Assembly (NCBI GenBank): GCA_022703505.1
Contig: JAKLDN010000006.1
Location: forward strand, 62,001 to 126,000
Length of the DNA stretch: 64,000 nt
Origin: Spirochaetota bacterium
GTDB lineage: Bacteria; Spirochaetota; Spirochaetia; Treponematales; UBA12059
Reading direction: 5' to 3'
Shown here: positions 1 to 64,000 of the stretch, one piece after another
Layout of the letters: every line of letters begins with the position of its first letter
Numbering within the stretch: position 1 is the stretch's first letter
Position numbers and translations under genes: made by a program
Notes under the pieces: model-generated
The model's database searches: none
Told to the model about the DNA's origin: nothing
Seen by the model: the letters and a program-made list of their open reading frames with translations, nothing else

Positions 1-2
1 TC

Positions 3-347
3 CTTGTCGAACTCCGGGACCGTGTCCGGCGCGGGGACTGGGCCTGGGCCGCGGACCGGGCGGACCCGTCCTTCCTGCGGGCCATGGAAGGCCGGGGCAG
101 GGATCCCTACTTCTACACCTACCTCTTCGCCGCAGGCTCCCTGGCGGGGGACGCACCGGAGTACGCCCGCTTCGAACTGCTTCCCGTCTCCCGGGTCCGG
201 GACATGGCCTGGGAAGAGGCTCGGATCGAGGGACCCGCGGCGGTGGTCCGGGGCCGGTTCATCCTGTCGACGGGAGCACTCGTGCCCTTCGCCTTGCGGG
301 TGCTCTGGCGTCTGGACCCGCCCCGCATCCTGGGCGTGCAACCGTGA
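3..347 (+). CDS. C-terminal end of an unrecognised protein (5' truncated)
   Basis: The frame is open from the left edge to a TGA at 345-347, giving 114 codons that end in ..RILGVQP, so only the C-terminal part of a longer gene is visible. The residues are a mixed alpha/beta pattern with many Arg, Ala and Asp (for example DPYFYTYLFAAGSL and RFELLPVSRVRDMAW). There is no membrane segment or known motif. An internal ATG at 84 is possible, but the good coding pattern continues upstream of it. I do not recognise the family. It converges on guaA, with a hairpin element in the 120-bp gap. Confidence 0.6.
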   Translation, partial: LVELRDRVRRGDWAWAADRADPSFLRAMEGRGRDPYFYTYLFAAGSLAGDAPEYARFELLPVSRVRDMAWEEARIEGPAAVVRGRFILSTGALVPFALRVLWRLDPPRILGVQP

Positions 348-367
348 AAGCGACTACTTAAACAAAC

Positions 368-397
368 CAACCACAGAGGCACAGAGGCACTGAGAAA
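368..397 (+). repeat. CACAGAGGCA-type intergenic repeat fragment
   Basis: Tandem CACAGAGG units (ACCACAGAGGC, ACAGAGGCAC, TGAGAA) lie between the first gene and guaA. The same type of unit, as CACGGAG, forms the ends of the larger palindromic elements near 19.8 kb and 30.8 kb. This looks like a partial copy. Confidence 0.5.
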
Positions 398-419
398 AGA
401 GAAGTGCGGATGACTCGAC

Positions 420-470
420 GAAGCCCGCAGGGCTTCATTGCCGCGAGGCGGGCCTTAGGCCCGCCTCGCG
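420..470. repeat. Double hairpin at the guaA 3' end
   Basis: There are two perfect stems: GAAGCCC (420-426) with GGGCTTC (430-436), and CGCGAGGCGGGCC (442-454) with GGCCCGCCTCGCG (458-470, 3-nt loop). The second abuts the guaA stop codon at 471. It has no T-run on the guaA side, so it is more likely an RNA-stabilising or repeat element than a classical terminator. The GACGAAG...GCCGCGAG layout matches hairpins 3 and 4 of the element at 30866-30919. Confidence 0.65.
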
Positions 471-2021
471 CTACTCCCATTCTATCGTGGCCGGGGGCTT
501 GGAGGAGACGTCGTAGGTGACACGGCCGATCTGGGGCACCCGGTTCGTGATCAGGCTGGAGATCTCCAGGAGGTCCTTCATGGGGAAGGGATACACGTCC
601 GCGGTCATGCCGTCCGAAGAGACGATGGCCCGCAGAGCCAGGACCCAGCCGTAGCGGCGGACGTCCCCGGCAACGCCCACGGAGCGGACGGGCAGCAGGA
701 CCGCGAAGGCCTGCCAGATCTCGTCGTACAGTCCCCGGCGTTTCAGTTCGGAGACGTAGATGTCATCGGCTTCCCGCAGGACGTCGCACTTCTCCTTCGT
801 CACCTCCCCCAGGACACGGACGCCCAGGCCGGGGCCCGGGAAGGGATGCCGGCCCACGACCTCCTCCGGGACACCCAGCAGGCGGCCCAGGGCGCGGACC
901 TCGTCCTTGTAGAGCCTGTCCAAAGGTTCGATCACCTTTCCCGCCTGACGCTTTTTCTCCACCAGGGGGGAGCGTACGTTGTGGTGGCTCTTGATGACGT
1001 GGGCCTTCTTGCCCACCCCCTTGCCGGACTCGATGAGGTCCGTGTACAGGGTTCCCTGGACCAGGAAGGCCTCGGGGATGCCCAGGCGCGCGACCTCCCG
1101 CTCCTGGACGGTGATGAACATGTCCCCGATCCGCTTGCGCTTCTCCTCGGGCTCGTCGATTCCCGACAGGACGGTGAGGAAGTCCCCTTCCGCGTCGATC
1201 CTGTGGACATGGGTCGCCCCGAGGCTCCGGAGAGTCCGCATGACCTGTTCGCTCTCTCCCTTTCGCATGAGCCCCGTGTCGATGTACATGAGATGGACCC
1301 GTCCCGGGTCGAGGGACTTGAGCACCAGGGCCGCTGCGACCGTGGAATCCACGCCGCCGGAGATGAGGAGCAGTACATCCCCGGAGCCCACGGCGTCCCG
1401 TATCCGCCCGCCCGCCTCCTCCACGTAACGCTCCATGCTCCATTCCCGGGCGGCTCCGCAGATCCCGGCGGCGAAATTGCCGAGGATCTCGAGGCCGTGC
1501 TCACAGTGGGTGACCTCGGGATGGAACTGCACGCCCCAGAGGGGCCGGGACTCGTGGGCCAGGAGGGCCGGAATGCCCGTCTCCGAGCGGGCCAGGACCC
1601 GGAAACCCGGGGCCGGGATCTCCACGGAGTCGCCGTGGCTCATCCAGGACAGGAAGCTCCGGGGAAGCCCCCGGGTCAGGGCGTTGTCCTCCTCGACCCG
1701 GACCGCCTGGCGGCCGTACTCCCGGTCCGGCAGGGTCCGCACGGAGCCGCCGAAGTCCGCGGTCATCCGCTGGATGCCGTAGCAGACTCCCAGGACGGGA
1801 AGGCCGGACTCGTACACGACCAGATCCGGGGCCGGGGCGCCCGGCTCGTACACGCTCCAGGGGGATCCGGAAAGGATGATTCCCTTCACGCCCTCCAGGT
1901 CCGGTGCGCCGATCCTAGCGTCCCCGGGAAGGATGGAAGCGTAGATCCCGATCTCCCGGATCCGTCGGGCGATCAACTGGGTGTACTGGCTCCCGTAGTC
2001 CAGGATCAGGATCGAGTCCAC
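471..2021 (-). CDS. guaA: GMP synthase (glutamine-hydrolysing)
   Basis: Converts XMP to GMP with glutamine and ATP in the cytosol, the last step of GMP synthesis. The 516 residues are of normal family length. The N-terminal class I amidotransferase has the nucleophile Cys80 (GVCYGIQ) and the His167/Glu169 pair (VQFHPEV). The ATP-pyrophosphatase domain has the P-loop SGGVDS at 221-226, and the C-terminal dimerisation domain ends in KPPATIEWE. I chose the GTG at 2021 (VDSILILDYG) because the conserved N-terminus begins there and GGGAGAG lies just upstream. It overlaps the purA end by 16 nt, implying translational coupling. It is the last gene of a purB-guaB-purA-guaA operon. Confidence 0.96.
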   Translation of the reverse strand: MDSILILDYGSQYTQLIARRIREIGIYASILPGDARIGAPDLEGVKGIILSGSPWSVYEPGAPAPDLVVYESGLPVLGVCYGIQRMTADFGGSVRTLPDREYGRQAVRVEEDNALTRGLPRSFLSWMSHGDSVEIPAPGFRVLARSETGIPALLAHESRPLWGVQFHPEVTHCEHGLEILGNFAAGICGAAREWSMERYVEEAGGRIRDAVGSGDVLLLISGGVDSTVAAALVLKSLDPGRVHLMYIDTGLMRKGESEQVMRTLRSLGATHVHRIDAEGDFLTVLSGIDEPEEKRKRIGDMFITVQEREVARLGIPEAFLVQGTLYTDLIESGKGVGKKAHVIKSHHNVRSPLVEKKRQAGKVIEPLDRLYKDEVRALGRLLGVPEEVVGRHPFPGPGLGVRVLGEVTKEKCDVLREADDIYVSELKRRGLYDEIWQAFAVLLPVRSVGVAGDVRRYGWVLALRAIVSSDGMTADVYPFPMKDLLEISSLITNRVPQIGRVTYDVSSKPPATIEWE

Positions 2022-3235
2022 GGGCTCTCCCTGACGAGGGTCTGGTTGCGCTCGTAACCCACGGAGACGATCCCCACGGGGGCTTCCGCGAACTCCTCGA
2101 TGAAGGCGACGTACTCCCGGGCCTCCCGGGGGATGTCGTCCCAGGTCCGGGCCGCTCCCAGGGAGGTCTTCCAGCCCCGGAACTTGCGCAGGACGGGCCG
2201 GGCGTCGTTGAGGTCCCGGACGGAGGTGGGGAAGTCCTCCACCACCCGGCCCCGGATCTTGTAGGCCACGCAGGCCTCGAACTCGTCCAGGGTGTCGTAG
2301 ACGTCCAGGTGGGTGAGCACCAGGGAATCGATGGAGTTGGCGTACCGGGCGTAGCGCAGGGCCACCAGGTCCAGGTAGCCGCAACGCCTCGGCCGTCCCG
2401 TGGTCACTCCGTATTCCCGTCCGGTGTCCCGGATGAAGCTGCACAGGGCGCCCTGGGAATCGGGATCGAACTCCGTGGGGAAGGGACCGTTCCCCACCCG
2501 GGTCGTGTAGGCCTTGAAGACCCCCAGGACCTTGTCGATGGCCCGGGGGCCGATGCCGCCCTGGGCCGCCGCCCCGGAGGCGTTGGACATCCCGCTGGAA
2601 ACGTAGGGGTAGGTCCCGGTATCGATGTCCAGGAGGGCCCCCTGGGCTCCCTCGAAGAGGGTCCAGGAGTTACGGTGCTGCCGGAGGAAGGCGACCAGGT
2701 CCACGGACATCGGCAGCAGGCGTTCCGCGTACCGCGCCAGGAAGGCCCGATCCTCATCCTCCAGGGTGGCCAAACGTTCCGCATCCTCCAGGTCCGCAAG
2801 ACGGATCCCGTCGCGGGCGGCCTTGACGGAGTACGCCACCCCGATCCCCCGGCCGGTGGTGCCGATGGGCTTGCGTCGGGTCGCCTCCTGCTGCTTGTCC
2901 ATCTCCCGGTACCGGGGCAGGACGATGTGGGCCCGGTCGCTGATCAGGACCCGGCCCTTCCAGTCCACGCCCCGGGACTCCAGCATGGCCAGCTCCGCGA
3001 AGAGGGCCTCCGGGTCGATGACCATACCGCTGCCCAGGACCGTGATCTTGTCCGGGTAGAGGATGCCCGAGGGAACCAAGTGCAGGGCGTACTGCTCCTT
3101 GCCCAGGACGATGGTATGCCCGGCGTTGGCCCCCCCGGAGAAGCGGACGATGAGCCCCGCGTCCGCGGCCAGGTAGTCCACGATCTTTCCCTTGCCCTCG
3201 TCGCCCCACTGGGCACCGATCACGACGATGTTCAC
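2006..3235 (-). CDS. purA: Adenylosuccinate synthase
   Basis: Joins IMP and aspartate using GTP to form adenylosuccinate, the first committed step to AMP. The N-terminus shows the GDEGKGK phosphate loop (11-17, including the catalytic Asp12), followed by GGANAGHT with the catalytic His40. GTTGRGIG and TTRVGNGPFPTE follow further on. At 409 residues it is a little shorter than the roughly 430 usual in bacteria, but all core motifs are present. It starts 12 nt after guaB ends and its end overlaps guaA, so it lies mid-operon beside the competing GMP branch genes. Confidence 0.96.
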   Translation of the reverse strand: MNIVVIGAQWGDEGKGKIVDYLAADAGLIVRFSGGANAGHTIVLGKEQYALHLVPSGILYPDKITVLGSGMVIDPEALFAELAMLESRGVDWKGRVLISDRAHIVLPRYREMDKQQEATRRKPIGTTGRGIGVAYSVKAARDGIRLADLEDAERLATLEDEDRAFLARYAERLLPMSVDLVAFLRQHRNSWTLFEGAQGALLDIDTGTYPYVSSGMSNASGAAAQGGIGPRAIDKVLGVFKAYTTRVGNGPFPTEFDPDSQGALCSFIRDTGREYGVTTGRPRRCGYLDLVALRYARYANSIDSLVLTHLDVYDTLDEFEACVAYKIRGRVVEDFPTSVRDLNDARPVLRKFRGWKTSLGAARTWDDIPREAREYVAFIEEFAEAPVGIVSVGYERNQTLVRESPWTRS

Positions 3236-3247
3236 GTCAGCCTCCCG

Positions 3248-4678
3248 TCACCTGCTGTAATTCGGCGCTTCCTGGGTGATGGCCACGTCATGGGCGTGGC
3301 TCTCCCGGAGGCCCGCGGACGTGATCCGCACGAAGCGGCCGTACTTCTGCAACTCCTGGATGGAGCGGCAGCCCGTGTACCCCATGCCCTTCCGCAAGCC
3401 CGCCACGATCTGGCCGAGATAGGGCTTGAGCTCCCCCTTGTAGGGGATGCGGCCCTCGATGCCCTCGGGTACGGGCTCCTCGTCCTTGGCCATCTGGTAG
3501 CGGTCCCCGGCTCCGTCCTTGAGGGCCCCCAGGGAACCCATGCCCCGGTACTCCTTGTAGATCCGGCCCTCGTACAGGATCTCCCGGCCCGGGGACTCCT
3601 TGAGCCCCGCGAAGAGGTTCCCGATCATGACCGAGGAAGCCCCCGCGGCTATGGCCTTGACCACGTCCCCGGAATACTTGATGCCCCCGTCCGCGATCAC
3701 GGGGATCCCGGCCTTGGACGCCTCCTCGGCGCACCAGAGCACGGCGGTGAATTGGGGAACCCCGATGCCCGCCACGATCCGGGTGGTGCAGATGGAACCC
3801 GGCCCCACCCCGACCTTCACCGCGTCCGCCCCCGCCTCGACCAGGCGGCGGGCGCCTTCCCGGGTGGCCACGTTCCCGCCCACCACGGGGATCGGGTACT
3901 TGGCCTTGATAGCCCGGACCGCCTCCGCCACGTTCCGGGAGTCCCCGTGGGCCGTGTCCAGGACCACGAAGTCGCAGCGGGCCGCGGCCAGGAGGGGCAT
4001 CCGGGCCTCGATGTCCTGGGGGCTCACCGCGGCGCCCACCACCAGGCGCCCGCCGGAATCCACCGCGGCCCTGGGGTGGATCTCCCGCTTCTCCATGTCC
4101 TTGACGGTGATAAGCCCGGTGAGTCGCCCCGCGGCGTCCACCACGGGGAGCTTCTCGATCTTGTACTGGTCGAACTTCTCCCGCGCCTGGGCGGGTGTCG
4201 TGTCCCCGGGCACCACGACGGGGTCCGGGGTCATGGCGTCCCGGACCAGGGTCCCGTCGTCCCGGCTGAACCGGAGGTCCCGGGCGGTGATGATCCCCAC
4301 CACCCGGCCCTCCTGGTCCAGGACGGGAAGACCCGTCACCCCGTGGCGGGACATCAGGGAACGTACGTCCCGGATGGTCCGGTCCGACTCGATCGTCACC
4401 GGGGAGTCGATGATCCAGTTGAGGTAGCGCTTCACGGTGGAGACGTGCTCGGCCTGCTCCGCGGGCGGGAGGTTCCGGTGGATGACCCCCGCCCCTCCCT
4501 CCAGGGCCAGGGCGATGGCCAGACGGTCCTCGGTGACCGTGTCCATCGCGGCGGAGAGGATCGGCACGTTCAGCCGGATATCCGCGGCCAGCCGGGTCCG
4601 GACGTCCGCCTCCCGGGGGAGTATCTCGGAATACCCCGGGAGAAGGAGCACGTCGTCGTAGGAGAGGGTCTCCTCCAT
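3248..4678 (-). CDS. guaB: IMP dehydrogenase
   Basis: Oxidises IMP to XMP with NAD+, the rate-limiting step to GMP. The 476 residues carry a TIM barrel interrupted by two CBS domains (about 90-200), which usually bind adenine or guanine nucleotides. The catalytic cysteine is Cys297 in GPGSICTTR, and GGNVAT and the flap RGMGSLGA are visible. The open frame continues upstream, but I chose the ATG at 4678 because [14 protein letters not shown] is the conserved start and GGAGG lies 8 nt before it. It is followed 12 nt later by purA. Confidence 0.96.
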
Positions 4679-4809
4679 GATCAGTCGCCTCCGCGCGAGA
4701 GGCTCACGGCCTCTCCGGTCGATAGAGACTCGTCCGGCCGCCCTCGGCCGCCGTCGAGCTTTCAGGGCCGCCCGCAAAAACCCGTCGCCGCCGGGCGGCC
4801 GCCGTTCCT

Positions 4810-6231
4810 TCAATCCGCCCAGCGCCGGGCGAGTTCCCGGTACTTCCTTCCGAGGGCCCGGGCCTTCTCCGCCGCGAGACCCCGGTAGCGCTCAGGGGCC
4901 GCGAAGAATCCCTCGGGGTCGGGGTGCCCCAGGTCCCGGAGCCGGCCGTACAGGATGTCCCGGATCTCCGGGCGGCGGGCCAGGACTTCGGAGAAGGAGA
5001 GGCCCTCCGACTCGGCCTGGAGGGTCAGCCTGCGGACCTCCTCGTGGGCGTCCGCCCTGCCCGACTCGGCCAGGAGGATGTAGGCCGGCTCGGCCAAAAC
5101 GGCGCCCCCGCTGGACCGGAGGTTGACCGCCATGCGTTCCCGGTCCACGGACAGGGACTTGAGGACCTTGAGCATCCGGTTGGCCGCGGCCCCCAGGCCC
5201 GCCAGGAACTCCACGGAAAAGCGCTCGCTGGCGGAGTTCGTCAGGTCCCGCTGGTGTTCGGAGATCTGGTCCAGGAAAAACGTGAGGACCCTGGGACAGA
5301 AGGCCTTCCAGAGGCTCTTCACGTGCTCGCTGTTCCAGGGATTCCGCTTCTGGGGCATGGTGGAGGAACCCACCTGGGCTCCGCCGAAGGACTCCCGGAC
5401 TTCGTCGATCTCCTCTCGCTGGAGATGCCGCAGGTCGTCCGCCAGGTTGGCCAGGATGCCGAAGGCCGTGTTCAGTTCCAGCAGGAGCCTAAGGACGTGC
5501 TCGGGCTCCACGAGCTGGGTGGAATGCTCGCTGGGCGAAAGGCCCAGGAAGCCGAGATAGGTCCGTTCCACCTCCTCGGGGTCCGGGTAGATCATGGACA
5601 GGGCGTTGTAGGAACCCGTTGCCCCGGCCAGCTTGCCCCGGAGGTCCCGGGCCAGGTCCTCCAGGCGGGGCAGGCACTTTCCCAGGCGGGCGGCGTACTC
5701 CGCCAGGGCGAAGCCGAAGGTGACGGGCACGGCGTGGCGGCCGTGGGTGCGACCCACCTGGGGGGTATCCGCCTCCTCCTCGGCCAGGCGGGCCAGCTCG
5801 GCGAGGACCCGGGCCAGGAGGGGAAGCAGGACCTCGAGGACGGCGCCCCGGAGCTGTACCGCCCGGGCCGTGTCCAGGATGTCGACGCTGGTGGCTCCCA
5901 GGTGGACCAGGGGGGCCAGGTCCGCGGGCACCTTGGACTGGAGGACGTTCACCAAAGCACGGATGTTGTGCCGGGTCTTCTCCTCCTCCCGGGCCACCTC
6001 CTCGGGGTCCACGGAGCCCGCCAGGGCGTCCAGATCCCGGAACCTCTCCTCCGTCCCCAGGCCCCGGGCCGCCAGGTGGGCCTTGAGCAGGGCGATCTCC
6101 GCCAGGACGCAGGCCCGTACGGAGGCCCGGTCCGAAAGCCGCTCCGACAGGGCGTCGAAGAGCTCCCGGTTGGCCTCCCAGTACCGATGGTCCAGGGGGG
6201 AGAGGTTGTCGAAGATGTCACGGGACTGCAT
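4810..6231 (-). CDS. purB: Adenylosuccinate lyase
   Basis: Releases fumarate from adenylosuccinate to give AMP, and from SAICAR in de novo purine synthesis. The 473 residues belong to the fumarase/aspartase superfamily: the catalytic His163 is in GRTHGRHAVP, and the signature loop GSSTMPQKRNP is at 288-298. It is the first gene of the purB-guaB-purA-guaA set, with 131 nt before guaB. The ATG lies 5 nt after a CATACT -10 box and lacks a Shine-Dalgarno sequence, so the message may be leaderless. Confidence 0.95.
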   Translation of the reverse strand: MQSRDIFDNLSPLDHRYWEANRELFDALSERLSDRASVRACVLAEIALLKAHLAARGLGTEERFRDLDALAGSVDPEEVAREEEKTRHNIRALVNVLQSKVPADLAPLVHLGATSVDILDTARAVQLRGAVLEVLLPLLARVLAELARLAEEEADTPQVGRTHGRHAVPVTFGFALAEYAARLGKCLPRLEDLARDLRGKLAGATGSYNALSMIYPDPEEVERTYLGFLGLSPSEHSTQLVEPEHVLRLLLELNTAFGILANLADDLRHLQREEIDEVRESFGGAQVGSSTMPQKRNPWNSEHVKSLWKAFCPRVLTFFLDQISEHQRDLTNSASERFSVEFLAGLGAAANRMLKVLKSLSVDRERMAVNLRSSGGAVLAEPAYILLAESGRADAHEEVRRLTLQAESEGLSFSEVLARRPEIRDILYGRLRDLGHPDPEGFFAAPERYRGLAAEKARALGRKYRELARRWAD

Positions 6232-6236
6232 ACCGC

Positions 6237-6265
6237 AGTATGCCCGGCCGGGGTCCGCACGTCAA
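6237..6265 (-). promoter_or_regulatory. purB promoter (leaderless type)
   Basis: TTGACG (6260-6265), a 17-nt spacer and CATACT (6237-6242) read leftward. The purB ATG begins 5 nt after the -10 box, so transcription should start at or next to the start codon. Confidence 0.65.
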
Positions 6266-6289
6266 CTACGGCGGCGCGGGCCGCCGCGC

Positions 6290-6772
6290 TCAGACCAGGT
6301 CCGCCCACTCCGCGGAGAGGTTTCCCAGACGTACCGCGGCCAGGAGATCCTCCGGGGCCAGGATCATCTGGAGTCCCCGGGTCCCGGCGCTCACGGAGAC
6401 TTCCGGAAACAGCTGGGCGGTCTCGTCCAGGAACACCGGAAGCCGCTTCCGCGTCCCGACCGGGGAGCATCCGCCCCGGACGTATCCCGTCAGGGGCTCC
6501 AATTCCCGGAGCGGAAGCATCTCGACGCCCTTGTTGCCCGTGGCGACGGCGGCCTTCTTGAGGGACAGCTCCGCGTTTCCGGGCACGCAGGCCAGGAAGG
6601 GTCCGGTCCGGTCCCCCCGGGCCGCCAGGGTCTTGAAGACCTGTTCCGCGGGCAGGCCTACCTTGTCGGCCACGGCGGGGGCCGACAGGTCGTCCTCGTC
6701 CACGGGGTACTCCGCGAGCCGGAAGGGCAGCCCCGAGGATTCCAGGATGCGCACGGCGTTCGTCTTGGTCAT
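6290..6772 (-). CDS. ybaK: YbaK/EbsC-family aminoacyl-tRNA deacylase
   Basis: The 160-residue protein matches the YbaK/ProX editing domain, which hydrolyses mischarged Cys-tRNA(Pro) in trans. Visible features are KTNAVRILE at the start, VFKTLAARGD (about 45-54), the conserved lysines in LSLKKAA, and the GGCSPVGTRK loop (about 99-108). The GYVRGGCSP glycines are typical of the active site. It lies 7 nt downstream of the GH57 gene and probably shares its transcript, although no functional link is evident. Assignment to YbaK rather than to the related ProX or YeaK types rests on the GxCSPxG motif. Confidence 0.9.
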   Translation of the reverse strand: MTKTNAVRILESSGLPFRLAEYPVDEDDLSAPAVADKVGLPAEQVFKTLAARGDRTGPFLACVPGNAELSLKKAAVATGNKGVEMLPLRELEPLTGYVRGGCSPVGTRKRLPVFLDETAQLFPEVSVSAGTRGLQMILAPEDLLAAVRLGNLSAEWADLV

Positions 6773-6779
6773 GGAGGGG

Positions 6780-8366
6780 CTAGGCCCGTTTTCTGCGGAA
6801 CATCCGGTAATTGATGCTCGGGAAGAGGTTGTTCCTCTTTTCCAGCCGGGTGATCCACTCGGTCCCCACGGTGTTGGCGCAGAGCATCTCGTAGATCCGC
6901 TGGAAGTTGGAAACCGCGTCCTCCACCTGCCTGCGGGCGAAGGCGCCGGCCTTGCCGGCCCGGATCAGGAGGGCCCAGTCGGAGCACATGACCAGGAGGG
7001 TCTCCCGGGCCGCCTGGTTCAGGACCCGCTCCTTGAGGCCCGTCTCGTTGGGGAATCGTTCGGCCAGCTCCATCATCCGGTCCAGCATCTTGTAGCTGTG
7101 GCGGTAGATCCAGTCGTTGGACCCGTCCAGCCACACCCCGGCGTACCCCCCGCTCCCCCAGGAGGAGAACTCGGGGACGGATACGGGGTTTTCCGGGTGC
7201 AGCTTGAGGTACTCCCCCAGGGACACGAAACGGAACTCCTCGCGGTCCTTCCCTAGCCGGAACAGGGCTTCCAGCCACTGGGGCCCCTCGAACCATCCGT
7301 GGCCCAGGAGCTCCGCGTCGTAGGGGCAGACCACCAGGGGCGGCCGGTCCATGTAGGCCGAGGCCTTCCGGATCTGGTCCGCCCGTCCGTCCAGGAAGAC
7401 CCGGGCGTGCTCGGCGGCCCGGGCCGAGGCGGCGGCGGGATCGTAGGGTTTCTTCCGCTCGGTCTTTCCGGTGACGGCCCAGTACTTGAATCCCGTGAAG
7501 CCCCGGGCCCCGTCCTCCAGCCAGGGGGAGACGTAGTCCAGGGGAAGGTCGAAGCCGATGTCCCGGTAGAAGTCCCGGTAGACCGGGTCCGCGGGGTAAC
7601 CGGTCTGCTCGGACCAGACCGCGTTCGTCGCCTGGGCGTCCCGGATGAACACGGACAGCCCGTTCGGGCAGGTCACGGGGGAATAGGAGCCGTACTTCGG
7701 GACGGGTTTTCCCAGGAGGGCGCCCCGGGTGGCCACCAGGGTGTAGCGCACCGAGTAGGCCTTCAGGACCTCCTCCATCCCGGGATACCAGCCCAGCTGG
7801 GGCAGCCAGAACCCGGACGCGACCTTCCCGAACTGCCGGCGGTGGGAGATCACGGCGGTCTCCACCTGGGCGGCCACGGCCTCGGGGACGTCCCGGTACA
7901 GGGGCAGGAAGGCGTGGGTGGCCGCGGAGGTCATGATCTCCAGCCGGCCCTTCTTGTAGAAGTAGTCGAAGCCCGAGAGCACGTTCCCGCCGTACAGGAT
8001 CGTGAAGTCGTCCCGGGCGGAGGTGTACAGGTCCGCGTGGAGCAGGGCCAGGCGGGCGAACTCGGGGTCCCCGGCGGTCCTCTCCTTCTCCCGCTCGGCG
8101 AGCCCGATCTGCCGGTCCAGCCAGGCCACGTACCGGTCCCGGAGCACCTCGTCGGAGAGCATGGCGGTCAGCGTGGGCGACAGGACCAGGGTGAGCCGCA
8201 CGGGAACCTTTTCGGCTTCCAGGTTCCGCAGGACCCGGAGGAGGGGCAGGTAGGTCTCCGAGAGGGCCTCGAAGAGCCAGCGTTCCTCCAGGAACCGGGG
8301 ATACTCGGGCTGGCGGACGAAGGGGAGATGGGCGTTCAGCACCAGGGCGATATAGCCTCGCTCCAT
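6780..8366 (-). CDS. GH57 / DUF1957 alpha-glucan branching enzyme homologue, probable active-site variant
   Basis: The 528 residues follow the GH57 glycogen branching enzyme plan: N-terminal barrel motif ALVLNAHLPFV (usually HAHLP), SAATHAFLP (147-155), WLPQLGWYPG (188-196), and CPYDAELLGHGWFEGP carrying Asp350. In characterised GH57 branching enzymes the WLPE motif supplies the nucleophilic Glu. Here that position is Gln190 (codon CAG on the coding strand), and the first His of HxH is Asn11. The acid/base Asp350 is kept. It may therefore be a glucan-binding or regulatory protein rather than an enzyme. The ATG at 8366 lies 2 nt after the stop of the DUF4912 gene, with GAGGAG before it, so the two are coupled. 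Confidence 0.85.
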   Translation of the reverse strand: MERGYIALVLNAHLPFVRQPEYPRFLEERWLFEALSETYLPLLRVLRNLEAEKVPVRLTLVLSPTLTAMLSDEVLRDRYVAWLDRQIGLAEREKERTAGDPEFARLALLHADLYTSARDDFTILYGGNVLSGFDYFYKKGRLEIMTSAATHAFLPLYRDVPEAVAAQVETAVISHRRQFGKVASGFWLPQLGWYPGMEEVLKAYSVRYTLVATRGALLGKPVPKYGSYSPVTCPNGLSVFIRDAQATNAVWSEQTGYPADPVYRDFYRDIGFDLPLDYVSPWLEDGARGFTGFKYWAVTGKTERKKPYDPAAASARAAEHARVFLDGRADQIRKASAYMDRPPLVVCPYDAELLGHGWFEGPQWLEALFRLGKDREEFRFVSLGEYLKLHPENPVSVPEFSSWGSGGYAGVWLDGSNDWIYRHSYKMLDRMMELAERFPNETGLKERVLNQAARETLLVMCSDWALLIRAGKAGAFARRQVEDAVSNFQRIYEMLCANTVGTEWITRLEKRNNLFPSINYRMFRRKRA

Positions 8367-8368
8367 CC

Positions 8369-9088
8369 TCACTCCTCGACTTCCGATCCGGACAGGATGC
8401 GCGACGGGTGGCGATCCTCCGAGGGCGGGATGTCCAGCTCCCCGAAGCCCGAGAGAGCCAGGAGTTCCACGGTCCCGCCCTCCATGGCGGCGGAATCCTC
8501 CGCCAGGGCGCCCCGGGGGGTCTGCACCACGTTGGACCGGGCCAGCACCCGGGTCTTCCCTCCGGCCCTGCAGCAAAGGTCGATGCGATAGCGGCTGTCC
8601 GGCTGGGGCAGGTTGATGTACCACTGGAGGTCGGATTCATCCACGGGGATGTCGAAGTGGTCCGCGTTCCGCGGGGTCTCTCCCCCCTCCTCCATCACCC
8701 GGAGAAACAGGCCCGGGAAGCCCGGGCCGGGCTCCCCGGCCCGGAGCTGGGCCTTCTCCTCGTCGTTCACGTCCCAGAAGGCGAAGGCCCAGGCGGTATC
8801 CCGCACCAGGAGCCGGATCATGGTCTCGTTGTAGCGGTTGTCGGAACACCATCCGGAATCCAGGGAGGTTTCCAGGATGTCGGCATCGGTGCCGCCGTAT
8901 TTCGTCTCTTCCAGTCGTTCGGAGGAGTCCAGGGCCTCCTCCCGCTCCTCGGAGTCCTCCGCCAGGGCCTCCAGGAGGGCCTCGACCAGGAAGGAACGCT
9001 CCAGACCCGCGGGCACGATCAGTCCCAGCTTGTCGGCGAGGGTGAGGAGCGCTTCGTCGGAAAGGGCCGAGAGCTTTTCGATGTTCAC
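8369..9088 (-). CDS. DUF4912 protein with Rho-N/SAP-like N-terminus
   Basis: The 239 residues start with a helical Rho-N-like segment (LSALSDEALLTLADKLGL.. LVEALLEAL), then an acidic linker rich in Glu and Ser. The DUF4912 domain follows (RLLVRDTAWAFAFWDVND, FFDIPVDE-like and WYINLPQPDSRYRIDL stretches). DUF4912 proteins are commonly encoded beside GH57 proteins, and here the pair is separated by 2 nt. No enzyme motif is visible, and the fold resembles carbohydrate-binding Ig-like modules. I chose the GTG at 9088. An in-frame TTG at 9124 is possible, but its TTGACA looks like the -35 box instead. Confidence 0.8.
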   Translation of the reverse strand: MNIEKLSALSDEALLTLADKLGLIVPAGLERSFLVEALLEALAEDSEEREEALDSSERLEETKYGGTDADILETSLDSGWCSDNRYNETMIRLLVRDTAWAFAFWDVNDEEKAQLRAGEPGPGFPGLFLRVMEEGGETPRNADHFDIPVDESDLQWYINLPQPDSRYRIDLCCRAGGKTRVLARSNVVQTPRGALAEDSAAMEGGTVELLALSGFGELDIPPSEDRHPSRILSGSEVEE

Positions 9089-9124
9089 TACCCTATCTTC
9101 TCCGTAAGGATTTTCGATTGTCAA
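9089..9124 (-). promoter_or_regulatory. Possible leaderless promoter of the DUF4912/GH57 operon
   Basis: TTGACA (9119-9124), an 18-nt spacer and a weak GAAGAT -10 box sit 6 nt before the GTG start. A GGAGA sequence about 10 nt upstream of the GTG could alternatively act as a ribosome site, so leaderless initiation is less certain here than elsewhere. Confidence 0.4.
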
Positions 9125-9177
9125 GCCCGCCGGGAGAAGGGGGATCGTCCGGCGCGGGTCCCGGTACGAAGGGGCCC

Positions 9178-10305
9178 TCAGGGGGCCGGGGATTCCCCGG
9201 TTTCCTGTCCCGCGGACTTGCGGCCCCGGGACCTGCGGCGGCGGCGTTTACGGGGAGGCTTGGGGGGACTCTCGGGTCGGATGAACACCGAGGCCACCGC
9301 CGTCTCCAGCTCGATCCTGGGCATGTTGAGGGGCGAAAGCAGCTCCCGGGCGGCCTGCACCGCCATGCGGAAGACCTCGGAGGGCTCGCCCACGGGATGC
9401 TCCGCGCAGAGGGCCGCCACCTCGTCCCGGAGCACGAAGGCCAGGAGTCCCGCCAGGGCCTTGTCCGCCTTGGCCTCGATGTGGCGGTCCAGTTCGGCCA
9501 GGGCGGAGAAAAAAGCCTCCTTGCGCGCCGGGGACCCGGCCAGGCGCACGGCCAGGGCGGGCAGGATGCCGGGCAGGAGGCGGTAGCGATCCAGGTGGCG
9601 GAAGATCTCCATGGCTCGACCGGAACCGAGGATCTTGATGGCCTCCTCGGTCAGGCGGGAGGGGGACGCCGTGGACAGCAGGTTCGCGTGGGAGCGGATG
9701 GCCCAGCCGGTGCGGAAGGGTATCCGGAACCCCGTGATCGCCGCGTACTTGGCGGCCCGGATCATGCGGACCGGATCCTCCTTGAAGATCGTCTTCAGGG
9801 GAATGACCGGCTTGATGACCCGGGCCTCCATGTCCTTGTACCCGCCCACGTAGTCCACCAGCAGGTTGTCCACGGGATCGAAGTACAGGGCGTTCATGGT
9901 GAAGTCCCGTCGGAGGGCGTCCTCCTCGATGGTCCCGTAGGTGTTCCCGATGGTGCCGTCGGCGATGGAGCGGTAGGTGGAGACCTCGAAGATCTTCCGG
10001 CCCGCGTAGACGTGGACCAGGCGGAAACGCCGGCCGATCACCCGGCTGTTCCGGAAGATCTTCCGGATCCGGGGCGGTTGGGCGTCCGTGACGATGTCGA
10101 AGTCCTTGGGACGCCGGCCCTGGAGCATGTCCCGAACCGCGCCTCCCACGATGTAGGCCGAGTGCCCGTTGGCCCGGAGGTGCTCCACGATGCGCAGGGC
10201 GTCGGGATCGATGGATCTTCTTTCAATGCGGTGTTCCGCCGCGGTGTAGACGAGCGCCCGCTTGACCGGGCGGCCGTCGCTTCCCGTACTGTATCGAACG
10301 AGCAA
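9178..10305 (-). CDS. pcnB: Poly(A) polymerase / tRNA nucleotidyltransferase family protein (PcnB-like)
   Basis: A 375-residue class II nucleotidyltransferase with GGAVRD (54-59) and the metal-binding DFD (68-70). VIGRRFRLVHV fits the signature used to separate bacterial poly(A) polymerases from CCA-adding enzymes. RRDFTMNALYFD and the RNA-binding helices (EDPVRMIRAAKYAA) follow. The C-terminus is a very basic tail (PRKRRRRRSRGRK), as in PcnB proteins. It would add 3' poly(A) tails that promote RNA decay. The tRNA and tmRNA in this window do not encode CCA, so a CCA-adding role is also conceivable. Start is a TTG at 10305 with AGAGG upstream. Confidence 0.85.
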   Translation of the reverse strand: MLVRYSTGSDGRPVKRALVYTAAEHRIERRSIDPDALRIVEHLRANGHSAYIVGGAVRDMLQGRRPKDFDIVTDAQPPRIRKIFRNSRVIGRRFRLVHVYAGRKIFEVSTYRSIADGTIGNTYGTIEEDALRRDFTMNALYFDPVDNLLVDYVGGYKDMEARVIKPVIPLKTIFKEDPVRMIRAAKYAAITGFRIPFRTGWAIRSHANLLSTASPSRLTEEAIKILGSGRAMEIFRHLDRYRLLPGILPALAVRLAGSPARKEAFFSALAELDRHIEAKADKALAGLLAFVLRDEVAALCAEHPVGEPSEVFRMAVQAARELLSPLNMPRIELETAVASVFIRPESPPKPPRKRRRRRSRGRKSAGQETGESPAP

Positions 10306-10351
10306 ACGGACCTCTGATTCTGCACGCTGGGGTGCGGTAATTCTTGCGGGG

Positions 10352-10382
10352 ATTATACTCCGCGGGGATCGGGCCGCGTCAA
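10352..10382 (-). promoter_or_regulatory. pcnB promoter
   Basis: A perfect TATAAT (10352-10357) with TTGACG (10377-10382) at a long 19-nt spacing. The -35 box overlaps the stop codon of the upstream hydrolase gene. The predicted leader is about 45 nt. Confidence 0.55.
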
Positions 10383-11326
10383 GAACCGGGATTCCGGATC
10401 GCGCCGGCGCGCCCGTCCAGCCAATCCGCCAGGTCCCGGGTCACTTCGTCCCGGTTGACCTCGTTCAGGCTCTCGTGCCGGCCCCCGGGATACAGCCTGA
10501 GCGAGACGTCCCGGATCCCCGCGGCCCGGTACGAGGCCGCCAGGCGCTCCGCTCCCCCGGAGGCCGCCCCGACGGGGTCCGCGGCCCCCGCGAAGATGTA
10601 GATCGGCAGGGCCTGCGGGATGCGGGCGACGTTCCGGGGGTCCTCCACGAATTTCGTCCCCTCGTTCATGTCCCGGTACCAGTCCCAGGTGCACACGAAG
10701 CCGCAGTCCGGGTCCGCGATGTAGGCGTCCACCTCCGCAGGATCCCGGGACAGCCAGTCCTGGGGGGTGCGGACCGGGCTGAAGGGCTTGGCGTAGGAGC
10801 CCAGGGTCAACCCGTGGGCGAAATTCGCGATCCCCCGCCCCCCCTGGAGAGCCCGCCCCGCGGCTACGATGAGGTCGCCGGCGGCGGCCAGGAAGGGATC
10901 GAGGGCCAGGGGCCCGGAGAGAGCGCAGCCCGCCAGGCTCTTCCCGTACAGGGAGACGTAGCACCGTGCCAGGGAGCTCCCCATGGAGTGCCCCAGCAGG
11001 AAGACGGGGAGCCCCGGACGCTCCGCGGCCATTCGACCTCGGACTTCCTCCAGGTCGTCCACCACCCGCCGGAAGCCGTCCCGGGCCGCGAACCAGCCGC
11101 GGCCGCCGGAAGCCCGGGCGGTCCCGCCGTGCCCCCGGTGGTCCGGGGCCCAGACCTCGTAGCCCCGGACGGTCAGGGCGGAAGCCAGGCGGGCGTACCG
11201 CCCCGAATGCTCCGCGACCCCGTGGACGACCAGGAGCAGGGCCTTGGGCGGGGAGTCCCCGGCCCAGCGCCGCACGAAGATGCCTACGCCGTCGGAGGAG
11301 GTGTGGGTAAAGGTGGATGAGTTCAT
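10379..11326 (-). CDS. Alpha/beta hydrolase, lysophospholipase/monoacylglycerol lipase-like
   Basis: A 315-residue S33-type hydrolase. The oxyanion region is VVHGVAEHSGRY (33-44), the fingerprint is PDHRGHGGT (61-69), and the nucleophile elbow GHSMGS puts Ser114 as nucleophile. The likely Asp is in FAGAADPVG and the likely His in GGRHESLNE. This pattern matches monoglyceride lipase-like or lysophospholipase proteins; the substrate is unknown. There is no signal peptide, so it is cytosolic. The ATG comes 6 nt after a TATACT box without a Shine-Dalgarno sequence. It may be co-transcribed with pcnB, although pcnB has its own promoter. Confidence 0.85.
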   Translation of the reverse strand: MNSSTFTHTSSDGVGIFVRRWAGDSPPKALLLVVHGVAEHSGRYARLASALTVRGYEVWAPDHRGHGGTARASGGRGWFAARDGFRRVVDDLEEVRGRMAAERPGLPVFLLGHSMGSSLARCYVSLYGKSLAGCALSGPLALDPFLAAAGDLIVAAGRALQGGRGIANFAHGLTLGSYAKPFSPVRTPQDWLSRDPAEVDAYIADPDCGFVCTWDWYRDMNEGTKFVEDPRNVARIPQALPIYIFAGAADPVGAASGGAERLAASYRAAGIRDVSLRLYPGGRHESLNEVNRDEVTRDLADWLDGRAGAIRNPGS

Positions 11327-11332
11327 GGGAAA

Positions 11333-11362
11333 AGTATAGTTGGTAAATAGGTGAATAGTGAA
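11333..11362 (-). promoter_or_regulatory. Hydrolase promoter (leaderless type), inside the repeat
   Basis: TTCACT (11357-11362), an 18-nt spacer and TATACT (11333-11338) point leftward, and the ATG starts 6 nt later. The -35 box is supplied by one GTGAATAG repeat unit. Confidence 0.55.
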
Positions 11363-11420
11363 TAGTTAATAGGTGAAACGGCAGTACCCATTCACACATT
11401 CACCTATTCACCCATTCACT
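11341..11420. repeat. Inverted GTGAATAG-unit repeat, copy 1
   Basis: The left arm (11341-11378) holds GTAAATAGGTGAATAGTG-type units, and the right arm (11388-11420) holds the complementary CCCATTCAC, ACATTCAC and CTATTCAC units. The arms can pair as an imperfect 30-nt stem around a short centre. A second copy lies at 16207-16292. No gene is present in it. Confidence 0.75.
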
Positions 11421-11426
11421 TTCCTC

Positions 11427-11454
11427 TAATCTTTTTCACCCTTCCTGCCGATAT
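11427..11454 (+). promoter_or_regulatory. Sigma-28 (FliA-type) promoter of flagellin gene 1
   Basis: TAAT (11427-11430), 16 nt, then GCCGATAT (11447-11454) fits the FliA consensus TAAA-N15-GCCGATAA with one mismatch in each box. It lies 218 nt before the flagellin ATG, so the 5' leader would be about 210 nt. Confidence 0.65.
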
Positions 11455-11613
11455 TCTGAGCGGAGAAGGTCCGCCCGGACGTCACCTGCGGCTGCCGGGC
11501 GCCCCTTCACTATATCGCATCCGGCGCGATACGGCCCGAGGCCCGGGAGGGCGGATCGGGCGTGCCGGGAAAGGGGGATGGAACGGCGCCCGGGCCGGAA
11601 GGCTGAATGGGCG

Positions 11614-11653
11614 TCGCGCGATCGAACCGCGAGGCAAGGATGTCTCGCGCGAT
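11614..11653 (+). promoter_or_regulatory. Structured leader before flagellin 1
   Basis: The long leader ends in mutually exclusive pairings. TCGCGCGA at 11614 and again at 11645 is self-complementary and can pair with itself, while CGCGAG (11628-11633) pairs with CTCGCG (11644-11649). Both lie just upstream of the AAGGAGG ribosome site. Confidence 0.35.
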
Positions 11654-11672
11654 ACATTCAAGGAGGAACTAG

Positions 11673-12533
11673 ATGATCATCAACCACAACCTGAGCGCCA
11701 TGTTCGCGGACCGCAACCTGCGGGTCAACGGTACCTACATCGACAAGAACATGGAAAAGCTCTCGTCCGGACTGCGGATCAACCGCGCCGGGGACGACGC
11801 CTCCGGGCTCGCCGTTTCCGAGAAGATGCGCTCCCAGATCCGCGGCCTCAACCAGGCCAGCAAGAACGCCGCCAACGGAATCTCCTTCATCCAGACCACG
11901 GAAGGCTACCTCCAGGAATCCCAGGACATCATCCAGAGGCTCCGGGAGCTCGCCGTACAGGCTTCGAACGGGATCTACAGCTCCGAGGACCGGATGCAGA
12001 TCCAGGTGGAAGTCTCCCAGCTGGTGGACGAGATCGACCGCATCGCCAGCCACGCCCAGTTCAACGGCATGAACCTGCTGACCGGCCGCTTCGCCCGGGA
12101 AACCGGGGAGAACATCCCCACCGGCTCCATGTGGTTCCACATCGGCGCCAACATGGACCAGCGCGAGCGGGTCTACATCGGCACCATGACCGCCAAGGCC
12201 CTGGGCGTCAAGGACCCGGGCAGCGAGGCGATCATCACCTTCTCCGGCCCCGACAGCGCCAACCGCTCCATCGGGATCCTGGACGCCGCCCTCAAGGTGG
12301 TCAACAAGCAGCGCGCCGACCTGGGCGCCTACCAGAACCGCCTGGAGCACGCGGTCCGCGGCATCGACATCGGCGCCGAGAACCTGCAGGCCGCCGAGAG
12401 CCGGATCCGGGACGCCGACATGGCCAACGAAATGGTGGACTACACCAAGAACAGGATCCTGGTCCAGTCCGCGAGCGCCATGCTGGCCCAGGCCAACCAG
12501 AAGACGGCCACGGTCTTGCAGCTGCTCCAGTAG
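11673..12533 (+). CDS. flaB: Flagellin FlaB-type core filament protein 1
   Basis: The 286 residues form a compact flagellin with only the conserved N-terminal D0/D1 helices ([16 protein letters not shown].. [30 protein letters not shown]) and C-terminal helices ([20 protein letters not shown].. [11 protein letters not shown]). A short middle replaces the variable D2/D3 domains, as in spirochaete FlaB proteins, which build the periplasmic filament core. There is no signal peptide, so export is by the flagellar secretion apparatus. A strong AAGGAGG lies just upstream. A Rho-independent hairpin follows, so it can be transcribed as a single-gene message. Confidence 0.93.
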
Positions 12534-12556
12534 CGTAGTATACTATAAAAGGCGAA

Positions 12557-12588
12557 GGGCGCCCCCGGATCTTCCCGGGGCGCCTTTT
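12557..12588 (+). terminator. Terminator after flagellin 1
   Basis: GGCG-C-CCCCGG pairs with CCGGGGCGCC (one bulged C), followed by TTTT at 12584-12587, 24 nt after the flagellin stop. Confidence 0.75.
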
Positions 12589-12821
12589 GCGGCACCGCGG
12601 GCGTCCGCCGGCCTTTCGCCGCCGGGCGGCCCATGAGATCTTTGAAAAACACTCTCCTATGCGTACATGAGGCGGGATTTCGGCCTACGGAAGGGCCGAG
12701 CTCCCGCCGCACGGGGTAAGACGGACGGGAAACGGCGCGGACCTATTGTTTTCCGACCCCACGGCCATGTGCGCGGGATGTGCGGCCAGGACGGCCGCTC
12801 AAGGCCTTCAAGGAGGGTTAT

Positions 12822-13670
12822 ATGATCATCAACCACAACATGAGCGCGATGTACGCCAACCGTTCTCTCGGCGTGACCCAGCTCGACCTGAACAAGAACA
12901 TCGAGAAGCTCAGCTCCGGCCTGCGGATCAACCGCGCCGGGGACGACGCTTCCGGGCTCGCGGTGTCCGAAAAGCTGCGCAGCCAGGTTCGGGGTCTCAA
13001 TCAGGCGACCAAGAACATCGAGAACGGGGTTTCGTTCATCCAGACCACGGAAGGGTACCTGCAGGAATCGCAGGACATCCTGCACCGGATCCGGGAGCTC
13101 GCCGTGCAGTCGGCCAACGGCATCTACAGCGCCGAGGACCGCATGCAGATTCAGGTCGAGGTCTCCCAGCTGGTGGACGAGATCAACCGGATCGCCAGCC
13201 ACGCCCAGTTCAACGGCATGAACATCCTGACGGGACGCTTCGCCAAGGAAGGGACCCAGGTCATGCAGTTCCAGGTGGGCGCGAACATGGACCAGAACGA
13301 GCGCGTCTTCATCGGCACCATGACCGCCCAGGCTCTCGGACTTCAGGGAGCCCAGGGGTCGGCGGAACAGATCGCCATCGACGACCCGACCAAGGCCAAC
13401 GCCGCGATCGGAACCGTGGATGCCGCTCTGCGCGTCGTGTCCAAGCAGCGGGCCGACCTGGGCGCCTACCAGAACCGCTTCGAGATGGCCGCCAAGGGCG
13501 TCGCCATCGCCGCGGAGAACCTGCAGGCCGCCGAGAGCCGGATCCGGGACACGGACATGGCCTCCCAGATGGTGGACTACGTCAAGAACCAGATCCTGAG
13601 CCAGGCCGGCGGAGCCATGCTCGCCCAGGCCAACACGCGCTCCCAGTCGGTGATGCAGATCCTAGCCTAG
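12822..13670 (+). CDS. flaB: Flagellin FlaB-type core filament protein 2
   Basis: A 282-residue paralogue of the preceding flagellin, nearly identical in the terminal helices ([17 protein letters not shown].. [47 protein letters not shown]) and diverged mainly in the centre (about 150-205). I chose the ATG at 12822 because it matches the paralogue start and follows AAGGAGG; the frame opens 42 nt earlier. Multiple FlaB subunits in one filament are typical of spirochaetes. The 290 bp upstream hold the flagellin 1 terminator and a possible TTGAAA-N16-TACATG promoter. I see no clear sigma-28 site. Confidence 0.93.
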
Positions 13671-13748
13671 GAAAACCGTTATTGCGGGCTTAGCGTCGAA
13701 GAGATTTCTGGACGTCTTCTTTTTGCCGCGGCCCGCGGCAGACCCAGG

Positions 13749-13785
13749 ACGGGAGGGGATCGCGCCCCTCTCCCGTTCTTTTCTT
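13749..13785 (+). terminator. Probable terminator between flagellin 2 and flaG
   Basis: ACGGGAGGGG (13749-13758) pairs with CCCCTCTCCCGT (13765-13776) with a 2-nt bulge, followed by the T-rich TCTTTTCTT. A short TGCCGCG/CGCGGCA hairpin lies just before it. Confidence 0.6.
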
Positions 13786-13804
13786 CCCGTTCGAGGAGGA
13801 AGAC

Positions 13805-14134
13805 ATGGATGTTTCCGTTATACAGCACGGCTTGCCCCAGGCGGAGATCCTGAGGGAAGCCGCGGCGCGGGAAGCCGCGGCACGGACCGCCCCCTCCCCC
13901 GCCCCCCAGGAGCCGGTCAACATGGAGCTGGTCTTGAGCGAGCTCCAGCAGGTCAGCCAGGCCTTCAACCGCCGCCTCTCCTTCGCCCTGAACGAAAAGC
14001 TCGACCAGGTGGTGGTCAAGGTGATCGATTCGGAGACCGATAAGATCATCAAGGAGATCCCGCCCGCAGAGCTCCAGCACGTCCACGAGAGAATCCGCGA
14101 GGTGATCGGAATCCTGTTCGACGAGCGGGCGTGA
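13805..14134 (+). CDS. flaG: FlaG family flagellar protein
   Basis: A small 109-residue FlaG protein. The C-terminal domain has the typical LSFALNEKLDQVVVKVIDSETDKIIKEIPPAELQHVHERI (about 60-98), preceded by a variable Ala/Pro-rich N-terminus. FlaG influences filament length in other bacteria; its exact role is not known. A GAGGAGGAAG ribosome site precedes the ATG. It lies between flagellin 2 and fliD, the usual place for flaG. Confidence 0.9.
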   Translation: MDVSVIQHGLPQAEILREAAAREAAARTAPSPAPQEPVNMELVLSELQQVSQAFNRRLSFALNEKLDQVVVKVIDSETDKIIKEIPPAELQHVHERIREVIGILFDERA

Positions 14135-14199
14135 CGAACCCGCCGGAGGGGCTCGGAGCCTCTTCGGCATCTTGATCGGTAAGGAAGGCCTCGTCCGCC

Positions 14200-16206
14200 A
14201 TGTCGGACATTACGATCCCCGGCGTCACCAGCAAGTACGACACCAAGAAACTCATCGAAGACCTGATGAAGGTCGAACGCATACCCCGGGACCGCGCCGA
14301 GGAGCAGCTGAAGGCCCTTCAGCTGCAGAAGACGGCCTGGCAGGACGTCAACCGTAGTATAGTCCGGGCCCGGGAGACCTCCCGAGCCCTGTTCTCCTTC
14401 CAGAACCCCTTCAACGAGCGTATCGCCAAGTCCTCGGACGAGGGCGTCCTGACGGCCGCGGCCACCCGGGAAGCCCTGGAGGACGAGCACACCATCGTCG
14501 TCAAGCAGACCGCCTCCGCGGACCGATTCCTCTCCGGCCGCCTGGCCTCGGACTACAGGGTACCGGCGGGCGACTACGCCTTCACCGTGGGCGACCGGGC
14601 CGTCAGCCTTAAATTCTCGGGCGGGACCCTCAAGGAGTTCGCCGACGCCCTCACCCGCAAGGGCGGGGACATCCTCCGCGCCCGGGTGATCCCGGTATCC
14701 AAGTCCGAACAGTCCATCGTAATCGAGTCCCTGAAGACGGGCTCCAAGAATCGCCTGGGATTCGAAGGCGCGGCCCGCGACTGGGCCCTGGCCTCGGGCC
14801 TGGTGGAGGAAGCCCGCTCGAGCCGCCGGGATCTGGCCACCGGGTCGGCCCAGCCCTTCGAGAAACCCCTGGATCGCAGCCTGGTGCGGGCCGAGCCGGG
14901 CTCCCTGGCGGTCGGCCCGGGCGGGGAGGCCAAGCTTCCCGTCTCCCCCTCCCTTTCAACGAAGGGTCTCGTGCTGGAGATGGAGGTACGGGTGACCCGC
15001 CGGACGGAGCCTCCCGCCCCGGCGGGCCCTCCCCCGGGACCCTCCATTTCGGCCCCGGGCTCCATCACCTACGAGGGGATCACGATCACCGCGGATCCCT
15101 CGGATCCCCAGGTGCCCGCCTGGACCCCCCCGCCGCCTCCGACGCGGACGGACGATCCGGTCGTGCTCTTCCTGTCCGACGGGGCGGGCCGATCGGTGCC
15201 CCTCCCCGCCCAGCCGGATTCCGAGGAGTTCCGCACGGTTTCGGTGACCTTGTCGGACTACCTGGCGGACTTTTCCGGTCTTGGGATCCGCAACCGCAAC
15301 ACCCATAGGGACGTGGAAGTCCGTAACGTCCGGGTCTACGATCCCACGGAAACCGGGGGCCTGCGGCCTCGGGATCCCGTGGACACCTCCCGGGACGCGA
15401 TCGTCTCCCTGGAGGGGATCGAGGTGGTCCGGGACACCAATTCCATCTCCGACCTGATCCCCGGGGTGACCCTGAACCTCCAGGAGGCTTCGGACAAGAA
15501 GATACGCCTCAAGGTGGAGCCGGACCGGGAAAAATCCAAGGAAGCCATCATCGAGATGGTGGGGAACTATAACCGCCTGATGGCGGACATCAACATCCTC
15601 TCCCGGAACGACGAGCGCCTGGTACAGGAAATCTCGTACTACACCGAGGAGGAGCGGAAGACCGCCACGGCGCGCCTGGGTCTCCTGCAGGGCGATTCCA
15701 CCCTGAACCTGCTCCGGACCTCCATGCAGAGGATCACCACGAATCCCCAGCCGGTCGGGGAGACCAGCGAGGTCCTGGGCCGCATCGGGATATCCACGAA
15801 CGCCGCCCGAGGCGGAGCGGGAGGCTACGACGCGTCCCGCCTCCGGGGTTACCTGGAGATCGACGAGGAAGCCCTCGGGAAGGCCCTCAGGGACGACTTC
15901 GAGACCGTCCGCCGGCTGTTCGGATACGACACGGACGGGGACCTGCTTGTGGACTCCGGCGTCGCCTTCGGACTGGACGCCCTCTACCGGCCCTACGTCG
16001 AGACCGGGGGCATACTGGCCGTGAAGACCCGGACCTTCGATACCCAGATTTCCAGCCAACAGACCCGGATCGAGACCCTGGACCGCCAGCTCGTGGCCAA
16101 GGAGGCGGAGCTCCGGCGGAAGTACGGCATGATGGAAGGAGCCCTCCAGGGCATGGAGCGCTCTTCCCAGGATATCAGCAATTTTATGAAACAGAACGAT
16201 AATTAG
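14200..16206 (+). CDS. fliD: Flagellar hook-associated protein 2, filament cap
   Basis: A 668-residue FliD. The N-terminal FliD_N domain begins MSDITIPGVTSKYDTKKLIEDLMKVE with the LQxQKTAWQDVNR helix. The C-terminal FliD_C region includes GVTLNLQEAS, YNRLMADIN and a coiled-coil ending (TQISSQQTRIETLDRQL.. SSQDISNFMKQ). A Pro-rich insert (about residues 265-330, PPAPAGPPPGP and WTPPPPPTRTDD) makes it longer than enterobacterial FliD, in the size range I recall for spirochaetes. It would cap the filament tip and help flagellin assemble. A possible ribosome site, AAGGAAGG, lies about 12 nt upstream. Confidence 0.93.
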   Translation: MSDITIPGVTSKYDTKKLIEDLMKVERIPRDRAEEQLKALQLQKTAWQDVNRSIVRARETSRALFSFQNPFNERIAKSSDEGVLTAAATREALEDEHTIVVKQTASADRFLSGRLASDYRVPAGDYAFTVGDRAVSLKFSGGTLKEFADALTRKGGDILRARVIPVSKSEQSIVIESLKTGSKNRLGFEGAARDWALASGLVEEARSSRRDLATGSAQPFEKPLDRSLVRAEPGSLAVGPGGEAKLPVSPSLSTKGLVLEMEVRVTRRTEPPAPAGPPPGPSISAPGSITYEGITITADPSDPQVPAWTPPPPPTRTDDPVVLFLSDGAGRSVPLPAQPDSEEFRTVSVTLSDYLADFSGLGIRNRNTHRDVEVRNVRVYDPTETGGLRPRDPVDTSRDAIVSLEGIEVVRDTNSISDLIPGVTLNLQEASDKKIRLKVEPDREKSKEAIIEMVGNYNRLMADINILSRNDERLVQEISYYTEEERKTATARLGLLQGDSTLNLLRTSMQRITTNPQPVGETSEVLGRIGISTNAARGGAGGYDASRLRGYLEIDEEALGKALRDDFETVRRLFGYDTDGDLLVDSGVAFGLDALYRPYVETGGILAVKTRTFDTQISSQQTRIETLDRQLVAKEAELRRKYGMMEGALQGMERSSQDISNFMKQNDN

Positions 16207-16292
16207 AAGTGTGAATAGGTGAATGGGTGAATACGTGAATAGATCGCTGCAAGTATCCTATTCACCTATTCACATATTCACCCATTCACCTC
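16207..16292. repeat. Inverted GTGAATAG-unit repeat, copy 2
   Basis: The left arm (16210-16242) has four GTGAATAG-like units with small changes (GTGAATAGGTGAATGG, GTGAATACGTGAATAG), and the right arm (16256-16292) holds the complementary TATTCACC, TATTCACA and CCATTCAC units. It sits in the 99-nt gap between two co-directional flagellar-cluster genes, so it would be transcribed as an RNA stem. Confidence 0.75.
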
Positions 16293-16305
16293 CTCAGGAG
16301 ACGGC

Positions 16306-17178
16306 ATGACGATTACGGTGAACGGCAACGAGTTCGACATGGATACCGCCGGGGCCAGCCTGGGCGAGGTACTCGCGAGCGCGGACGACATCCTGGAACG
16401 GGCGGGGTCCGTGATCCTGGGTCTCCGCCTGGACGGAACGGAGATCGGAGCCGACGACCTGCCCGGTCTCCGGGACAAGCCCGCCTCGGAATACCGGCTC
16501 CTGGAGATCGACAGCGCCCCCGCCTCCGAGCTGCGCGGCCGGGCGTACGGGAGCCTCCTGGAGTTCCTGGGCGTCCTCCGGGAATGGTCCGCCGGCACGG
16601 GACCGTCGGAACCCCTCCGGGAGGCCTGGGAGACCTACGGACGCACATACTCCGGCCTGCTCTCCTCGGACGAGCATTCCTTCCTGGACCTCCTGGGACG
16701 GGACCTGGAATCCGCCGATGTCGGCGGAGAGGGGCGCCGGCGTCTGGCCCGGCACGCGGACAGCCTGGAGCCGATCTTCCGGGAGCGCCTGGAGGAACTC
16801 CGGGATCCCGCGGCCGCCCTGCGATCCGCCTCCCGGCTCTACGAGGCGGAGAGACAGAACCTCATGGACGTCTCCGTGCGCCTCCAGACCGGCAAGGACG
16901 CCCAGGCCATGCGCAGCATCCTGCTTTTCGTGGAAATCTTCAACAAGGCCAACCGCATCCTTCCGGAGCTGGCCCGGATCGGAATGGACACCTCGAGCCT
17001 CCGGATCGACGGTAATTCCATCCCGGAGTTCTACGAGTCCTTCAACGGCATCCTGCGCCAGCTCATGGAAGCCTTCGAGGCGAAGGACGCCGTGCTGATC
17101 GGCGACCTGGCGGAGTACGAGATCGTGCCCCGGATGAACGCCTTCTTCGAGACGATGACGGGAGCCCTGGTCCCATGA
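16306..17178 (+). CDS. Conserved spirochaetal protein downstream of fliD
   Basis: A 290-residue, largely helical acidic protein with no signal peptide or membrane segment. The first 65 residues look like a small beta-grasp-type domain (MTITVNGNEFDMDTAGASLGEVL.. ILGLRLDGTEI). The rest is helical (VSVRLQTGKDAQAMRSILLFVEIFNKANRILPELARIG, EIVPRMNAFFETM). Genes of this type follow fliD in Treponema as I recall, which suggests a role in flagellar assembly or chaperoning; that is inference. A CAGGAG site precedes the ATG, and the stop overlaps the PilZ gene by ATGA. Confidence 0.75.
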   Translation: MTITVNGNEFDMDTAGASLGEVLASADDILERAGSVILGLRLDGTEIGADDLPGLRDKPASEYRLLEIDSAPASELRGRAYGSLLEFLGVLREWSAGTGPSEPLREAWETYGRTYSGLLSSDEHSFLDLLGRDLESADVGGEGRRRLARHADSLEPIFRERLEELRDPAAALRSASRLYEAERQNLMDVSVRLQTGKDAQAMRSILLFVEIFNKANRILPELARIGMDTSSLRIDGNSIPEFYESFNGILRQLMEAFEAKDAVLIGDLAEYEIVPRMNAFFETMTGALVP

Positions 17179-18269
17179 GCGTCTACCTTCCGGTCCTGCA
17201 GCCCTATTGGAAGCAGGAGGATCCGACCCAGAACATCGTCGTCTTCGGAGTCCTCGGGGCCCTGATCCTGTTCGCCGTCGTCTCCTCCCTGCTGAGCCGG
17301 GGCAAGGCGGGTTCCCGGAGATCCTCCCTCACCGGAGGGCTTCCCTCCTTTTCCCGGGGGGCCTTCCGCAAGGCCGCCGCGGAGGCCGGGCTCTCGGACG
17401 CGGACGCGCATTTCCTGGAGGAGTTCGCCCGGGCTTCCCGGGCCTCCAATCCCGAATTCGTGTTCAAGAATCCCGGCCGCCTGGACTCCTTCTTCAAGGA
17501 CGCCCTCCGACATATCGACAAGACCGCGGAGGCGGAGGCTTCCGCGGAGGAACGCCGCTCTAACCTGCTCCGGATCCGGGAGTCCCTGGAGGTCCGCCGC
17601 ACCCTGGGCCCCCAGGTCAGCTCGACCCGGCAGCTCCGGCCCCGTACGACCCTGTCCTTCATAGCCTCCGACGAGACCAACTACCCTTCCGTGGTGGTGG
17701 CCGTGGAGGCGGGAGGCTTGGCCGTGGAGCCCCCGCCCGACGCCCTGGGGCGGCCCGTCCATTTCCGCAGGGGCACCAAGCTGACGGTCTACTTCTACGG
17801 CACCGGACACCAGGGATACAACTTCCGCACCCGGGTCCGGGGATACGAGGAACTCCGGGGCAAGCTGGTCCTCGTGCTCAAGCACTCGGACTCGATCACC
17901 CCCCTGCCCTCCCGCAAGCACCAGCGTAGGGACCTCCGGGAAGCCTGCACCTTCCGGCGGGTGCGGGTGGAGGTCCGGAAGGAACGGGGCAAGACCCTGA
18001 AGGACGTCTTCGTGGAGAACCTCCCCTTCCCGGGCACCGCGGTCGACATCTCCGCCGGCGGAATCTCCGTGCAGACCGCGAATCCCCTGGACGCCCAGGA
18101 ATACGTCAAGATCGATTTCGACGTCGGGGAGGGGGCCTTCTCGGCCTTCGGGATCGTGGTCCGGACCAACCGTCTCCGGGGCGGCGGAGTCATGCACGTC
18201 CGCTGGGTCAAGATCTCCCGGAAGGCCCTGAACTCGGTGCTGTCCTACGTGTACGGGTACACGGACTAG
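17175..18269 (+). CDS. Membrane-anchored PilZ (c-di-GMP-binding) protein
   Basis: The 364 residues have one N-terminal transmembrane segment (about 20-40, NIVVFGVLGALILFAVVSSLL), a helical cytosolic region, a YcgR-N-like beta domain (about 155-240), and a C-terminal PilZ domain. The PilZ domain shows the arginine motif RKHQRRDLR (about 246-254) and DISAGGIS (about 291-298), the two c-di-GMP contact motifs. By analogy with YcgR-type proteins it probably tunes motor output or flagellar export. It overlaps the previous gene by 4 nt and ends the fliD-linked unit. Confidence 0.85.
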   Translation: MSVYLPVLQPYWKQEDPTQNIVVFGVLGALILFAVVSSLLSRGKAGSRRSSLTGGLPSFSRGAFRKAAAEAGLSDADAHFLEEFARASRASNPEFVFKNPGRLDSFFKDALRHIDKTAEAEASAEERRSNLLRIRESLEVRRTLGPQVSSTRQLRPRTTLSFIASDETNYPSVVVAVEAGGLAVEPPPDALGRPVHFRRGTKLTVYFYGTGHQGYNFRTRVRGYEELRGKLVLVLKHSDSITPLPSRKHQRRDLREACTFRRVRVEVRKERGKTLKDVFVENLPFPGTAVDISAGGISVQTANPLDAQEYVKIDFDVGEGAFSAFGIVVRTNRLRGGGVMHVRWVKISRKALNSVLSYVYGYTD

Positions 18270-18303
18270 GGTTCAGCGCTCGGTCCCGGGCCGGGGCCCA
18301 ACC

Positions 18304-18333
18304 TTGACGGGCCCCTCGGCGGTGCCGTACACT
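18304..18333 (+). promoter_or_regulatory. Promoter (leaderless type) of the small protein/tsaEB operon
   Basis: TTGACG (18304-18309), an 18-nt spacer and TACACT (18328-18333). The ATG at 18342 follows after 8 nt, and there is no Shine-Dalgarno sequence between. Confidence 0.65.
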
Positions 18334-18341
18334 TTTCGATC

Positions 18342-18602
18342 ATGCGAATCGTGGATCTGCTGAACATCTCCCGCAAGGAGACTCCCCTCTTCTACCGCCG
18401 CGTCTACACGGCCCAGGCCGTCTTCGAATCCCCCCGGGGGCGGGCGGAGAAGGACGTGCAGTTCACGGTCGAGCACCTCCCCGTGGGCGGGGTGGAAATC
18501 CAGGTGGACCGGATCGAGAACCTGGACTACCCGCTCATACCCGTGGTTCGGGAACTCAAGACCTATATCGCGGCCCTGGACAAGAAGGGTTCCCTGCCCT
18601 GA
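18342..18602 (+). CDS. Small conserved hypothetical protein
   Basis: An 86-residue soluble protein (MRIVDLLNISRKETPLFYRRVY.. VQFTVEHLPVGGVEIQVDRIENLDYPLIPVVRELKTYIAALDKKGSLP) with a beta-rich core and a C-terminal helix. There is no signal peptide and no family I can name. It is 5 nt upstream of tsaE and probably co-translated with it, so it may be a spirochaetal accessory of that operon. Nothing in the sequence shows a function. Confidence 0.7.
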   Translation: MRIVDLLNISRKETPLFYRRVYTAQAVFESPRGRAEKDVQFTVEHLPVGGVEIQVDRIENLDYPLIPVVRELKTYIAALDKKGSLP

Positions 18603-18607
18603 AGCGA

Positions 18608-19039
18608 GTGCGAACCCGTTCCCCCCGGGAAACCCGGGACCTCGGCGAACTGATCGGCCGGTCCGTGCCCCCGGGGACTGTCATAGCCTTCCGGGGAGGT
18701 CTGGGGGCGGGCAAGACCACCCTGGCCAAGGGCATAGCCCGGGGGCTGGGGGTCGAGGACGAGGTCACCAGCCCCACGTACACCCTGGTGTTCGAATATC
18801 GGGGCCGGATGCCCCTGCGCCACGTGGACGCCTACCGCCTGTCCTCGCCGGCGGAGTTCGAGGAGATCGGGGCCTCGGAACTGATGGGGACGGACGGCCT
18901 TTGCCTGATCGAATGGAGCGAGAACGTGGCCGCCGCCCTGCCCGCCGAGGCCGTGGTCGTGGAGATCCTTCCGGGTGACGGGCCCGAGGCGCGCATCGTG
19001 GAAATCTCGGGTTCACCCCTGGAGGAACTCCTGCCATGA
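18608..19039 (+). CDS. tsaE: tRNA t6A synthesis ATPase TsaE
   Basis: A 143-residue P-loop ATPase of the YjeE family. Walker A is GGLGAGKTTLAKGIARGLG (about 29-47), followed by VTSPTYTLVFEYRG and the HVDAYRL (Walker B-like) motif, then LIEWSEN. It works with TsaB and TsaD in N6-threonylcarbamoyladenosine modification of ANN-decoding tRNAs. The GTG start at 18608 was chosen because it lies directly after the previous stop and the conserved domain begins shortly after. It overlaps tsaB by ATGA. Confidence 0.92.
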   Translation: MRTRSPRETRDLGELIGRSVPPGTVIAFRGGLGAGKTTLAKGIARGLGVEDEVTSPTYTLVFEYRGRMPLRHVDAYRLSSPAEFEEIGASELMGTDGLCLIEWSENVAAALPAEAVVVEILPGDGPEARIVEISGSPLEELLP

Positions 19040-19797
19040 ACGTCCTGGGACTGGATTGCTCCGCCGACACCCTGTGCGCCGCCGTACGCCGTTCCGGCAG
19101 TCCTTCGGGCAGCCCCTCGGGCGATGGTTCGGCCGCCCAGGGCAAGCCGGGAATTCCCAAACATCCCTTCCGAGAGCCCCGGGGACACGAGACCCGGGAC
19201 GGCACGATCGTCCTGGAAATCGCCGCGGGCCTCCGTCACGCCCAGAGGATCCTGCCCGCCGTCGACCTCTGCCTGCGGGAGGCGGGCCTTGAACTACGGG
19301 ACCTGGATCTCCTGGCCTGCGCCGCGGGGCCCGGGTCCTTCACGGGGCTGCGGATCGCCCTATCCACGGTCAAGGGGCTTTCGTCCGCACTGGGTATCCC
19401 CTTCGTAACGGTGCCCACCCCGGACTGTCTGGCCGCGGAATGGGAAGGGGCCTGTCCCGTGGTCATCCCCGTCCTGGACGCCCAAAGGGGGCGATTCTAC
19501 GCGGCCGTCTACGAGCGAGGACGGAGGACCTCAGGCTACCTGGACCTGCCGCTCACCGAGCTGTTGCGGTACGCGGACGCCTTTCCGGAGGTCCTCTTCA
19601 CGGGGCCCGCGGCGGACCTCCTGGTCGGTTCCGAGGAAGGCCGGCCGGGTCTCAGGATCGTCCGCTACGGCCGAGGATCCCCGGCCCGGGGCCTGCTAGA
19701 TCTCGCGGTCGAACGGTTCCGGACCGAGGGCCCCTCGGATCCCGAGTGCGGCCCCCTTTATGTCCGCAAGAGCGACGCCGAGACCGCCAAAGAATGA
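19036..19797 (+). CDS. tsaB: tRNA t6A synthesis protein TsaB
   Basis: The 253 residues show the ASKHA-fold TsaB pattern: MNVLGLDCSADTLCAAV at the start, LRHAQRILPAVDLCLREAGL, and the signature GPGSFTGLRIALSTVKGLS (about 96-114). VIPVLDAQRGRFYAAVY follows. TsaB is the non-catalytic partner that holds TsaD and TsaE. A Ser/Gly/Pro-rich insert at about 22-52 is longer than in most TsaB proteins. tsaD is not in the window. The gene overlaps tsaE by 4 nt and is followed by a palindromic repeat element. Confidence 0.92.
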   Translation: MNVLGLDCSADTLCAAVRRSGSPSGSPSGDGSAAQGKPGIPKHPFREPRGHETRDGTIVLEIAAGLRHAQRILPAVDLCLREAGLELRDLDLLACAAGPGSFTGLRIALSTVKGLSSALGIPFVTVPTPDCLAAEWEGACPVVIPVLDAQRGRFYAAVYERGRRTSGYLDLPLTELLRYADAFPEVLFTGPAADLLVGSEEGRPGLRIVRYGRGSPARGLLDLAVERFRTEGPSDPECGPLYVRKSDAETAKE

Positions 19798-19814
19798 AAA
19801 CAAAGATTCCAGGA

Positions 19815-20042
19815 TTCACCACGGAGCTCACGGAGGGCACGGAGAAAGAGACCGCGAGCCAAAGGAAAGACAAGATAGACAAGGACAAAATCGGATAAAC
19901 TCGATGAATCGAGGATGGGACATTGCCATACCTCCATCCTGTCGATCCGCTCAAAATCTTGTAGATCCTGTCGAATCTCTGCGAATATTTTTTCCTTATG
20001 ATCTCTCCGTGAGTTCCGTGCCCTCCGTGATGAGTCGTGAAA
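19815..20042. repeat. Composite palindromic element with CACGGAG ends
   Basis: The 266-bp gap between the convergent tsaB and GNAT genes is almost filled by an imperfect palindrome. TTCACCACGGAG..CACGGAGGGCACGGAGA on the left faces its complement on the right (TCTCCGTGAG..CCTCCGTGATG). Inside, GACAAAATCGGAT-type units on the left face CTCAAAATCTTGTAGATCC and CCTGTCGA on the right. I see no gene. Similar CACAGAGG and ACAGGAT motifs are common intergenic repeats in several bacterial phyla. Confidence 0.65.
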
Positions 20043-20063
20043 ACTCGCGCCGGAAATCCCCCG

Positions 20064-21188
20064 CTAGAGCGCCTTCCGGAAGGCCCGGCGGCGCTTGTGC
20101 TGGCGGCGGTCGAAATCCTTCCAGATGCTCTGGACCTCGACGTTGGTCTCGAGCTCGGGGTTCGTCTCGTTCGTCTGGACCCCCGCCCGGATGCAGCTTT
20201 CCGCCAGGGAGGTCATCAGGAAGGCCACGGCCCCCCGGTTGGCCCAGTCCGAGCGGACGGCGACCAGGTACATGTCCACGGTCCGGGGATTCCGCAGGGC
20301 CCGCAGGAGGTGGAACCAGCCGAAGGGAAGCAAGGCCCCCCGGGCCTTCTGGAGGGCCCGGGACAGGCTGGGCATGCAGATGGCGAAGCACACGAGCTTG
20401 TCCTCGGAATCCACGACGACCTTGAGGAACCGGGGATCCACGAAGCCGAGGTACTGGTCGATGTAAGCCTGGATCTGGGCCCGCGTGAGGACGAAGGTAC
20501 CGTAGAGCTTGGCGTAGGACTCGTTGATCAGGTCGAAGATGGCCGGGGCGTAGCGGCGGATGAGGTCCTTCTTGGACTTCCATTCGTACAGGCGGATTCC
20601 GCTGCGTTTACTGATGAGCTCCTGTACCCTCAGGGCCTTTTCCGGGATGCTCTTGGGAGTCTTGACCTCGTACTCGACCCAATCCACTTCCTTGGCGTAC
20701 CCCAGCCTGGAAAGGTATTCGGGATAGTAGGGGTGGTTATAGATCGTAGCCAGGGTGCCCAGCTCCCCGAAGCCCTCCACCAGCATCCCCTCCCGGTCTA
20801 GGTCCGTGAAGCCCAGGGGCCCCGCCAGACCTTCCATGCCCTTGGATCGGGCCCAGGCCTCCACCGTACCGACCAGGGCCTTGGCCACCTCGAAGTCCTC
20901 GATGAAGTCGATCCAGCCGAACCGGGCATCCTTGTTGCCCCACTTTTCCATGGCCCGCCGGTTCACGATCCCGGCGATCCGCCCGACCGGGACGCCGTCC
21001 TTGTAGGCTATCCAGTACTCCGCGTCGCTGAATTCGAAGGCGGGATTCTTGTCCTTCCGAAGGGAGTTGAGCTCGTCGAAGACCAGAGGGGGAACCCAGA
21101 AGGGGCTGTCCTTGTAGATGGAGAACGGCACCTGGATGAAGGTCCGGAGATCCTTCGGGGTTTGGACGAGCCTCACTTCGATGGACAT
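20064..21188 (-). CDS. GNAT-fold acyltransferase-like protein
   Basis: A 374-residue protein built like two GNAT (N-acyltransferase) halves. The N-terminal half has FIQVPFSIYKDSPFWVPPL and YWIAYKDGVPVGRIAGIVN, where a GNAT strand-4/5 core would lie, and then GPLGFTDLDREGML. The C-terminal half has VVVDSEDKLVCFAICMPSLS, VDMYLVAVRSDWANRGAVAFLM and NPELETN. Similar proteins are annotated as acyl-CoA N-acyltransferases of unknown substrate. The ATG at 21188 follows AAGGAG at 5 nt, which favours it over a GTG 6 nt upstream. A small gene lies directly upstream. Confidence 0.75.
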   Translation of the reverse strand: MSIEVRLVQTPKDLRTFIQVPFSIYKDSPFWVPPLVFDELNSLRKDKNPAFEFSDAEYWIAYKDGVPVGRIAGIVNRRAMEKWGNKDARFGWIDFIEDFEVAKALVGTVEAWARSKGMEGLAGPLGFTDLDREGMLVEGFGELGTLATIYNHPYYPEYLSRLGYAKEVDWVEYEVKTPKSIPEKALRVQELISKRSGIRLYEWKSKKDLIRRYAPAIFDLINESYAKLYGTFVLTRAQIQAYIDQYLGFVDPRFLKVVVDSEDKLVCFAICMPSLSRALQKARGALLPFGWFHLLRALRNPRTVDMYLVAVRSDWANRGAVAFLMTSLAESCIRAGVQTNETNPELETNVEVQSIWKDFDRRQHKRRRAFRKAL

Positions 21189-21197
21189 AGGCACTCC

Positions 21198-21455
21198 TTA
21201 TGTACGGATTGCGGGCTCCGAGGCCCAGTCGGACAGGAAGCGCTCGTAGGCGGCGATGGAAGCCTCGATCTGGATGTCCTGGACCTCGCCCCGGCCCGTC
21301 CAGTCGTTCCCTTCCTGGATGTACAGGTGCTCCAGGACCCCCCGGGCGGTATCGACCGTGAAGGAAGGGTCCGTCCGTCTCTGCCGTTCCAGGCTGGCCA
21401 GGCAGGCGCGGTACACCTCGTCGAATTTCCGTTCTTTCCAGTCCGATAGCGGCAT
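21198..21455 (-). CDS. Small conserved hypothetical protein
   Basis: An 85-residue acidic helical protein (MPLSDWKERKFDEVYRACLASLERQ.. VLEHLYIQEGNDWTGRGEVQDIQIEASIAAYERFLSDW). It lies 9 nt upstream of the GNAT gene, so they are very likely co-transcribed. There is no signal peptide and no motif I recognise. The regular coding pattern and tight spacing support it as a real gene. Confidence 0.7.
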   Translation of the reverse strand: MPLSDWKERKFDEVYRACLASLERQRRTDPSFTVDTARGVLEHLYIQEGNDWTGRGEVQDIQIEASIAAYERFLSDWASEPAIRT

Positions 21456-21535
21456 CCTGCCTCCGGCGGGCCGCCTGGGGCGGCGGATCGGTGGGATTAT
21501 ATAGGAGGCCCCGTGGTTTTGGAAGGGAGGCCGGC

Positions 21536-21670
21536 GTGTCCAATAAGTCGGTTACTTATTGGACACCCTTGCAGTTTCTAACGTTCTCTCAAGAACGTTA
21601 GAAACTGCCGCCCTAAAACCAGTTGTCCAAAAAGCCGACTGAGCTTTATGGACAGCCCGGGGGCCGGGCT
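21536..21670. repeat. Cluster of four hairpins
   Basis: Four successive stems. GTGTCCAATAAGT (21536-21548) pairs with ACTTATTGGACAC (21554-21566). GCAGTTTCTAACGTTCT (21571-21587) pairs with AGAACGTTAGAAACTGC (21592-21608), a perfect 17-bp stem. TGTCCAAAAAGC (21624-21635) pairs with GCTTTATGGACA (21643-21654). AGCCCGG pairs with CCGGGCT (21654-21670). They lie between tRNA-Met and the small gene at 21198. The third stem recurs at 62045. Confidence 0.8.
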
Positions 21671-21703
21671 GCCGGATGCTTCGGCTATGTTTCGCTCGGC
21701 CAG

Positions 21704-21744
21704 TAAAAAAACCGCGCCCGAAGCCCGGGGGCTTGAGGCGCGGT
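21704..21744 (-). terminator. Terminator of tRNA-Met
   Basis: Leftward, ACCGCGCC pairs with GGCGCGGT around an inner AAGCCC/GGGCTT stem and is followed by seven Ts. It lies just after the tRNA 3' end. Confidence 0.85.
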
Positions 21745-21749
21745 CCGGA

Positions 21750-21822
21750 TAGCGGCGGGGGGACTCGAACCCTCGGCACAACGGATATGAGCCGTTTGCT
21801 CTACCGTCTGAGCTACGCCGCC
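21750..21822 (-). tRNA. tRNA-Met (CAT), probably elongator
   Basis: A 73-nt cloverleaf. Acceptor GGCGGCG pairs with CGCCGCT (G1-U72 wobble), followed by TAGCTCAG, anticodon stem AACGG/CCGTT with loop CTCATAT (anticodon CAT), and GGTTCGAGTCC in the T arm (one A-C mismatch). The D arm and the first pair fit an elongator Met rather than an initiator. A lysidine-modified tRNA-Ile(CAT) cannot be excluded. The discriminator is A73, and CCA is not encoded. Confidence 0.9.
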
Positions 21823-21847
21823 AAGCGCGTCGCGGGACGCGAAGGAA

Positions 21848-21877
21848 TATATAACCGGAACGACCGGAGGGTGTCAA
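21848..21877 (-). promoter_or_regulatory. tRNA-Met promoter
   Basis: A perfect TTGACA (21872-21877), an 18-nt spacer and TATATA (21848-21853) lie 25 nt before the tRNA 5' end. Confidence 0.8.
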
Positions 21878-21901
21878 GCGCGGGACGGACGGCTCGGCCT
21901 C

Positions 21902-23002
21902 CTACTCCTCCCGCGGGAGGGCCTTCTCGATGACCCCGCCGCCCAGCACGAATCCGGCCTCGTCGTAGAAGACCGCGGACTGCCCCGGGGCCACCGCCCG
22001 CTGGGGGGTGCGGAAGAGGACCCGGGCGGATCCCTTCCGGACCGTGACCCGAGCTTCCGCGGGGGCGTGGTTCTGCCGTATCCGGACCCGGCACTCGAAG
22101 GGGGCGTCCTCCAGGGAGGGGTCCGACAGGACCGCGTCTTCCGCCTCGAGACCCTCCGAGAAAAGTCCCTCCCCGGGACCCACGACCACGTGGTTCCGGT
22201 CGGGATCCAGCCGCAGGACGTACAGGGGGTCGGGTCCGGAGCTGACCCCCAGGCCCCGCCTCTGGCCTATGGTGTAGAGGTGGATTCCCCGATGGCGCCC
22301 CAGGACCCGGCCCTCGGTGTCCACGATGTCCCCGGGCGGGCTCTCCCGCCCGCTGAATACCGAAGAATAGTCGCCGCCGGAGACGAAATCCTGGCTCTCG
22401 GGCTTTTCGGACACCTCCAGTCCCAGGGATCGGGCGATGTCCCGGACCTCGGGCTTGGTCTTCTCCCCAAGGGGGAAGAGCACCTTTCCCAGGACCTCGG
22501 GTTTCAGTCGATGGAGGAAATAGCTCTGGTCCTTGGAGGGATCCGCGGCGGTCCGGAGGCAGGGCCGGCCGTTCCTCTCCTGGACGCGGGCGTAGTGCCC
22601 CGTGGCGAAGAGGTCGAAGCGGAGACCTTCGATCCGGGCCCGGTCCAGGAGGAACCCGAACTTCATGACGTGGTTGCACAGCACGCAGGGGTTGGGGGTC
22701 CTGCCGCGCAGGTACTCGGTGCGGAAGTACTCTAGGACGGTGCGTTCGTACTCCCGGGAAAGGTCCACGACCGTGTACGGTATGCCCAGGCGGGAGCACA
22801 GGGCCTCGCAGGCCGCTACGTCCTCCTCCTCCCCGGGGCCGTAGCAGCCCTGACGGCAGCCCGGCTGCCCGGTCTCGGGACCGTCCCAGATGCGCATAGT
22901 CAGGCCCGAAACCCGATACCCGGCCTGGACCAAAAGGGCCGCGGCCACGGAGGAATCGACTCCTCCCGAGAGGCCCACGGCCACGGAGGGCATATCGTTC
23001 AT
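21902..23002 (-). CDS. mnmA: tRNA-specific 2-thiouridylase MnmA (variant)
   Basis: The 366 residues match MnmA, which thiolates U34 of Lys, Glu and Gln tRNAs. The PP-loop is SGGVDSS (12-18), PNPCVLCNHVMKFG holds the first catalytic Cys (106 or 109), and TGHYARV and YTIGQRRGLG are present. Two features are unusual. An insert with CRQGCYGPGEEED (49-61) is present. The motif where MnmA normally has its second catalytic Cys (G-I-C-F-I/V) reads ESQDFVSGGDY (202-212) with no Cys. I start at the ATG at 23002; MPSVAVG at 22993 is an alternative. It follows nadA by 19 nt. Confidence 0.9.
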   Translation of the reverse strand: MNDMPSVAVGLSGGVDSSVAAALLVQAGYRVSGLTMRIWDGPETGQPGCRQGCYGPGEEEDVAACEALCSRLGIPYTVVDLSREYERTVLEYFRTEYLRGRTPNPCVLCNHVMKFGFLLDRARIEGLRFDLFATGHYARVQERNGRPCLRTAADPSKDQSYFLHRLKPEVLGKVLFPLGEKTKPEVRDIARSLGLEVSEKPESQDFVSGGDYSSVFSGRESPPGDIVDTEGRVLGRHRGIHLYTIGQRRGLGVSSGPDPLYVLRLDPDRNHVVVGPGEGLFSEGLEAEDAVLSDPSLEDAPFECRVRIRQNHAPAEARVTVRKGSARVLFRTPQRAVAPGQSAVFYDEAGFVLGGGVIEKALPREE

Positions 23003-23021
23003 GCTCTCATCCCCGGCGGCC

Positions 23022-23969
23022 CTACGCCAGGGCCAGCATGCGTTCGATGGGTAACCTTGCACGGTCCATGAGCCCCGGATCCAGGTCGACGACGGGTTTC
23101 CCGCCTTCCAGGGCCCGGACTACGTCGGCAAACCGGGTCTTCTTCATGTTGAGGCAGTGCTGGGCCGCCCCTACGGTGTAGAACTCCCGGTCCGGGTGGT
23201 CCTTCCGGAGCCGCCACACGACCTCGGCCTCCGTGGCGATCAGGAAGCGCCGGGCCGGGGACCGGGCCGCGAAGGCCAGCATCTGGCTGGTGGAGAGCAC
23301 GTGGTCCGCCAGGTCGAGGACCTCGGGTTCGCATTCCGGGTGGGCCAGGAGGAGGGCATCCGGGTACTTCGCCTTCCCGGCCCGGGCATCCTCGGGGGTG
23401 ATCCGGACATGGACCATGCAGAAACCGTCCCACCAGATGAGCTTCTTCTTGGTGTTCCGCTGGCACCACCGGGCCAGGTTCCGGTCCGGGACGCACAGGA
23501 TCTCCGGGGCATCCACGGCCTCGATGACCTTGAGGGCGTTGGCGCTGGTGCAGCACCAGTCGCTCTCGGCCTTCACTTCCGCGGTGGAGTTCACGTACGT
23601 GACCACGGGACGGCCGGGATGGCGGGACTTGAAGGCCCGGAGATCCTCCGCGGTGATGGAATCCGCCATGGGACAACCCGCGGACTCCACGGGCAGGAGG
23701 ACCGTGCGGTCCGGGGCCAGGATCTTGGCCGTCTCGGCCATGAACCGCACACCGCAGAACACGATGACCCGGGCGTCCGTCCGGGCCGCGGCCCGGGAGA
23801 GCTCCAGGGAGTCCCCCACCAGGTCCGCCGCGGCCTGGACCTCGGGAAGCTGATAAGTGTGGGCCAGGACGAGGGCTCCCCGCTCCTTTTTCAGGCGGGC
23901 GAGGTCCGCAAGGGCGGTCTCGTCGGGCACGGAAAGCGCCGAAGGGCCGGCGCTGGAATCCTCGATCAT
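23022..23969 (-). CDS. nadA: Quinolinate synthase A
   Basis: The 315 residues match NadA, a [4Fe-4S] enzyme that condenses iminoaspartate with dihydroxyacetone phosphate to quinolinate for NAD synthesis. Conserved features are LAHTYQLPEVQ, VGDSLELSRAA, FCGVRFMAETAKIL (Cys72), YVNSTAEVKAESDWCCTSANA (Cys139/140), HPECEPEV and QHCLNMKKT (Cys272). Several of these cysteines sit where cluster ligands are expected. The frame is open 96 nt further upstream, but MIEDSS at 23969 fits the family length and a promoter placed 8 nt before. nadB and nadC are not in the window. Confidence 0.9.
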   Translation of the reverse strand: MIEDSSAGPSALSVPDETALADLARLKKERGALVLAHTYQLPEVQAAADLVGDSLELSRAAARTDARVIVFCGVRFMAETAKILAPDRTVLLPVESAGCPMADSITAEDLRAFKSRHPGRPVVTYVNSTAEVKAESDWCCTSANALKVIEAVDAPEILCVPDRNLARWCQRNTKKKLIWWDGFCMVHVRITPEDARAGKAKYPDALLLAHPECEPEVLDLADHVLSTSQMLAFAARSPARRFLIATEAEVVWRLRKDHPDREFYTVGAAQHCLNMKKTRFADVVRALEGGKPVVDLDPGLMDRARLPIERMLALA

Positions 23970-23977
23970 GATGCGAT

Positions 23978-24007
23978 AGAGTACCATGGACCGCGGAGGA
24001 ATGATAA
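23978..24007 (-). promoter_or_regulatory. Possible nadA promoter (leaderless type)
   Basis: TTATCA (24002-24007), an 18-nt spacer and TACTCT (23978-23983), then 8 nt to the ATG, with no Shine-Dalgarno sequence in front of it. The -35 box matches only four of six positions. Confidence 0.4.
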
Positions 24008-24083
24008 GCGCTGCCGGGCCGTCTATCCTTCGGGTCCGTCGTATAGTATACTCGCATACCCTCAAGACACCGGAGCGGAACCG

Positions 24084-25145
24084 ATGAAGCCAGTCCTTGC
24101 CCTGCTTTGCCTCCTATCCCTGATGCCCGTCCCGTTCCACGGGCAGGTCCCGGCAAGGGCCGATTTCTCGTCCCTGGCGGACACCCACGAGGCAAGGACG
24201 CGGTATCTGACCTCCGTCATCACCGCCAACTGGAACTCCGCCGTACGGTTCCCGGAAACCTTCCTGACCGGGGCCGCGGGCCGGGTCCAGGTGAGCGTGG
24301 ACCGCCAGGAGGACTTCTTCTACGTCCGGTTCCTTCGGGAGCGCTCGGGCGCCTTCCCCCTGGTGTCCCAGGGAAACACGATCGTCCAGCGCAATTACCA
24401 GCGGAACGGGGACCTGATCCAGGCCAAGATATTCCTGTCCGACGATCCCTCCTGCTACCTCCGGCTCTACCCCCAGGCGGAACGGACCCGTGCCGACATC
24501 GTCCTCTTCGGGGCCGTGGTCCGGCAGAACATACTCCTGGGCCAGATCTTCTACTACCAGCTTCGGGACCATGTCGGGAAAATGCTCACCGCCGCGGAAG
24601 GATCCCTGGATTGGAGCATATTCATCCGGTCCCCCGGCGGCGCCCCCTCCGGCGCCGTCCGCTTCGGCCAGGCCCTTTCCGCCGGGCGGCTGACCCCCGG
24701 GGGGCCCGGCTTCCGCCTGATCTCCAGCCTGGCTTACGACGACTCGGTCGAGGAATTCCTCTCCGGTTCCGGCCGGGTCCTGGGCGCCGGGGAGCTCGCC
24801 TCCGTCCCGTCCCATCCCTTCGCGGACGACCGGGATCCCCGGCGGACGGCGGCCTACAGGTCCTTCCCCCGCTACGAACCCGGCAAGGGACTTCCCGCCG
24901 CTGCCGCCGCCGCGCTGGTCCACTCCCATTCCCTGGAACACCCCGACGACCTGTACGCCGCCTTCCTGCAGGACGGTCCCCGTCCCCGGAGAATCCTCCT
25001 CGTCCCGGGCTTCGGACCGGACGGGATCTTCGGCATCCAAGGGTATGATCCCGAAACGCGGCAAAACCTTTCCTGGCCCGAGTTCGCCGCGGAGCATCGG
25101 GAACTCCCCGTCCGCCTGGTGCGGGTTCCCGCTCCCCAACTCTAG
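24084..25145 (+). CDS. Exported protein of unknown function
   Basis: The 353 residues begin with a signal peptide (MKPVLALLCLLSLMPVPFHGQVPARA; cleavage probably after HGQ or ARA). The mature part is beta-rich (FYVRFLRERSGAFPLVSQGNTIVQRNYQRNGDLIQAKIFLSDDPSCYLRLYP and DIVLFGAVVRQNILLGQIFYYQL), and a GFGPDGIFGIQGYD segment lies near the C-terminus. It looks like a periplasmic or surface protein typical of spirochaetes; I do not recognise the family. The ATG at 24084 has GGAG 8 nt upstream. A palindromic GTATAGTATAC box at about 24049 may hold promoters in both directions. Confidence 0.75.
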   Translation: MKPVLALLCLLSLMPVPFHGQVPARADFSSLADTHEARTRYLTSVITANWNSAVRFPETFLTGAAGRVQVSVDRQEDFFYVRFLRERSGAFPLVSQGNTIVQRNYQRNGDLIQAKIFLSDDPSCYLRLYPQAERTRADIVLFGAVVRQNILLGQIFYYQLRDHVGKMLTAAEGSLDWSIFIRSPGGAPSGAVRFGQALSAGRLTPGGPGFRLISSLAYDDSVEEFLSGSGRVLGAGELASVPSHPFADDRDPRRTAAYRSFPRYEPGKGLPAAAAAALVHSHSLEHPDDLYAAFLQDGPRPRRILLVPGFGPDGIFGIQGYDPETRQNLSWPEFAAEHRELPVRLVRVPAPQL

Positions 25146-25166
25146 GCGCCGGGCGGGGGTAGAAGG

Positions 25167-25706
25167 GTGAGCCGGGCCTTCGTGGACGAGGCCTCCGCGG
25201 ATTCCCGGGACGAGGACGCCCCGGAGTTCAAGATCCCCCTGCCCCCGGGAGCCCGCAACTACGTAACCCCCGAGGGAGCCGAGCGGCTCTACTCGGAACT
25301 CAAGACCCTGGAAGCTACGGAACGCCCGGACCTGGCCGCGGAGATCCTCCGGCTGTCCCGGGATCCTACGAACTCGGACGCCCTCGCCACGGCCCGGCGG
25401 CGCCTGGCCCGGCTGGACCGGCGCATCGAGTACCTGGCCCGCATGGCGGGCCTCGCGGAGGTGGTGAACCGTCCGGCCGGGGGATACGATCGGGTGCGGT
25501 TCGGGGCCCGGGTCACCGTCCGGTACGGGGACGGGGCCACCTCGACCTTCCGGATCGTGGGGGTGGACGAGTCCGATCCCGAAGCCGGGCTCGTGGGCTG
25601 GACGGCCCCCCTGGCCCGGGCCCTGATGGGCAGGGCCCCCGGGGAGAACTCCGTGGTCCTCCTTCCGGGCGGGGAGAAGACTGTGACCGTCCTGGCCGTG
25701 GAATAG
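25167..25706 (+). CDS. GreA/GreB-family transcription factor, altered tip
   Basis: A 179-residue Gre-like factor. After a 30-residue acidic N-terminal extension comes the coiled coil (TPEGAERLYSELKTLE.. RRRLARLDRRIEYL) and then the C-terminal FKBP-like domain (VRFGARVTVRYGDG.. VGWTAPLARALMGRAPGENSVV). In GreA and GreB the coiled-coil tip has Asp41 and Glu44 (GDxSEN), which place Mg2+ for RNA cleavage. Here the aligned stretch is RDPTNSD: the Asp is kept (66) but the Glu is Asn69. It may rescue arrested RNA polymerase poorly, or act more like an anti-Gre factor. The GTG start lies 21 nt after the exported-protein gene. Confidence 0.8.
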   Translation: MSRAFVDEASADSRDEDAPEFKIPLPPGARNYVTPEGAERLYSELKTLEATERPDLAAEILRLSRDPTNSDALATARRRLARLDRRIEYLARMAGLAEVVNRPAGGYDRVRFGARVTVRYGDGATSTFRIVGVDESDPEAGLVGWTAPLARALMGRAPGENSVVLLPGGEKTVTVLAVE

Positions 25707-25749
25707 CCGCGACCGGGGCGCCCTGCCCCGGCGGACCGCCCTGTTTTCC

Positions 25750-25778
25750 TTGACAGCCCGCCGGGCCGCCCTTAGAGT
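25750..25778 (+). promoter_or_regulatory. Promoter (leaderless type) of the first sugar-acid operon
   Basis: A perfect TTGACA (25750-25755), a 17-nt spacer and TAGAGT (25773-25778). The ATG at 25787 follows after 8 nt with no ribosome site in the gap. Confidence 0.7.
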
Positions 25779-25786
25779 GAAATCCC

Positions 25787-26620
25787 ATGAAGCTGACGTA
25801 TTCCGTCTGCAATGAGCTTTTCGGGGACCTTCCCCTGCCTCGGGCGGCCCGAATCATCCGGGAGTCCGGGTATACCGGCATCGAGTTCGCGCCCTTCACG
25901 ATCTTCGGGGACTTCTCACCAGGGTCCGTCCGGGACGGATTGGCCGAGGCTCGAGACGTCCTGGACGGGGAGGGACTGTCCTTCGCGGGCTTCCACTGGC
26001 TCCTGGCCAAGCCCGAGGGGCTCCACCTGGCCTCCCCGGATCCCGCGGTCCGCAGTCGGAGCGTGGACCATCTCAGGTTCCTGGCGGACTGCGCGGGAAG
26101 GCTCGGCGGAGGCCCCCTGATCCTGGGCTCCCCCCGACAGCGGGGCAGCCTGCCCGAGGTTCCGAAGGCCGAGGCGGAGGCCGCCCTGGACCGGGCCCTC
26201 CGGGAGGCGGCCCCCGCGGTCGAGGCCGCGGGGTGCTCCCTGCTCCTGGAATCCCTGTCCCCGGAGCAGACCGACGTGGTGAACTCCCTGGCCGAGGCCG
26301 TGCGGCGGGCCCGGGCGGCGGGAAGCCCCGCGGTGAGCTCCATGTTCGACTTCCGGAACGTCTCCGGCGAGGCCGAGGGCTGGCAGGCCCTGCTGGACCG
26401 GCATTTCGGGGACATCCGGCACGTCCACGCCAACGAAGTCGACGGCCGGGCCCCGGGGACCGGGAGTTCCGACTACCTCCCGGCCTTTCGGACCCTCCTG
26501 GCCCGGGGCTACCGGGGCTGGGTCAGCGTGGAAATCTTCGAGGTTCCCCCGGACCCGGGCGCGATCCTGAGAGGCTCGATGGACCTGTTCAAACGGCTGG
26601 AGGAGGAGGGATCCCGATGA
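25787..26620 (+). CDS. Sugar phosphate isomerase/epimerase-like TIM-barrel protein (1)
   Basis: A 277-residue xylose isomerase-like TIM barrel (AP-endonuclease 2 superfamily): YSVCNELFGDLPLPRAARIIRESGYTGIEFAPF at strands 1-2, SLLLESLSPEQTDVVNSLAEA with the metal-binding Glu, SSMFDFRNV, HFGDIRHVHANEVDGRAPGTG, and WVSVEIFEVPPDP at the last strand. Metal-ligand positions (Glu, Asp, His, Glu) are retained. Relatives include hydroxypyruvate isomerases, inosose dehydratases and 3-keto-sugar epimerases or lyases, so the reaction is not fixed. It is the first gene of a five-gene operon and overlaps the next by ATGA. Confidence 0.88.
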   Translation: MKLTYSVCNELFGDLPLPRAARIIRESGYTGIEFAPFTIFGDFSPGSVRDGLAEARDVLDGEGLSFAGFHWLLAKPEGLHLASPDPAVRSRSVDHLRFLADCAGRLGGGPLILGSPRQRGSLPEVPKAEAEAALDRALREAAPAVEAAGCSLLLESLSPEQTDVVNSLAEAVRRARAAGSPAVSSMFDFRNVSGEAEGWQALLDRHFGDIRHVHANEVDGRAPGTGSSDYLPAFRTLLARGYRGWVSVEIFEVPPDPGAILRGSMDLFKRLEEEGSR

Positions 26621-27663
26621 AGTTCGGCATAGTCGGCACGGGGATGATCGCGGAGTTCCACGCCCGGGCGATCGGGGAAATTCCGGGGGCGTCGGTGGCG
26701 GCCTGCCTGGACACGGTGCCCGAGCGGGCTCGCTCCTTCGCGGAGAAGCACAAGTGCCGGGCCTACGGTGACCTCAAGTCCTTCCTGTCCGATCCGGAGA
26801 TGGAGGTGGTCAACGTCTGTTCCCCCTCGGGGGCCCACCTGGATTCCGCCGTACCGGCCGCGGAGTCGGGCCGCCACCTGATCGTCGAGAAGCCCCTTGA
26901 GATCACCGTGGAGCGCTGCCTGCGCATCGTGGAAGCCTGCTCCCGCTCGGGGGTCGTCCTTTCGGGGATCTTCCCCTCCCGCTTCTTCGAGGCCGCCCGG
27001 GCGGTCAAGGAGGCGGTGGACCAAGGCAGGTTCGGAAGGCTCTCCATGGGCAGCGCCTACGTGAAGTGGTGGCGGGAACAGGCCTATTACTCCGGCAGCG
27101 GATGGAAGGGCACCAAGGCGATGGACGGGGGCGGGGCCCTCATGAACCAGTCCATCCACGCCGTCGACCTCCTGCTCTGGTACATGGGTCCCGTCCGCCG
27201 GGTCAGCGCCTTCACGGGGGTGGCGGGCCACACGGGGCTGGAGATCGAGGACAACGCCTCCGCGGCCCTGGAGTTCGAGAACGGGGCCCTCGGGGCGATC
27301 CAGGGCTCCACCGCGGTCTGGCCGGGCTTCCTGAAGCGGGTCGAGGTCCTGGGCACCTCCGGGAGCGCCATCCTGGAGGAGGAGAGCCTGGCGTTCTGGC
27401 GCTTCGCCTCCGAGACCCCCGCGGACGAGGAGGCCAGGTCGCGGTTCGCGTCCCTGACCTCGACGGGGGGCGGGGCCTCGGACCCCTCGGCCATCGGGCA
27501 CCGGGGACACCGGCTCCAGATAGAGGACGTCCTGCGGGCCATCGGGGAGAAGGGAAAGCCCCTGGTGGACGGAATCGAGGCGACCCGCCCGGTCGCGCTG
27601 ATCCGGGCGATCTACGAGAGCGCCGCGTCCGGGCGGCCCGTGACGCCCGCGGATCCCGCCTGA
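26617..27663 (+). CDS. Gfo/Idh/MocA-family sugar dehydrogenase (1)
   Basis: A 348-residue NAD(P)-dependent oxidoreductase. The Rossmann start is MKFGIVGTGMIAEFHARAI, VEKPLEIT carries the conserved EKP lysine (91-93), and GGGALMNQSIHAVDLLLWYMGPV (about 171-193) holds the substrate-side His/Asp motif. Members oxidise secondary alcohols of sugars, inositols or glycosides, often at C3. It overlaps the preceding TIM-barrel gene by 4 nt, a pairing seen in 3-keto-sugar catabolic clusters. There is no signal peptide, so it is cytosolic. Confidence 0.92.
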   Translation: MKFGIVGTGMIAEFHARAIGEIPGASVAACLDTVPERARSFAEKHKCRAYGDLKSFLSDPEMEVVNVCSPSGAHLDSAVPAAESGRHLIVEKPLEITVERCLRIVEACSRSGVVLSGIFPSRFFEAARAVKEAVDQGRFGRLSMGSAYVKWWREQAYYSGSGWKGTKAMDGGGALMNQSIHAVDLLLWYMGPVRRVSAFTGVAGHTGLEIEDNASAALEFENGALGAIQGSTAVWPGFLKRVEVLGTSGSAILEEESLAFWRFASETPADEEARSRFASLTSTGGGASDPSAIGHRGHRLQIEDVLRAIGEKGKPLVDGIEATRPVALIRAIYESAASGRPVTPADPA

Positions 27664-27701
27664 GCGGCCTGCGGATGGAGGTTGAAGTGAAGGACGGAAC
27701 C

Positions 27702-28613
27702 ATGCGTCTTGCGGGTTTCGCGGACGAGGCGGCGGACGAGGTCGAAGGCCAGGTCCGGGTCACGAAGGCCCTGGGCTGGAAGTGGATCGAGGCGCGCAAC
27801 TCGGGCGGTGTGAACGTCCATGACCTGCCGGACCGGGACTTCGAGTCCTTCCGGGCGGCCCTGGAGAAGGCCGGGATCGGGGTCTGCTGCCTGGGCTCCA
27901 GCATCGCCAACTGGGGCAAGAGCCCGGACGAGGACTTCGCCGCGTCCCTGGCGGCCGCCCGGCGGGCCGCGGACCGGATGGAGGTCCTGGGAACCCGGCT
28001 GGTGCGGATCATGAGCTATGCCGTGCTGGTCGACCCGGAGGGGAATCCCCTTCCGGACCAGAAGAAGCGCCAGCGGTTCCAGCGGCTCCGGGAACTCTGC
28101 GGGGTCTTCACGGAACGGGGCATGACCCCGGTGCACGAGAACTGCTTCAACTACGGCGGCATGGGCGTGGAGAACACCCGGGAACTCCTCTCCGAGGTGC
28201 CCGGCCTCAAGCTCGTCTTCGACACGGGCAACCCTTCCCTGACCCCGGACTTCACCCGGCCCCCGCCCCGGCCCAACCAGGATTCCTGGGAGTCCTGGAC
28301 GGCCCTGCGGGATCACGTGGTCCACATCCACGTCAAGGACGGATGGAGGGATCCCGGGACGGGGGCGGAGACCTACGTCTTTCCGGGGGAGGGACCGTCC
28401 CGGGTCAAGGACATCCTGGCGGACTGCGCGGCCCGGGGCTATTCCGGCTGGCTCACCATCGAGCCCCACATGGCCGTGGTGTACCACGATCCGACTGTCA
28501 GCTCCCCGGCCGCCGCCCGGGAGGCCGTGTACCTGGAGTACGGCCGCCGCCTGCAAACCCTTCTGGCCTCCCTGGGCTTAGAAGTACGGGACGGCGAGGC
28601 CCGGCGACCTTGA
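27702..28613 (+). CDS. Sugar phosphate isomerase/epimerase-like TIM-barrel protein (2)
   Basis: The 303 residues open with MRLAGFADEAADEVEGQVRVTKALGWKWIEARNSGG, typical of this family. MTPVHENCFNYGGMGVENTRELLSEV, KLVFDTGNPSLTPDF, VVHIHVKDGW and YVFPGEGPSRVKDIL with WLTIEPHM carry the Glu/Asp/His/Glu metal ligands. Two upstream in-frame starts exist (ATG at 27675, GTG at 27687). I prefer the ATG at 27702 because of the conserved N-terminus and AAGGA 7 nt before. It shares the operon with, but is not closely similar to, the first TIM-barrel protein. Confidence 0.88.
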   Translation: MRLAGFADEAADEVEGQVRVTKALGWKWIEARNSGGVNVHDLPDRDFESFRAALEKAGIGVCCLGSSIANWGKSPDEDFAASLAAARRAADRMEVLGTRLVRIMSYAVLVDPEGNPLPDQKKRQRFQRLRELCGVFTERGMTPVHENCFNYGGMGVENTRELLSEVPGLKLVFDTGNPSLTPDFTRPPPRPNQDSWESWTALRDHVVHIHVKDGWRDPGTGAETYVFPGEGPSRVKDILADCAARGYSGWLTIEPHMAVVYHDPTVSSPAAAREAVYLEYGRRLQTLLASLGLEVRDGEARRP

Positions 28614-28627
28614 GCGGGGAGGATGCC

Positions 28628-29671
28628 ATGGATACCTGGAAGCTGCCGTCCTTCAAGACCGAGGAGGAATTGGAATCCCGCATGTCCGAGCCGACGGCCG
28701 CGGTCGTGGAGGAGTTCCGGAAGAATCCCGGAGACCTGGCCATCCTGGGGATCGGCGGCAAGATCGGGGTGACCCTGGGGATGATGGCCGCCCGGGCCCG
28801 GGACGCCGCGGGGGTCCGATCCCGGATTCTCGGAGTCTCGCGCTTTTCCGACAAGGCGGCCCGGGCCAGACTTGAAAAGGCCGGAGTGGAGTGCCTGGAG
28901 TGCGACCTGTTGGACCGCTCGTCCGTGGACAAGCTCCCCGACGCTCCCCGGGTCGTGTTCATGGCGGGCAAGAAGTTCGGCACCTCGGGCTCCGAGGAGA
29001 CGACCTGGGCCATGAACACCGTGGTGCCCGCCTACGTGGCGGGGCGGTACCGGGACTCCGCGATCGTCGCCTACTCCACGGGCTGCGTGTACGATGTCGT
29101 GACCCCCTACTCCGGGGGCTCCTCGGAATCCGACCCCCCCCGGGCCGTCGGGGACTACGCCCAGTCCGCCCTGGGGCGGGAGCGGGTCTTCCAGCACTTC
29201 AGCAGGGCGGAGGGAACCCGGGTCTGCATACTTAGGCTCAACTACGCCATCGACCCCCGGTACGGGGTGCTCCACGACATAGCCCGGAAGGTCGCCGCGG
29301 GGGAGGGCGTGGAGCTCGCGGTGGAGAACTTCAACTGCATCTGGCAGGGGGACGTCCTGGAGCGCACCCTCCTGGCTTTCCGGCACGCCGCGAGTCCCGC
29401 CTTCGTCCTGAACCTCACGGGACCGGAGACGGCTTCGGTGCGCAGGACCGCCGAGGAATTCGGCCGCCTCCTGGGCAAGCCCCCGGTCTTCCGGGGCGGC
29501 GGCGAGGGCGGCCGGGCCTACCTGAACGACGCGGCCCTCTCCTTCCGGCTCTTCGGCTATCCCCGGGTACCCCTGGCAGAGATGATCCGCATGCAGGCGG
29601 ACTGGATCGCCTCCGGGGGCGGGTCCCTGGGCAAGCCGACCCATTTCGAGACCACCGACGGAACCTACTAG
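28628..29671 (+). CDS. NAD-dependent epimerase/dehydratase-fold protein lacking the usual YxxxK
   Basis: A 347-residue extended-SDR-like protein. The nucleotide-binding strand is DLAILGIGGKIGVTLGMMAARA (about 36-57), VVFMAGKKFGTSGSE replaces the usual NNAG-type loop, and AIVAYSTGCVYDVVTP supplies the Ser/Thr. At the catalytic site DYAQSALGRERVF has the Tyr, but Ala stands where the Lys of YxxxK is expected, so the chemistry may be altered or lost. The C-terminal substrate region (YLNDAALSFRLFGYPRVPLAEMI) is intact. It sits 14 nt after the second TIM-barrel gene. Confidence 0.82.
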   Translation: MDTWKLPSFKTEEELESRMSEPTAAVVEEFRKNPGDLAILGIGGKIGVTLGMMAARARDAAGVRSRILGVSRFSDKAARARLEKAGVECLECDLLDRSSVDKLPDAPRVVFMAGKKFGTSGSEETTWAMNTVVPAYVAGRYRDSAIVAYSTGCVYDVVTPYSGGSSESDPPRAVGDYAQSALGRERVFQHFSRAEGTRVCILRLNYAIDPRYGVLHDIARKVAAGEGVELAVENFNCIWQGDVLERTLLAFRHAASPAFVLNLTGPETASVRRTAEEFGRLLGKPPVFRGGGEGGRAYLNDAALSFRLFGYPRVPLAEMIRMQADWIASGGGSLGKPTHFETTDGTY

Positions 29672-29686
29672 ACGGAGGCGCGCATC

Positions 29687-30763
29687 GTGAAAAGATCGGA
29701 CATCCCGACGGGACTCCTGGAAACCCTGCGGCGGGGGACCGTGATCCCCGCCATCCCCCTGGCCCTGGACGCGGACCGCCGTTTCGACCCCCGGAGGCAG
29801 AAGGCCCTGGTGCGGTACTACATCGACGCCGGAGCCGGGGGCATCGCGGCGGGGGTCCACACGACCCAGTTCGAGATCCGGGATCCCCGGCACGGACTCT
29901 TCCGGCCGGTGCTCTCCGCAGTCTCCGCAGCCATAGACGAGTGGTGCGGCCGCCGCGGCACGAGGGTGCTCAAGGTGGGCGGGGTCTGCGGCCCCACCCA
30001 CCAGGCGTGCCAGGAGGCGGACTTCCTGGTCTCCGCGGGATACCACGCGGGGCTTTTGAGCCTGGCGGGCCACGGGGAGGACTCGATCGAGGACCTCCTG
30101 GCCCATGTCCGGAAGGTGGCCGGACGGATCCCCGTAATCGGCTTCTACCTCCAGCCCGCCGTGGGGGGCCGGGTCCTGCCCTACGAGTTCTGGCGGGGCC
30201 TCTGCGAGATCGAGAACGTCATCGCGATCAAGATGGCCCCCTTCAACCGCTACCGCACCTTCGACGTGGTGCGCGCCGTGGCGGAATCCGGCCGGGCGGG
30301 CGAAATCGCCCTGTACACGGGGAACGACGACAACATCGTGGTCGACCTGCTCACGGAGTACGCCGTCCGGACCGCGGGGGAGACACGGCGCCTCCGGATC
30401 GCCGGGGGCCTCCTGGGACACTGGAGCGTCTGGACCCGCCGGGCCGTCGAACTTTTACGCTCGGCCCGGGACCTCTCGGACGCGGGTGCCCCGATACCCC
30501 AATCCCTGCTGACCCTGGCCCAGGAGGTGACGGACGCCAACGCGGCGGTCTTCGACGCGGCCAACGGCTTTGCGGGCTGCATCCCCGGGATCCACGAGGT
30601 GCTCCGGCGCCAGGGCCTCCTTTCGGGCACCTGGTGCCTGAATCCCCAGGAGGGGTTGTCACCCGGGCAGGCGGAGGAGATCGACCGGGTCTGCCGGTCC
30701 TACCCCCACCTCACGGACGACGAGTTCGTGACCGCTCACCTGCCGGAGTGGCTGGCGGACTAG
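29687..30763 (+). CDS. Dihydrodipicolinate synthase-family (DapA-like) aldolase/lyase
   Basis: A 358-residue class I aldolase-type barrel. GTVIPAIPLALDADRRFDPRRQKALVRYYIDAGAGGIAAGVHTTQ is the typical N-terminus, PVIGFYLQP holds the proton-relay Tyr154, and NVIAIKMAPFNRY the Schiff-base Lys182. It is longer than DapA (about 290) and has a C-terminal extension. The GTTGE pyruvate-binding loop is replaced by AGVHTTQ, so the substrate is probably a keto-sugar acid rather than aspartate semialdehyde. GTG start with GGAGG upstream. It is the last gene of the operon begun at 25787. Confidence 0.88.
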   Translation: MKRSDIPTGLLETLRRGTVIPAIPLALDADRRFDPRRQKALVRYYIDAGAGGIAAGVHTTQFEIRDPRHGLFRPVLSAVSAAIDEWCGRRGTRVLKVGGVCGPTHQACQEADFLVSAGYHAGLLSLAGHGEDSIEDLLAHVRKVAGRIPVIGFYLQPAVGGRVLPYEFWRGLCEIENVIAIKMAPFNRYRTFDVVRAVAESGRAGEIALYTGNDDNIVVDLLTEYAVRTAGETRRLRIAGGLLGHWSVWTRRAVELLRSARDLSDAGAPIPQSLLTLAQEVTDANAAVFDAANGFAGCIPGIHEVLRRQGLLSGTWCLNPQEGLSPGQAEEIDRVCRSYPHLTDDEFVTAHLPEWLAD

Positions 30764-30780
30764 CCGGATAAGAACGATCA

Positions 30781-30937
30781 GGACTCACCACTGAGAACGC
30801 GTCCGGATGGCTGCGCCATCCGGACGGCGCCGAAGCTCGCTTCGGCGATCTATTTGAGCCGCAATCGACGAAGACCGAAGGGCTTCGTCGCCGCGAGCCG
30901 GACGAACGTCCGGCTCGCGCGTCTCCGTGGTGAGTCC
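30781..30937. repeat. Four-hairpin element with inverted ends
   Basis: It fills the gap between convergent genes. The ends GGACTCACCACTGAG (30781-30795) and CTCCGTGGTGAGTCC (30923-30937) are complementary at 14 of 15 positions. Inside are four stems: GTCCGGATGGC/GCCATCCGGAC (30801-30825), CGCCGAAGC/GCTTCGGCG (30828-30847), CGACGAAG/CTTCGTCG (30866-30890) and GCGAGCCGGACG/CGTCCGGCTCGC (30893-30918). No open frame or T-run is present. It may act as a bidirectional transcription barrier. Confidence 0.85.
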
Positions 30938-30943
30938 AGAAAT

Positions 30944-32461
30944 TCAAACAGCCGCTTTCTTCCGGAACATCTGCGCCATCAGGGCCCGGAACCACTTTGC
31001 CCGGCCCAGGACGATGATCAGGGTCAAAAGGCCCAGGACCACGCAGATGGGCCGGGTGAAGAACGGGGCTACGCTTCCGTCCGAGAGGATCAGGGCGCGG
31101 CGGAGGTTCTTGTCCAGGATGTCCCCCAGGATGATCCCCAGGACCAGGGGGGCCATGGGATAGTCCATCTCCCGCAGGATGAAGCCCAGGGCGCCGAACA
31201 CGATCATGATCCCCACGTCGAAGAGCCGGGCCTGGAGGGCGAAGGAACCCACCACGCAGAGGATGAAGATGACGGGCATCAGCTTCTGGCGCGGGACCTG
31301 GAGGACCTTGACCAGGGGCCGGACCATGGACAGGCCCAGGACGAACATCATGATGGTGGCCAGGAGGACCATGGCCACGACCTCGTAGATGAAGGTCGGG
31401 AACTCCAGCATGATGAGGGGTCCGGGCCGCACCCCGTGGATCAGCATGGCCCCCAGGAGTACCGCCGCGGGGGCGGAGCCCGGGATGGCCAGGGTCAGGA
31501 CCGGGATGATGGCCCCGGGCACGCAGGCGTTGTTCCCCGTCTCCGAGGCCAGGAGCCCCTCGACCGAACCCTTGCCGAACTTCTCCCTCTCCTCGGGCTT
31601 GGCGCCCCGCTTGGCCATGTCGTAGGAGACCCAGGCCGCGATGTCCTCCCCCACCCCGGGGATGGCCCCGATGAAGGTTCCGATCAGGCCGGATCGTATG
31701 ATCGTCTTCCAGTACTTGAAGACCTCGGACAGCCTGGGGATGACCCGGTCGATGGCCGTCTTCACTACCTCGTACTTTTCCACCCGCATCACGGAGATGA
31801 TCTCCGCGAACCCGAAGGCCCCGACCATGGCTGGTATGAGGGAGATGCCTCCGGAGAGGTTGGTTGAGCCGAAGGAGAAGCGCACGTAGGCGTGGATCCC
31901 CTCCATGCCGATCATGGCCACGAAGAGTCCCAGGAAGCCCGAGATCCAGCCCTTCAGGGGGTCCTTGGGAGCCGTCAGGTTCCCGCAGATGATGATCCCG
32001 AAGATGGAGAACCACACGAACTCGTAGGACTGGAAGCTCAGGGCGACCGTACCGATCATGGGGGTGAAGACCAGCATGGCCAGCATGCCGATCATGGACC
32101 CCAGGAAGGATCCCGTCGTGGCGATGCCGATGGCCTTGCCCGCCTTTCCCTGCAGGGCCAGGGGGTAGCCGTCCACGGTGGTGGCGGCGTTGGCGGGGGT
32201 GCCCGGTATGTTGAGGAGGATGGCGCTGCGGCTGCCTCCGTAGATGGCCCCGATGTACATACAGATCAGGATCAGGATGGCGTTGCCGGGTGCCATGTTG
32301 AACGTGAGGGTCGTCAGCAGGGCCACCCCCATGGTGGCCGTGAGGCCCGGAAGCATGCCTATGATGATTCCCAACTGGGTAGCCCAGAGAGAATCGAACA
32401 GGGCCCGGAAGGTGAAGACCGTGCCCATCGCCTCGCCGAAAAGTTTCAAGCCTTCGAACAT
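30944..32461 (-). CDS. tctA: Tripartite tricarboxylate transporter large permease TctA
   Basis: A 505-residue membrane protein with about twelve hydrophobic segments and the TctA signatures GIIIGMLPGLTATMGVALL, GAIYGGSRSAILLNIPGTPANAATTVDGYPLA and IGAIPGVGEDIAAWVSYD. It forms the cation-coupled channel of a TTT system that imports carboxylic acids delivered by the periplasmic TctC. AAGGAG lies upstream of the ATG. It follows tctB by 10 nt. Its place between two sugar-acid operons suggests the substrate is an aldonic, uronic or related acid, not necessarily citrate. Confidence 0.95.
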   Translation of the reverse strand: MFEGLKLFGEAMGTVFTFRALFDSLWATQLGIIIGMLPGLTATMGVALLTTLTFNMAPGNAILILICMYIGAIYGGSRSAILLNIPGTPANAATTVDGYPLALQGKAGKAIGIATTGSFLGSMIGMLAMLVFTPMIGTVALSFQSYEFVWFSIFGIIICGNLTAPKDPLKGWISGFLGLFVAMIGMEGIHAYVRFSFGSTNLSGGISLIPAMVGAFGFAEIISVMRVEKYEVVKTAIDRVIPRLSEVFKYWKTIIRSGLIGTFIGAIPGVGEDIAAWVSYDMAKRGAKPEEREKFGKGSVEGLLASETGNNACVPGAIIPVLTLAIPGSAPAAVLLGAMLIHGVRPGPLIMLEFPTFIYEVVAMVLLATIMMFVLGLSMVRPLVKVLQVPRQKLMPVIFILCVVGSFALQARLFDVGIMIVFGALGFILREMDYPMAPLVLGIILGDILDKNLRRALILSDGSVAPFFTRPICVVLGLLTLIIVLGRAKWFRALMAQMFRKKAAV

Positions 32462-32471
32462 CCCGGACTCC

Positions 32472-32984
32472 TTAGGGAAGGTTGACGAGGAAGAGGTACT
32501 GGAATACCAGGAAGACCGAAGCCGCCGCCACGGCCGCCAGGATCGCCGCGAAGAGGGGCTTCTTCCATTGCGCAGTCAGGGGAACCTTCGTGTCGTACTC
32601 GAAGGTGAGGATGAACAGGAACACGAACAGGAAGGTGAGCAGGGGAAACCAGATCCTGCCCAGCAGGATCACGTAGCCGATGCAGAGCACGAGGGTCCGG
32701 GCTATCCGGACCCAGGAAGACCGGTCGCCGGTTCCGGTCCCGGCCCGGTCCTCCGCGAAAAGCCTGGGCGCGCCCTTCCGCAGGGATCGGATCAGCATGG
32801 AAAGGCTGAGCAGGAACAGCACGGCTCCCACGAAGGCCGGGACCACCCCGGGCCCGGAGAAGGGGCTGGCGTTGCGGTCCGCCATGGTCGGCATCCGCAG
32901 GGACATGAGGAGGATCGCCGCGGAGAACACGATCAGAAGCATCGAAGTGACGAGGTCGGCCTTCGTCATGGTCCGTTCGGTCAT
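32472..32984 (-). CDS. tctB: Tripartite tricarboxylate transporter small permease TctB
   Basis: A 170-residue protein with four predicted membrane helices (LVTSMLLIVFSAAILLMSL, GVVPAFVGAVLFLLSLSMLI, LVLCIGYVILLGRIWFPLLTFLFVFLF and FAAILAAVAAASVFLVFQYLFLV). This is the usual TctB layout, and low sequence conservation is normal. It pairs with TctA in the membrane. The ATG at 32984 has GGAG 6 nt before; a second Met lies five codons in. A hairpin in the gap to tctC may reduce read-through into tctBA. Confidence 0.88.
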   Translation of the reverse strand: MTERTMTKADLVTSMLLIVFSAAILLMSLRMPTMADRNASPFSGPGVVPAFVGAVLFLLSLSMLIRSLRKGAPRLFAEDRAGTGTGDRSSWVRIARTLVLCIGYVILLGRIWFPLLTFLFVFLFILTFEYDTKVPLTAQWKKPLFAAILAAVAAASVFLVFQYLFLVNLP

Positions 32985-33034
32985 GGTTCGCTCCAGGGTC
33001 GGCGTTCGGTTCCGGGGCGGAGCCCCTTCACGGG

Positions 33035-33063
33035 AAAAGCCCGCCGGCGCGGGGCCGGCGGGC
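33035..33063 (-). terminator. Attenuator-like hairpin between tctC and tctB
   Basis: Leftward, GCCCGCCGGC (33054-33063) pairs with GCCGGCGGGC (33039-33048), then TTTT. A short T-run would give partial termination, letting tctC be expressed above tctBA. Confidence 0.6.
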
Positions 33064-33098
33064 TCGTACGAAGCGGGGGAGTCAGGACAGGGGCCGCG

Positions 33099-34109
33099 TC
33101 ACGGCTTGGGGATGCCCACCGTGTCCGGGGAGACCTTGGCCTTGCCGGCGTCCCAGTAGAGCCAGGCCACGGGCTGGTAGTAGCTGAAGGCCCGGTCCTG
33201 GGCTTCCTTGCCGAAGGAGGGTGCGAACATGGCGCCCCGGCTCTTGGCGTACTCCTGGACCTTGGTGGACTTCATGATCACGTTCTTCCAGGCCCGCTCC
33301 ACGGTGTCGACGACGTTCTTCGGAACGCCTACGGGGATGAAGATCCCGAAGTAGTTCGGGCCGGTCTTGAAGTCCTTGACCCACTTGGTGATGGGCGGGA
33401 TCTCCCCGAAGCCTTCCAGGTTCAGGGGCTTGTCGGACATGACCGCCAGGGGACGGATCTTCTTGCCGCGGATCATGTCCGCCTGCTCCACCGCCAGCTG
33501 GGTGGTCATTTCGGTCTCGCCGGACACGCAGGCGATGACCGCGGGGTTGCCGCCGTCGTAGGTGACGTGCTTGTACTCGATCCCCGTGTACTTGCGGATC
33601 AGCTCGATTCCGATGTGTCCCGCGGAGCTCTGGCCGGCGGTGGCCACGGTGATCTGGCCGGGCTTGCTCTTGAACGCGGCCAGGAGCTCGCTGAAGTCCT
33701 TGTAGGGGGTCATGGCGTTGACACCCACCACGGAGACGTTCGCCACCGAGAGGAAGACGTGCCAATCCTTGCGGATGTCCGTGTCCAGCATGCCCTGCAC
33801 CTTGTAGGTGGCCAGGTCCGCGGCGGCGCCGGCGGTCCAGGTGTAGCCGTCCTTCGGGGCGTCCAGGGCGTTCTTGGTGCCCACGGAGCCCGAGGCTCCG
33901 GGCTGGTTCACGATCACGATCTTCGTACCCAGGGCGGCCTCGAGTTCGGCCGCGCAGACCCGGGTCACCTGGTCCGTGGACCCGCCGGCTCCCCAGGGCA
34001 CGATGATGGTGATCGGCTTGTTCGGCTTCCAGTTGGCCTGGGCCGACACGGCGCCGACGGCCAGGATCAGGACGAGGGCGACCGCGAGAATTCGAGCGCT
34101 TAGTTTCAT
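33099..34109 (-). CDS. tctC: Tripartite tricarboxylate transporter substrate-binding protein TctC
   Basis: A 336-residue periplasmic binding protein with a cleavable signal peptide (MKLSARILAVALVLILAVGAVSAQA). It has the Bug/TctC fold: PNKPITIIVPWGAGGSTDQVTRVCA, VNQPGASGSVGTKNALDAPKDGYTW and VATAGQSSAGHIGIELIRKYTGIEYKHVTYDGG. These loops hold two waters that fix the carboxylate of the ligand. The ATG at 34109 follows AAGGAGG. It is the first gene of the leftward tctCBA operon and faces the SDR gene across a short divergent promoter region. Confidence 0.93.
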   Translation of the reverse strand: MKLSARILAVALVLILAVGAVSAQANWKPNKPITIIVPWGAGGSTDQVTRVCAAELEAALGTKIVIVNQPGASGSVGTKNALDAPKDGYTWTAGAAADLATYKVQGMLDTDIRKDWHVFLSVANVSVVGVNAMTPYKDFSELLAAFKSKPGQITVATAGQSSAGHIGIELIRKYTGIEYKHVTYDGGNPAVIACVSGETEMTTQLAVEQADMIRGKKIRPLAVMSDKPLNLEGFGEIPPITKWVKDFKTGPNYFGIFIPVGVPKNVVDTVERAWKNVIMKSTKVQEYAKSRGAMFAPSFGKEAQDRAFSYYQPVAWLYWDAGKAKVSPDTVGIPKP

Positions 34110-34135
34110 GTCGTGAGCCTCCTTACGGAAACGTT

Positions 34136-34175
34136 CGCTTTCCGAAAGTATGGAATACCTTTCCGGCGGCGTCAA
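34136..34175 (-). promoter_or_regulatory. tctC promoter with palindromic operator candidates
   Basis: TTGACG (34170-34175), a 17-nt spacer and CATACT (34147-34152). The -10 box lies in GTAT-GGA-ATAC (34148-34158), and just downstream CGGAAA..TTTCCG forms a second inverted repeat (about 34126-34144). Either could bind a GntR- or LacI-type sugar-acid repressor; none is encoded nearby. Confidence 0.6.
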
Positions 34176-34209
34176 GAAAACAATCCATGGTTCCTGGAAT
34201 TTTTCCGGC

Positions 34210-34239
34210 TTGACATGGGCCGAGGGCGCCCCGCATGCT
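34210..34239 (+). promoter_or_regulatory. Promoter (leaderless type) of the second sugar-acid operon
   Basis: A perfect TTGACA (34210-34215), an 18-nt spacer and CATGCT (34234-34239). The ATG at 34246 follows after 6 nt with no ribosome site. It is back to back with the tctC promoter. Confidence 0.55.
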
Positions 34240-34245
34240 TTAGCC

Positions 34246-35094
34246 ATGACACCCTCCGCATCACCCCGGACGGAGCCCGAACCGGCCCGCCGCTGCCCCA
34301 TAGCCCTCGTGACCGGGTCCAGCCGCGGCCTGGGGCGGGGAATAGCCCTGGAGCTCGCGGCGGCCGGGTTTTCCGTGGCCGTCCACTACGCGGGCAACGA
34401 GGAGGCCGCACGGGAAACCCTCCGCCTGTGCGCGGACGCCGCCGAGCGGTTCCGGCCGGACCGGGCCCCGGAGCCCCGCTTCGAGGCCTTCCGGGCGGAC
34501 CTCTCCGACCCCGCCGCCCGAGCCGCCCTGGCCCGGGACGTCTTCTCGGCCTTCGGGACCCTGGACGCCCTGGTGAACAACGCGGGGATGGCCCCCCGGA
34601 TCCGGGCGGACATCCTGGATGCCTCGGAGGAGTCCTTCGACGAGCTTATCGCGACGAACGTCCGGGGACCCTACTTCCTGACCCGGGACGTGGCCCGGCT
34701 CTGGCTGGCCGGACCCCGGGACACCCCCCTTCCCGGGGGGCGGAAGGTCGTCTTCGTCACCTCCATCTCCGCGGTGACCGCCTCGGTGAACCGGGGGGAC
34801 TACTGCATGTCCAAGGCGGCTCTGTCCATGGCGGCCAAGCTCTGGGCTGCCCGCCTGGCACCGGAGGGCATCCCCGTCTACGAGGTGCGTCCGGGGATCA
34901 TGCTGACCGACATGACCAGCGGAGTGAAGGAGAAATACGACGCCCTCCTGGCCCAGGGCCTGGTGCCCCAGGGGCGCTGGGGCACCCCCGAGGACACGGG
35001 CAAGGCCGTACGGGCCCTTTTGGAAGGGGCCTTCCCCTTCTCCGCCGGAGGCATCTTCGACGTGGACGGAGGATTCCACGTCTCGCGGCTCTGA
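34246..35094 (+). CDS. Short-chain dehydrogenase/reductase
   Basis: A 282-residue classical SDR. CPIALVTGSSRGLGRGIA (about 17-34) is the TGxxxGxG cofactor loop, LDALVNNAGMAPR the NNAG motif, VTSISAVTASVNRGDYCMSKAAL the catalytic Ser/YxxxK, and VRPGIMLTDMT the PG motif. The C-terminal GGIFDVDGGFHV is typical of 3-ketoacyl/3-ketosugar reductase-like SDRs. It starts the rightward operon SDR-GH88-TIM barrel-Gfo/Idh, divergent from tctCBA, so it is probably a sugar or sugar-acid dehydrogenase rather than a fatty acid enzyme. Confidence 0.9.
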   Translation: MTPSASPRTEPEPARRCPIALVTGSSRGLGRGIALELAAAGFSVAVHYAGNEEAARETLRLCADAAERFRPDRAPEPRFEAFRADLSDPAARAALARDVFSAFGTLDALVNNAGMAPRIRADILDASEESFDELIATNVRGPYFLTRDVARLWLAGPRDTPLPGGRKVVFVTSISAVTASVNRGDYCMSKAALSMAAKLWAARLAPEGIPVYEVRPGIMLTDMTSGVKEKYDALLAQGLVPQGRWGTPEDTGKAVRALLEGAFPFSAGGIFDVDGGFHVSRL

Positions 35095-35118
35095 GCGGCC
35101 GCGGATCGGAGAGGTAGG

Positions 35119-36537
35119 ATGATCGATCTTCGCAACGCGCCGAATCCCCCGGCACTCGCCGACGCCTGCGGACGGGCCTTTTCGGCCGCGGACGCCAAGA
35201 TCCGGGCCCTGGCCGCCCGCTGGAAGGCGGGATCCGGAGCCCCGGTGTTCACGGACGCGGGCCGCTACACTGCCCGGGGCTGGACCGAGTGGACCCAGGG
35301 CTTCCAGTTCGGGATGCCCCTCCTGGTCCACGAGGCTTCCGGGGATCCCTGGCACCTGGAGTACGGGCGTTCCAAGACCCTCCGCCGCATGGCCCCCCAC
35401 CTGACCCACACGGGGGTCCACGACCACGGGTTCAACAACGTCAGCACCTACGGGACCCTCCTGCGCCACGCCCACGAGGGCGTATTCCCCGCGGAGACCT
35501 GGGAGCGGCGGTACTACGCCCTGGCCCTCAAGGCTTCCGGGGCCGTGCAGGCGGCCCGCTGGACGTCCCTGCCCGAGAGCCTGGGCTTCATCCGGTCCTT
35601 CAACGGTCCCCACAGCCTCTTCGCGGACACCATCCGCTCCCTGCGGAGCCTGGCCCTGGGCCACCGCCTGGGCCACGTCCTTTTGGGGGAGCAGGACGCC
35701 AAGGCGAACCTCCTGGGCCGGCTCCTGGCCCACGCGGAAACCACCGCCCGGTACAACGTCTACTTCGGGACGGGACGGGACCGCTGGGACGTGCGCGGCC
35801 GGGTGGCCCACGAGTCCGTGTTCAACACCGTCAACGGAAGCTACCGCTGCGCCTCCAGCCAGCAGGGCTACTCCCCCTTCACGACCTGGACCCGGGGCCT
35901 GGCCTGGATCATCCTGGGCTACGCGGAGGAACTGGAGTTCGCGGCGGGCCTTTCGGACGCGGAGGTCGCGGCCTGCGGCCTAGCCTACTTCCCGGACGCG
36001 GCTTCCGTGCGCGCCCGGTTCCTCGAGACCGCCCGGGCGGTCTCGGACTTCTACATCGAGAATACACCCCCGGACGGGATCCCCTACTGGGACACCGGGG
36101 GGCCCCGCCTCCGGGAGATCCCGGGCGCCCTGGACAGGCCCGCGGACCCGGAGAATCCATTCGAGCCCGTGGACTCCTCCGCCGCCGCCATCGCGGCCCA
36201 GGGGCTCCTGCGCCTGGGAGCCTTCCTCACGGCCGCCGGAGACCCCGACGGGGCCCGGTACACCGCCGCGGGGCTCCGGACGGCGGCCTCGGTCCTCTCG
36301 GCCCCCTATCTTTCGGAGAACCCGAAGCACGAGGGGCTGCTTCTGCACGCGGTGTACCACTACCCCAACGCCTGGGACCGGTCCGCGGACGGGAGCCCCG
36401 TCCCCCACGGCGAGTCCTGCCTCTGGGGGGACTACCACCTCCTGGAGCTGGCTCTGTGGATCTCCCGCACGGCCCGGGGCCGGGGCGGCCAGCGCTTCTT
36501 CGACATCGGCCTCGACCCGGACGGGGGCGGATCATGA
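35119..36537 (+). CDS. GH88-like unsaturated glucuronyl hydrolase
   Basis: A 472-residue alpha6/alpha6-barrel protein of the GH88/GH105 type. HDHGFNN (101-107) gives Asp102 and FADTIRS gives Asp170, matching the two catalytic Asp of unsaturated glucuronyl hydrolases. QQGYSPFTTWTRGLAW matches the QGYxxxxxWxRGxAW block, and HGESCLWGDYHLLEL the C-terminal block. Where I recall YHTVN in characterised enzymes, this one has FNTVN, so the substrate pocket may differ. There is no signal peptide, so it would act on imported fragments, releasing an unsaturated uronic acid. The ATG is 24 nt after the SDR stop. Confidence 0.82.
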   Translation: MIDLRNAPNPPALADACGRAFSAADAKIRALAARWKAGSGAPVFTDAGRYTARGWTEWTQGFQFGMPLLVHEASGDPWHLEYGRSKTLRRMAPHLTHTGVHDHGFNNVSTYGTLLRHAHEGVFPAETWERRYYALALKASGAVQAARWTSLPESLGFIRSFNGPHSLFADTIRSLRSLALGHRLGHVLLGEQDAKANLLGRLLAHAETTARYNVYFGTGRDRWDVRGRVAHESVFNTVNGSYRCASSQQGYSPFTTWTRGLAWIILGYAEELEFAAGLSDAEVAACGLAYFPDAASVRARFLETARAVSDFYIENTPPDGIPYWDTGGPRLREIPGALDRPADPENPFEPVDSSAAAIAAQGLLRLGAFLTAAGDPDGARYTAAGLRTAASVLSAPYLSENPKHEGLLLHAVYHYPNAWDRSADGSPVPHGESCLWGDYHLLELALWISRTARGRGGQRFFDIGLDPDGGGS

Positions 36538-37352
36538 ACGACCTCTCCCGCCTGGCGATCCACACCGCCACCACCAAGCCCTGGGACCTGGAAACCGCCG
36601 TCCGCAAGTACGCGGACGCGGGGGTCTCGGGCATCTCGGTCTGGAAGGAAGCCCTGGAGGGCCGGGATCCCGCGGCGGCCGGGGCGGCGATCCGGGCCGC
36701 GGGCCTGGCGCCCGTGTCCCTGGTGCGGGGGGGCTTCTTCCCGGCCCCGGACCCCGAGACCCGGGCCGTCCGGATCCGGGACAACGAGCGCCTCCTCCGC
36801 GCCGCGGCCGAGCTGGGAGCCCCCCTGTTGGTCCTGGTCTGCGGGGCCCATCCCGAGGTCCGGATCGCCGAGGCCCGGGACCAGGTCCGCTCGGGGATCG
36901 AGGCGGTCCTGCCCCTGGCGGAGAAGGAGGGCGTCCGTCTGGCGATCGAACCCCTCCATCCCATGTACGCCGGGGACCGGTCCGTCATCAACACGATGAG
37001 GGAAGCCCTGGACCTGTGCGAGGGCATCGGGAGCCCCTCTCTGGCCGTGGCCGTGGACGTGTACCACGTCTGGTGGGACCCCGAGCTGGAAGCCCAGATC
37101 GGGCGGGCCGGCCGTCTGGGGGCCCTGGCGGCCTTCCACGTCTGCGACTGGAAGACCCCCTTGGAGGACATGCTGGAGGACCGGGGCCTCATGGGCGAGG
37201 GCTGTATCGATATCCCCCGGATCCGGTCCTGGGTCGAGCGGGCCGGGTTCCGGGGCTTCGCGGAAGTGGAGATCTTTTCCAGGCGGTTCTGGGCCATGGA
37301 CCAGGACGAATACCTCGGCCGCATCCTGGCGGCCTTCCGGGAGTACGTATGA
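36534..37352 (+). CDS. Sugar phosphate isomerase/epimerase-like TIM-barrel protein (3)
   Basis: The 272 residues open with MNDLSRLAIHTATTKPWDLETAVRKYADAGVSGISVWKEAL. GVRLAIEPLHPMYAGDRSVINTMREALDLCE, LAVAVDVYHVWWDPEL and AAFHVCDWKTPLEDMLEDRGLMGEGCIDIPRI with FAEVEIFS give the Glu/Asp/His/Glu metal site of the xylose isomerase-like family. MGEGxIDI near the end is typical of epimerase-type members. It overlaps both neighbours by ATGA (GH88 before, Gfo/Idh after), so all three are translated together. Confidence 0.9.
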   Translation: MNDLSRLAIHTATTKPWDLETAVRKYADAGVSGISVWKEALEGRDPAAAGAAIRAAGLAPVSLVRGGFFPAPDPETRAVRIRDNERLLRAAAELGAPLLVLVCGAHPEVRIAEARDQVRSGIEAVLPLAEKEGVRLAIEPLHPMYAGDRSVINTMREALDLCEGIGSPSLAVAVDVYHVWWDPELEAQIGRAGRLGALAAFHVCDWKTPLEDMLEDRGLMGEGCIDIPRIRSWVERAGFRGFAEVEIFSRRFWAMDQDEYLGRILAAFREYV

Positions 37353-38500
37353 GCGAGCGAGCTATCGGGATCGTCATGAACGGAGTCACCGGCCGCATGG
37401 GCACCAACCAGCACCTCGTCCGGTCCCTCCTGGCCGTCCGGGCCCAGGGCGGCCTGCGGGCCCGGGACGGATCCGTGATCGTCCCCGAGCCCGTCCTGGT
37501 CGGCAGGGACGAGCGCAAGCTGAAGGCCCTGGCCGCGGAGCACGGCCTCCGGGCCTGGACAACGGACCTGGACGCGGCCCTCTCGGACAAGGCCAACCAG
37601 GTCTACTTCGACTCCCAGGTCACCTCCCTGAGGCCCGCGGCCATCCTCAAGGCCATCGCCGCGGGCAAGGCGATCTATACCGAGAAGCCCACGGCCACGA
37701 CCCTGGACGAGGCGCTGGGCCTCTGCCGGGCGGCCAAAGCCGCGGGGATCAAGAACGGTGTGGTCCAGGACAAGCTCTGGCTGCCGGGGCTTCGGAAGCT
37801 CAAGTACCTGATCGACACGGGTTTCTTCGGCCGGATCCTGTCCGTCCGGGGGGAGTTCGGCTACTGGGTCTTCGACGGATTCTCCCAGCCCGCCCAGCGC
37901 CCCTCCTGGAACTACCGCGCCGAGGAGGGGGGCGGGATCATCCTGGACATGTTCTGCCACTGGCAGTACGTGATCTCCAACCTCTTCGGGACCATCCGCT
38001 CCGTCTCCGCCCTGGGGGCCACCCACCTTCCCAAGCGGGTGGACGAAAAGGGAATGCCCTACGACTGCACCGCCGAGGATTCCGCCTACGGGACCTTCGA
38101 GCTCGAGGGCGGGGTCGTCTGCCAGTTCAACTCCTCCTGGGACGTGCGGGTTCGCAGGGACGACCTCTTCACGATGCAGGTGGACGGCACCCGGGGCTCC
38201 GCGGTGGCGGGCCTCCGGGAATGCCGGATCCAGGGGGAGGCCATGACCCCCAAGCCCGTCTGGAACCCCGACCTCGACTCCCCCATCGACTACTTCGCGG
38301 ACTGGGCCAAGGTTCCGACCCGGCAGACCTTCGACAACGCCTTCAAGGCCCAGTGGGAGCTCTTCCTCCTGCACCTGGTCCAGGATGACCCCTTCCCCTG
38401 GACCCTGGAGACCGGGGCCCGGGGGGTCCAGCTGGCGGAGCTGGCCCTGCGGAGCTGGAAGGAGCGCCGCTGGATCGACATCCCGGACCTGGGACTCTGA
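37349..38500 (+). CDS. Gfo/Idh/MocA-family oxidoreductase (2)
   Basis: A 383-residue oxidoreductase with a modified Rossmann start (AIGIVMNGVTGRMGTNQHLVRSL), a longer substrate loop, IYTEKPTATTLDEALGLC carrying the EKP lysine, and EEGGGIILDMFCHWQYVISNLFG at the Asp/His active-site helix. NSSWDVRVRRDDLFTMQVDGTRGS lies in the C-terminal sheet domain. The GxxGRMG start differs from the usual GxGxxG but keeps the glycines. It is last in the SDR-GH88-TIM barrel-Gfo/Idh operon. A hairpin (GGCGGGG/CCCCGCC, 38508-38528) follows without a T-run. Confidence 0.9.
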   Translation: MSERAIGIVMNGVTGRMGTNQHLVRSLLAVRAQGGLRARDGSVIVPEPVLVGRDERKLKALAAEHGLRAWTTDLDAALSDKANQVYFDSQVTSLRPAAILKAIAAGKAIYTEKPTATTLDEALGLCRAAKAAGIKNGVVQDKLWLPGLRKLKYLIDTGFFGRILSVRGEFGYWVFDGFSQPAQRPSWNYRAEEGGGIILDMFCHWQYVISNLFGTIRSVSALGATHLPKRVDEKGMPYDCTAEDSAYGTFELEGGVVCQFNSSWDVRVRRDDLFTMQVDGTRGSAVAGLRECRIQGEAMTPKPVWNPDLDSPIDYFADWAKVPTRQTFDNAFKAQWELFLLHLVQDDPFPWTLETGARGVQLAELALRSWKERRWIDIPDLGL

Positions 38501-38574
38501 CCGGGGAGGCGGGGCCGGGAACCCCGCCGTTACCGGTCGAGACGGGAAGATTTTTCCCATTCGGCCCCTTCGGG

Positions 38575-38603
38575 TTGACTCCACGGAGTTTCGAGCCCAC
38601 AAT
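38575..38603 (+). promoter_or_regulatory. Promoter of the lipoprotein/LysM operon
   Basis: TTGACT (38575-38580), a 17-nt spacer and CACAAT (38598-38603), then a 29-nt leader with CAGGAGG before the ATG. Confidence 0.55.
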
Positions 38604-38632
38604 CAATACTATACTCTGATAATCAGGAGGAC

Positions 38633-39079
38633 ATGGTGAGACGACTCAAGGTCCTCGCGGCGATTCTAATCGTCGCGGGTTTTATCGTTTCCTGTGCGGG
38701 GGCTCCGGAAACCCCGGAACCGCCCCCCCCGGAGGTCAAGACCGTAAGCGGCCGCCCCGAGGCCGAGGCGGCCAAGCAGGCCGCGGACTCCGCCCGCGTG
38801 AAGGCGGACGAGGAGAAGGCGGCGGTGGCGGCCAAGGACGAGTATACGGCCGCCCAGGAAGCCTACAAGAAGGCGGAGACCGAATTCGCCGCGGGGCGAT
38901 ATACCGAAGCCGTCGCGGCCTACAAGCTCGCCGAGGAAGGCTTCGGCAAGGCCCAGAAGCTCGCGGCGGACAGGAAGGCCGCGGCCCAGGCCGCCATGAA
39001 GAGCGCCGACGCCTCGCTCCAGGCCACGGACGAGCGACTCAAGGCCATCGAGACCGAGATCGAGGGAGGCACGCCGTGA
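38633..39079 (+). CDS. Small coiled-coil lipoprotein
   Basis: The 148 residues begin with a lipoprotein signal (MVRRLKVLAAILIVAGFIVSC; the lipobox Cys is about residue 21). A Pro/Glu linker and a long Ala/Lys/Glu-rich helix follow (EAAKQAADSARVKADEEKAAVAAKDEYTAAQEAYKKAE), resembling an envelope coiled coil with a tetratricopeptide-like turn (FAAGRYTEAVAAYKLAEEGF). It is probably anchored to the inner or outer membrane. It overlaps the LysM-like gene by GTGA, so the two likely act together at the cell wall. Confidence 0.8.
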   Translation: MVRRLKVLAAILIVAGFIVSCAGAPETPEPPPPEVKTVSGRPEAEAAKQAADSARVKADEEKAAVAAKDEYTAAQEAYKKAETEFAAGRYTEAVAAYKLAEEGFGKAQKLAADRKAAAQAAMKSADASLQATDERLKAIETEIEGGTP

Positions 39080-39768
39080 GGAACCTCAACAGACTCGTCG
39101 CCCTGGCCGTGCTGATCTCCCTCGGGACCCTCGCCTTCGCCCAGCACAGCCTCTATGACAACCCGAACTACAGGAATTCCCAGGAGCTCCGCCGGCAGGC
39201 GGACCTCGCCTTCCAGCAGGGGGACTACCTCAAGGCCGAACAGCTCTCCAAGGAGTCCGAACGCCTCTCGGTGATCGCGCGCCAGGAGGCGGAGACCCAG
39301 CGCCTTCAGTGGATCGCCAACGCCTGGAAGAACCGCGCCTCCGACCGGATCGGCTTCGGCGAGAAGAACGACGCCGCGGGCCAGTTGGGTCCCGTATGGG
39401 TCGAGGCGAAGGCCGCCTTCGCCCTGGCCGTCGCGGAATACGACGCCAAGCGCTACGCCGAGTCCACGGAAGCCAGCAAGAAGGTGATGGACCTGATGAA
39501 GGACTTCGCCCCCGCCAAGGCCCCGGCGGCCGCCGCACTACCGGCCTTCTATACGGTTCGGCTGATCCCGGAGGCCCGGGACTGTTTCTGGCGGATCGCG
39601 GAGTATCCCTTCATCTACGGGGATCCATGGAAGTGGAAGATCCTCTACGAGGCGAACAAGGACAAGATCCCCCAGCCGGACAATCCCGACCTGATCGAGC
39701 CCGGGATCGTCCTGACCATCCCCAGCATCGCCGGGGAGCTCCGATCGGGCACCTGGAACGAGAAGTAG
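39076..39768 (+). CDS. Exported TPR/LysM-like envelope protein
   Basis: The 230 residues have a signal peptide (MRNLNRLVALAVLISLGTLAFA) and a helical part with TPR-like repeats (ADLAFQQGDYLKAEQLSKESERL, FALAVAEYDAKRYAESTEASKKVMDLM). The C-terminal LysM-type domain (YTVRLIPEARDCFWRIAEYPFIYGDPWKWKILYEANKDKIPQPDNPDLIEPGIVLTIP, about 160-217) predicts peptidoglycan binding. Spirochaetes carry several such proteins. The GTG start overlaps the lipoprotein stop. Confidence 0.85.
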   Translation: MRNLNRLVALAVLISLGTLAFAQHSLYDNPNYRNSQELRRQADLAFQQGDYLKAEQLSKESERLSVIARQEAETQRLQWIANAWKNRASDRIGFGEKNDAAGQLGPVWVEAKAAFALAVAEYDAKRYAESTEASKKVMDLMKDFAPAKAPAAAALPAFYTVRLIPEARDCFWRIAEYPFIYGDPWKWKILYEANKDKIPQPDNPDLIEPGIVLTIPSIAGELRSGTWNEK

Positions 39769-39787
39769 GGACCGTACGCCCCGCCGC

Positions 39788-39816
39788 TTGACCGCTGGCC
39801 GGCGGCGGGGTATATT
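39788..39816 (+). promoter_or_regulatory. tmRNA promoter
   Basis: TTGACC (39788-39793), a 17-nt spacer and TATATT (39811-39816), 16 nt before the mature tmRNA 5' end. Confidence 0.8.
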
Positions 39817-39832
39817 TTTTCTTGACCCCTAC

Positions 39833-40179
39833 GGGGGTGCCCCGGTTTCGACTGGTGCGATTGGGGCATGGGCCGCAGGTGGAGCGCCGACCTCCTAACA
39901 TTCGGCAACCCTTTAACTGCCAACAACGACAGTTACGCTCTCGCCGCGTAAGCGGCGGAACGCGGGAACCGGCTGCGCCGCCTCGAGCGGCCGTCATTCC
40001 CGACACGATCGAGGCTGGTCGACTTTCGGGCCCGAACGAAAGTAGGACGAGAATAACCGGGATACGGGCCCGCCGCGCGCCGCGCAGCCAAGCGGGTCCC
40101 GACAATCCAATGCGCGGCTAAACCTGTAGAGGCTCCTGTCACGCGCATCAGGACGGGGGTTCGACTCCCCCCACCTCCA
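39833..40179 (+). ncRNA. ssrA: Transfer-messenger RNA (tmRNA)
   Basis: A 347-nt tmRNA that rescues stalled ribosomes. The 5' GGGGGTG pairs with the 3' CACCTCC as a tRNA-like acceptor (one G-U), the T arm is GGGGG-TTCGACT-CCCCC, and the 5' body has the CGGTTTCGACTGG signature. The reading frame at 39919-39951 encodes the tag ANNDSYALAA with a Gly-free ALAA end and a TAA stop; GCC is the resume codon. The discriminator A40179 is the last encoded base, and CCA is not encoded. A strong promoter and terminator flank it. Confidence 0.96.
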
Positions 40180-40182
40180 GTA

Positions 40183-40222
40183 ACGGCCGCCGCTCCACCA
40201 GGAACGGCGGCCGTACCATTTT
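40183..40222 (+). terminator. tmRNA terminator
   Basis: ACGGCCGCCG (40183-40192) pairs perfectly with CGGCGGCCGT (40205-40214), followed by ACCATTTT. Confidence 0.85.
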
Positions 40223-40224
40223 AA

Positions 40225-40362
40225 GTGGGGGAGTCGAACGGGCGTTCGCGACGGCGTAGCTCCGAGCCGGCGAGGAGCGGAGCCGGCCGCGCCCAAGGAC
40301 GGGCGCGGAGCGAACGCCCCGGCCCGCAGGGAGGCGCGATGATCGCGCCGACCGAAGGGTCG
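40225..40362. repeat. Hairpin cluster downstream of tmRNA
   Basis: GGGGGAGTCGAAC (40227-40239) is the complement of the tmRNA T arm. Then GGGCGTTCGC (40240-40249) pairs with GCGAACGCCC (40310-40319) around inner stems (GAGCCGGC/GGAGCCGGC and CGCGCCC/GGGCGCG). GGCGCGAT/ATCGCGCC (40333-40349) and CGACC/GGTCG (40349-40362) follow. No gene is seen in these 140 bp. Confidence 0.7.
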
Positions 40363-40437
40363 ACTCCCGCCACCTCCAGTAACCGCCGCAGTTCCAGCAT
40401 GGAAGGCGGCGGTTTTGTTTCAATGGGGGAGTCGAAC
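40359..40437 (+). repeat. Second copy of the tmRNA 3' end plus terminator
   Basis: Positions 40359-40382 repeat the last 20 bases of ssrA and the next three or four, with 22 of 24 identical. A second terminator follows, AACCGCCGC (40381-40389) with GCGGCGGTT (40406-40414) and TTTTGTTT, then another GGGGGAGTCGAAC (about 40425-40437), the complement of the T arm. This is the layout expected if an element inserted at the ssrA 3' end. Confidence 0.7.
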
Positions 40438-40470
40438 CGAGCCGACGATCCCGAGGCGGGGCGAATCTCG

Positions 40471-40500
40471 TTGCCATCCCCCCCGCCAAGGGCGTACAAT
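40471..40500 (+). promoter_or_regulatory. hsdM promoter
   Basis: TTGCCA (40471-40476), an 18-nt spacer and TACAAT (40495-40500), 31 nt before the hsdM ATG, which has GGAG 6 nt upstream. Confidence 0.65.
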
Positions 40501-40531
40501 AGCCTCCAAAATAGAATTCATGGAGTTCTAG

Positions 40532-42244
40532 ATGGCGTCTCCGCTTTCCAACCTGATCTGGTCCGTCGCGGATCTCCTTCGCGGGGATTATAAACAGGCC
40601 GACTACGGCAAGGTGATCCTTCCCTTCACCCTCCTGCGCCGCCTGGACTGCGTTCTTGAGCCCACCAAGGCGGCGGTGCTCGCCGAGGCCAAGGCGAAGA
40701 AGGGCGAGGGCGAGCTCGTCCTCGACCGGGCGCTCTGCAAGGCGTCCAAGCAGACCTTCTACAACACCTCCCAGCACACCCTGAACACGATGCTCTCGGA
40801 CCCGGACCAGCTCAAGCAGAACCTCCTCCACTACCTGTCGAGCTTCTCGACGAACGCCCAGGACGTGTTCACCCGCTACAAGTTCGCCGAGCAGGTGGAG
40901 TTCCTGGCCGCCAAGAACCTCCTGTACTTGGTGCTCCAGAGTTTCACGTCCATCGACCTCCGGCCCTCCGCCGTCTCGAACGCCGACATGGGACTCGTCT
41001 TCGAGGAGCTCATCCGGAAGTTCGCCGAGCTTTCGAACGAGACCGCCGGAGAGCACTTCACTCCCCGCGAGGTCATCCGCCTCATGGTCAACCTCCTGTT
41101 CTGCGAGGACGGCGAGGCGCTCACCAAGCCGGGGGTGATTCGCACCCTCTACGACTGCTGCGCGGGCACGGGGGGCATGCTCTCGGTCTCCGAAGAGCAC
41201 CTTAGGTCCATGAACCCGAAGGCGACCCTCAAGGTCTTCGGGCAGGAGCTCAACGAGGAGTCTTACGCCATCTGCAAGGCGGACATGCTCATCAAGGGCG
41301 CGGACGTAAAGAACATCATCCAAGGGAACACATTGAGCGAGGACGGACTTCCGGACAAGAAGTTCGACTACATGCTTACGAATCCGCCCTTCGGCGTAGA
41401 GTGGAAGAAGGTGCAGAAGGAGGTCGAGAAGGAGGCCGAGCACGGCTTCGCCGGCCGCTTCGGTCCCGGACTCCCCCGCATCAGTGACGGAAGCCTCCTC
41501 TTCCTCCTGCACCTCCTTTCGAAGATGCGTCCGGTGGACGAGGGCGGGAGCCGGATCGGCATCGTCCTCAACGGCTCGCCCCTCTTCACGGGCGGGGCCG
41601 GTTCCGGGGAGAGCGAGATCCGGAAGTACATCCTCGAGAACGATTTCCTGGAGGCCATCGTCGCCCTGCCCACGGACATGTTCTACAACACGGGGATAGC
41701 CACCTATGTGTGGATCCTGACCAACCACAAGGCGCCCGCGCGGAAGGGCAAGGTCCAGCTCATCAACGGCATCGACCTTTGGAAGAAGATGAAGAAGTCC
41801 CTGGGCTCCAAGCGCAAGGAACTGGGCGAGGAGCACATCGAGCTCCTCACCAAGACCTTCGGGAATTTCAAGGAAACGGACATCTGCAGGATCGTCCCCA
41901 ACGTCGAGTTCGGCTACTCGACCATCACCGTGGAGCGCCCGCTCAGGAACGAGAAGGGCGCGATCGAGACCGACCGGAAGGGGAATCCCAAACCCGATTC
42001 GAGCTTGCGCGACACCGAGAACGTGCCGCTCTCGGACGACATCGAAGCCTACTTCAAGCGGGAGGTCCTGCCGCACGTTCCCGACGCCTGGATCGACCAT
42101 GCCAAGACCAAGGTCGGCTACGAGATTCCCTTCACCCGATACTTTTACACCTACAAGCCTCCCCGTCCGCTCGAGGAGATCGACCGCGACCTCAAGGCGA
42201 AGACCGAGAAGATCATGAAGTTGCTGGGGGAGATTTCGGGATGA
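40532..42244 (+). CDS. hsdM: Type I restriction-modification methyltransferase subunit
   Basis: A 570-residue N6-adenine methyltransferase. The N-terminal HsdM domain ([37 protein letters not shown]) is followed by [17 protein letters not shown] motif I is [11 protein letters not shown] (about 207-217), the catalytic motif IV is TNPPFG (about 287-292), and [13 protein letters not shown] lies downstream. Two HsdM with one HsdS form the methyltransferase, and two HsdR make the full nuclease. It is first in a four-gene unit and overlaps hsdS by ATGA. Codon use is less GC-extreme than in the flanking chromosome. Confidence 0.95.
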
Positions 42245-43614
42245 AGTACAAGCCGTACCCCAAATACAAGGACTCCGGGGTCGTTTGGTTGGGGGAGATA
42301 CCTGAGGGGTGGGAGTGCAAGCGGCTCCGTTTCTTAGCAAAGCTGAATCCGTCAAAAAGCGCTATTACTGACAACCATCCTGATGAGGTTTCATTTCTTC
42401 CTATGGATAATATCGGAGATAATGGCACACTTCGGCTTGATACAATAAAAGCATGGGATGATGTCGAGTCTGGGTATACCTATTTTGCAGAGGGTGACGT
42501 TACTTACGCAATAATTACGCCTTGTTTCGAAAACGGAAAAGGCGCACAAATGCTTGGCCTTAAAAATAAGATGGGTTTTGGAACGACAGAATTATGTGTT
42601 CTACGTCCTAATCATAAATGCGATGGAAGGTGGCTCTGGTACACAACTATATCTACTCCATTCCGAAAAATTGGTGAATCATGGATGTATGGTGCTGGTG
42701 GACAAAAGAGAGTACCAGATGACTTCGCTCGAAATTTTGCTATAGGATTTCCGCCACTCTATATCCAACGCGCCATCGCCGCATTCCTCGACGCCGAGAC
42801 GGCCCGGATCGACGGCCTCATTAAAGACTACGAGGACCTGATCGAACTCTTGAAAGAGAAGCGGCAAGCCCTCATCTCCCGGGCGGTCACTCGCGGGCTC
42901 TCGGAGCTCGTGGGTCCCGACGATCCCGAGTTCGGCGAGTGGGCGAAGCCGGTGAAGTTCAAGGATTCCGGGGTTGAATGGATTGGGGAGATACCGGAGG
43001 GGTGGGAAGCAGGGGCTCTCAAGAAGTGGTTATCTGTCGTCGATTGCAAACACCTAACCGCTGAGTTTGTTGACTCTGGATATGCCTTGGTGAGCATCCG
43101 CGAGCTACAGGGCCATGTTGTGGACATTTCTGAGGCAAAGCATACAACCGTCGAGTATTTCAATAAATTGATAGACGGCGGTCGAGAGCTAAGAAAGAGG
43201 GACTTGGTTTTCTGCCGAAATGTCGGCGTCGGTCAAGTATCCATAGTCCCAGAAATGCCGAATGAATGTGCAATGGGACAAGACGTTTGCCGTTTAAGAC
43301 CTCTGGGGCCCAATACAGATTCGAGCTTTATACTTCTTGTATTGAAAAGCGCTTCAATTGTGTCCCAATTAGAATCAATAATGATTGGCGCAACATTCAA
43401 AAGGGTGAATGTAGAACAAATTCGAGAATTATGTGTTACATCTCCCGATATTGAAGAGCAACACGCCATCGCCTCATTCCTCGACAGAGAAACCTCCAAG
43501 ATAGATACCTTGATAGCTGACTCGGAATCCGCCATCGAACTCCTAAAGGAACATCGCTCCGCCCTCATCACCAACGCCGTCACCGGAAAAATCAATGTGG
43601 AGAATATCGCATGA
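42241..43614 (+). CDS. hsdS: Type I restriction-modification specificity subunit
   Basis: A 457-residue HsdS with two target-recognition domains in tandem. Each half opens with a conserved block ([18 protein letters not shown] and [18 protein letters not shown]) and closes with a coiled-coil spacer ([39 protein letters not shown] and [39 protein letters not shown]). Each half reads one part of a bipartite DNA site. The variable domains (about 42340-42760 and 43020-43470) are clearly AT-rich while the conserved parts are GC-rich, as expected from domain exchange. It overlaps both neighbours by ATGA. Confidence 0.95.
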
Positions 43615-45062
43615 CCGACAAGGAAGTTTTGGCCAAGATTCTGGAACTCTGCAAGTTGCCTTCCGAAATGGAATGGGTAGAGTTCAAGGAGAACCAAGCC
43701 AACCCGCAAGTGATCGGCGAGTATATTTCTGCGCTTTCCAACTCGGCATCCCTTCATAATCTCGAAGAAGCGTTCTTGATCTGGGGCGTCCGGGATGTTG
43801 ACCACGCCTTGGTCGGAACGGATTTTGATCCGTACCGTGCAAAACAAGGGAACCAAGACCTCATCATCTGGCTTCGAACCTCCACCAAGCCCGACGTGGA
43901 TACCCGTTTCCATGTAATCGAACATGAGGGTAAGCGACTGGTACTCCTGGTTGTTCCCGCTGCTCGAACAAGCCCAACCCGCTTCCGGGAACAAGCCTAC
44001 GTGAGAGTCGGCAACGTCAAGAAAGCCCTCTCGGATGTCCCGGCCATGGAGAAGAAGCTTTGGCAGAATCTCGCCGGGGAATGTTTTGAAGATGGGCTGG
44101 CTCTGCGGGGGCTTGATTCATCCAACGTATTGGCAAACCTCGATTACCCCTCCTATTTCGACCTTTTAGGGAAGGGATTGCCCGAAAACAAGTCGGCAAT
44201 AATCGAAGCTTTGTGCCAAGACGGATTAGTGGAAAAGGAACACCCAGGCACCTACGCGATCACCAATCTTGGAGCCGTGCTTCTGGCCAAAGATCTCGAT
44301 GGGTTCAAAAGCCTGAGCCGAAAAGCCCTTCGGGTGATCGTATACCGGGGCGGCAATCGGTCCGAGACGATCAAGGAACAAGTGGGCAGAAAAGGGTATG
44401 CGAGCGGTTTTTCAGGAGCCATCGAGTATATAAACAACCTTCTGCCGATGAACGAGATAATCGGACAAGCGTTCAGAAAGGAAGTGAAGCTGTTCCCTGA
44501 GATCGCCATACGGGAACTTATAGCCAACGCCCTCATACACCAGGACTTTTCGGTTGGCGGCGCAGGTCCAATGGTCGAAATTTTTTCCGACCGTATCGAA
44601 ATCACCAATCCGGGCGTCCCGCTCATTGATACCAAGAGATTCCTTGACCACAGCCCCCGATCCCGCAACGAGCATCTTGCCGTTTTCCTCCGGCGCGTCA
44701 ACATATGCGAGGAACGCGGCAGCGGTATCGACAAGGTGTTCATAGCCGTCGAATCCTTTCAACTTCCCCCGCCCGAGTTCCAAGTATTGGCCGATTCGAC
44801 CCGGATCGTCTTGTTCTGCGTGAGGGAGCACGCGGAAATGACGCCCCAGGAGCGGATGTGGGCCTGCTACTGGCATGCGGTATTGTTGTATGAGAGCGGG
44901 CGAAAACGAATGACCAATGCCACCTTAAGAAAACGACTTGGAATCGGCAAGGAAAACTACCCGATGGCATCAAAAGTCATCAATGACGCATTGAAAGGCG
45001 AGCTGATAAAACTTGCCGATCCTGATTTGCCTAAAAGCGGCTATGTGCCGTTCTGGGCATGA
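43611..45062 (+). CDS. AlbA_2 (Schlafen-type) / HATPase domain protein embedded in the R-M operon
   Basis: A 483-residue protein. The N-terminal AlbA_2 domain is EWVEFKENQANPQVIGEYISALSNSASL (about 20-47) with FLIWGVRD and RFREQAYVRVGN. A central helical part follows, then an ATP-binding HATPase_c_4-like segment (FPEIAIRELIANALIHQDFS..MVEIFSDRIEITNPG, about 290-335; RNEHLAVFLRRVNICEERGSGIDK) and a C-terminal winged-helix-like end. Such proteins occur as possible regulators or nucleic-acid-binding partners, often inside type I systems. It is translationally coupled to hsdS (ATGA), has a lower GC content than its neighbours, and is followed by a 151-bp gap before hsdR. Its function is unproven. 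Confidence 0.85.
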   Translation: MTDKEVLAKILELCKLPSEMEWVEFKENQANPQVIGEYISALSNSASLHNLEEAFLIWGVRDVDHALVGTDFDPYRAKQGNQDLIIWLRTSTKPDVDTRFHVIEHEGKRLVLLVVPAARTSPTRFREQAYVRVGNVKKALSDVPAMEKKLWQNLAGECFEDGLALRGLDSSNVLANLDYPSYFDLLGKGLPENKSAIIEALCQDGLVEKEHPGTYAITNLGAVLLAKDLDGFKSLSRKALRVIVYRGGNRSETIKEQVGRKGYASGFSGAIEYINNLLPMNEIIGQAFRKEVKLFPEIAIRELIANALIHQDFSVGGAGPMVEIFSDRIEITNPGVPLIDTKRFLDHSPRSRNEHLAVFLRRVNICEERGSGIDKVFIAVESFQLPPPEFQVLADSTRIVLFCVREHAEMTPQERMWACYWHAVLLYESGRKRMTNATLRKRLGIGKENYPMASKVINDALKGELIKLADPDLPKSGYVPFWA

Positions 45063-45213
45063 AAGATGTAAGCGGGATGTAAGTGAACACCAACCAGAAC
45101 CCAACCGGTTGCGTACCAGATTGCAAGATGTTCGAAAACGACACCATATGTTGTGCCGATATACGTACTCGACATGTATTCCAAAAGTATTCCCCTACCT
45201 CTGAGGCAACCAG

Positions 45214-48200
45214 ATGACGAACATCCATCTTGAAAAAGAGTTCGAGACCGACATCGTGGCCCATCTCATGTCCAACGGCTGGCTCGAGGGTACCTCGGAC
45301 GGCTACGACATCGGCCGCGCCCTCTACCCCGAGGACGCCCTCGCTTGGGTCCAGGTCGCCCACAAGGACGCGTGGGACAGGCTTGAAAGCCAGCACGGCT
45401 CCAAAGCGGGTGAGCAGTTCCTGAGCTGCCTCTGGTCCAATCTCGACCAGCTCGGCACCCTCCATGTCCTTCGTCACGGCTTCAAGATTCCCGGCGCGGG
45501 CGGCATCTACTTCTCGATGATGCAGGCCAAGCCTCGGAGCAACCGCAATCCCGACTCGACGAAGCTCTTCGAGGCGAATGCCTTGCGGGTGGTCCGGCAG
45601 GTCTACTACTCCGCCAACAACAAGAACTCCATCGACCTCGTGCTCTTCGTGAACGGGATACCCGTGGCGACGCTCGAACTCAAGACCGAGAGCACCCAGT
45701 CGGTGCATGCCGCCATCAAGCAGTACAAGAAGGACCGTCTTCCCAAGGACCCCGGCGCGAACCGCCTGGAGCCGCTTCTTCAGTTCAAGAGCCGCTGTGT
45801 CGTCCATTTCGCCGTCTCCACGGAGGAAGTCCACATGACGACGAAGCTCGCGGGGGACGCGACCGACTTCCTCCCCTTCAACAAGGGCGACAACGAGGGG
45901 AAGGGAAATCCCGTCAACCCCAACGGCTGTCGCACCGCGTACCTCTGGGAGAATGTGCTCGAGCGGGACAATTGGATCTACATCCTGAGCGACTTCGTGC
46001 ACCTGGAGCGCACGGAAAGGACGGACGCCTCCGGCAGGAAGGCGCTTTTGGAACGGATGATCTTCCCCCGCTACCACCAGTGGGACGCGGTGACGGAGCT
46101 CGTGAAGATTTCCCGGATCGAGAAGGCGGGGCACCGCTACCTCATCCAGCATTCGGCGGGCTCGGGCAAGTCGAACTCGATTGCATGGCTCGCCCACCAG
46201 CTTTCTGGTCTCCACGACGAAAACGACGACTCCGTGTACGACGCGGTGCTCGTCATAACCGATCGGACGGTCCTGGACAAGCAGCTCCGGGACAACCTCT
46301 TCCAGTTCCAGAAGACCCAGGGCGTCGTAGAGGCGGTCACGAACGACGAGGGGGCCAAGTCCAACAAGCTCCGGGACGCCCTCCTCGGCGGAAAGCGCAT
46401 CATCGTGGTGACCATCCAGACCTTCAAGCCCCTCCTGGACAAGATCGGGAGCGACGAGGAGCTCAAGAAGCGCAATTTCGTGGTGATCATCGACGAGGCG
46501 CACGCGTCCCAGACCGGCGGGGCCGCGGGTGCCCTGAAGAAGGTCCTCGCGAAAGAGGCCTACGACAAGGACGAGGTGTCCGCCGAGGACCTCATCCTGG
46601 GCGACCTGGAGGCCCGCAAGCAGCCCTTGAACGTCTCCTACTACGCCTTCACCGCGACCCCCAAGTCGAAGACGATGGAGCTCTTCGGGACCCTCAATTC
46701 CGACGGCGTCCGGGTACCGTTCAAGACCTACTCCATGCGGCAGGCGATCGAGGAAGGCTTCATCCTCGACCCCCTGCAAAACTACCTGTCCTACAAGGTC
46801 GCCTGGAAACTCGTCCATGAGGGCGCAGAGCACAGCCAGGACGAGGTCCTCAAGAACAAGGCGACGAAGGCGCTCACAAAATGGGTCCGCCTCCATGAGC
46901 ACAACATCGCCCAGAAGGTGAAGATCATCGTGGAGCACTACCGCGAGCACGTCGCGTGGCGGCTGGGCGGTCAAGCCAAGGCCATGGTGGTCACGAACAG
47001 CCGCGAGGAAGTGATCCGCTACAAGCTGGCGATCGACGCCTACATCCGGGAGAACAGGTATCCCATCGGGACGCTGGTGGCGTTCTCGGGGGAAATCGAG
47101 ATAAAAGATCTCGCGGACCTTCCCTTCAGCGAGAGCAACATGAACCCCGGCCTCCGGCGCCGGGACATCAAGGACGCCTTCGACACGGGGGAGTTCCAGA
47201 TTCTCCTCGTAGCCAACAAATATCAGACGGGCTTCGACCAGCCGAAGCTCGTCGCCATGTACGTGGACAAGAAGCTATCCGGGGTCGCCACCGTCCAGAC
47301 CCTCTCGCGGCTCAATCGAACCTATCCCGGCAAGGACTGGACCGCCGTCCTGGACTTCGTGAACAACCCGGATTCCATCCTCGAGGACTTCCAGCTGTTC
47401 TACCGCTCCGCGAGCCTACCGCAGGGGACCGACCCGAACCTGCTCTACAAGCTCGAAACCAAGCTCGACGCGGCGGGCATCTACCTTGAGTCGGAGGTCG
47501 AGGCATTCGCCAATTGGTACTGGGACCCCAAGCGCTCCAAGAACAACCATTTCCAGCTTCAGAAATACCTTCAACCGCCCGTCCAGCGCCTCAAGGAGCG
47601 GTATGTCGCAGCGATTGAAGGGAAGGACAACGAGACCAAGAACGCGATCGAGATCTTCGTGAAGGACGTGGGCAGCTTCTGTAAACTCTTCGAGTTCATA
47701 ACCCAGATTTTCGACTACGGCGACGACATCGGGCTGGAGATGCGCTACTCCTACTTCAAGGAGCTGCTGCCCCTCATGCTCGGAATTCTCCGGGACGGAC
47801 GAGACTCAAGCGACATCGATCTATCCGGGGTGCGCCTGTCCCACTACGGGATCCGCCCCAAGGACGCGGGAAGACTTCAGCTCGATCCGGCCGGCGTCAG
47901 CGAGCTCCCGCCTGCCTACGGGGACATCGGGTCCGGAACGAGCCGGGATCCGGAGACCATCAAGCTCCTCGAGCTCATCGAACAGCTCAACCTAATCTTC
48001 GAGGGGGACCTCTCCGATTCCGACCTCGTGAACTACGCGTTCGCCGTCCGGGACAAGCTCCTGGAGAACGAGCTTTTAAGAACCCAGGCCCGGAACAACA
48101 CCCGGAAACAGTTCGACGAGTCCGACGACCTGCACGAGGCCATCCTCGACGCGGTGGACGAGCAGGCCAAGGTGAACTCCGACCTCGCCCGGCAGGTCAT

Positions 48201-48288
48201 GAGCGACGCCCGCAAGCGCGACGAGTTCATGAAGATCATCCGGGAACTGGCGTACTGGGGCTTCCTGGGCGAGGAGAAGGCGGGGTGA
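45214..48288 (+). CDS. hsdR: Type I restriction endonuclease subunit R
   Basis: A 1024-residue HsdR. The N-terminal nuclease domain has the D..E-x-K motif (IDLVLFVNGIPVATLELKTE, about 143-162). The SF2 translocase has Walker A HSAGSGKSNSIAWLAHQL (about 310-327), DEAH in VVIIDEAHASQTGG (about 423-436), YYAFTATPKSKTMELFG, and helicase motifs V/VI (LLVANKYQTGFDQPKLVAMYVDK, TVQTLSRLNRTYPGK). A long C-terminal helical region binds the methylase core. It cuts DNA away from unmethylated sites after ATP-driven translocation. CTGAGGCAACCAG provides a ribosome site. No frameshift is seen. Confidence 0.95.
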   Translation: MTNIHLEKEFETDIVAHLMSNGWLEGTSDGYDIGRALYPEDALAWVQVAHKDAWDRLESQHGSKAGEQFLSCLWSNLDQLGTLHVLRHGFKIPGAGGIYFSMMQAKPRSNRNPDSTKLFEANALRVVRQVYYSANNKNSIDLVLFVNGIPVATLELKTESTQSVHAAIKQYKKDRLPKDPGANRLEPLLQFKSRCVVHFAVSTEEVHMTTKLAGDATDFLPFNKGDNEGKGNPVNPNGCRTAYLWENVLERDNWIYILSDFVHLERTERTDASGRKALLERMIFPRYHQWDAVTELVKISRIEKAGHRYLIQHSAGSGKSNSIAWLAHQLSGLHDENDDSVYDAVLVITDRTVLDKQLRDNLFQFQKTQGVVEAVTNDEGAKSNKLRDALLGGKRIIVVTIQTFKPLLDKIGSDEELKKRNFVVIIDEAHASQTGGAAGALKKVLAKEAYDKDEVSAEDLILGDLEARKQPLNVSYYAFTATPKSKTMELFGTLNSDGVRVPFKTYSMRQAIEEGFILDPLQNYLSYKVAWKLVHEGAEHSQDEVLKNKATKALTKWVRLHEHNIAQKVKIIVEHYREHVAWRLGGQAKAMVVTNSREEVIRYKLAIDAYIRENRYPIGTLVAFSGEIEIKDLADLPFSESNMNPGLRRRDIKDAFDTGEFQILLVANKYQTGFDQPKLVAMYVDKKLSGVATVQTLSRLNRTYPGKDWTAVLDFVNNPDSILEDFQLFYRSASLPQGTDPNLLYKLETKLDAAGIYLESEVEAFANWYWDPKRSKNNHFQLQKYLQPPVQRLKERYVAAIEGKDNETKNAIEIFVKDVGSFCKLFEFITQIFDYGDDIGLEMRYSYFKELLPLMLGILRDGRDSSDIDLSGVRLSHYGIRPKDAGRLQLDPAGVSELPPAYGDIGSGTSRDPETIKLLELIEQLNLIFEGDLSDSDLVNYAFAVRDKLLENELLRTQARNNTRKQFDESDDLHEAILDAVDEQAKVNSDLARQVMSDARKRDEFMKIIRELAYWGFLGEEKAG

Positions 48289-48330
48289 GCATTCTTCAAC
48301 CCAAGACCCGCCCATGACCAACGGGCTGGA

Positions 48331-49128
48331 TCAGATTTTCTCCCACAGGGCCGCGAATCCGGCCGGGTCTTCCAGGGGGGCCGCGTGGCCTCCGTCGACC
48401 TCGACCCGTCGGGCGCCGGGAATCCCCTCGGCCAGGAAACGGCTGGCCCGGCGGTTGTCGCTCCAGTCCCACAGGCCGTCGACCACCAGGGCGGGCGCCT
48501 TCACCTCGGCGAGCCGGGACAGGGCCGGGGATTCCGGGGCTTGGGGATCGGAAAGGAAAAAGGTCCCCCTCTCGACGAATATGCGGTTCATGACGGAAGC
48601 CTGTCGACGGGCTTCCCGGATTTCCGGGGAGAACCGAGTCTTGTCCCTGTCGGGGCCGTCGAACCAGATCCTCAGCTGGAGTTCGGAGGCGGCCGCCGTG
48701 TCCCCCGCCTGGACCGCGGCGAACATCTCCATCAGGAGCGGAGGCATGTCGCCCTGGGGCTGCCAGCCCGACGGCGAGGCGTTGACCAGGGTTAGGGACA
48801 GCACCCGGTCCGGGTGCTCCAGGGTGAAGTCGAGGGCCTGCTGGCCGCCGTTGGAACAGCCCACGAGATGGAAGGTCTCGAGGCCCAGGGCGTCGACTAC
48901 GGCGGTCAGTTCTTTGCGGCGGACCACGGGGACCGCGGCGGGGTCGGAACGGCCGAACCCCAGCTTGTCGTAGGATACCGTCCGATGGCGGGCCGCCAGC
49001 CGGGCTCGGACGCCGTCCCACATCCGCCCGTCCAAAAAGTCGGCATGCACGAACACGATGGCGGGGCCGGTCCCTTCGGATTCGGCGTACATCCGGCCGT
49101 GGCCGGGAAGGTCGAGATACTTGTTCAT
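48331..49128 (-). CDS. Alpha/beta hydrolase
   Basis: A 265-residue hydrolase: FVHADFLDGRMWDGVRARL (oxyanion region), SYDKLGFGRSD, nucleophile elbow LVGCSNGG (Ser in GCSNGG, about 101), Asp in VDGLWDWSD, and His in VEVDGGHAAPLEDP. The class resembles 3-oxoadipate enol-lactonase or esterase-type enzymes; the substrate is unknown. The ATG at 49128 follows AAGGAG. It is divergent from a WYL-domain regulator, with a 27-bp palindrome between, so it is probably the regulator's target. Confidence 0.85.
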   Translation of the reverse strand: MNKYLDLPGHGRMYAESEGTGPAIVFVHADFLDGRMWDGVRARLAARHRTVSYDKLGFGRSDPAAVPVVRRKELTAVVDALGLETFHLVGCSNGGQQALDFTLEHPDRVLSLTLVNASPSGWQPQGDMPPLLMEMFAAVQAGDTAAASELQLRIWFDGPDRDKTRFSPEIREARRQASVMNRIFVERGTFFLSDPQAPESPALSRLAEVKAPALVVDGLWDWSDNRRASRFLAEGIPGARRVEVDGGHAAPLEDPAGFAALWEKI

Positions 49129-49150
49129 GGTGACTCCTTGCGGGTATATT

Positions 49151-49184
49151 CCACCCGGGTGGGTGACATCTTGTGTCACCCACC
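49151..49184. promoter_or_regulatory. Operator palindromes between hydrolase and WYL regulator
   Basis: GGTGGGTGACA (49158-49168) and TGTCACCCACC (49174-49184) form a perfect 11-bp inverted repeat with a 5-nt centre. It overlaps a second palindrome, CCACCCGGGTGG (49151-49162). It lies 30 nt from both start codons, in the right place to control both genes. Confidence 0.75.
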
Positions 49185-49213
49185 TTCGACATTTTTCAAA
49201 AAAAGAGGATAGC

Positions 49214-50170
49214 GTGCGAGCAGATCGACTGATTTCCCTGATCCTGGCCCTGCAGGACCGGGGAAAGACCACCGCGGCGCATCTGGCCGCCGCCCTGGGG
49301 GTGAGCCGAAGGACCATCCTTCGGGACATCGACGCTCTGTCCCTCTCGGGAGTGCCCGTGCTGGCCGAAGGCGGACTCGGCGGCGGGATCTGGCTGGATC
49401 CGGCGTACCGCACGTCCCTGACGGGCATGAAGGAGGCCGAGCTGCGGACCCTGCTGGCGGCCGGAGACGCCCGCCTGCTCGACGACCTGGGCTGGGGACA
49501 GACCTTTCGGGAGACCCAGGCCAAGCTGAGGGCCTCGGTGCCGCGCCGGTTCGAACCCGGGGTGGAGCACATGCGGCAGCGCCTAATCATCGACTCCCGG
49601 TGGTGGTGGCACGAGGCCGGGGAACCGAACCTCGAGGTTCTGCAGGCCGCCGTGTGGGGAGACCGGGTGATCGAGGGCGAATACCAGACTTGGGAAGGCG
49701 GCGCCAAGGCCGTCCGGCTCGAGGCCTACGGACTGGCCGCCAAGGCGGGCCTCTGGTACTTCGTGGGGCGCCGGGCAGGCGAGTGGCGTGTTTATCGTGT
49801 GTCCCGGTTCGAGGTTGTCCGAGCGTCGGGGGCCTTCGCTCGGGATCCGAAGTTCGACCTCCCGGCCTGGTGGTCCGCCCACGCCGCCGAATTCGCGGGC
49901 GAACTGGCGGGGTTTCGGTTCTCCCTGGGCCTTCCCGAGGATCGGGTGCGCTACCTGCGGGGCATCGCCCCGGGACGCGTCGACGTGGTCGGACCCTGGG
50001 AGAGGCCCGGCTGGGTCCGGGCCGGCGTGGGGCTCGACTCCTCGCTCTACGCCGAACTCGTCGTCTTGGGCCTCGGACGCCGGTGCGTGATCCTCGACAA
50101 CCCGGAGCTGGCCGACGCCGTGGTCCGGAGATGCCGGGAGGGGCTGGCCGCCCACGAAGGATTGACGTAA
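49214..50170 (+). CDS. YafY/DeoR-type HTH regulator with WYL domain
   Basis: A 318-residue transcription regulator. The N-terminal winged HTH is MRADRLISLILALQDRGKTTAAHLAAALGVSRRTILRDIDALSLSGVPVLAEGGLGGGIWL (1-61). The C-terminal WYL part has VRLEAYGLAAKAGLWYFVGRRAGEWRVYRVSRFEVV with the variant LWYFVG in place of WYL. WYL proteins sense ligands such as nucleic-acid fragments or small molecules. GTG start with AGAGGATAGC upstream. It is divergent from the hydrolase and likely autoregulated through the intervening palindrome. Confidence 0.9.
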   Translation: MRADRLISLILALQDRGKTTAAHLAAALGVSRRTILRDIDALSLSGVPVLAEGGLGGGIWLDPAYRTSLTGMKEAELRTLLAAGDARLLDDLGWGQTFRETQAKLRASVPRRFEPGVEHMRQRLIIDSRWWWHEAGEPNLEVLQAAVWGDRVIEGEYQTWEGGAKAVRLEAYGLAAKAGLWYFVGRRAGEWRVYRVSRFEVVRASGAFARDPKFDLPAWWSAHAAEFAGELAGFRFSLGLPEDRVRYLRGIAPGRVDVVGPWERPGWVRAGVGLDSSLYAELVVLGLGRRCVILDNPELADAVVRRCREGLAAHEGLT

Positions 50171-50239
50171 CCTGCGCGAAGCATTAGTCGACGTTCCCCC
50201 TGTCCCATTGTTCCGGGCTCCGGGCCGGTGTATCCTCCC

Positions 50240-52429
50240 TCACTCCTCCCTCAAGAACAGAACGGAGCTCGATTGCTCCGCGGCCCTGCCGGTAGAGCCG
50301 GACCCGGCCCCGACGCTGGCAAGGTACGCGAAGTCCCGGACCCGGGCGGGGTCGATCTCCGCCGCTCGTTCGAAGATGGTCCGTGCCTGGGAGAAATCGG
50401 ACAAGGCGTTGTAGGCCAGGGACATGTTCACCAGGATCATCTGGGCCGAGGTGCTCCGGCCCTTGCCCTGGGTGTCCAAGGCGCGGACGGCGCCCTGCCA
50501 GGAAGCGAGCGCCCTGCGGTAGTCCTTCTGCAGGTATGCCAGGTTTCCCAGGTTGACCTGGGCGCTGGTGAAGGAGGCATCGATCCTCAGGGCCCGGGTG
50601 AACGCGGACTCGGCTTCCTTCGTCCGTCCGAACTTCGCGTAGGCGATGCCCAGGGAGTTCCACTCCCGGACGTCGTTGCCTTTGGCCGTCTGGGCCGCGA
50701 GTTCCGTGAGGGCGAAGTCGCCCAGCCGGATGAGCTCCGGGCGGAACGCGGCCGTCAGGTCCGAACGGGAACCGTACTGGAGGCCCAGGTCGGTCTCGCG
50801 CAGGCCGACCGGACGGTACACGGTCTGGGCCGCGGCGGTCGTGTAGAAACCCCGCTTGTCCGGATTGGTGTCATAGAGCTTCCATAACTCCGCGCCGCGG
50901 CGCCAGGCGTCCGCGAAGGGCTGCTTGCCGACCAGGGTGATCTCGACGGGTATCCAGAGCCGATCGCCCTGCACGATGGTCATGGAGCGATCGGGATGGA
51001 TCTCCCGGAAATCCCGGGCGGGTATTTTCGTGTTCACCGCCAGGTAGATATGCCCCGGCACCGTGATGAAGCCGGTCTCGTGTCCCATCGATTCCAGGAT
51101 GCTGGCGAAGAGCACGGTGAGGTCGTCGCAGTCCCCGGTTCCCCGCGCCAGGGTGGCCCGCGCCAGGCTTACGGAGTCGACCGATATCGCTCCCGCCTGG
51201 GCCCGCACGAAGGGCGAGCTGGGGTCCGCCTGATAGGTAAGCCCGAAGGACCCCAGGGACGAGTACACCTGGGCCGCGGCCTGCATCGCCTGGTTGAGCT
51301 GGGGAAGGGTTTCAGCTCTCAGGGAAGTGGCCACGAAGCTGCCGTAATTCCGGAGTGCCGAGTCCGCGGGGGTGATGAAGGCTCCCACCTTGCGGTCGTC
51401 GTCCCAGGTGATCGCGGTGCGATCGAGCAGCTCGTAGGACACGGGCAGGCGCTGTTCCACGGGTCGGCCGCGATACCGGTAGCGGACGATGACCTCCCCG
51501 GCCAGGGGTACGGTGCCTTCCGTGCGGAATACCTCCTGGTTGAAGGCCGCCAGGAGTCCGATCTCCGTACGGCCGCGCGGTGCCAGGGAGTTTAGGGTCG
51601 CGCTGGGGGTCGGGGCGTCCATGTAGCCGGGCTGGAAGAACGATACCTCGATATCCCGGAGTTCGGTGTTCTCCCCGTTCACGAGGGCGACCTGGGCGAA
51701 GGGGCGGGTGGAATAATAGCTCTGCATGGCCGCGAACGCCGGAGCGAGTTTCTGGGTCTCCAGGCGCAGGGCGCGGACGGCCGCCGCGGCCGCGTCCGGG
51801 TCCTGGCCGAAGCGCCAGGAGACCGCGAAGCCGAGGCCGAAGTACAGGCCGTCGAAATCGTCCAGGAGGCCGAGGCTTCGGGAATACCGGATCGCGGGTC
51901 GCAGGTCCACGGACAGGTTGTACGAAGGGACCAGCCCGATGCGGGCTCCGGCCTCGGCGAGGTATCCGAGCTCGCCGACCGTCGTGCCCGGGGAGAGGTT
52001 CGGGAAGGCGGTCTGGAAGATCCCGCCCCCCGCGTCGATCCCGATCTCGAAATTACGGGAGAACCGTGTGGAGTAGCCCAGGCCCAGGGCCCCCCACATC
52101 TGGCTGTGGTCGAATTGCGATCCTCCCGCGCTGCCGGCCTGGAGCACCGATAGGGTCCCCGCGCGGACGAAGGGCTGGACGGTCGACAGATTGGTCAGGG
52201 GCACGCGCAGCTCCGCTCCGATCTCCCGGAACGAGAATCCGGAAGGGAAGCCTCCGAAGGCCTGCAGATCCCGGTACATCGCCCCCACCGATACGGGGAA
52301 GCTGTACCGCTCGTTGAGTTCCGCCATGCTCTCCTGGGGAAATACGGGAAAGATCGTCCCGAGCGCCAGCACCGCGGCTATCGTGGAGCGCGCTCTCGGT
52401 CTTCCTTCTGCCCTGCGATATCCGATCAT
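50240..52429 (-). CDS. Outer-membrane barrel / transglutaminase-like / TPR protein
   Basis: A 729-residue exported protein. After a signal peptide (about 1-32, AAVLALGTIFPVFPQ) comes a barrel-like region of alternating strands (about 33-190: FVRAGTLSVLQ.. WGALGLGYSTRFSRNFEIGIDAGGGIF.. LYFGLGFAVSWRF). A beta-sandwich region follows, then a transglutaminase-like core with GTGDCDDLTVLFASILESMGHETGFITVPGHIYLAVNT (Cys, His; about 427-465). C-terminal TPRs complete it (EWNSLGIAYAKFGRTKEAESAFTRALRIDASFTSAQVNLGNLAYLQKDYRRALASWQGAV). I chose the ATG at 52429 because GGAGG lies 5 nt before it and the signal peptide begins there. It lies 14 nt after the LVIVD lipoprotein gene. Confidence 0.85.
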   Translation of the reverse strand: MIGYRRAEGRPRARSTIAAVLALGTIFPVFPQESMAELNERYSFPVSVGAMYRDLQAFGGFPSGFSFREIGAELRVPLTNLSTVQPFVRAGTLSVLQAGSAGGSQFDHSQMWGALGLGYSTRFSRNFEIGIDAGGGIFQTAFPNLSPGTTVGELGYLAEAGARIGLVPSYNLSVDLRPAIRYSRSLGLLDDFDGLYFGLGFAVSWRFGQDPDAAAAAVRALRLETQKLAPAFAAMQSYYSTRPFAQVALVNGENTELRDIEVSFFQPGYMDAPTPSATLNSLAPRGRTEIGLLAAFNQEVFRTEGTVPLAGEVIVRYRYRGRPVEQRLPVSYELLDRTAITWDDDRKVGAFITPADSALRNYGSFVATSLRAETLPQLNQAMQAAAQVYSSLGSFGLTYQADPSSPFVRAQAGAISVDSVSLARATLARGTGDCDDLTVLFASILESMGHETGFITVPGHIYLAVNTKIPARDFREIHPDRSMTIVQGDRLWIPVEITLVGKQPFADAWRRGAELWKLYDTNPDKRGFYTTAAAQTVYRPVGLRETDLGLQYGSRSDLTAAFRPELIRLGDFALTELAAQTAKGNDVREWNSLGIAYAKFGRTKEAESAFTRALRIDASFTSAQVNLGNLAYLQKDYRRALASWQGAVRALDTQGKGRSTSAQMILVNMSLAYNALSDFSQARTIFERAAEIDPARVRDFAYLASVGAGSGSTGRAAEQSSSVLFLREE

Positions 52430-52443
52430 GACCGCCTCCTGAT

Positions 52444-55302
52444 TCATGGCCTGAGACTCACGGTGTAGAGCTTGCTTCCGCCGTCCGCGGCATACAGATA
52501 GTCCCCGTAGATGGTCAAGGAACGAGGTTCGAAACCGGCCGCCTGGACGGTTCCGACCTGGAGCGGCGCAAGGGGGTTGCTGATCTCCCAGATTCCCAGC
52601 CCCGCGGCCCCGTAGGCTACGTAGGCGTAGCTTCCCCGGACCGCGAGATCGAAGGCGGGGACCGCGGAAGGCTGCCTCCACGCGTGGGCCGTTCCGCCGG
52701 CGCTCCAGGCACGGGGGTTGGAGGCCTCGTAGACCAGGAGCCCGCCCAGGGTGTCGGCGGCCAGGACGTAATCGCCGTAGACGGCCACGGCCGCGGTCTC
52801 GCCCGTGCTCCAGGGGGACCCGTACCCGGCCAGGGCGGAGGGGAACTCCGGGTCCTGGACGGAGACTGCACGGACCCCCGCGGCCTCGTTGGCCACGAAG
52901 GCGTAGGAGCCGGCCAGGGCTATGCGCCGGGCCTCCCGGTTGGCGCCGGGGGAGGGCTGGGTGGTGACGGCCGCCACGACGGTCAGGAAGCCCTGGGACG
53001 CCCGGGACAGATCCACGACGTTGAGCCAGGAGTTCGAGGTTCCCATCAGGGCGTAGTTCCCGAACAGGGCCACGGACCACGCGTTGCCTCCCTGGGTGCT
53101 GACGTACCAGGGAGGAAGGACCTGCGGGGCATGGGTCGGGGCTCCCGGCGTCTGGAGCGACCACTGCATCACCCCGCTCCGCTCGGCGGCGATGTAGGAA
53201 CGCTCCCCCGCGAAGGAGAAGTCATAGGGAGTGTAGCCCCCGGCGTCGGTGGCCACCCGGGCGGGTACCGCGGGGGCTTCCAGGCTGAATACGGACGAGG
53301 TCCAGTCCGCCGAGTATTCCGACACGTACAGTCTTCCCCCGAACGCGGCGAGCCGGGCGGCGGAACGCAGGCCGGTCTGGGTATTCACCAGGACGGCCGC
53401 GGACGGATCGTTGGCGCCGTAGATACGGAACGGATAATCCCGGCCCGTGGACACGAAGGAATATCCGTCTCCCACGGCCACGTGCTCGGTGGAGCCCGGG
53501 ACGTTCCGGGTGAAGGCGGTTCGCAGGGACGAGGGATTCGAGACATCCACCACCGAATACCCGTAGATGTTCATGGCCGCGAATACTCGGTTCCCGGACA
53601 CGGTCAATTCTCCGACGAGCACGGAGGACCCGCCCGGTTCAACCGCGGATAGCGCGGAGGGCGAGGCCGGGTTCGAGGTCTGCCAGGCCCGGACGAAGCT
53701 GCCCTGGGCGGCGTACAGGACCGTGCCGCTCGCCGTGAAGGCGACCGAACCCGCCCCGCTTATGGAGGAACTGTTGCGTGTGACCGTCGGGACGGCGTCG
53801 GTTCCCGTGACCGTATAGACGGCGGTCGCGCTGTTTCCGGCCACCGCCACGAGACGGGTTCCGGAACGGTTCTGCACCGTCACGTCGTAGGCCTGGCCCA
53901 GGAGGGCCGCGTCCCGAGCCTGAATGCGCACGGCCGGAGCCGACTTGTTCGTGACGTCGACCACGTAGAGCCCGCTGTTGAATCCCGCCACGAAGGCCAG
54001 GTTTCCCAGGACGGCCACGCTTTCGGGTTGAAGAACGAACCCCGAGGGATCCAGGTCCGCATAGCCCGCGATCGAGGGCATGCTCGGATTTCCTATGTCT
54101 ACGATGAACAGGGCGATCGCCCATGCCGTTCCGGTCCACCGGTAGCCCCCGAGATAGGCGTACGGTTCATCCTCGTCCAGTACGACGGATTGGACCTGGG
54201 TCAGCGCGAGGAATCCCGCCTGCGTAGGCAGTCCGGGGTTCCGTACGTCCAAGACCCGTAACCCTCCGTAAAAGTCCGCGATGTACAGGTACCCGTCCTT
54301 GTAGGCCGAGCTCTGGGAATTTTCCACCCCGTCGAAGACGGCCACCGGGGCGTCCTGGCGGGACGACACGGAGTCGGAGGCCGCCTCGATGTACTCGCTC
54401 ACGACCGTGCTTCGGGATGTCGGCTTGACGGCGTAGTAGTATCTCCGGCCCCCGGAGGCGCTGGCGTCGAAATACCCCGAGCCCACGACCGGCCCCGAGA
54501 CGTCCTCCCACGGGCCCGCCGGCGACGCGGACCGGAGCACGGTATAGGAGGGTATGGACTCGAAGGTCCGCCAGGAGAGGGCTATGCCGTCGTAGCGCTC
54601 GGTCGCCCGGGGCAGAAGATGCATCCGGGACAGGGGAACGGAGCGAACGACCTGGGAGTAGTTCACGCGGCCGCCCGGGCCGTCGGCGGCCAGGAGCAGG
54701 CTGTAGACGGAACCGTTGGCAAGCTGGTTCAAGGTGTGCGGTGAGGTGACGTCGTCGAAATAGGTGGAGATCCCCGGGTCCGGAGTCTTGCTGGAGGGTT
54801 CGACGTAGAGCCGGTACCGGGTCGCGCCCGGCACCGGGTCCCAGGTCAAGGTCACCGACCGGCTGTCCTCCTCCGACTGGAAGCTCGGGATGTCGTTCCC
54901 CGGGTATACCAGCGGAAGCCGGTATTCCGCCGCGTTTCCGTTCCAGTCCACGGCTTTCAGGAGGACGGTTATGTTCGTGCGCAGGTCGTTGGGCTCCTCG
55001 ATCACGAAGGCCCCGGAGGGCGATACGGTCGCGGACTTTTCGGCGGTGTACGAAAGTATCTCGTAGCTCAGGGACGATACCCGTCCGGAGCGGCCTCCGC
55101 CGGCCCCGTCCAGTACGACCCCCTCGATCCGGATGACCCTGGAATAGCTCGAATACTCTGAAGGCGTCGTCACGAGGATCGACGGGGATTCCGCATCCTT
55201 GGCGCTGAGCACGATGTCGTCCGTGATGGGATTCGGGCAGCCGGTCAGGATTACGACCAGGACGGCGGCAGCGAGGGTGAAAGGCCGCGAAGCTCGGGAC
55301 AT
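52444..55302 (-). CDS. Large LVIVD-repeat surface lipoprotein
   Basis: A 952-residue lipoprotein: signal MSRASRPFTLAAAVLVVILTGC with the lipobox Cys at about 22. Fibronectin type III-like domains (about 40-330: SRSVTLTWDPVPGATRYRLYVEPSS, GIALSWRTFESIPSYTVLRSA) precede a seven-bladed propeller-type series of LVIVD repeats (GGLRVLDVRNPGLPTQAGFLAL, IALFIVDIGNPSMPSIAGYADL, SGLYVVDVTNKSAP, YGYSVVDVSNPSSL, GIWEISNPLAPLQVGTV). It is probably anchored outside the cell and mediates binding. GGAGGAGG precedes the ATG. It is first of the two-gene operon with the barrel/transglutaminase protein. Confidence 0.9.
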   Translation of the reverse strand: MSRASRPFTLAAAVLVVILTGCPNPITDDIVLSAKDAESPSILVTTPSEYSSYSRVIRIEGVVLDGAGGGRSGRVSSLSYEILSYTAEKSATVSPSGAFVIEEPNDLRTNITVLLKAVDWNGNAAEYRLPLVYPGNDIPSFQSEEDSRSVTLTWDPVPGATRYRLYVEPSSKTPDPGISTYFDDVTSPHTLNQLANGSVYSLLLAADGPGGRVNYSQVVRSVPLSRMHLLPRATERYDGIALSWRTFESIPSYTVLRSASPAGPWEDVSGPVVGSGYFDASASGGRRYYYAVKPTSRSTVVSEYIEAASDSVSSRQDAPVAVFDGVENSQSSAYKDGYLYIADFYGGLRVLDVRNPGLPTQAGFLALTQVQSVVLDEDEPYAYLGGYRWTGTAWAIALFIVDIGNPSMPSIAGYADLDPSGFVLQPESVAVLGNLAFVAGFNSGLYVVDVTNKSAPAVRIQARDAALLGQAYDVTVQNRSGTRLVAVAGNSATAVYTVTGTDAVPTVTRNSSSISGAGSVAFTASGTVLYAAQGSFVRAWQTSNPASPSALSAVEPGGSSVLVGELTVSGNRVFAAMNIYGYSVVDVSNPSSLRTAFTRNVPGSTEHVAVGDGYSFVSTGRDYPFRIYGANDPSAAVLVNTQTGLRSAARLAAFGGRLYVSEYSADWTSSVFSLEAPAVPARVATDAGGYTPYDFSFAGERSYIAAERSGVMQWSLQTPGAPTHAPQVLPPWYVSTQGGNAWSVALFGNYALMGTSNSWLNVVDLSRASQGFLTVVAAVTTQPSPGANREARRIALAGSYAFVANEAAGVRAVSVQDPEFPSALAGYGSPWSTGETAAVAVYGDYVLAADTLGGLLVYEASNPRAWSAGGTAHAWRQPSAVPAFDLAVRGSYAYVAYGAAGLGIWEISNPLAPLQVGTVQAAGFEPRSLTIYGDYLYAADGGSKLYTVSLRP

Positions 55303-55337
55303 GTCCCACCTCCTCCGGGAGAAGAGCAGATGGAGCT

Positions 55338-55366
55338 ATTATATTACTTTTTTTGTCATTTATAAA
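55338..55366 (-). promoter_or_regulatory. Promoter of the LVIVD lipoprotein operon
   Basis: A perfect TATAAT (55338-55343) with TTTATA (55361-55366) at 17 nt, in an AT-rich stretch; a 35-nt leader carries GGAGGAGG. Confidence 0.65.
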
Positions 55367-55429
55367 GGACGCAAGGAAAATTATCGGAGCGAAAGAAATC
55401 CGGACACGTCCGCCCGGCCGTGTCGAACC

Positions 55430-55482
55430 GTGACACCTCCCCGAAAAAGCAGTATCCTTAAAAAGCCAACAACGGAGGTGAT
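55430..55482 (+). promoter_or_regulatory. Osmolyte transporter promoter and strong ribosome site
   Basis: GTGACA (55430-55435), a 17-nt spacer and TATCCT (55453-55458). GGAGGTGAT (55474-55482) is a full complement of the 16S rRNA 3' end, 4 nt before the ATG. Confidence 0.65.
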
Positions 55483-55486
55483 CTCC

Positions 55487-56422
55487 ATGAACCGGAAAAA
55501 GTATCCTATTCTGCTGTCCGTCCTGCTTGCCGCCCTGGTCGTCCTTTCCGCCTGCAGTCCCAAGCCCCCCGTCACCCCGGTCACCGTAGCCACCATGGTG
55601 GACTCCGAAGGGGCCATCCTGGGCAAGGGGATGATCCTGCTTATGGAAGCCAAGGGCATCCCGGTGACCGACAAGGTCGGGTTCGGGACCCCGGACATCC
55701 TGCGCAAGGCCCTGGTGGCCGGAGAGGTGGACCTGGTGGTGGACTACACGGGCTCGGGGCAGTACTACCACGAGGACCTGGACACGACGGTCTTCAACGA
55801 TCCGGTCAAGGGCTACGAGTTGATCCGGGATACGGACAGGAAGCGGCACGACCTGGTCTGGCTGGCCCCCGCCAAGGCGAACAACACGGAGGCCCTGGCA
55901 GTGCTACGGAGTTTCGGCCAGGAGAACGGCCTGCGGTCGATGAAGGATCTGGCCGCCTACGTGAACGCGGGTAAACCGGTCAAGCTGATCTGCGCGGTCG
56001 GGTTCGCGGAGAATCCCCTGGGCCTGCCCGGGTTCGAGAAGGCCTACGGCTTCAAGCTCCGGAAGGACCAGCTGATCCTCCTGGAAAGCGGGAACACCGC
56101 CCAGATGCTGAAGGCCCTGGTGGACGGCACGGACGGGGTGAACGTCTCCCTGGTGTACGGGACCGACGGCGCCCTGGACAAGATGAACGTCCTGGTGCTG
56201 GAGGATCCGGCGAACGTGCCCCCCGTGTACCTCCCGACCCCCATTTTGCGGGGAGCGGTCCTTGAAAAGCATCCGGCCCTGAAGGACCTGTTCACGGCCT
56301 TCTTCGAGTCCCTGGACCTGGTCACCCTCCAGCGCCTGAACGCCCGGGTGGCCTTCGACGGGGAGGATCCCAAGGAAGTGGCGCGGTCCTACCTCAAGGA
56401 ACGCGGCCTCCTGAAGAACTGA
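55487..56422 (+). CDS. osmF: Glycine betaine/choline-type substrate-binding lipoprotein (OsmF/YehZ-like)
   Basis: A 311-residue lipoprotein: MNRKKYPILLSVLLAALVVLSAC with the lipobox Cys at 23. The mature part is the QAT-type (OpuAC/ProX-like) fold: VATMVDSEGAILGKGMILLMEAKGIPVTDKVGFGTPDILRKALVAGEVDLVVDYTGSGQYYHE, where the YTG and Tyr residues belong to the quaternary-amine cage. TAQMLKALVDGTDGVNVSLVYGTDG and KEVARSYLKERGLL follow. It would capture betaine, choline or a related osmolyte. The gene order after it (permease, ATPase, permease) matches E. coli yehZYXW, in which the osmF product is the binding protein. Confidence 0.9.
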   Translation: MNRKKYPILLSVLLAALVVLSACSPKPPVTPVTVATMVDSEGAILGKGMILLMEAKGIPVTDKVGFGTPDILRKALVAGEVDLVVDYTGSGQYYHEDLDTTVFNDPVKGYELIRDTDRKRHDLVWLAPAKANNTEALAVLRSFGQENGLRSMKDLAAYVNAGKPVKLICAVGFAENPLGLPGFEKAYGFKLRKDQLILLESGNTAQMLKALVDGTDGVNVSLVYGTDGALDKMNVLVLEDPANVPPVYLPTPILRGAVLEKHPALKDLFTAFFESLDLVTLQRLNARVAFDGEDPKEVARSYLKERGLLKN

Positions 56423-56447
56423 CGGCCCCCGGACGGATCCGCACGGC

Positions 56448-57614
56448 ATGACCGTCGACTGGATAGCCCTGGCGGGGGCCGGGGCGGGACTGGTGTCCGC
56501 CGCCGCCCTCCCCTTCCTCAGCCTGCGCCCCAACCGGATCCTGGCCGGGGTTCCCCAGTACGCGATGGAGGTTCTGGGTGCCGGGTCGGTCCTGATCTTC
56601 ACTGCGGCGGCAGCCGCCGCGGTCCTCGCGGCCCTCCGAAGACGACACTCCGGGCTCGACGCCGCGGGAACCCTGGTGTCCGGCGCGGGCCTGGCCTCCC
56701 TTCTGCCCTTGGCGGGAGCCGCCGCGGACCGCCTGGCGGGGGATTCCGCGGTCGCCCGGGTATCCGCGGGCCCCGGACTCTGGCTGGCGGCCGCGGGTCT
56801 TGGAGCAGCCCTCTTTTCCTTCTCCCGCAGGCTTCCCTCCCGGTCGGCGCTGCGTCTGGCCGCGGCGCTCGCGATACCCGCGGCCGCGGCGGCCGCGGGC
56901 CTTGCCGGCCTCCTGGACGATCTCTCCCTGGTCCGGGAACTCCTTTCCCGCCGGGACACCTTCACCGCCGAGCTTGTCCGGCACCTGGCCCTGGCCGGAG
57001 GATCCGCGGCCCTGGGCGCGGCGGTCGGCATCCCCTTGGGCTTGGCCATGCACCGCCGCCCCCGATGGCGGGGGCTCATCTCCGTGGCGGTCAGCGGGGC
57101 CCAGGTCATCCCCACCCTTTCCCTCCTGGGCCTGCTGATCGTGCCGATGGCCGCCCTGGGCGCGGCGGTGCCCTACCTGGGCCGGATCGGCGTGCGGGGA
57201 GTGGGATGGGCGCCCGCCTTCGTCGTCCTCTTCCTGTACGCCCTCCTGCCCATCGCGGGCAATACCTTCGCGGCCCTGGGGGCCGTCGCGCCGGAAGCCC
57301 TGGACGCGGCCCGGGGCATGGGGATGAGCCGTCGCCAGGCCTTCCTGCGGGTCCAGGCGCCCCTGGCCCTCCCGGTCATCCTGGCGGGGGTCCGCACCGC
57401 CTTCACGGCCAATATGGGAAACGCGATCCTGGCCGCCCTGGTGGGCGGGGGGGGCCTCGGGACCCTGGTCTTCCTGGGGCTGGCCCAGGCGGCCCCGGAC
57501 CTGATCCTCCTGGGCGCCCTGTCCACATCGACCCTGGCCCTGGCGGCGGACCGGGCCCTGGCCCTGGCCTTCCGGCTTGCGGTATCCCGGGGCCTGCGAT
57601 CGGAGGCTCCGTGA
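56448..57614 (+). CDS. yehY: ABC transporter permease (YehY-like)
   Basis: A 388-residue membrane protein. The N-terminal half has extra helices (LAGAGAGLVSAAALPFL, AGSVLIFTAAAAAAVLAAL), as in YehY. The C-terminal BPD-transport permease domain shows LIVPMAALGAAVPYLGR and the ATPase-contact EAA loop APEALDAARGMGMSRRQAFLRVQAPLALPVILAGVRTAFTANMGNAILAALVGGGGLG. It starts 26 nt after osmF, and its stop overlaps the ATPase GTG start. Length and order fit YehY (385 aa in E. coli). Confidence 0.88.
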   Translation: MTVDWIALAGAGAGLVSAAALPFLSLRPNRILAGVPQYAMEVLGAGSVLIFTAAAAAAVLAALRRRHSGLDAAGTLVSGAGLASLLPLAGAAADRLAGDSAVARVSAGPGLWLAAAGLGAALFSFSRRLPSRSALRLAAALAIPAAAAAAGLAGLLDDLSLVRELLSRRDTFTAELVRHLALAGGSAALGAAVGIPLGLAMHRRPRWRGLISVAVSGAQVIPTLSLLGLLIVPMAALGAAVPYLGRIGVRGVGWAPAFVVLFLYALLPIAGNTFAALGAVAPEALDAARGMGMSRRQAFLRVQAPLALPVILAGVRTAFTANMGNAILAALVGGGGLGTLVFLGLAQAAPDLILLGALSTSTLALAADRALALAFRLAVSRGLRSEAP

Positions 57615-58558
57615 TCCGGTTCCGGAATATCGTAAAATCCTACGGATCCGCCCGGGCCGTGGACGGGGCGGACCTCGAGATCGCCCCGGGGGAGCTCTGC
57701 GTCCTCATCGGACCTTCGGGCTGCGGCAAATCCACCCTCCTCCGGACCGCGAACCGGATGGTGGAACCCGACTCCGGCGAGGTGTTCGTGGACGGCCGGC
57801 CCGTACGGGAACATCCGCCCGAGGAACTGCGCAGGGGGATCGGCTACGTCATCCAGTCGGTGGGCTTGTTTCCCCACATGACCGTGGGGGACAACGTGGC
57901 CGTGGTGCCCCGCCTCCTGGGCATAGACAAGGGCGAGATCGCCGGCCGGGTCGACCGGATGCTCGAGCTGGTGGGCCTTTCTCCCGAGTGGTCCAGCCGC
58001 TGGCCCCGGGAACTGTCCGGCGGGGAGGCCCAGCGGGTCGGGGTGGCCCGGGCCCTGGCCGCGGATCCACCCATCCTGCTCATGGACGAGCCCTTCGGTT
58101 CCGTGGACCCCCTGACCCGGGTCCGGCTCCAGCGGGAGTTCCTGGCCATCCAGCGCCGGCTCCACAAGACCGTGCTCTTCGTGACCCACGATGTCGAGGA
58201 GGCCATCCGCCTGGCGGACCGCATCGCCGTCATGCGTTCGGGACGGATCCTCCGGCATGCCACCCCCGAGGAGTTCGTCGCAACCGACGCGGAAGACTTC
58301 GTGGGAGAATTCCTGGGCCTGGAGTACGGGGTGGAGATCCTATCGCGCCGTCGCGTCCGGGAAGTCCTGCGGCCCGCTGCGGAGATCGGCTCCGATCCCG
58401 GCGCGCCGTCCATCCGCGCCGAGGCGAGCCTCAAGGAGGCCCTGGGACTCATGGCCGCCCGGAGGGTCGAATGCCTTTCCGTCACCGACGGGGAAGGCCG
58501 CCGGGCCGGGAGCCTCCGCATGGAGGATGTCCTGGGGACCTGGAAGGCCTGCCCGTGA
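57611..58558 (+). CDS. yehX: ABC transporter ATPase (YehX/OpuCA-like)
   Basis: A 315-residue ATPase. Walker A is GPSGCGKST (about 34-42), the Q-loop YVIQSVGLFPHMTV, the signature LSGGEAQRVGVARAL (about 135-149), Walker B ILLMDEPFG and the switch His in VTHDVEEA. The C-terminal extension (about 235-315) includes a single partial CBS-like domain (EASLKEALGLMAARRVECLSVTDGEGR), similar to osmosensing CBS modules of OpuA/OpuC ATPases. The GTG start overlaps the upstream stop (GTGA), and its end overlaps the next gene in the same way. Confidence 0.93.
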   Translation: MIRFRNIVKSYGSARAVDGADLEIAPGELCVLIGPSGCGKSTLLRTANRMVEPDSGEVFVDGRPVREHPPEELRRGIGYVIQSVGLFPHMTVGDNVAVVPRLLGIDKGEIAGRVDRMLELVGLSPEWSSRWPRELSGGEAQRVGVARALAADPPILLMDEPFGSVDPLTRVRLQREFLAIQRRLHKTVLFVTHDVEEAIRLADRIAVMRSGRILRHATPEEFVATDAEDFVGEFLGLEYGVEILSRRRVREVLRPAAEIGSDPGAPSIRAEASLKEALGLMAARRVECLSVTDGEGRRAGSLRMEDVLGTWKACP

Positions 58559-59355
58559 ACGATGCCTCCGGAAATCCCGCGGCCGCCCAGGCCGACTCCC
58601 GGCGCCTCCGGGCTCCGGGCTGGGTCTTTCCGGCCCTGCTCCTGGCCGTCCTGATCCTCTCGGTCCTCCGTTTCGACCTAATCGAGTCCCTCCTGGGAAT
58701 CCGAGCCCGGGGACTATTGGTTTCCCGGATCCCCCTCTGGGAACTGGCCCTCCAGCACCTGGGCCTGGTGGCCGCCTCCAGCGCCGCGGCGGTGCCGATA
58801 GCCCTGGGCCTGGGGATCGCTGCGGTCCGGTTTTCGGAATCCGGTCTCCGGGCCCTGCTGGTCGCGGCGGGCTCCGCGGCTCAGACCTTTCCGTCCGCGG
58901 CCGTCCTGGCCCTGTCGGTCCCCCTGGCGGGCTTCGGCTTCGCCCCGACCTTCCTGGCCCTGAGTCTGTACGGGATGCTGCCGGTCCTGCACAATACGAT
59001 CGCGGGATTGGAAGGCGTCCCGGAGGCGGCGGTGGACGCCGCCCGGGGCATGGGCATGCGGCCCCGCCAGGTCCTGATCCGGGTCCAACTCCCCCTGGCC
59101 CTTCCCGTGATCCTGGCGGGGGTGCGCACCAGCGTGGTGATCAACACGGCGGCGGCCACCCTGGGGGCCGCCATGGGTGCCGGGGGCCTGGGGCTCCCCA
59201 TCATCAGCGGGATCCGGAGCTTCGATCCCGCCCTCATCCTGCGGGGAGCCGTACCCTCCGCCCTGCTGGCCCTGTTCGCGGACGCGTCCCTCCGCCGCCT
59301 GGAAGACCGGGCGCGGCGGGCCGCGGGAGGGAAACCGGACGGTCGGGGAGCCTGA
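58555..59355 (+). CDS. yehW: ABC transporter permease (YehW-like)
   Basis: A 266-residue permease with about six membrane helices. The N-terminal helix is PGWVFPALLLAVLILSVL, and the EAA loop is VPEAAVDAARGMGMRPRQVLIRVQLPLALPVILAGVRTSVVINTAAATLGAAMGAGGLG. It is similar to, but shorter than, the yehY product, together making a heterodimeric channel. GTG start overlaps the ATPase stop. It ends 44 nt before the convergent peptidase gene. With osmF the unit is a complete importer for a quaternary amine or related solute. Confidence 0.9.
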   Translation: MNDASGNPAAAQADSRRLRAPGWVFPALLLAVLILSVLRFDLIESLLGIRARGLLVSRIPLWELALQHLGLVAASSAAAVPIALGLGIAAVRFSESGLRALLVAAGSAAQTFPSAAVLALSVPLAGFGFAPTFLALSLYGMLPVLHNTIAGLEGVPEAAVDAARGMGMRPRQVLIRVQLPLALPVILAGVRTSVVINTAAATLGAAMGAGGLGLPIISGIRSFDPALILRGAVPSALLALFADASLRRLEDRARRAAGGKPDGRGA

Positions 59356-59398
59356 GCCGGGCCCTGGCGGAGAATCCCGAACCCCGCGCGCGATCTGC

Positions 59399-61060
59399 TC
59401 AAAGCATCCCCGAAGCTCCCGTCTTCCCCGCCCCCAGCACCGCCCGACGCAGGAGCTTCGGGTAGGTCTTGAAGGCGAACCCTTCGTGGATGCGCTCGGA
59501 GAGCTTGTGGGCGTCCTTGCCCACGGGACCCAGGTTGAGGACGGGAACCTCCAGGCGATCCAGGGCCTCCAGGGGTAGTTCGTAGAGCGGACCATACCCG
59601 GGGACGTTTTCCGTAAAGGCCGCGAGGTCGGCCTTCCCGCAGGGTGCGGCCAGGTAGCTCAGGTCCGAGATGCCCTCGTAGTAGGGCCGGATCGAGAGGG
59701 GCGATCCTAGGGACGCGGCGAAGGATCGCAGGTCACGGGCCAGGGCGAGCATGGCCCGATCGCCTACGGACCGGCCGTCGTTCCCGCGGTGGGGGTACCA
59801 GGGCATGAGGTACCCGATGACCACGAGGGGGCCCTTCTCCCCCGCCAGGGTGACGCAGGCGTCCACCCGGGCCAGGGCCCGGTCCCGGGCGTCCGAGCCG
59901 GGCGGCAGGGCGTTCCCGGCGGCCTCGACCGCGGCTTCCCAGTCCGGTCCCGCGGCGGCCCGGGCCCGGCCTTCCAGTTCGGCGTACGTGAGCACCCGGG
60001 GCTCCAGATCCAAAGCGGCGGGCCGGGGCTTGCCCATCCGGGAAAAGCGGCGGGCGTTCTTCCGGGTCCGGGCGATCGAAAGGCGCAGGGCCGTTCCCGC
60101 GATGCGGCGCATCTCCTCCAACAGCCGTCCCGGCAGGGTTTCCGCGGTGAAGTAGCTGTAGTACGAGGCCGAGCGCTCGGGCACGGAGCAGGAATACTCG
60201 TGCCGGAAGTCCCGGTGCTTCATGCAGGCCCAGGGGGTCAGGGCCTCCCTTCCCCCGCGGTCGGCCCGGGCGGGATCGCCCTCGATCAGAAGGTTGATCT
60301 GGGATGTGAGGAGGGCGGCGGACAGGCCCTCGTAGTACTCCCCCAGGTGGGCTTCCCGGCCGACGCAGAAGAAGAAGGGATTGATCTTGCCCGCGGAACC
60401 CGTGCAGACCGCGGCCAGGTCCGAAAGTCGGTCCCCGGTCCCGATGGAAGGCTCCGTGTTGATGCAGGCCAAGAAACGAAGGCCCCCGTCCTGCAGGCGC
60501 GCCAGGTGCCGGACCGCCCCCAGCATGCCCCGGGAGGAGTCCTCCTCGTCCGGGACGAAGAGGAGAGCCAGGTTGGTTTCCAGGGCCGCGTGTTCCTCCG
60601 CGAAGTCCTCCAGCAGGGCCGTCGCGACGGCCGCCCCGCACTTCATGTCCGCGACGCCCCGCCCGAAGAGCCACTCCCCGGACTCCAGGTCCCGCCGGGC
60701 GGAGGGGGACAGGGGCATCCCGCCGATCCGGGTGCCGTAGCCCTCGGGGTCGAAGGCGTACGGAGCCAGGGGGCCGCAGACCTTGACCCCGACCACGTCG
60801 ATGTGTCCCGTGAGGATCACCGTATCCCGCAGGCCCGGCCGGGGCCGGAGCAGGGCGAAGAGGAAGGACCGTCCCAGGGGATCCCCCTCGCAGGGCAGGA
60901 GGGCCAGGTCCTCGGGATGGTCCCGGAACCAGGAAAGCATGGTCAGGCGGTCCCGAAGGTAACGGACCGCGGCGTCCTCGGTCCGGGGGTCCGGGGAGAC
61001 GGAGGGTATGGCGACGAGGTCCAGCAACAGTCTACGGATGCTTTCGGGGCTATGGGGCAT
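59399..61060 (-). CDS. M20-family peptidase, RocB-like
   Basis: A 553-residue M20 zinc peptidase/deacylase. LTGHIDVVG (about 89-97, metal His/Asp), LFGRGVADMKCGAA with the bridging Asp, FVPDEEDSSRGMLGA with the catalytic Glu pair, INTEPSIGTG, and the C-terminal metal His in GPVGKDAHKLSERI are visible. The length and layout fit RocB (arginine utilisation) proteins, whose reaction is not settled. There is no signal peptide. CAGGAG precedes the ATG. It converges with the osmolyte operon and shows no obvious partner gene. Confidence 0.88.
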   Translation of the reverse strand: MPHSPESIRRLLLDLVAIPSVSPDPRTEDAAVRYLRDRLTMLSWFRDHPEDLALLPCEGDPLGRSFLFALLRPRPGLRDTVILTGHIDVVGVKVCGPLAPYAFDPEGYGTRIGGMPLSPSARRDLESGEWLFGRGVADMKCGAAVATALLEDFAEEHAALETNLALLFVPDEEDSSRGMLGAVRHLARLQDGGLRFLACINTEPSIGTGDRLSDLAAVCTGSAGKINPFFFCVGREAHLGEYYEGLSAALLTSQINLLIEGDPARADRGGREALTPWACMKHRDFRHEYSCSVPERSASYYSYFTAETLPGRLLEEMRRIAGTALRLSIARTRKNARRFSRMGKPRPAALDLEPRVLTYAELEGRARAAAGPDWEAAVEAAGNALPPGSDARDRALARVDACVTLAGEKGPLVVIGYLMPWYPHRGNDGRSVGDRAMLALARDLRSFAASLGSPLSIRPYYEGISDLSYLAAPCGKADLAAFTENVPGYGPLYELPLEALDRLEVPVLNLGPVGKDAHKLSERIHEGFAFKTYPKLLRRAVLGAGKTGASGML

Positions 61061-61234
61061 GGCGAGAACTCCTGGTCGCGGCTGCCCGCCGCGGCTCCAG
61101 GATGGCGTCCCCGGCGGAGTCCCGTCAAGGAAGGCGCCGGCGGTTCCCCGAGCGACTCCCGGCGCCCCCGGAAGCGCGGCGGCGATCCGGACCCTCGGGC
61201 GACTTCCGAATATTCTACGCTCGGCAATGTATTT

Positions 61235-61272
61235 TTATTGTTCTGCGATATCTTCTTATTGTTTTGCGATAT
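61235..61272. promoter_or_regulatory. Two direct repeats 21 bp apart
   Basis: TTATTGTTCTGCGATAT (61235-61251) and TTATTGTTTTGCGATAT (61256-61272) differ at one base and are spaced two helical turns apart, in an AT-rich part of the otherwise featureless 300-bp gap between the divergent genes at 61060 and 61362. They are probably protein-binding sites. Confidence 0.5.
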
Positions 61273-61361
61273 GTGGATCATGGCTGCCCGGAAGGCATGC
61301 CCGCACGCGTGGATTCTCCCGGGTATAAACTATCCCATGATTCGACAGGAAGGGAACCGGT

Positions 61362-62012
61362 ATGAACAGAGTTTGGATGATCGCCGTCTGTATCGCGATC
61401 GGGGCGGGCGGGCTTTCTGCCCAGCCCGCATGGCAGAAGCATATGGGGGAAGAGCCGGTATCGGAATTCTCCCTTTCCGGTCCGTACGCCAAGGCGGAAC
61501 TCGGGGCGATCCGGACGGAGCTCGGGGATCGGGAGTTCGGGGAGCTGACCCTGGCCCGGCTGGAGCCCTACTGGACTCGGATGAACCTGGCCCTGAGCAA
61601 GGACCAGTACCTTGAGCGTGTCTCGAAGATGTCCATGATCCTTCCGGGAACCGGGCAGTTCGAGAACGGCGACACGTCGAAGGGGGTCGGATTCCTGTCC
61701 CTCCATATCGCCGTGGTGACCGGTACCCTGGCCGGTTTCTACTTCCTGCTCCCCGCCGACCTGAGGTTCGATCGGCTCGATTACTTCAAGACCTCGTTCA
61801 AGGACATCAACGACACGTGGGAGGCGCACAGCCTGAACGACTATCTCCCGTCGATCGGGATGATGCTGGCGGGAACCCTTGTCGATCTGGGCGTACGGTT
61901 CTGGGCCTCCGGCGACGCGTATGCCGGAGCCCGGGCCGCCGTGGATTCCGGCCGGGCCGAGCTGAAACCCGTGGTCGGCCCCGGATTTCTGGGAGTCGGA
62001 ATGTCCTACTGA
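61362..62012 (+). CDS. Exported spirochaetal membrane protein of unknown function
   Basis: The 216 residues have a signal peptide (MNRVWMIAVCIAIGAGGLSAQ) and a soluble part (EFSLSGPYAKAELGAIRTELGDREF). One or two hydrophobic segments follow (GVGFLSLHIAVVTGTLAGFYFLLP, LPSIGMMLAGTLVDLGVRFWASGDAYA). MSMILPGTGQFENGDTSKG resembles the P-G-x-GQ-x-x-x-G motif seen in many spirochaetal membrane proteins that I cannot assign to a function. AGGAAGGG lies upstream of the ATG. It is followed by a hairpin repeat. Confidence 0.72.
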   Translation: MNRVWMIAVCIAIGAGGLSAQPAWQKHMGEEPVSEFSLSGPYAKAELGAIRTELGDREFGELTLARLEPYWTRMNLALSKDQYLERVSKMSMILPGTGQFENGDTSKGVGFLSLHIAVVTGTLAGFYFLLPADLRFDRLDYFKTSFKDINDTWEAHSLNDYLPSIGMMLAGTLVDLGVRFWASGDAYAGARAAVDSGRAELKPVVGPGFLGVGMSY

Positions 62013-62044
62013 TCGTTCCGCGACGCCGCCCCCGCCGGGCGGAG

Positions 62045-62080
62045 TGTCCAAAAAGCCAACTGGGCTTTTAGGACAGCCCG
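62045..62080. repeat. TGTCCAAAAAGC hairpin, second copy
   Basis: TGTCCAAAAAGCC (62045-62057) pairs with GGCTTTTAGGACA (62063-62075) with one mismatch, followed by GCCCG. It matches the third hairpin at 21624-21660 closely, including the loop (ACTG) and the GCCCG end. The rest of the 373-bp gap (62013-62385) holds only a promoter. Confidence 0.75.
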
Positions 62081-62307
62081 TCCGGTACCCGCGCTTGTGC
62101 CGGAAGAAATAAACCCGGAAATCCGGGCAATCCGGTCCCCGCATCCACTATAGTTGTTTCCATGCGTCCGCCCGCCGATCCCCTGCGGGGCCCTCGGCGG
62201 CCGGCAGGGGGCGCGGCCGAGCGCCCCTGCGGACCGCCGTCCGTCTTCACGCTCCTCCCCGCCCGCCGAAATTCCGGGAAAAAAATATATCAACATCTAT
62301 ATTTTGC

Positions 62308-62335
62308 TTTACATATATTGAATACCTCATATATC
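62308..62335 (+). promoter_or_regulatory. Antiporter operon promoter
   Basis: TTTACA (62308-62313), a 16-nt spacer and TATATC (62330-62335), within an AT-rich stretch of about 60 nt; the mnhE ATG lies 50 nt downstream. Confidence 0.55.
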
Positions 62336-62385
62336 ATGTCGAAAACCGCCCCGGTCCCGGGGACGGCCGGTACGGAGGGCTTTCC

Positions 62386-62883
62386 ATGCGAACAGTGAAA
62401 CAACGGATCCTGTCCTTCCTCGGGCTCTGGGGCGTCTGGCTCCTCCTCACGGCCCCCTGGAATTCCGAGGAGGCCGCGGCCGGGGCCGTCGTCGCCCTCT
62501 TGGTCGCGGCGCTCCCCTTCTCCGCCGCCTCCCCCCTCGGGGACCTGAGGCTGGGCCCCCGGGCCCTGGCGACCCTGGTCGCCTATTTCTTCGTCTTCGC
62601 CAAGGCCCTGGTCCTGTCCAACCTGGACGTCGCCTTCCGGGTCCTCCACCCCCGGCTCCCCATCGCCCCGGGGATCGTGAAGGTGAAGACCCGGCTCAAG
62701 ACCCCCCTCGGCCGTCTCCTGCTGGCCAACTCCATCACCCTGACCCCCGGGACGATCACGGTGGAGATGCGGGGTGAGGATATCTACGTCCACTGGATCA
62801 AGGTGGCGGACTCGGATCCGGAAGGAGCCACCGCCGCCATCGTGGGGGGATTCGAGAAATACCTGGAGGTGATCTGTGGCTGA
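62386..62883 (+). CDS. mnhE: Na+/H+ antiporter subunit E (MnhE/MrpE)
   Basis: A 165-residue MrpE-type subunit. N-terminal helices (FLGLWGVWLLLTAPWN, AAAGAVVALLVAALPF), a further helix (ALATLVAYFFVFAKALVLSNLDVAFRVLHP), then the conserved PGIVKVKTRLKTPLGRLLLANSITLTPGTITVEMRGEDIYVHWI block. It is an accessory membrane subunit of multi-subunit cation/proton antiporters and related hydrogenase-linked modules. It overlaps mnhF by 8 nt (GTG start inside mnhE). Confidence 0.92.
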   Translation: MRTVKQRILSFLGLWGVWLLLTAPWNSEEAAAGAVVALLVAALPFSAASPLGDLRLGPRALATLVAYFFVFAKALVLSNLDVAFRVLHPRLPIAPGIVKVKTRLKTPLGRLLLANSITLTPGTITVEMRGEDIYVHWIKVADSDPEGATAAIVGGFEKYLEVICG

Positions 62884-63136
62884 CACCGTCTTCGCGGCGG
62901 CTTCCGGGCTCGCCGTCCTGGGCCTCCTCCTCTCCGCCGTCCGCTTCGCCCGGGGGCCCTGGGCGATCGACCGGACCGTGGCCCTGGACGTGATGACCAT
63001 CATCGCCACGTCCTTGATCGTCGCCTTCGCCGTTTTCTCCGGAAGGAGGATCTACGTGGACGTGGGGATGGTCTACGGACTCGTGGGATTCGCGGGGGTC
63101 GTGGCCGTCGCCCGGTACCTGGAAGGGGGGCTCTGA
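62876..63136 (+). CDS. mnhF: Na+/H+ antiporter subunit F (MnhF/MrpF)
   Basis: An 86-residue protein with three membrane helices (FAAASGLAVLGLLLSAVRF, LDVMTIIATSLIVAFAVF, GMVYGLVGFAGVVAVARYL) and the family motif RGPWAIDRTVALDVMT. The GTG start lies inside the mnhE end. Confidence 0.92.
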   Translation: MADTVFAAASGLAVLGLLLSAVRFARGPWAIDRTVALDVMTIIATSLIVAFAVFSGRRIYVDVGMVYGLVGFAGVVAVARYLEGGL

Positions 63137-63137
63137 G

Positions 63138-63482
63138 ATGAACGAGACCATCGGGGCTTTCGTGAGCCTTGCCGGCTCCCTCTTCTTCCTCCTTTCGGCC
63201 ATCGGCCTCCTGCGGATGCCCGACGCCTTCAACCGGATGCAGGCGGGCACCAAGGCGACCACCCTGGGTTCCATCCTCTTCCTCCTGGGCGTCGGCATCA
63301 TGAAGCCGGACTGGCTGGGAAGAATGATCATCCTGATCGTGTTCATCGTCCTCACGAACCCGGTCAGCTCCAACGCCCTGGCCCGGGCGGCCCACGCCCA
63401 TCGGAAGCGGATCGGAGCCCGGCTGGAACCGGACGCCCTCGCGGCCGCGGACGAGGGGAAGGAGGCCGGACATGCTGGTTGA
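63138..63482 (+). CDS. mnhG: Na+/H+ antiporter subunit G (MnhG/MrpG)
   Basis: A 114-residue protein with three membrane helices (IGAFVSLAGSLFFLLSAIGLL, TLGSILFLLGVGI, MIILIVFIVLTNPVSSNALARAAH). RMPDAFNRMQAGTKATTLG is the MrpG signature. A hydrophilic C-terminal tail overlaps the next gene by 11 nt. It starts 1 nt after the mnhF stop. Confidence 0.92.
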   Translation: MNETIGAFVSLAGSLFFLLSAIGLLRMPDAFNRMQAGTKATTLGSILFLLGVGIMKPDWLGRMIILIVFIVLTNPVSSNALARAAHAHRKRIGARLEPDALAAADEGKEAGHAG

Positions 63483-63762
63483 CGCCGCCATCCTGGTTTC
63501 CGGCTTCGTCATGATCGCCGCGGGGATCGGGGCCGTCCTGGCCCGGAGCCTCCTGGTATCCATCCTCCTGTCCGGAGGGGTGAGCCTCGTGGCCAGCCTC
63601 GTGTTCCTCCTCATGGGGGCCCCGGACGTCGCCATGACCGAGGCCGCCATCGGGTCCGGGCTGACCACCGTGGTCTACCTCTACGCGATGGCCCGGGCCC
63701 GACAGCCCGACGAGGAGGACGCGGATCCCCTCGGGGATGCCGTGAAGGGAGGCCGTCGATGA
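63472..63762 (+). CDS. DUF4040 / MbhD-type antiporter subunit
   Basis: A 96-residue protein with three helices (AAILVSGFVMIAAGIGAVLA, LLVSILLSGGVSLVASLVFLLMGA, MTEAAIGSGLTTVVYLYAMARA). APDVAMTEAAIGSGLTTVVYLYA is the DUF4040 motif found at the C-terminal end of MrpA and in MbhD. Here it is a separate gene, as in Mbh/Mbx-type operons and split Mrp operons. Its stop overlaps the next start by ATGA. Confidence 0.88.
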   Translation: MLVDAAILVSGFVMIAAGIGAVLARSLLVSILLSGGVSLVASLVFLLMGAPDVAMTEAAIGSGLTTVVYLYAMARARQPDEEDADPLGDAVKGGRR

Positions 63763-64000
63763 TGCGCCGTGTCCTGGTGTTCCTGGCCGTCGCCGGTCTG
63801 GCCGCGGCCCTCCTGCCCCTGGCCTTGGGGACGGGGGTCCCCGAGGCCCCCGGCGCCCTGGCGACCGCCTACCTGGAGGACGCGCCTGGGGACTTCGGGG
63901 CCGCCAACGTCGTGACGGCCATCGTGGTGAGCTACCGGGGCTTCGACACCCTGGGCGAGGTGGCGGTCCTCTTCGCGGCCACCGCCGGGGTGGGCGCCCT
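63759..64000 (+). CDS. MbhE / MrpB-like subunit (3' truncated by the window)
   Basis: At least 80 codons from an ATG at 63759: an N-terminal signal-like helix (MMRRVLVFLAVAGLAAALLPLALG) and then DFGAANVVTAIVVSYRGFDTLGEVAVLFAATAGV. NVVTAIVVSYRGFDTLGE is the conserved block of MbhE and of the domain upstream of MrpB. It continues beyond the window edge. Confidence 0.85.
   Translation, partial: MMRRVLVFLAVAGLAAALLPLALGTGVPEAPGALATAYLEDAPGDFGAANVVTAIVVSYRGFDTLGEVAVLFAATAGVGA

Follow-up and report, generated by a model that had tools for sequence, protein, structure and literature searches.

Why should the 3′ end of a tmRNA gene be repeated just downstream of itself, directly in front of a type I restriction system? 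The question is raised by a 64,000-nucleotide stretch of spirochaete DNA (hereafter the window), for which an initial annotation, noting that tmRNA 3′ ends are common integrase targets, had proposed that the second copy might be the attachment site of a present or lost island. The features of the tmRNA locus are as follows:

39833..40179, + strand: tmRNA gene ssrA (ARAGORN and Rfam; tag ANNDSYALAA)
40163-40179, + strand: X, tmRNA nt 57 to the end, within ssrA
40183..40214, + strand: terminator hairpin T1, between X and X′ (inverted repeat I6, then a T run)
40227..40239, + strand: X′, inverted T-arm half, left strand of closing stem P1 (13/13 complementary to 40159-40171)
40237..40360, + strand: structured core of unit 1, with two arms and loops CAAGGACG and ATGAT (covariance model R1, 28.8 bits, E 0.002; family covariation)
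40361..40378, + strand: X2, second copy of the tmRNA 3′ end, right strand of P1
40382..40415, + strand: terminator T2, duplicated together with X2 (family D1)
40425..40438, + strand: X′ of a second, incomplete unit (inverted repeats I3 and I7)
40434..40458, + strand: truncated start of a second core (identical to the core start in sister genome G002)

The order at the tmRNA is X, terminator, X′, core, X2, terminator, X′ and truncated second core. As the initial annotation had observed, the ssrA end recurs 199 nt downstream, within a direct repeat that spans 73 nt at 77% identity and includes the terminator (40158-40230 against 40357-40429); the tmRNA end itself (40163-40179 against 40362-40378) differs by one mismatch. 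Each copy does have its own terminator and is followed on its 3′ side by GGGGGAGTCGAAC (40227-40239 and 40425-40438), of which 13-14 nt are complementary to the T-arm half, and the suggestion that the nested palindromes belong to the same element as the second copy was correct. The truncated second core at 40434-40458 had been missed. The region 40150-40440 has a predicted folding energy of -184.6 kcal/mol (z = -9.0 relative to shuffled sequences). In the assembly of the sister genome G001, the end of one contig (C120, L052) and the start of another (C106, L051) break precisely at the tmRNA array and have a 58-nt end in common, and draft assemblies may therefore undercount these repeats.

The DNA that follows the array contains these features:

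40459..50225 (approximate), no strand: variable island with type I restriction-modification, a neighbour of the repeat and not part of it (absent in G001; Pfam and PADLOC)
40532-42244: hsdM
42241-43614: hsdS
43611-45062: AlbA_2/Schlafen-type gene with a RecG-C-terminal-like part, between hsdS and hsdR
45214-48288: hsdR
49058-50170: WYL regulator

The neighbouring type I system is indeed complete (HsdM, HsdS, and HsdR), and GC there dips to 0.49-0.53. In G001, which has no island, the end of the array is joined directly to the homologue of window positions 50216-55368, so that the island is either a variable insertion at the broken end of the array or a loss in G001. The part of the earlier proposal that holds is the variability of the DNA after the repeat, about 9.8 kb of which is missing in G001; the part that fails is the interpretation of the second copy as an integrase attachment site.

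According to that interpretation, a phage or island integrase used ssrA as its target, and the restriction island is the inserted element. Integrase duplications of tRNA and tmRNA 3′ ends likewise consist of a direct 3′-end copy from the T-loop beside variable DNA, and at this locus the repeat does span the T-loop to the tmRNA end and is followed by the variable island of about 9.8 kb. However, no third copy of the repeat was found in the window or in the next stretch, to about 16 kb past the window end, and none of the island proteins scanned proved to be an integrase. The same genome also carries a genuine integrase island at tRNA-Met (tyrosine integrase confirmed), and its attachment copies are longer, at about 40 nt or more, and reach the anticodon arm; the tRNA-Leu(gag) locus has a similar layout. 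In contrast, the tmRNA copy has an abrupt start at T-loop nt 56/57, a boundary common to the 132 units measured. Units such as this one add an inverted copy and a conserved core to the direct copy, form arrays of ~150-250-nt units and have no integrase of their own. Finally, the arrangement recurs behind many tRNA genes away from ssrA, an outcome that the initial annotation had itself listed as evidence against its reading. On the grounds of boundaries, recurrence and the missing distal copy, a conventional attachment site was rejected; it is not the best reading of the second copy, and we consider it highly improbable.

The tmRNA repeat is instead one unit of a spirochaete-wide family of structured repeats tethered to tRNA and tmRNA genes. 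A unit of about 200 nt consists of X (beginning at T-loop nt 56/57), a terminator or spacer, X′ (the inverted T-arm half), a structured core of about 120 nt, and X again. Within the window's genome, at least 13 further units stand behind tRNA genes, including those for Ala, Val, Lys, Ser, Pro, Cys, Met, Glu, and Leu among others, and X′ and X are always derived from the local tRNA. Such matches are nearly absent upstream of tRNAs, except at one tRNA-Ser cluster. In relatives, units are present behind tmRNA and tRNAs, frequently as tandem arrays.

X′ and the next X form the closing stem P1, the sequence of which is that of the local tRNA: all 10 of 10 pairs are formed in 39/85 units, vs. about 2% when the flanks of other units are used. 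Across 132 units, the direct copy agrees with the tRNA at only 0.05-0.11 at nt 54-55, rises to 0.81 and 0.95 at nt 56/57, reaches 0.98 at nt 73, and falls from 0.7 to 0.5 in the trailer, while the inverted copy matches tRNA nt 54-64 and ends at nt 53; nt 57-64 and 61-71 served as anchors, and this profile is informative at its edges only. An interpretation of P1 as an acceptor-plus-T-stem minihelix for RNase P was dropped, because the conservation of X′ ends at nt 64-65. The layout of the units implies that arrays grow by duplication of the tRNA 3′ end together with its trailer. The trailer is often copied along with the tRNA end, and a terminator is not obligatory. For instance, the spacer behind tRNA-Arg in the complete genome G034 is a few nucleotides long and holds no terminator, and many other units follow their tRNA without an intervening terminator; in the window's family, one often intervenes.

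A few variants of this arrangement were seen. In the window's genome, several units (L256:5888, L119:1003, L098:1702(-), L081:1691(-), and L102:1179) carry a second palindrome of about 60 nt (CCGTCGTGCGCGATAGCGC...CGGAGCGAAGCGACGTATG) inside their GGA loops; its insertion point is always just past GGATG or the equivalent. Behind tRNA-Thr(ggt) (L089), the acceptor-side tail CGATCGGGGGCT occurs twice downstream with no core in both sister species, which is perhaps a related or decayed arrangement. Other long paired hairpins, of the GCTTTTTGGACAG type, are located at L107:644-739(-) and, behind tRNA-Ser and tRNA-Pro, at L082/L078; the L107 type belongs to a family different from the core, and one such hairpin gives a sub-threshold Rfam match to TD-2.

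The core itself is a two-armed fold with conserved purine internal loops and two hairpins bearing CA(N)GGANG loops, as established by covariation and loop counts. A hand alignment of 11 cores contains 89 doubly changed cells vs. 29 in shuffles, with a covariation score of 0.53 vs. at most 0.08 for slid versions. The same 11 cores, structure-aligned after removal of the tRNA-derived stem, were used to build a covariance model. Among 50 later matches the count was 428 vs. 143 cells, in an alignment that is fitted to the model and biased in its favour. In the window's genome the model recovers 13 copies, and it detects the core in 37/58 related genomes (E ≤ 0.01); in a phylum sample of 393 genomes, copies are confined to the same class.

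Linkage to tRNA genes is close. For G034 the model lists 19 matches. Of the 18 with E ≤ 0.01, 17 belong to arrays that stand immediately behind a tRNA on the same strand; the remaining listed match is weak, with an E of 0.13, and is about 6.5 kb from the tRNA it follows. Counted over all 19, 18 are linked to a tRNA. One unit, at G034:3458956, is away from a tRNA and unexplained. The exceptions in the window's genome (C12:69345, C12:80030, and C1:212221) have the stems of tRNA-Met or tRNA-Leu(gag) and are parted from those tRNAs by inserted DNA. At tRNA-Met, two stretches of about 29 and 10 kb displaced the local unit (L249:2682-3980; C12:40600, C12:69345, C12:80030), and at tRNA-Leu(gag) a stretch of about 7 kb did so (C1:219416 to C1:212221). 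The tyrosine integrase gene adjoins tRNA-Met, and 40-nt copies of the tRNA end lie at the far sides of the displacing stretches.

An independent DNA pattern, which covers the left arm and middle of the core and includes neither GGA hairpin loop, was run against 84,980 named genomes. Spirochaetes account for 61/62 records matched, mostly Treponema or Spirochaetaceae MAGs; the lone Pseudomonas match has no tRNA, loop motif or second stem strand, and thereby amounts to an unplanned negative control. The pattern found 70 units, and 61 of the 65 that could be evaluated have a tRNA or tmRNA on the same strand no more than 278 nt upstream, with 19 kinds of these genes represented. The covariance model, a search by tRNA alone and the DNA pattern agree on the family. 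Rfam holds no family matching the unit, a relaxed E-value giving chance or neighbouring matches only, and no description was found in the open-licence literature on Treponema repeats, tRNA-linked palindromes or spirochaete CsrA sponges. The repeat family is real, conserved and, as far as Rfam and this literature show, undescribed.

Between sister species, most of the bearing tRNAs are common to both, and core type and copy number differ. The nearest neighbour of a core is in the same genome in 16 cases vs. 7 expected, and cores of the same tRNA are slightly more alike across genomes; strong within-genome amplification was rejected, as the excess is only modest. The units might have no function and simply result from tandem duplication, and from copying primed by hairpins, where tRNA genes are heavily transcribed; the variable length of the arrays and the decay of copies into trailer fit such an origin. 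However, the loops, internal loops and architecture are kept across a bacterial class while the stems change by compensatory pairs, and this class-wide conservation argues against a neutral by-product, which we regard as very unlikely.

The conserved loops point to a possible function. The loops that read CA(N)GGANG are those of hairpins P4 and P6, and the P3 loop is without the motif. The motif is found in the sense vs. the antisense orientation in 72/74 vs. 2/74 cores delimited by their tRNA-derived repeats (a set in which many loci had initially been retrieved with the model), in 13/14 vs. 0/14 cores of the window's own genome fetched by tRNA alone, and in 67/70 vs. 0/70 pattern-found units. 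The CsrB repeat is CAGGA(U/A/C)G, presented in hairpin loops, and the CsrA site selected by SELEX is RUACARGGAUGU (PMC7652899). CA(N)GGANG is the CsrB repeat motif and fits the SELEX site. As in decoy RNAs of this type, several GGA motifs stand in hairpin loops of the units, although the Csr/Rsm families in Rfam gave no CsrB or RsmZ match. CsrB/CsrC and RsmX/Y/Z, the decoys of CsrA and RsmA, are likewise built of repeated hairpins with CAGGA(U/A/C)G or CANGGANG loops and have several sites per array. In contrast to them, the units are tethered to tRNA or tmRNA, have a complex two-armed core and a closing stem copied from the tRNA, and their binding of CsrA is putative.

Our best guess, put forward tentatively, is that the units are putative CsrA-titrating RNAs attached to tRNA transcripts. 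We infer how they may be transcribed, bind CsrA and be copied. A unit would be made as part of the tRNA or tmRNA transcript, extending it at the 3′ end; where no terminator is present transcription would simply continue, and where there is one it would have to read through. The many units that lack an intervening terminator favour this reading, and the terminators frequent in the window's family count against it. The resulting RNA would sequester CsrA in the manner of CsrB or RsmZ, and CsrA activity would in that way follow the transcription of tRNAs. P1, for its part, would be renewed at each tRNA through copying of the tRNA end, both inverted and direct, in the DNA. The E. coli 3′ETS-leuZ is a tRNA trailer that acts as an RNA sponge by pairing with sRNAs. 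If the units are RNA decoys, they would likewise be regulatory RNAs from the 3′ side of a tRNA transcript, differing from 3′ETS-leuZ in being long, structured and repeated.

The distribution of csrA is consistent with the decoy idea. In family f4 (30 genomes), the 11 genomes that have units all carry csrA, and the other 19 have neither. On the tmRNA tree, this pattern represents a single co-loss, and the co-occurrence was rejected as independent proof. Counting against the idea, five fragmented MAGs of family f1 have units and gave no csrA match.

The base pairs of the stems bear on another reading. Only 2% of the pairs in the units are G-U, compared with 8% for tRNA stems and 10% for hairpins resembling terminators at these loci (2.0% vs. 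7.8% for units and tRNA stems in the named-genome set), and the G-A mismatches stay at fixed places. This scarcity of G-U pairs, unusual for a structure at the RNA level, would point to constraint, or templating, of the DNA itself, and it is the main reason why the RNA decoy is put forward only tentatively and why an element of folded DNA has to be taken seriously. In the latter case, the tRNA-sense strand would fold as single-stranded DNA, a recombinase or template switching would insert it at the tRNA T-loop while copying the tRNA end both ways, and CA(N)GGANG would be the recognition loops of the enzyme and not CsrA sites. Along with the fourfold G-U deficit, a P1 that is an inverted copy of the target, the sharp T-loop boundaries, copied trailers resembling long target duplications, the turnover between sister species and some within-genome clustering all fit an element of this kind. 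On the other hand, no machinery has been identified, host reverse transcriptase is absent in key genomes, sister species retain units at the same tRNAs, and units off tRNAs were seen only where an island intervenes, apart from the unexplained one in G034. Weighing these points, we regard a folded-DNA element as a strong rival, though somewhat less likely than the decoy.

Known elements of this sort were considered. Integron attC sites and IS200/REP ends fold as single-stranded DNA. Like the units, attC and REP/IS200-type hairpins are strand-specific folded sites with stems of Watson-Crick pairs only, and occur in arrays; unlike theirs, the closing stem of the units is tRNA-specific and not conserved, and linkage to tRNAs is strict. 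Integron attC has a conserved R/L-box closing stem, whereas that of the units differs per locus and equals the local tRNA. REP/RAYT elements are scattered across intergenic space, unlike the tRNA-linked units. A retroelement using a host reverse transcriptase was rejected, as RVT_1 (PF00078) was not found in the unit-bearing genomes G000, G031, G034, and G046. We know of no enzyme matching the units. An unlikely union of the CsrA decoy and folded DNA would be a new class of element that targets tRNAs in the form of folded DNA. It would read its target and renew its closing stem at each insertion through inverted copying of the tRNA end, while decoys carried on its transcript would couple CsrA to the synthesis of tRNA.

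A class-wide family with about 10-20 copies in many genomes has seemingly gone unrecorded, even in complete Treponema genomes, and it serves as a warning that 3′-end duplicates of tRNA and tmRNA genes are not always phage attachment sites. If the units act as DNA, they would represent an element whose end stem is copied from its target, and we know of no described counterpart. In Leptospira, no csrB or csrC homologues are known, FliW has been suggested as the antagonist, and one candidate ncRNA has been noted in L. biflexa (PMC8668096). FliW has been proposed as the antagonist of CsrA in spirochaetes; binding of CsrA by the units would mean that these bacteria possess an RNA branch of the Csr system, wired to the transcription of tRNA and tmRNA.
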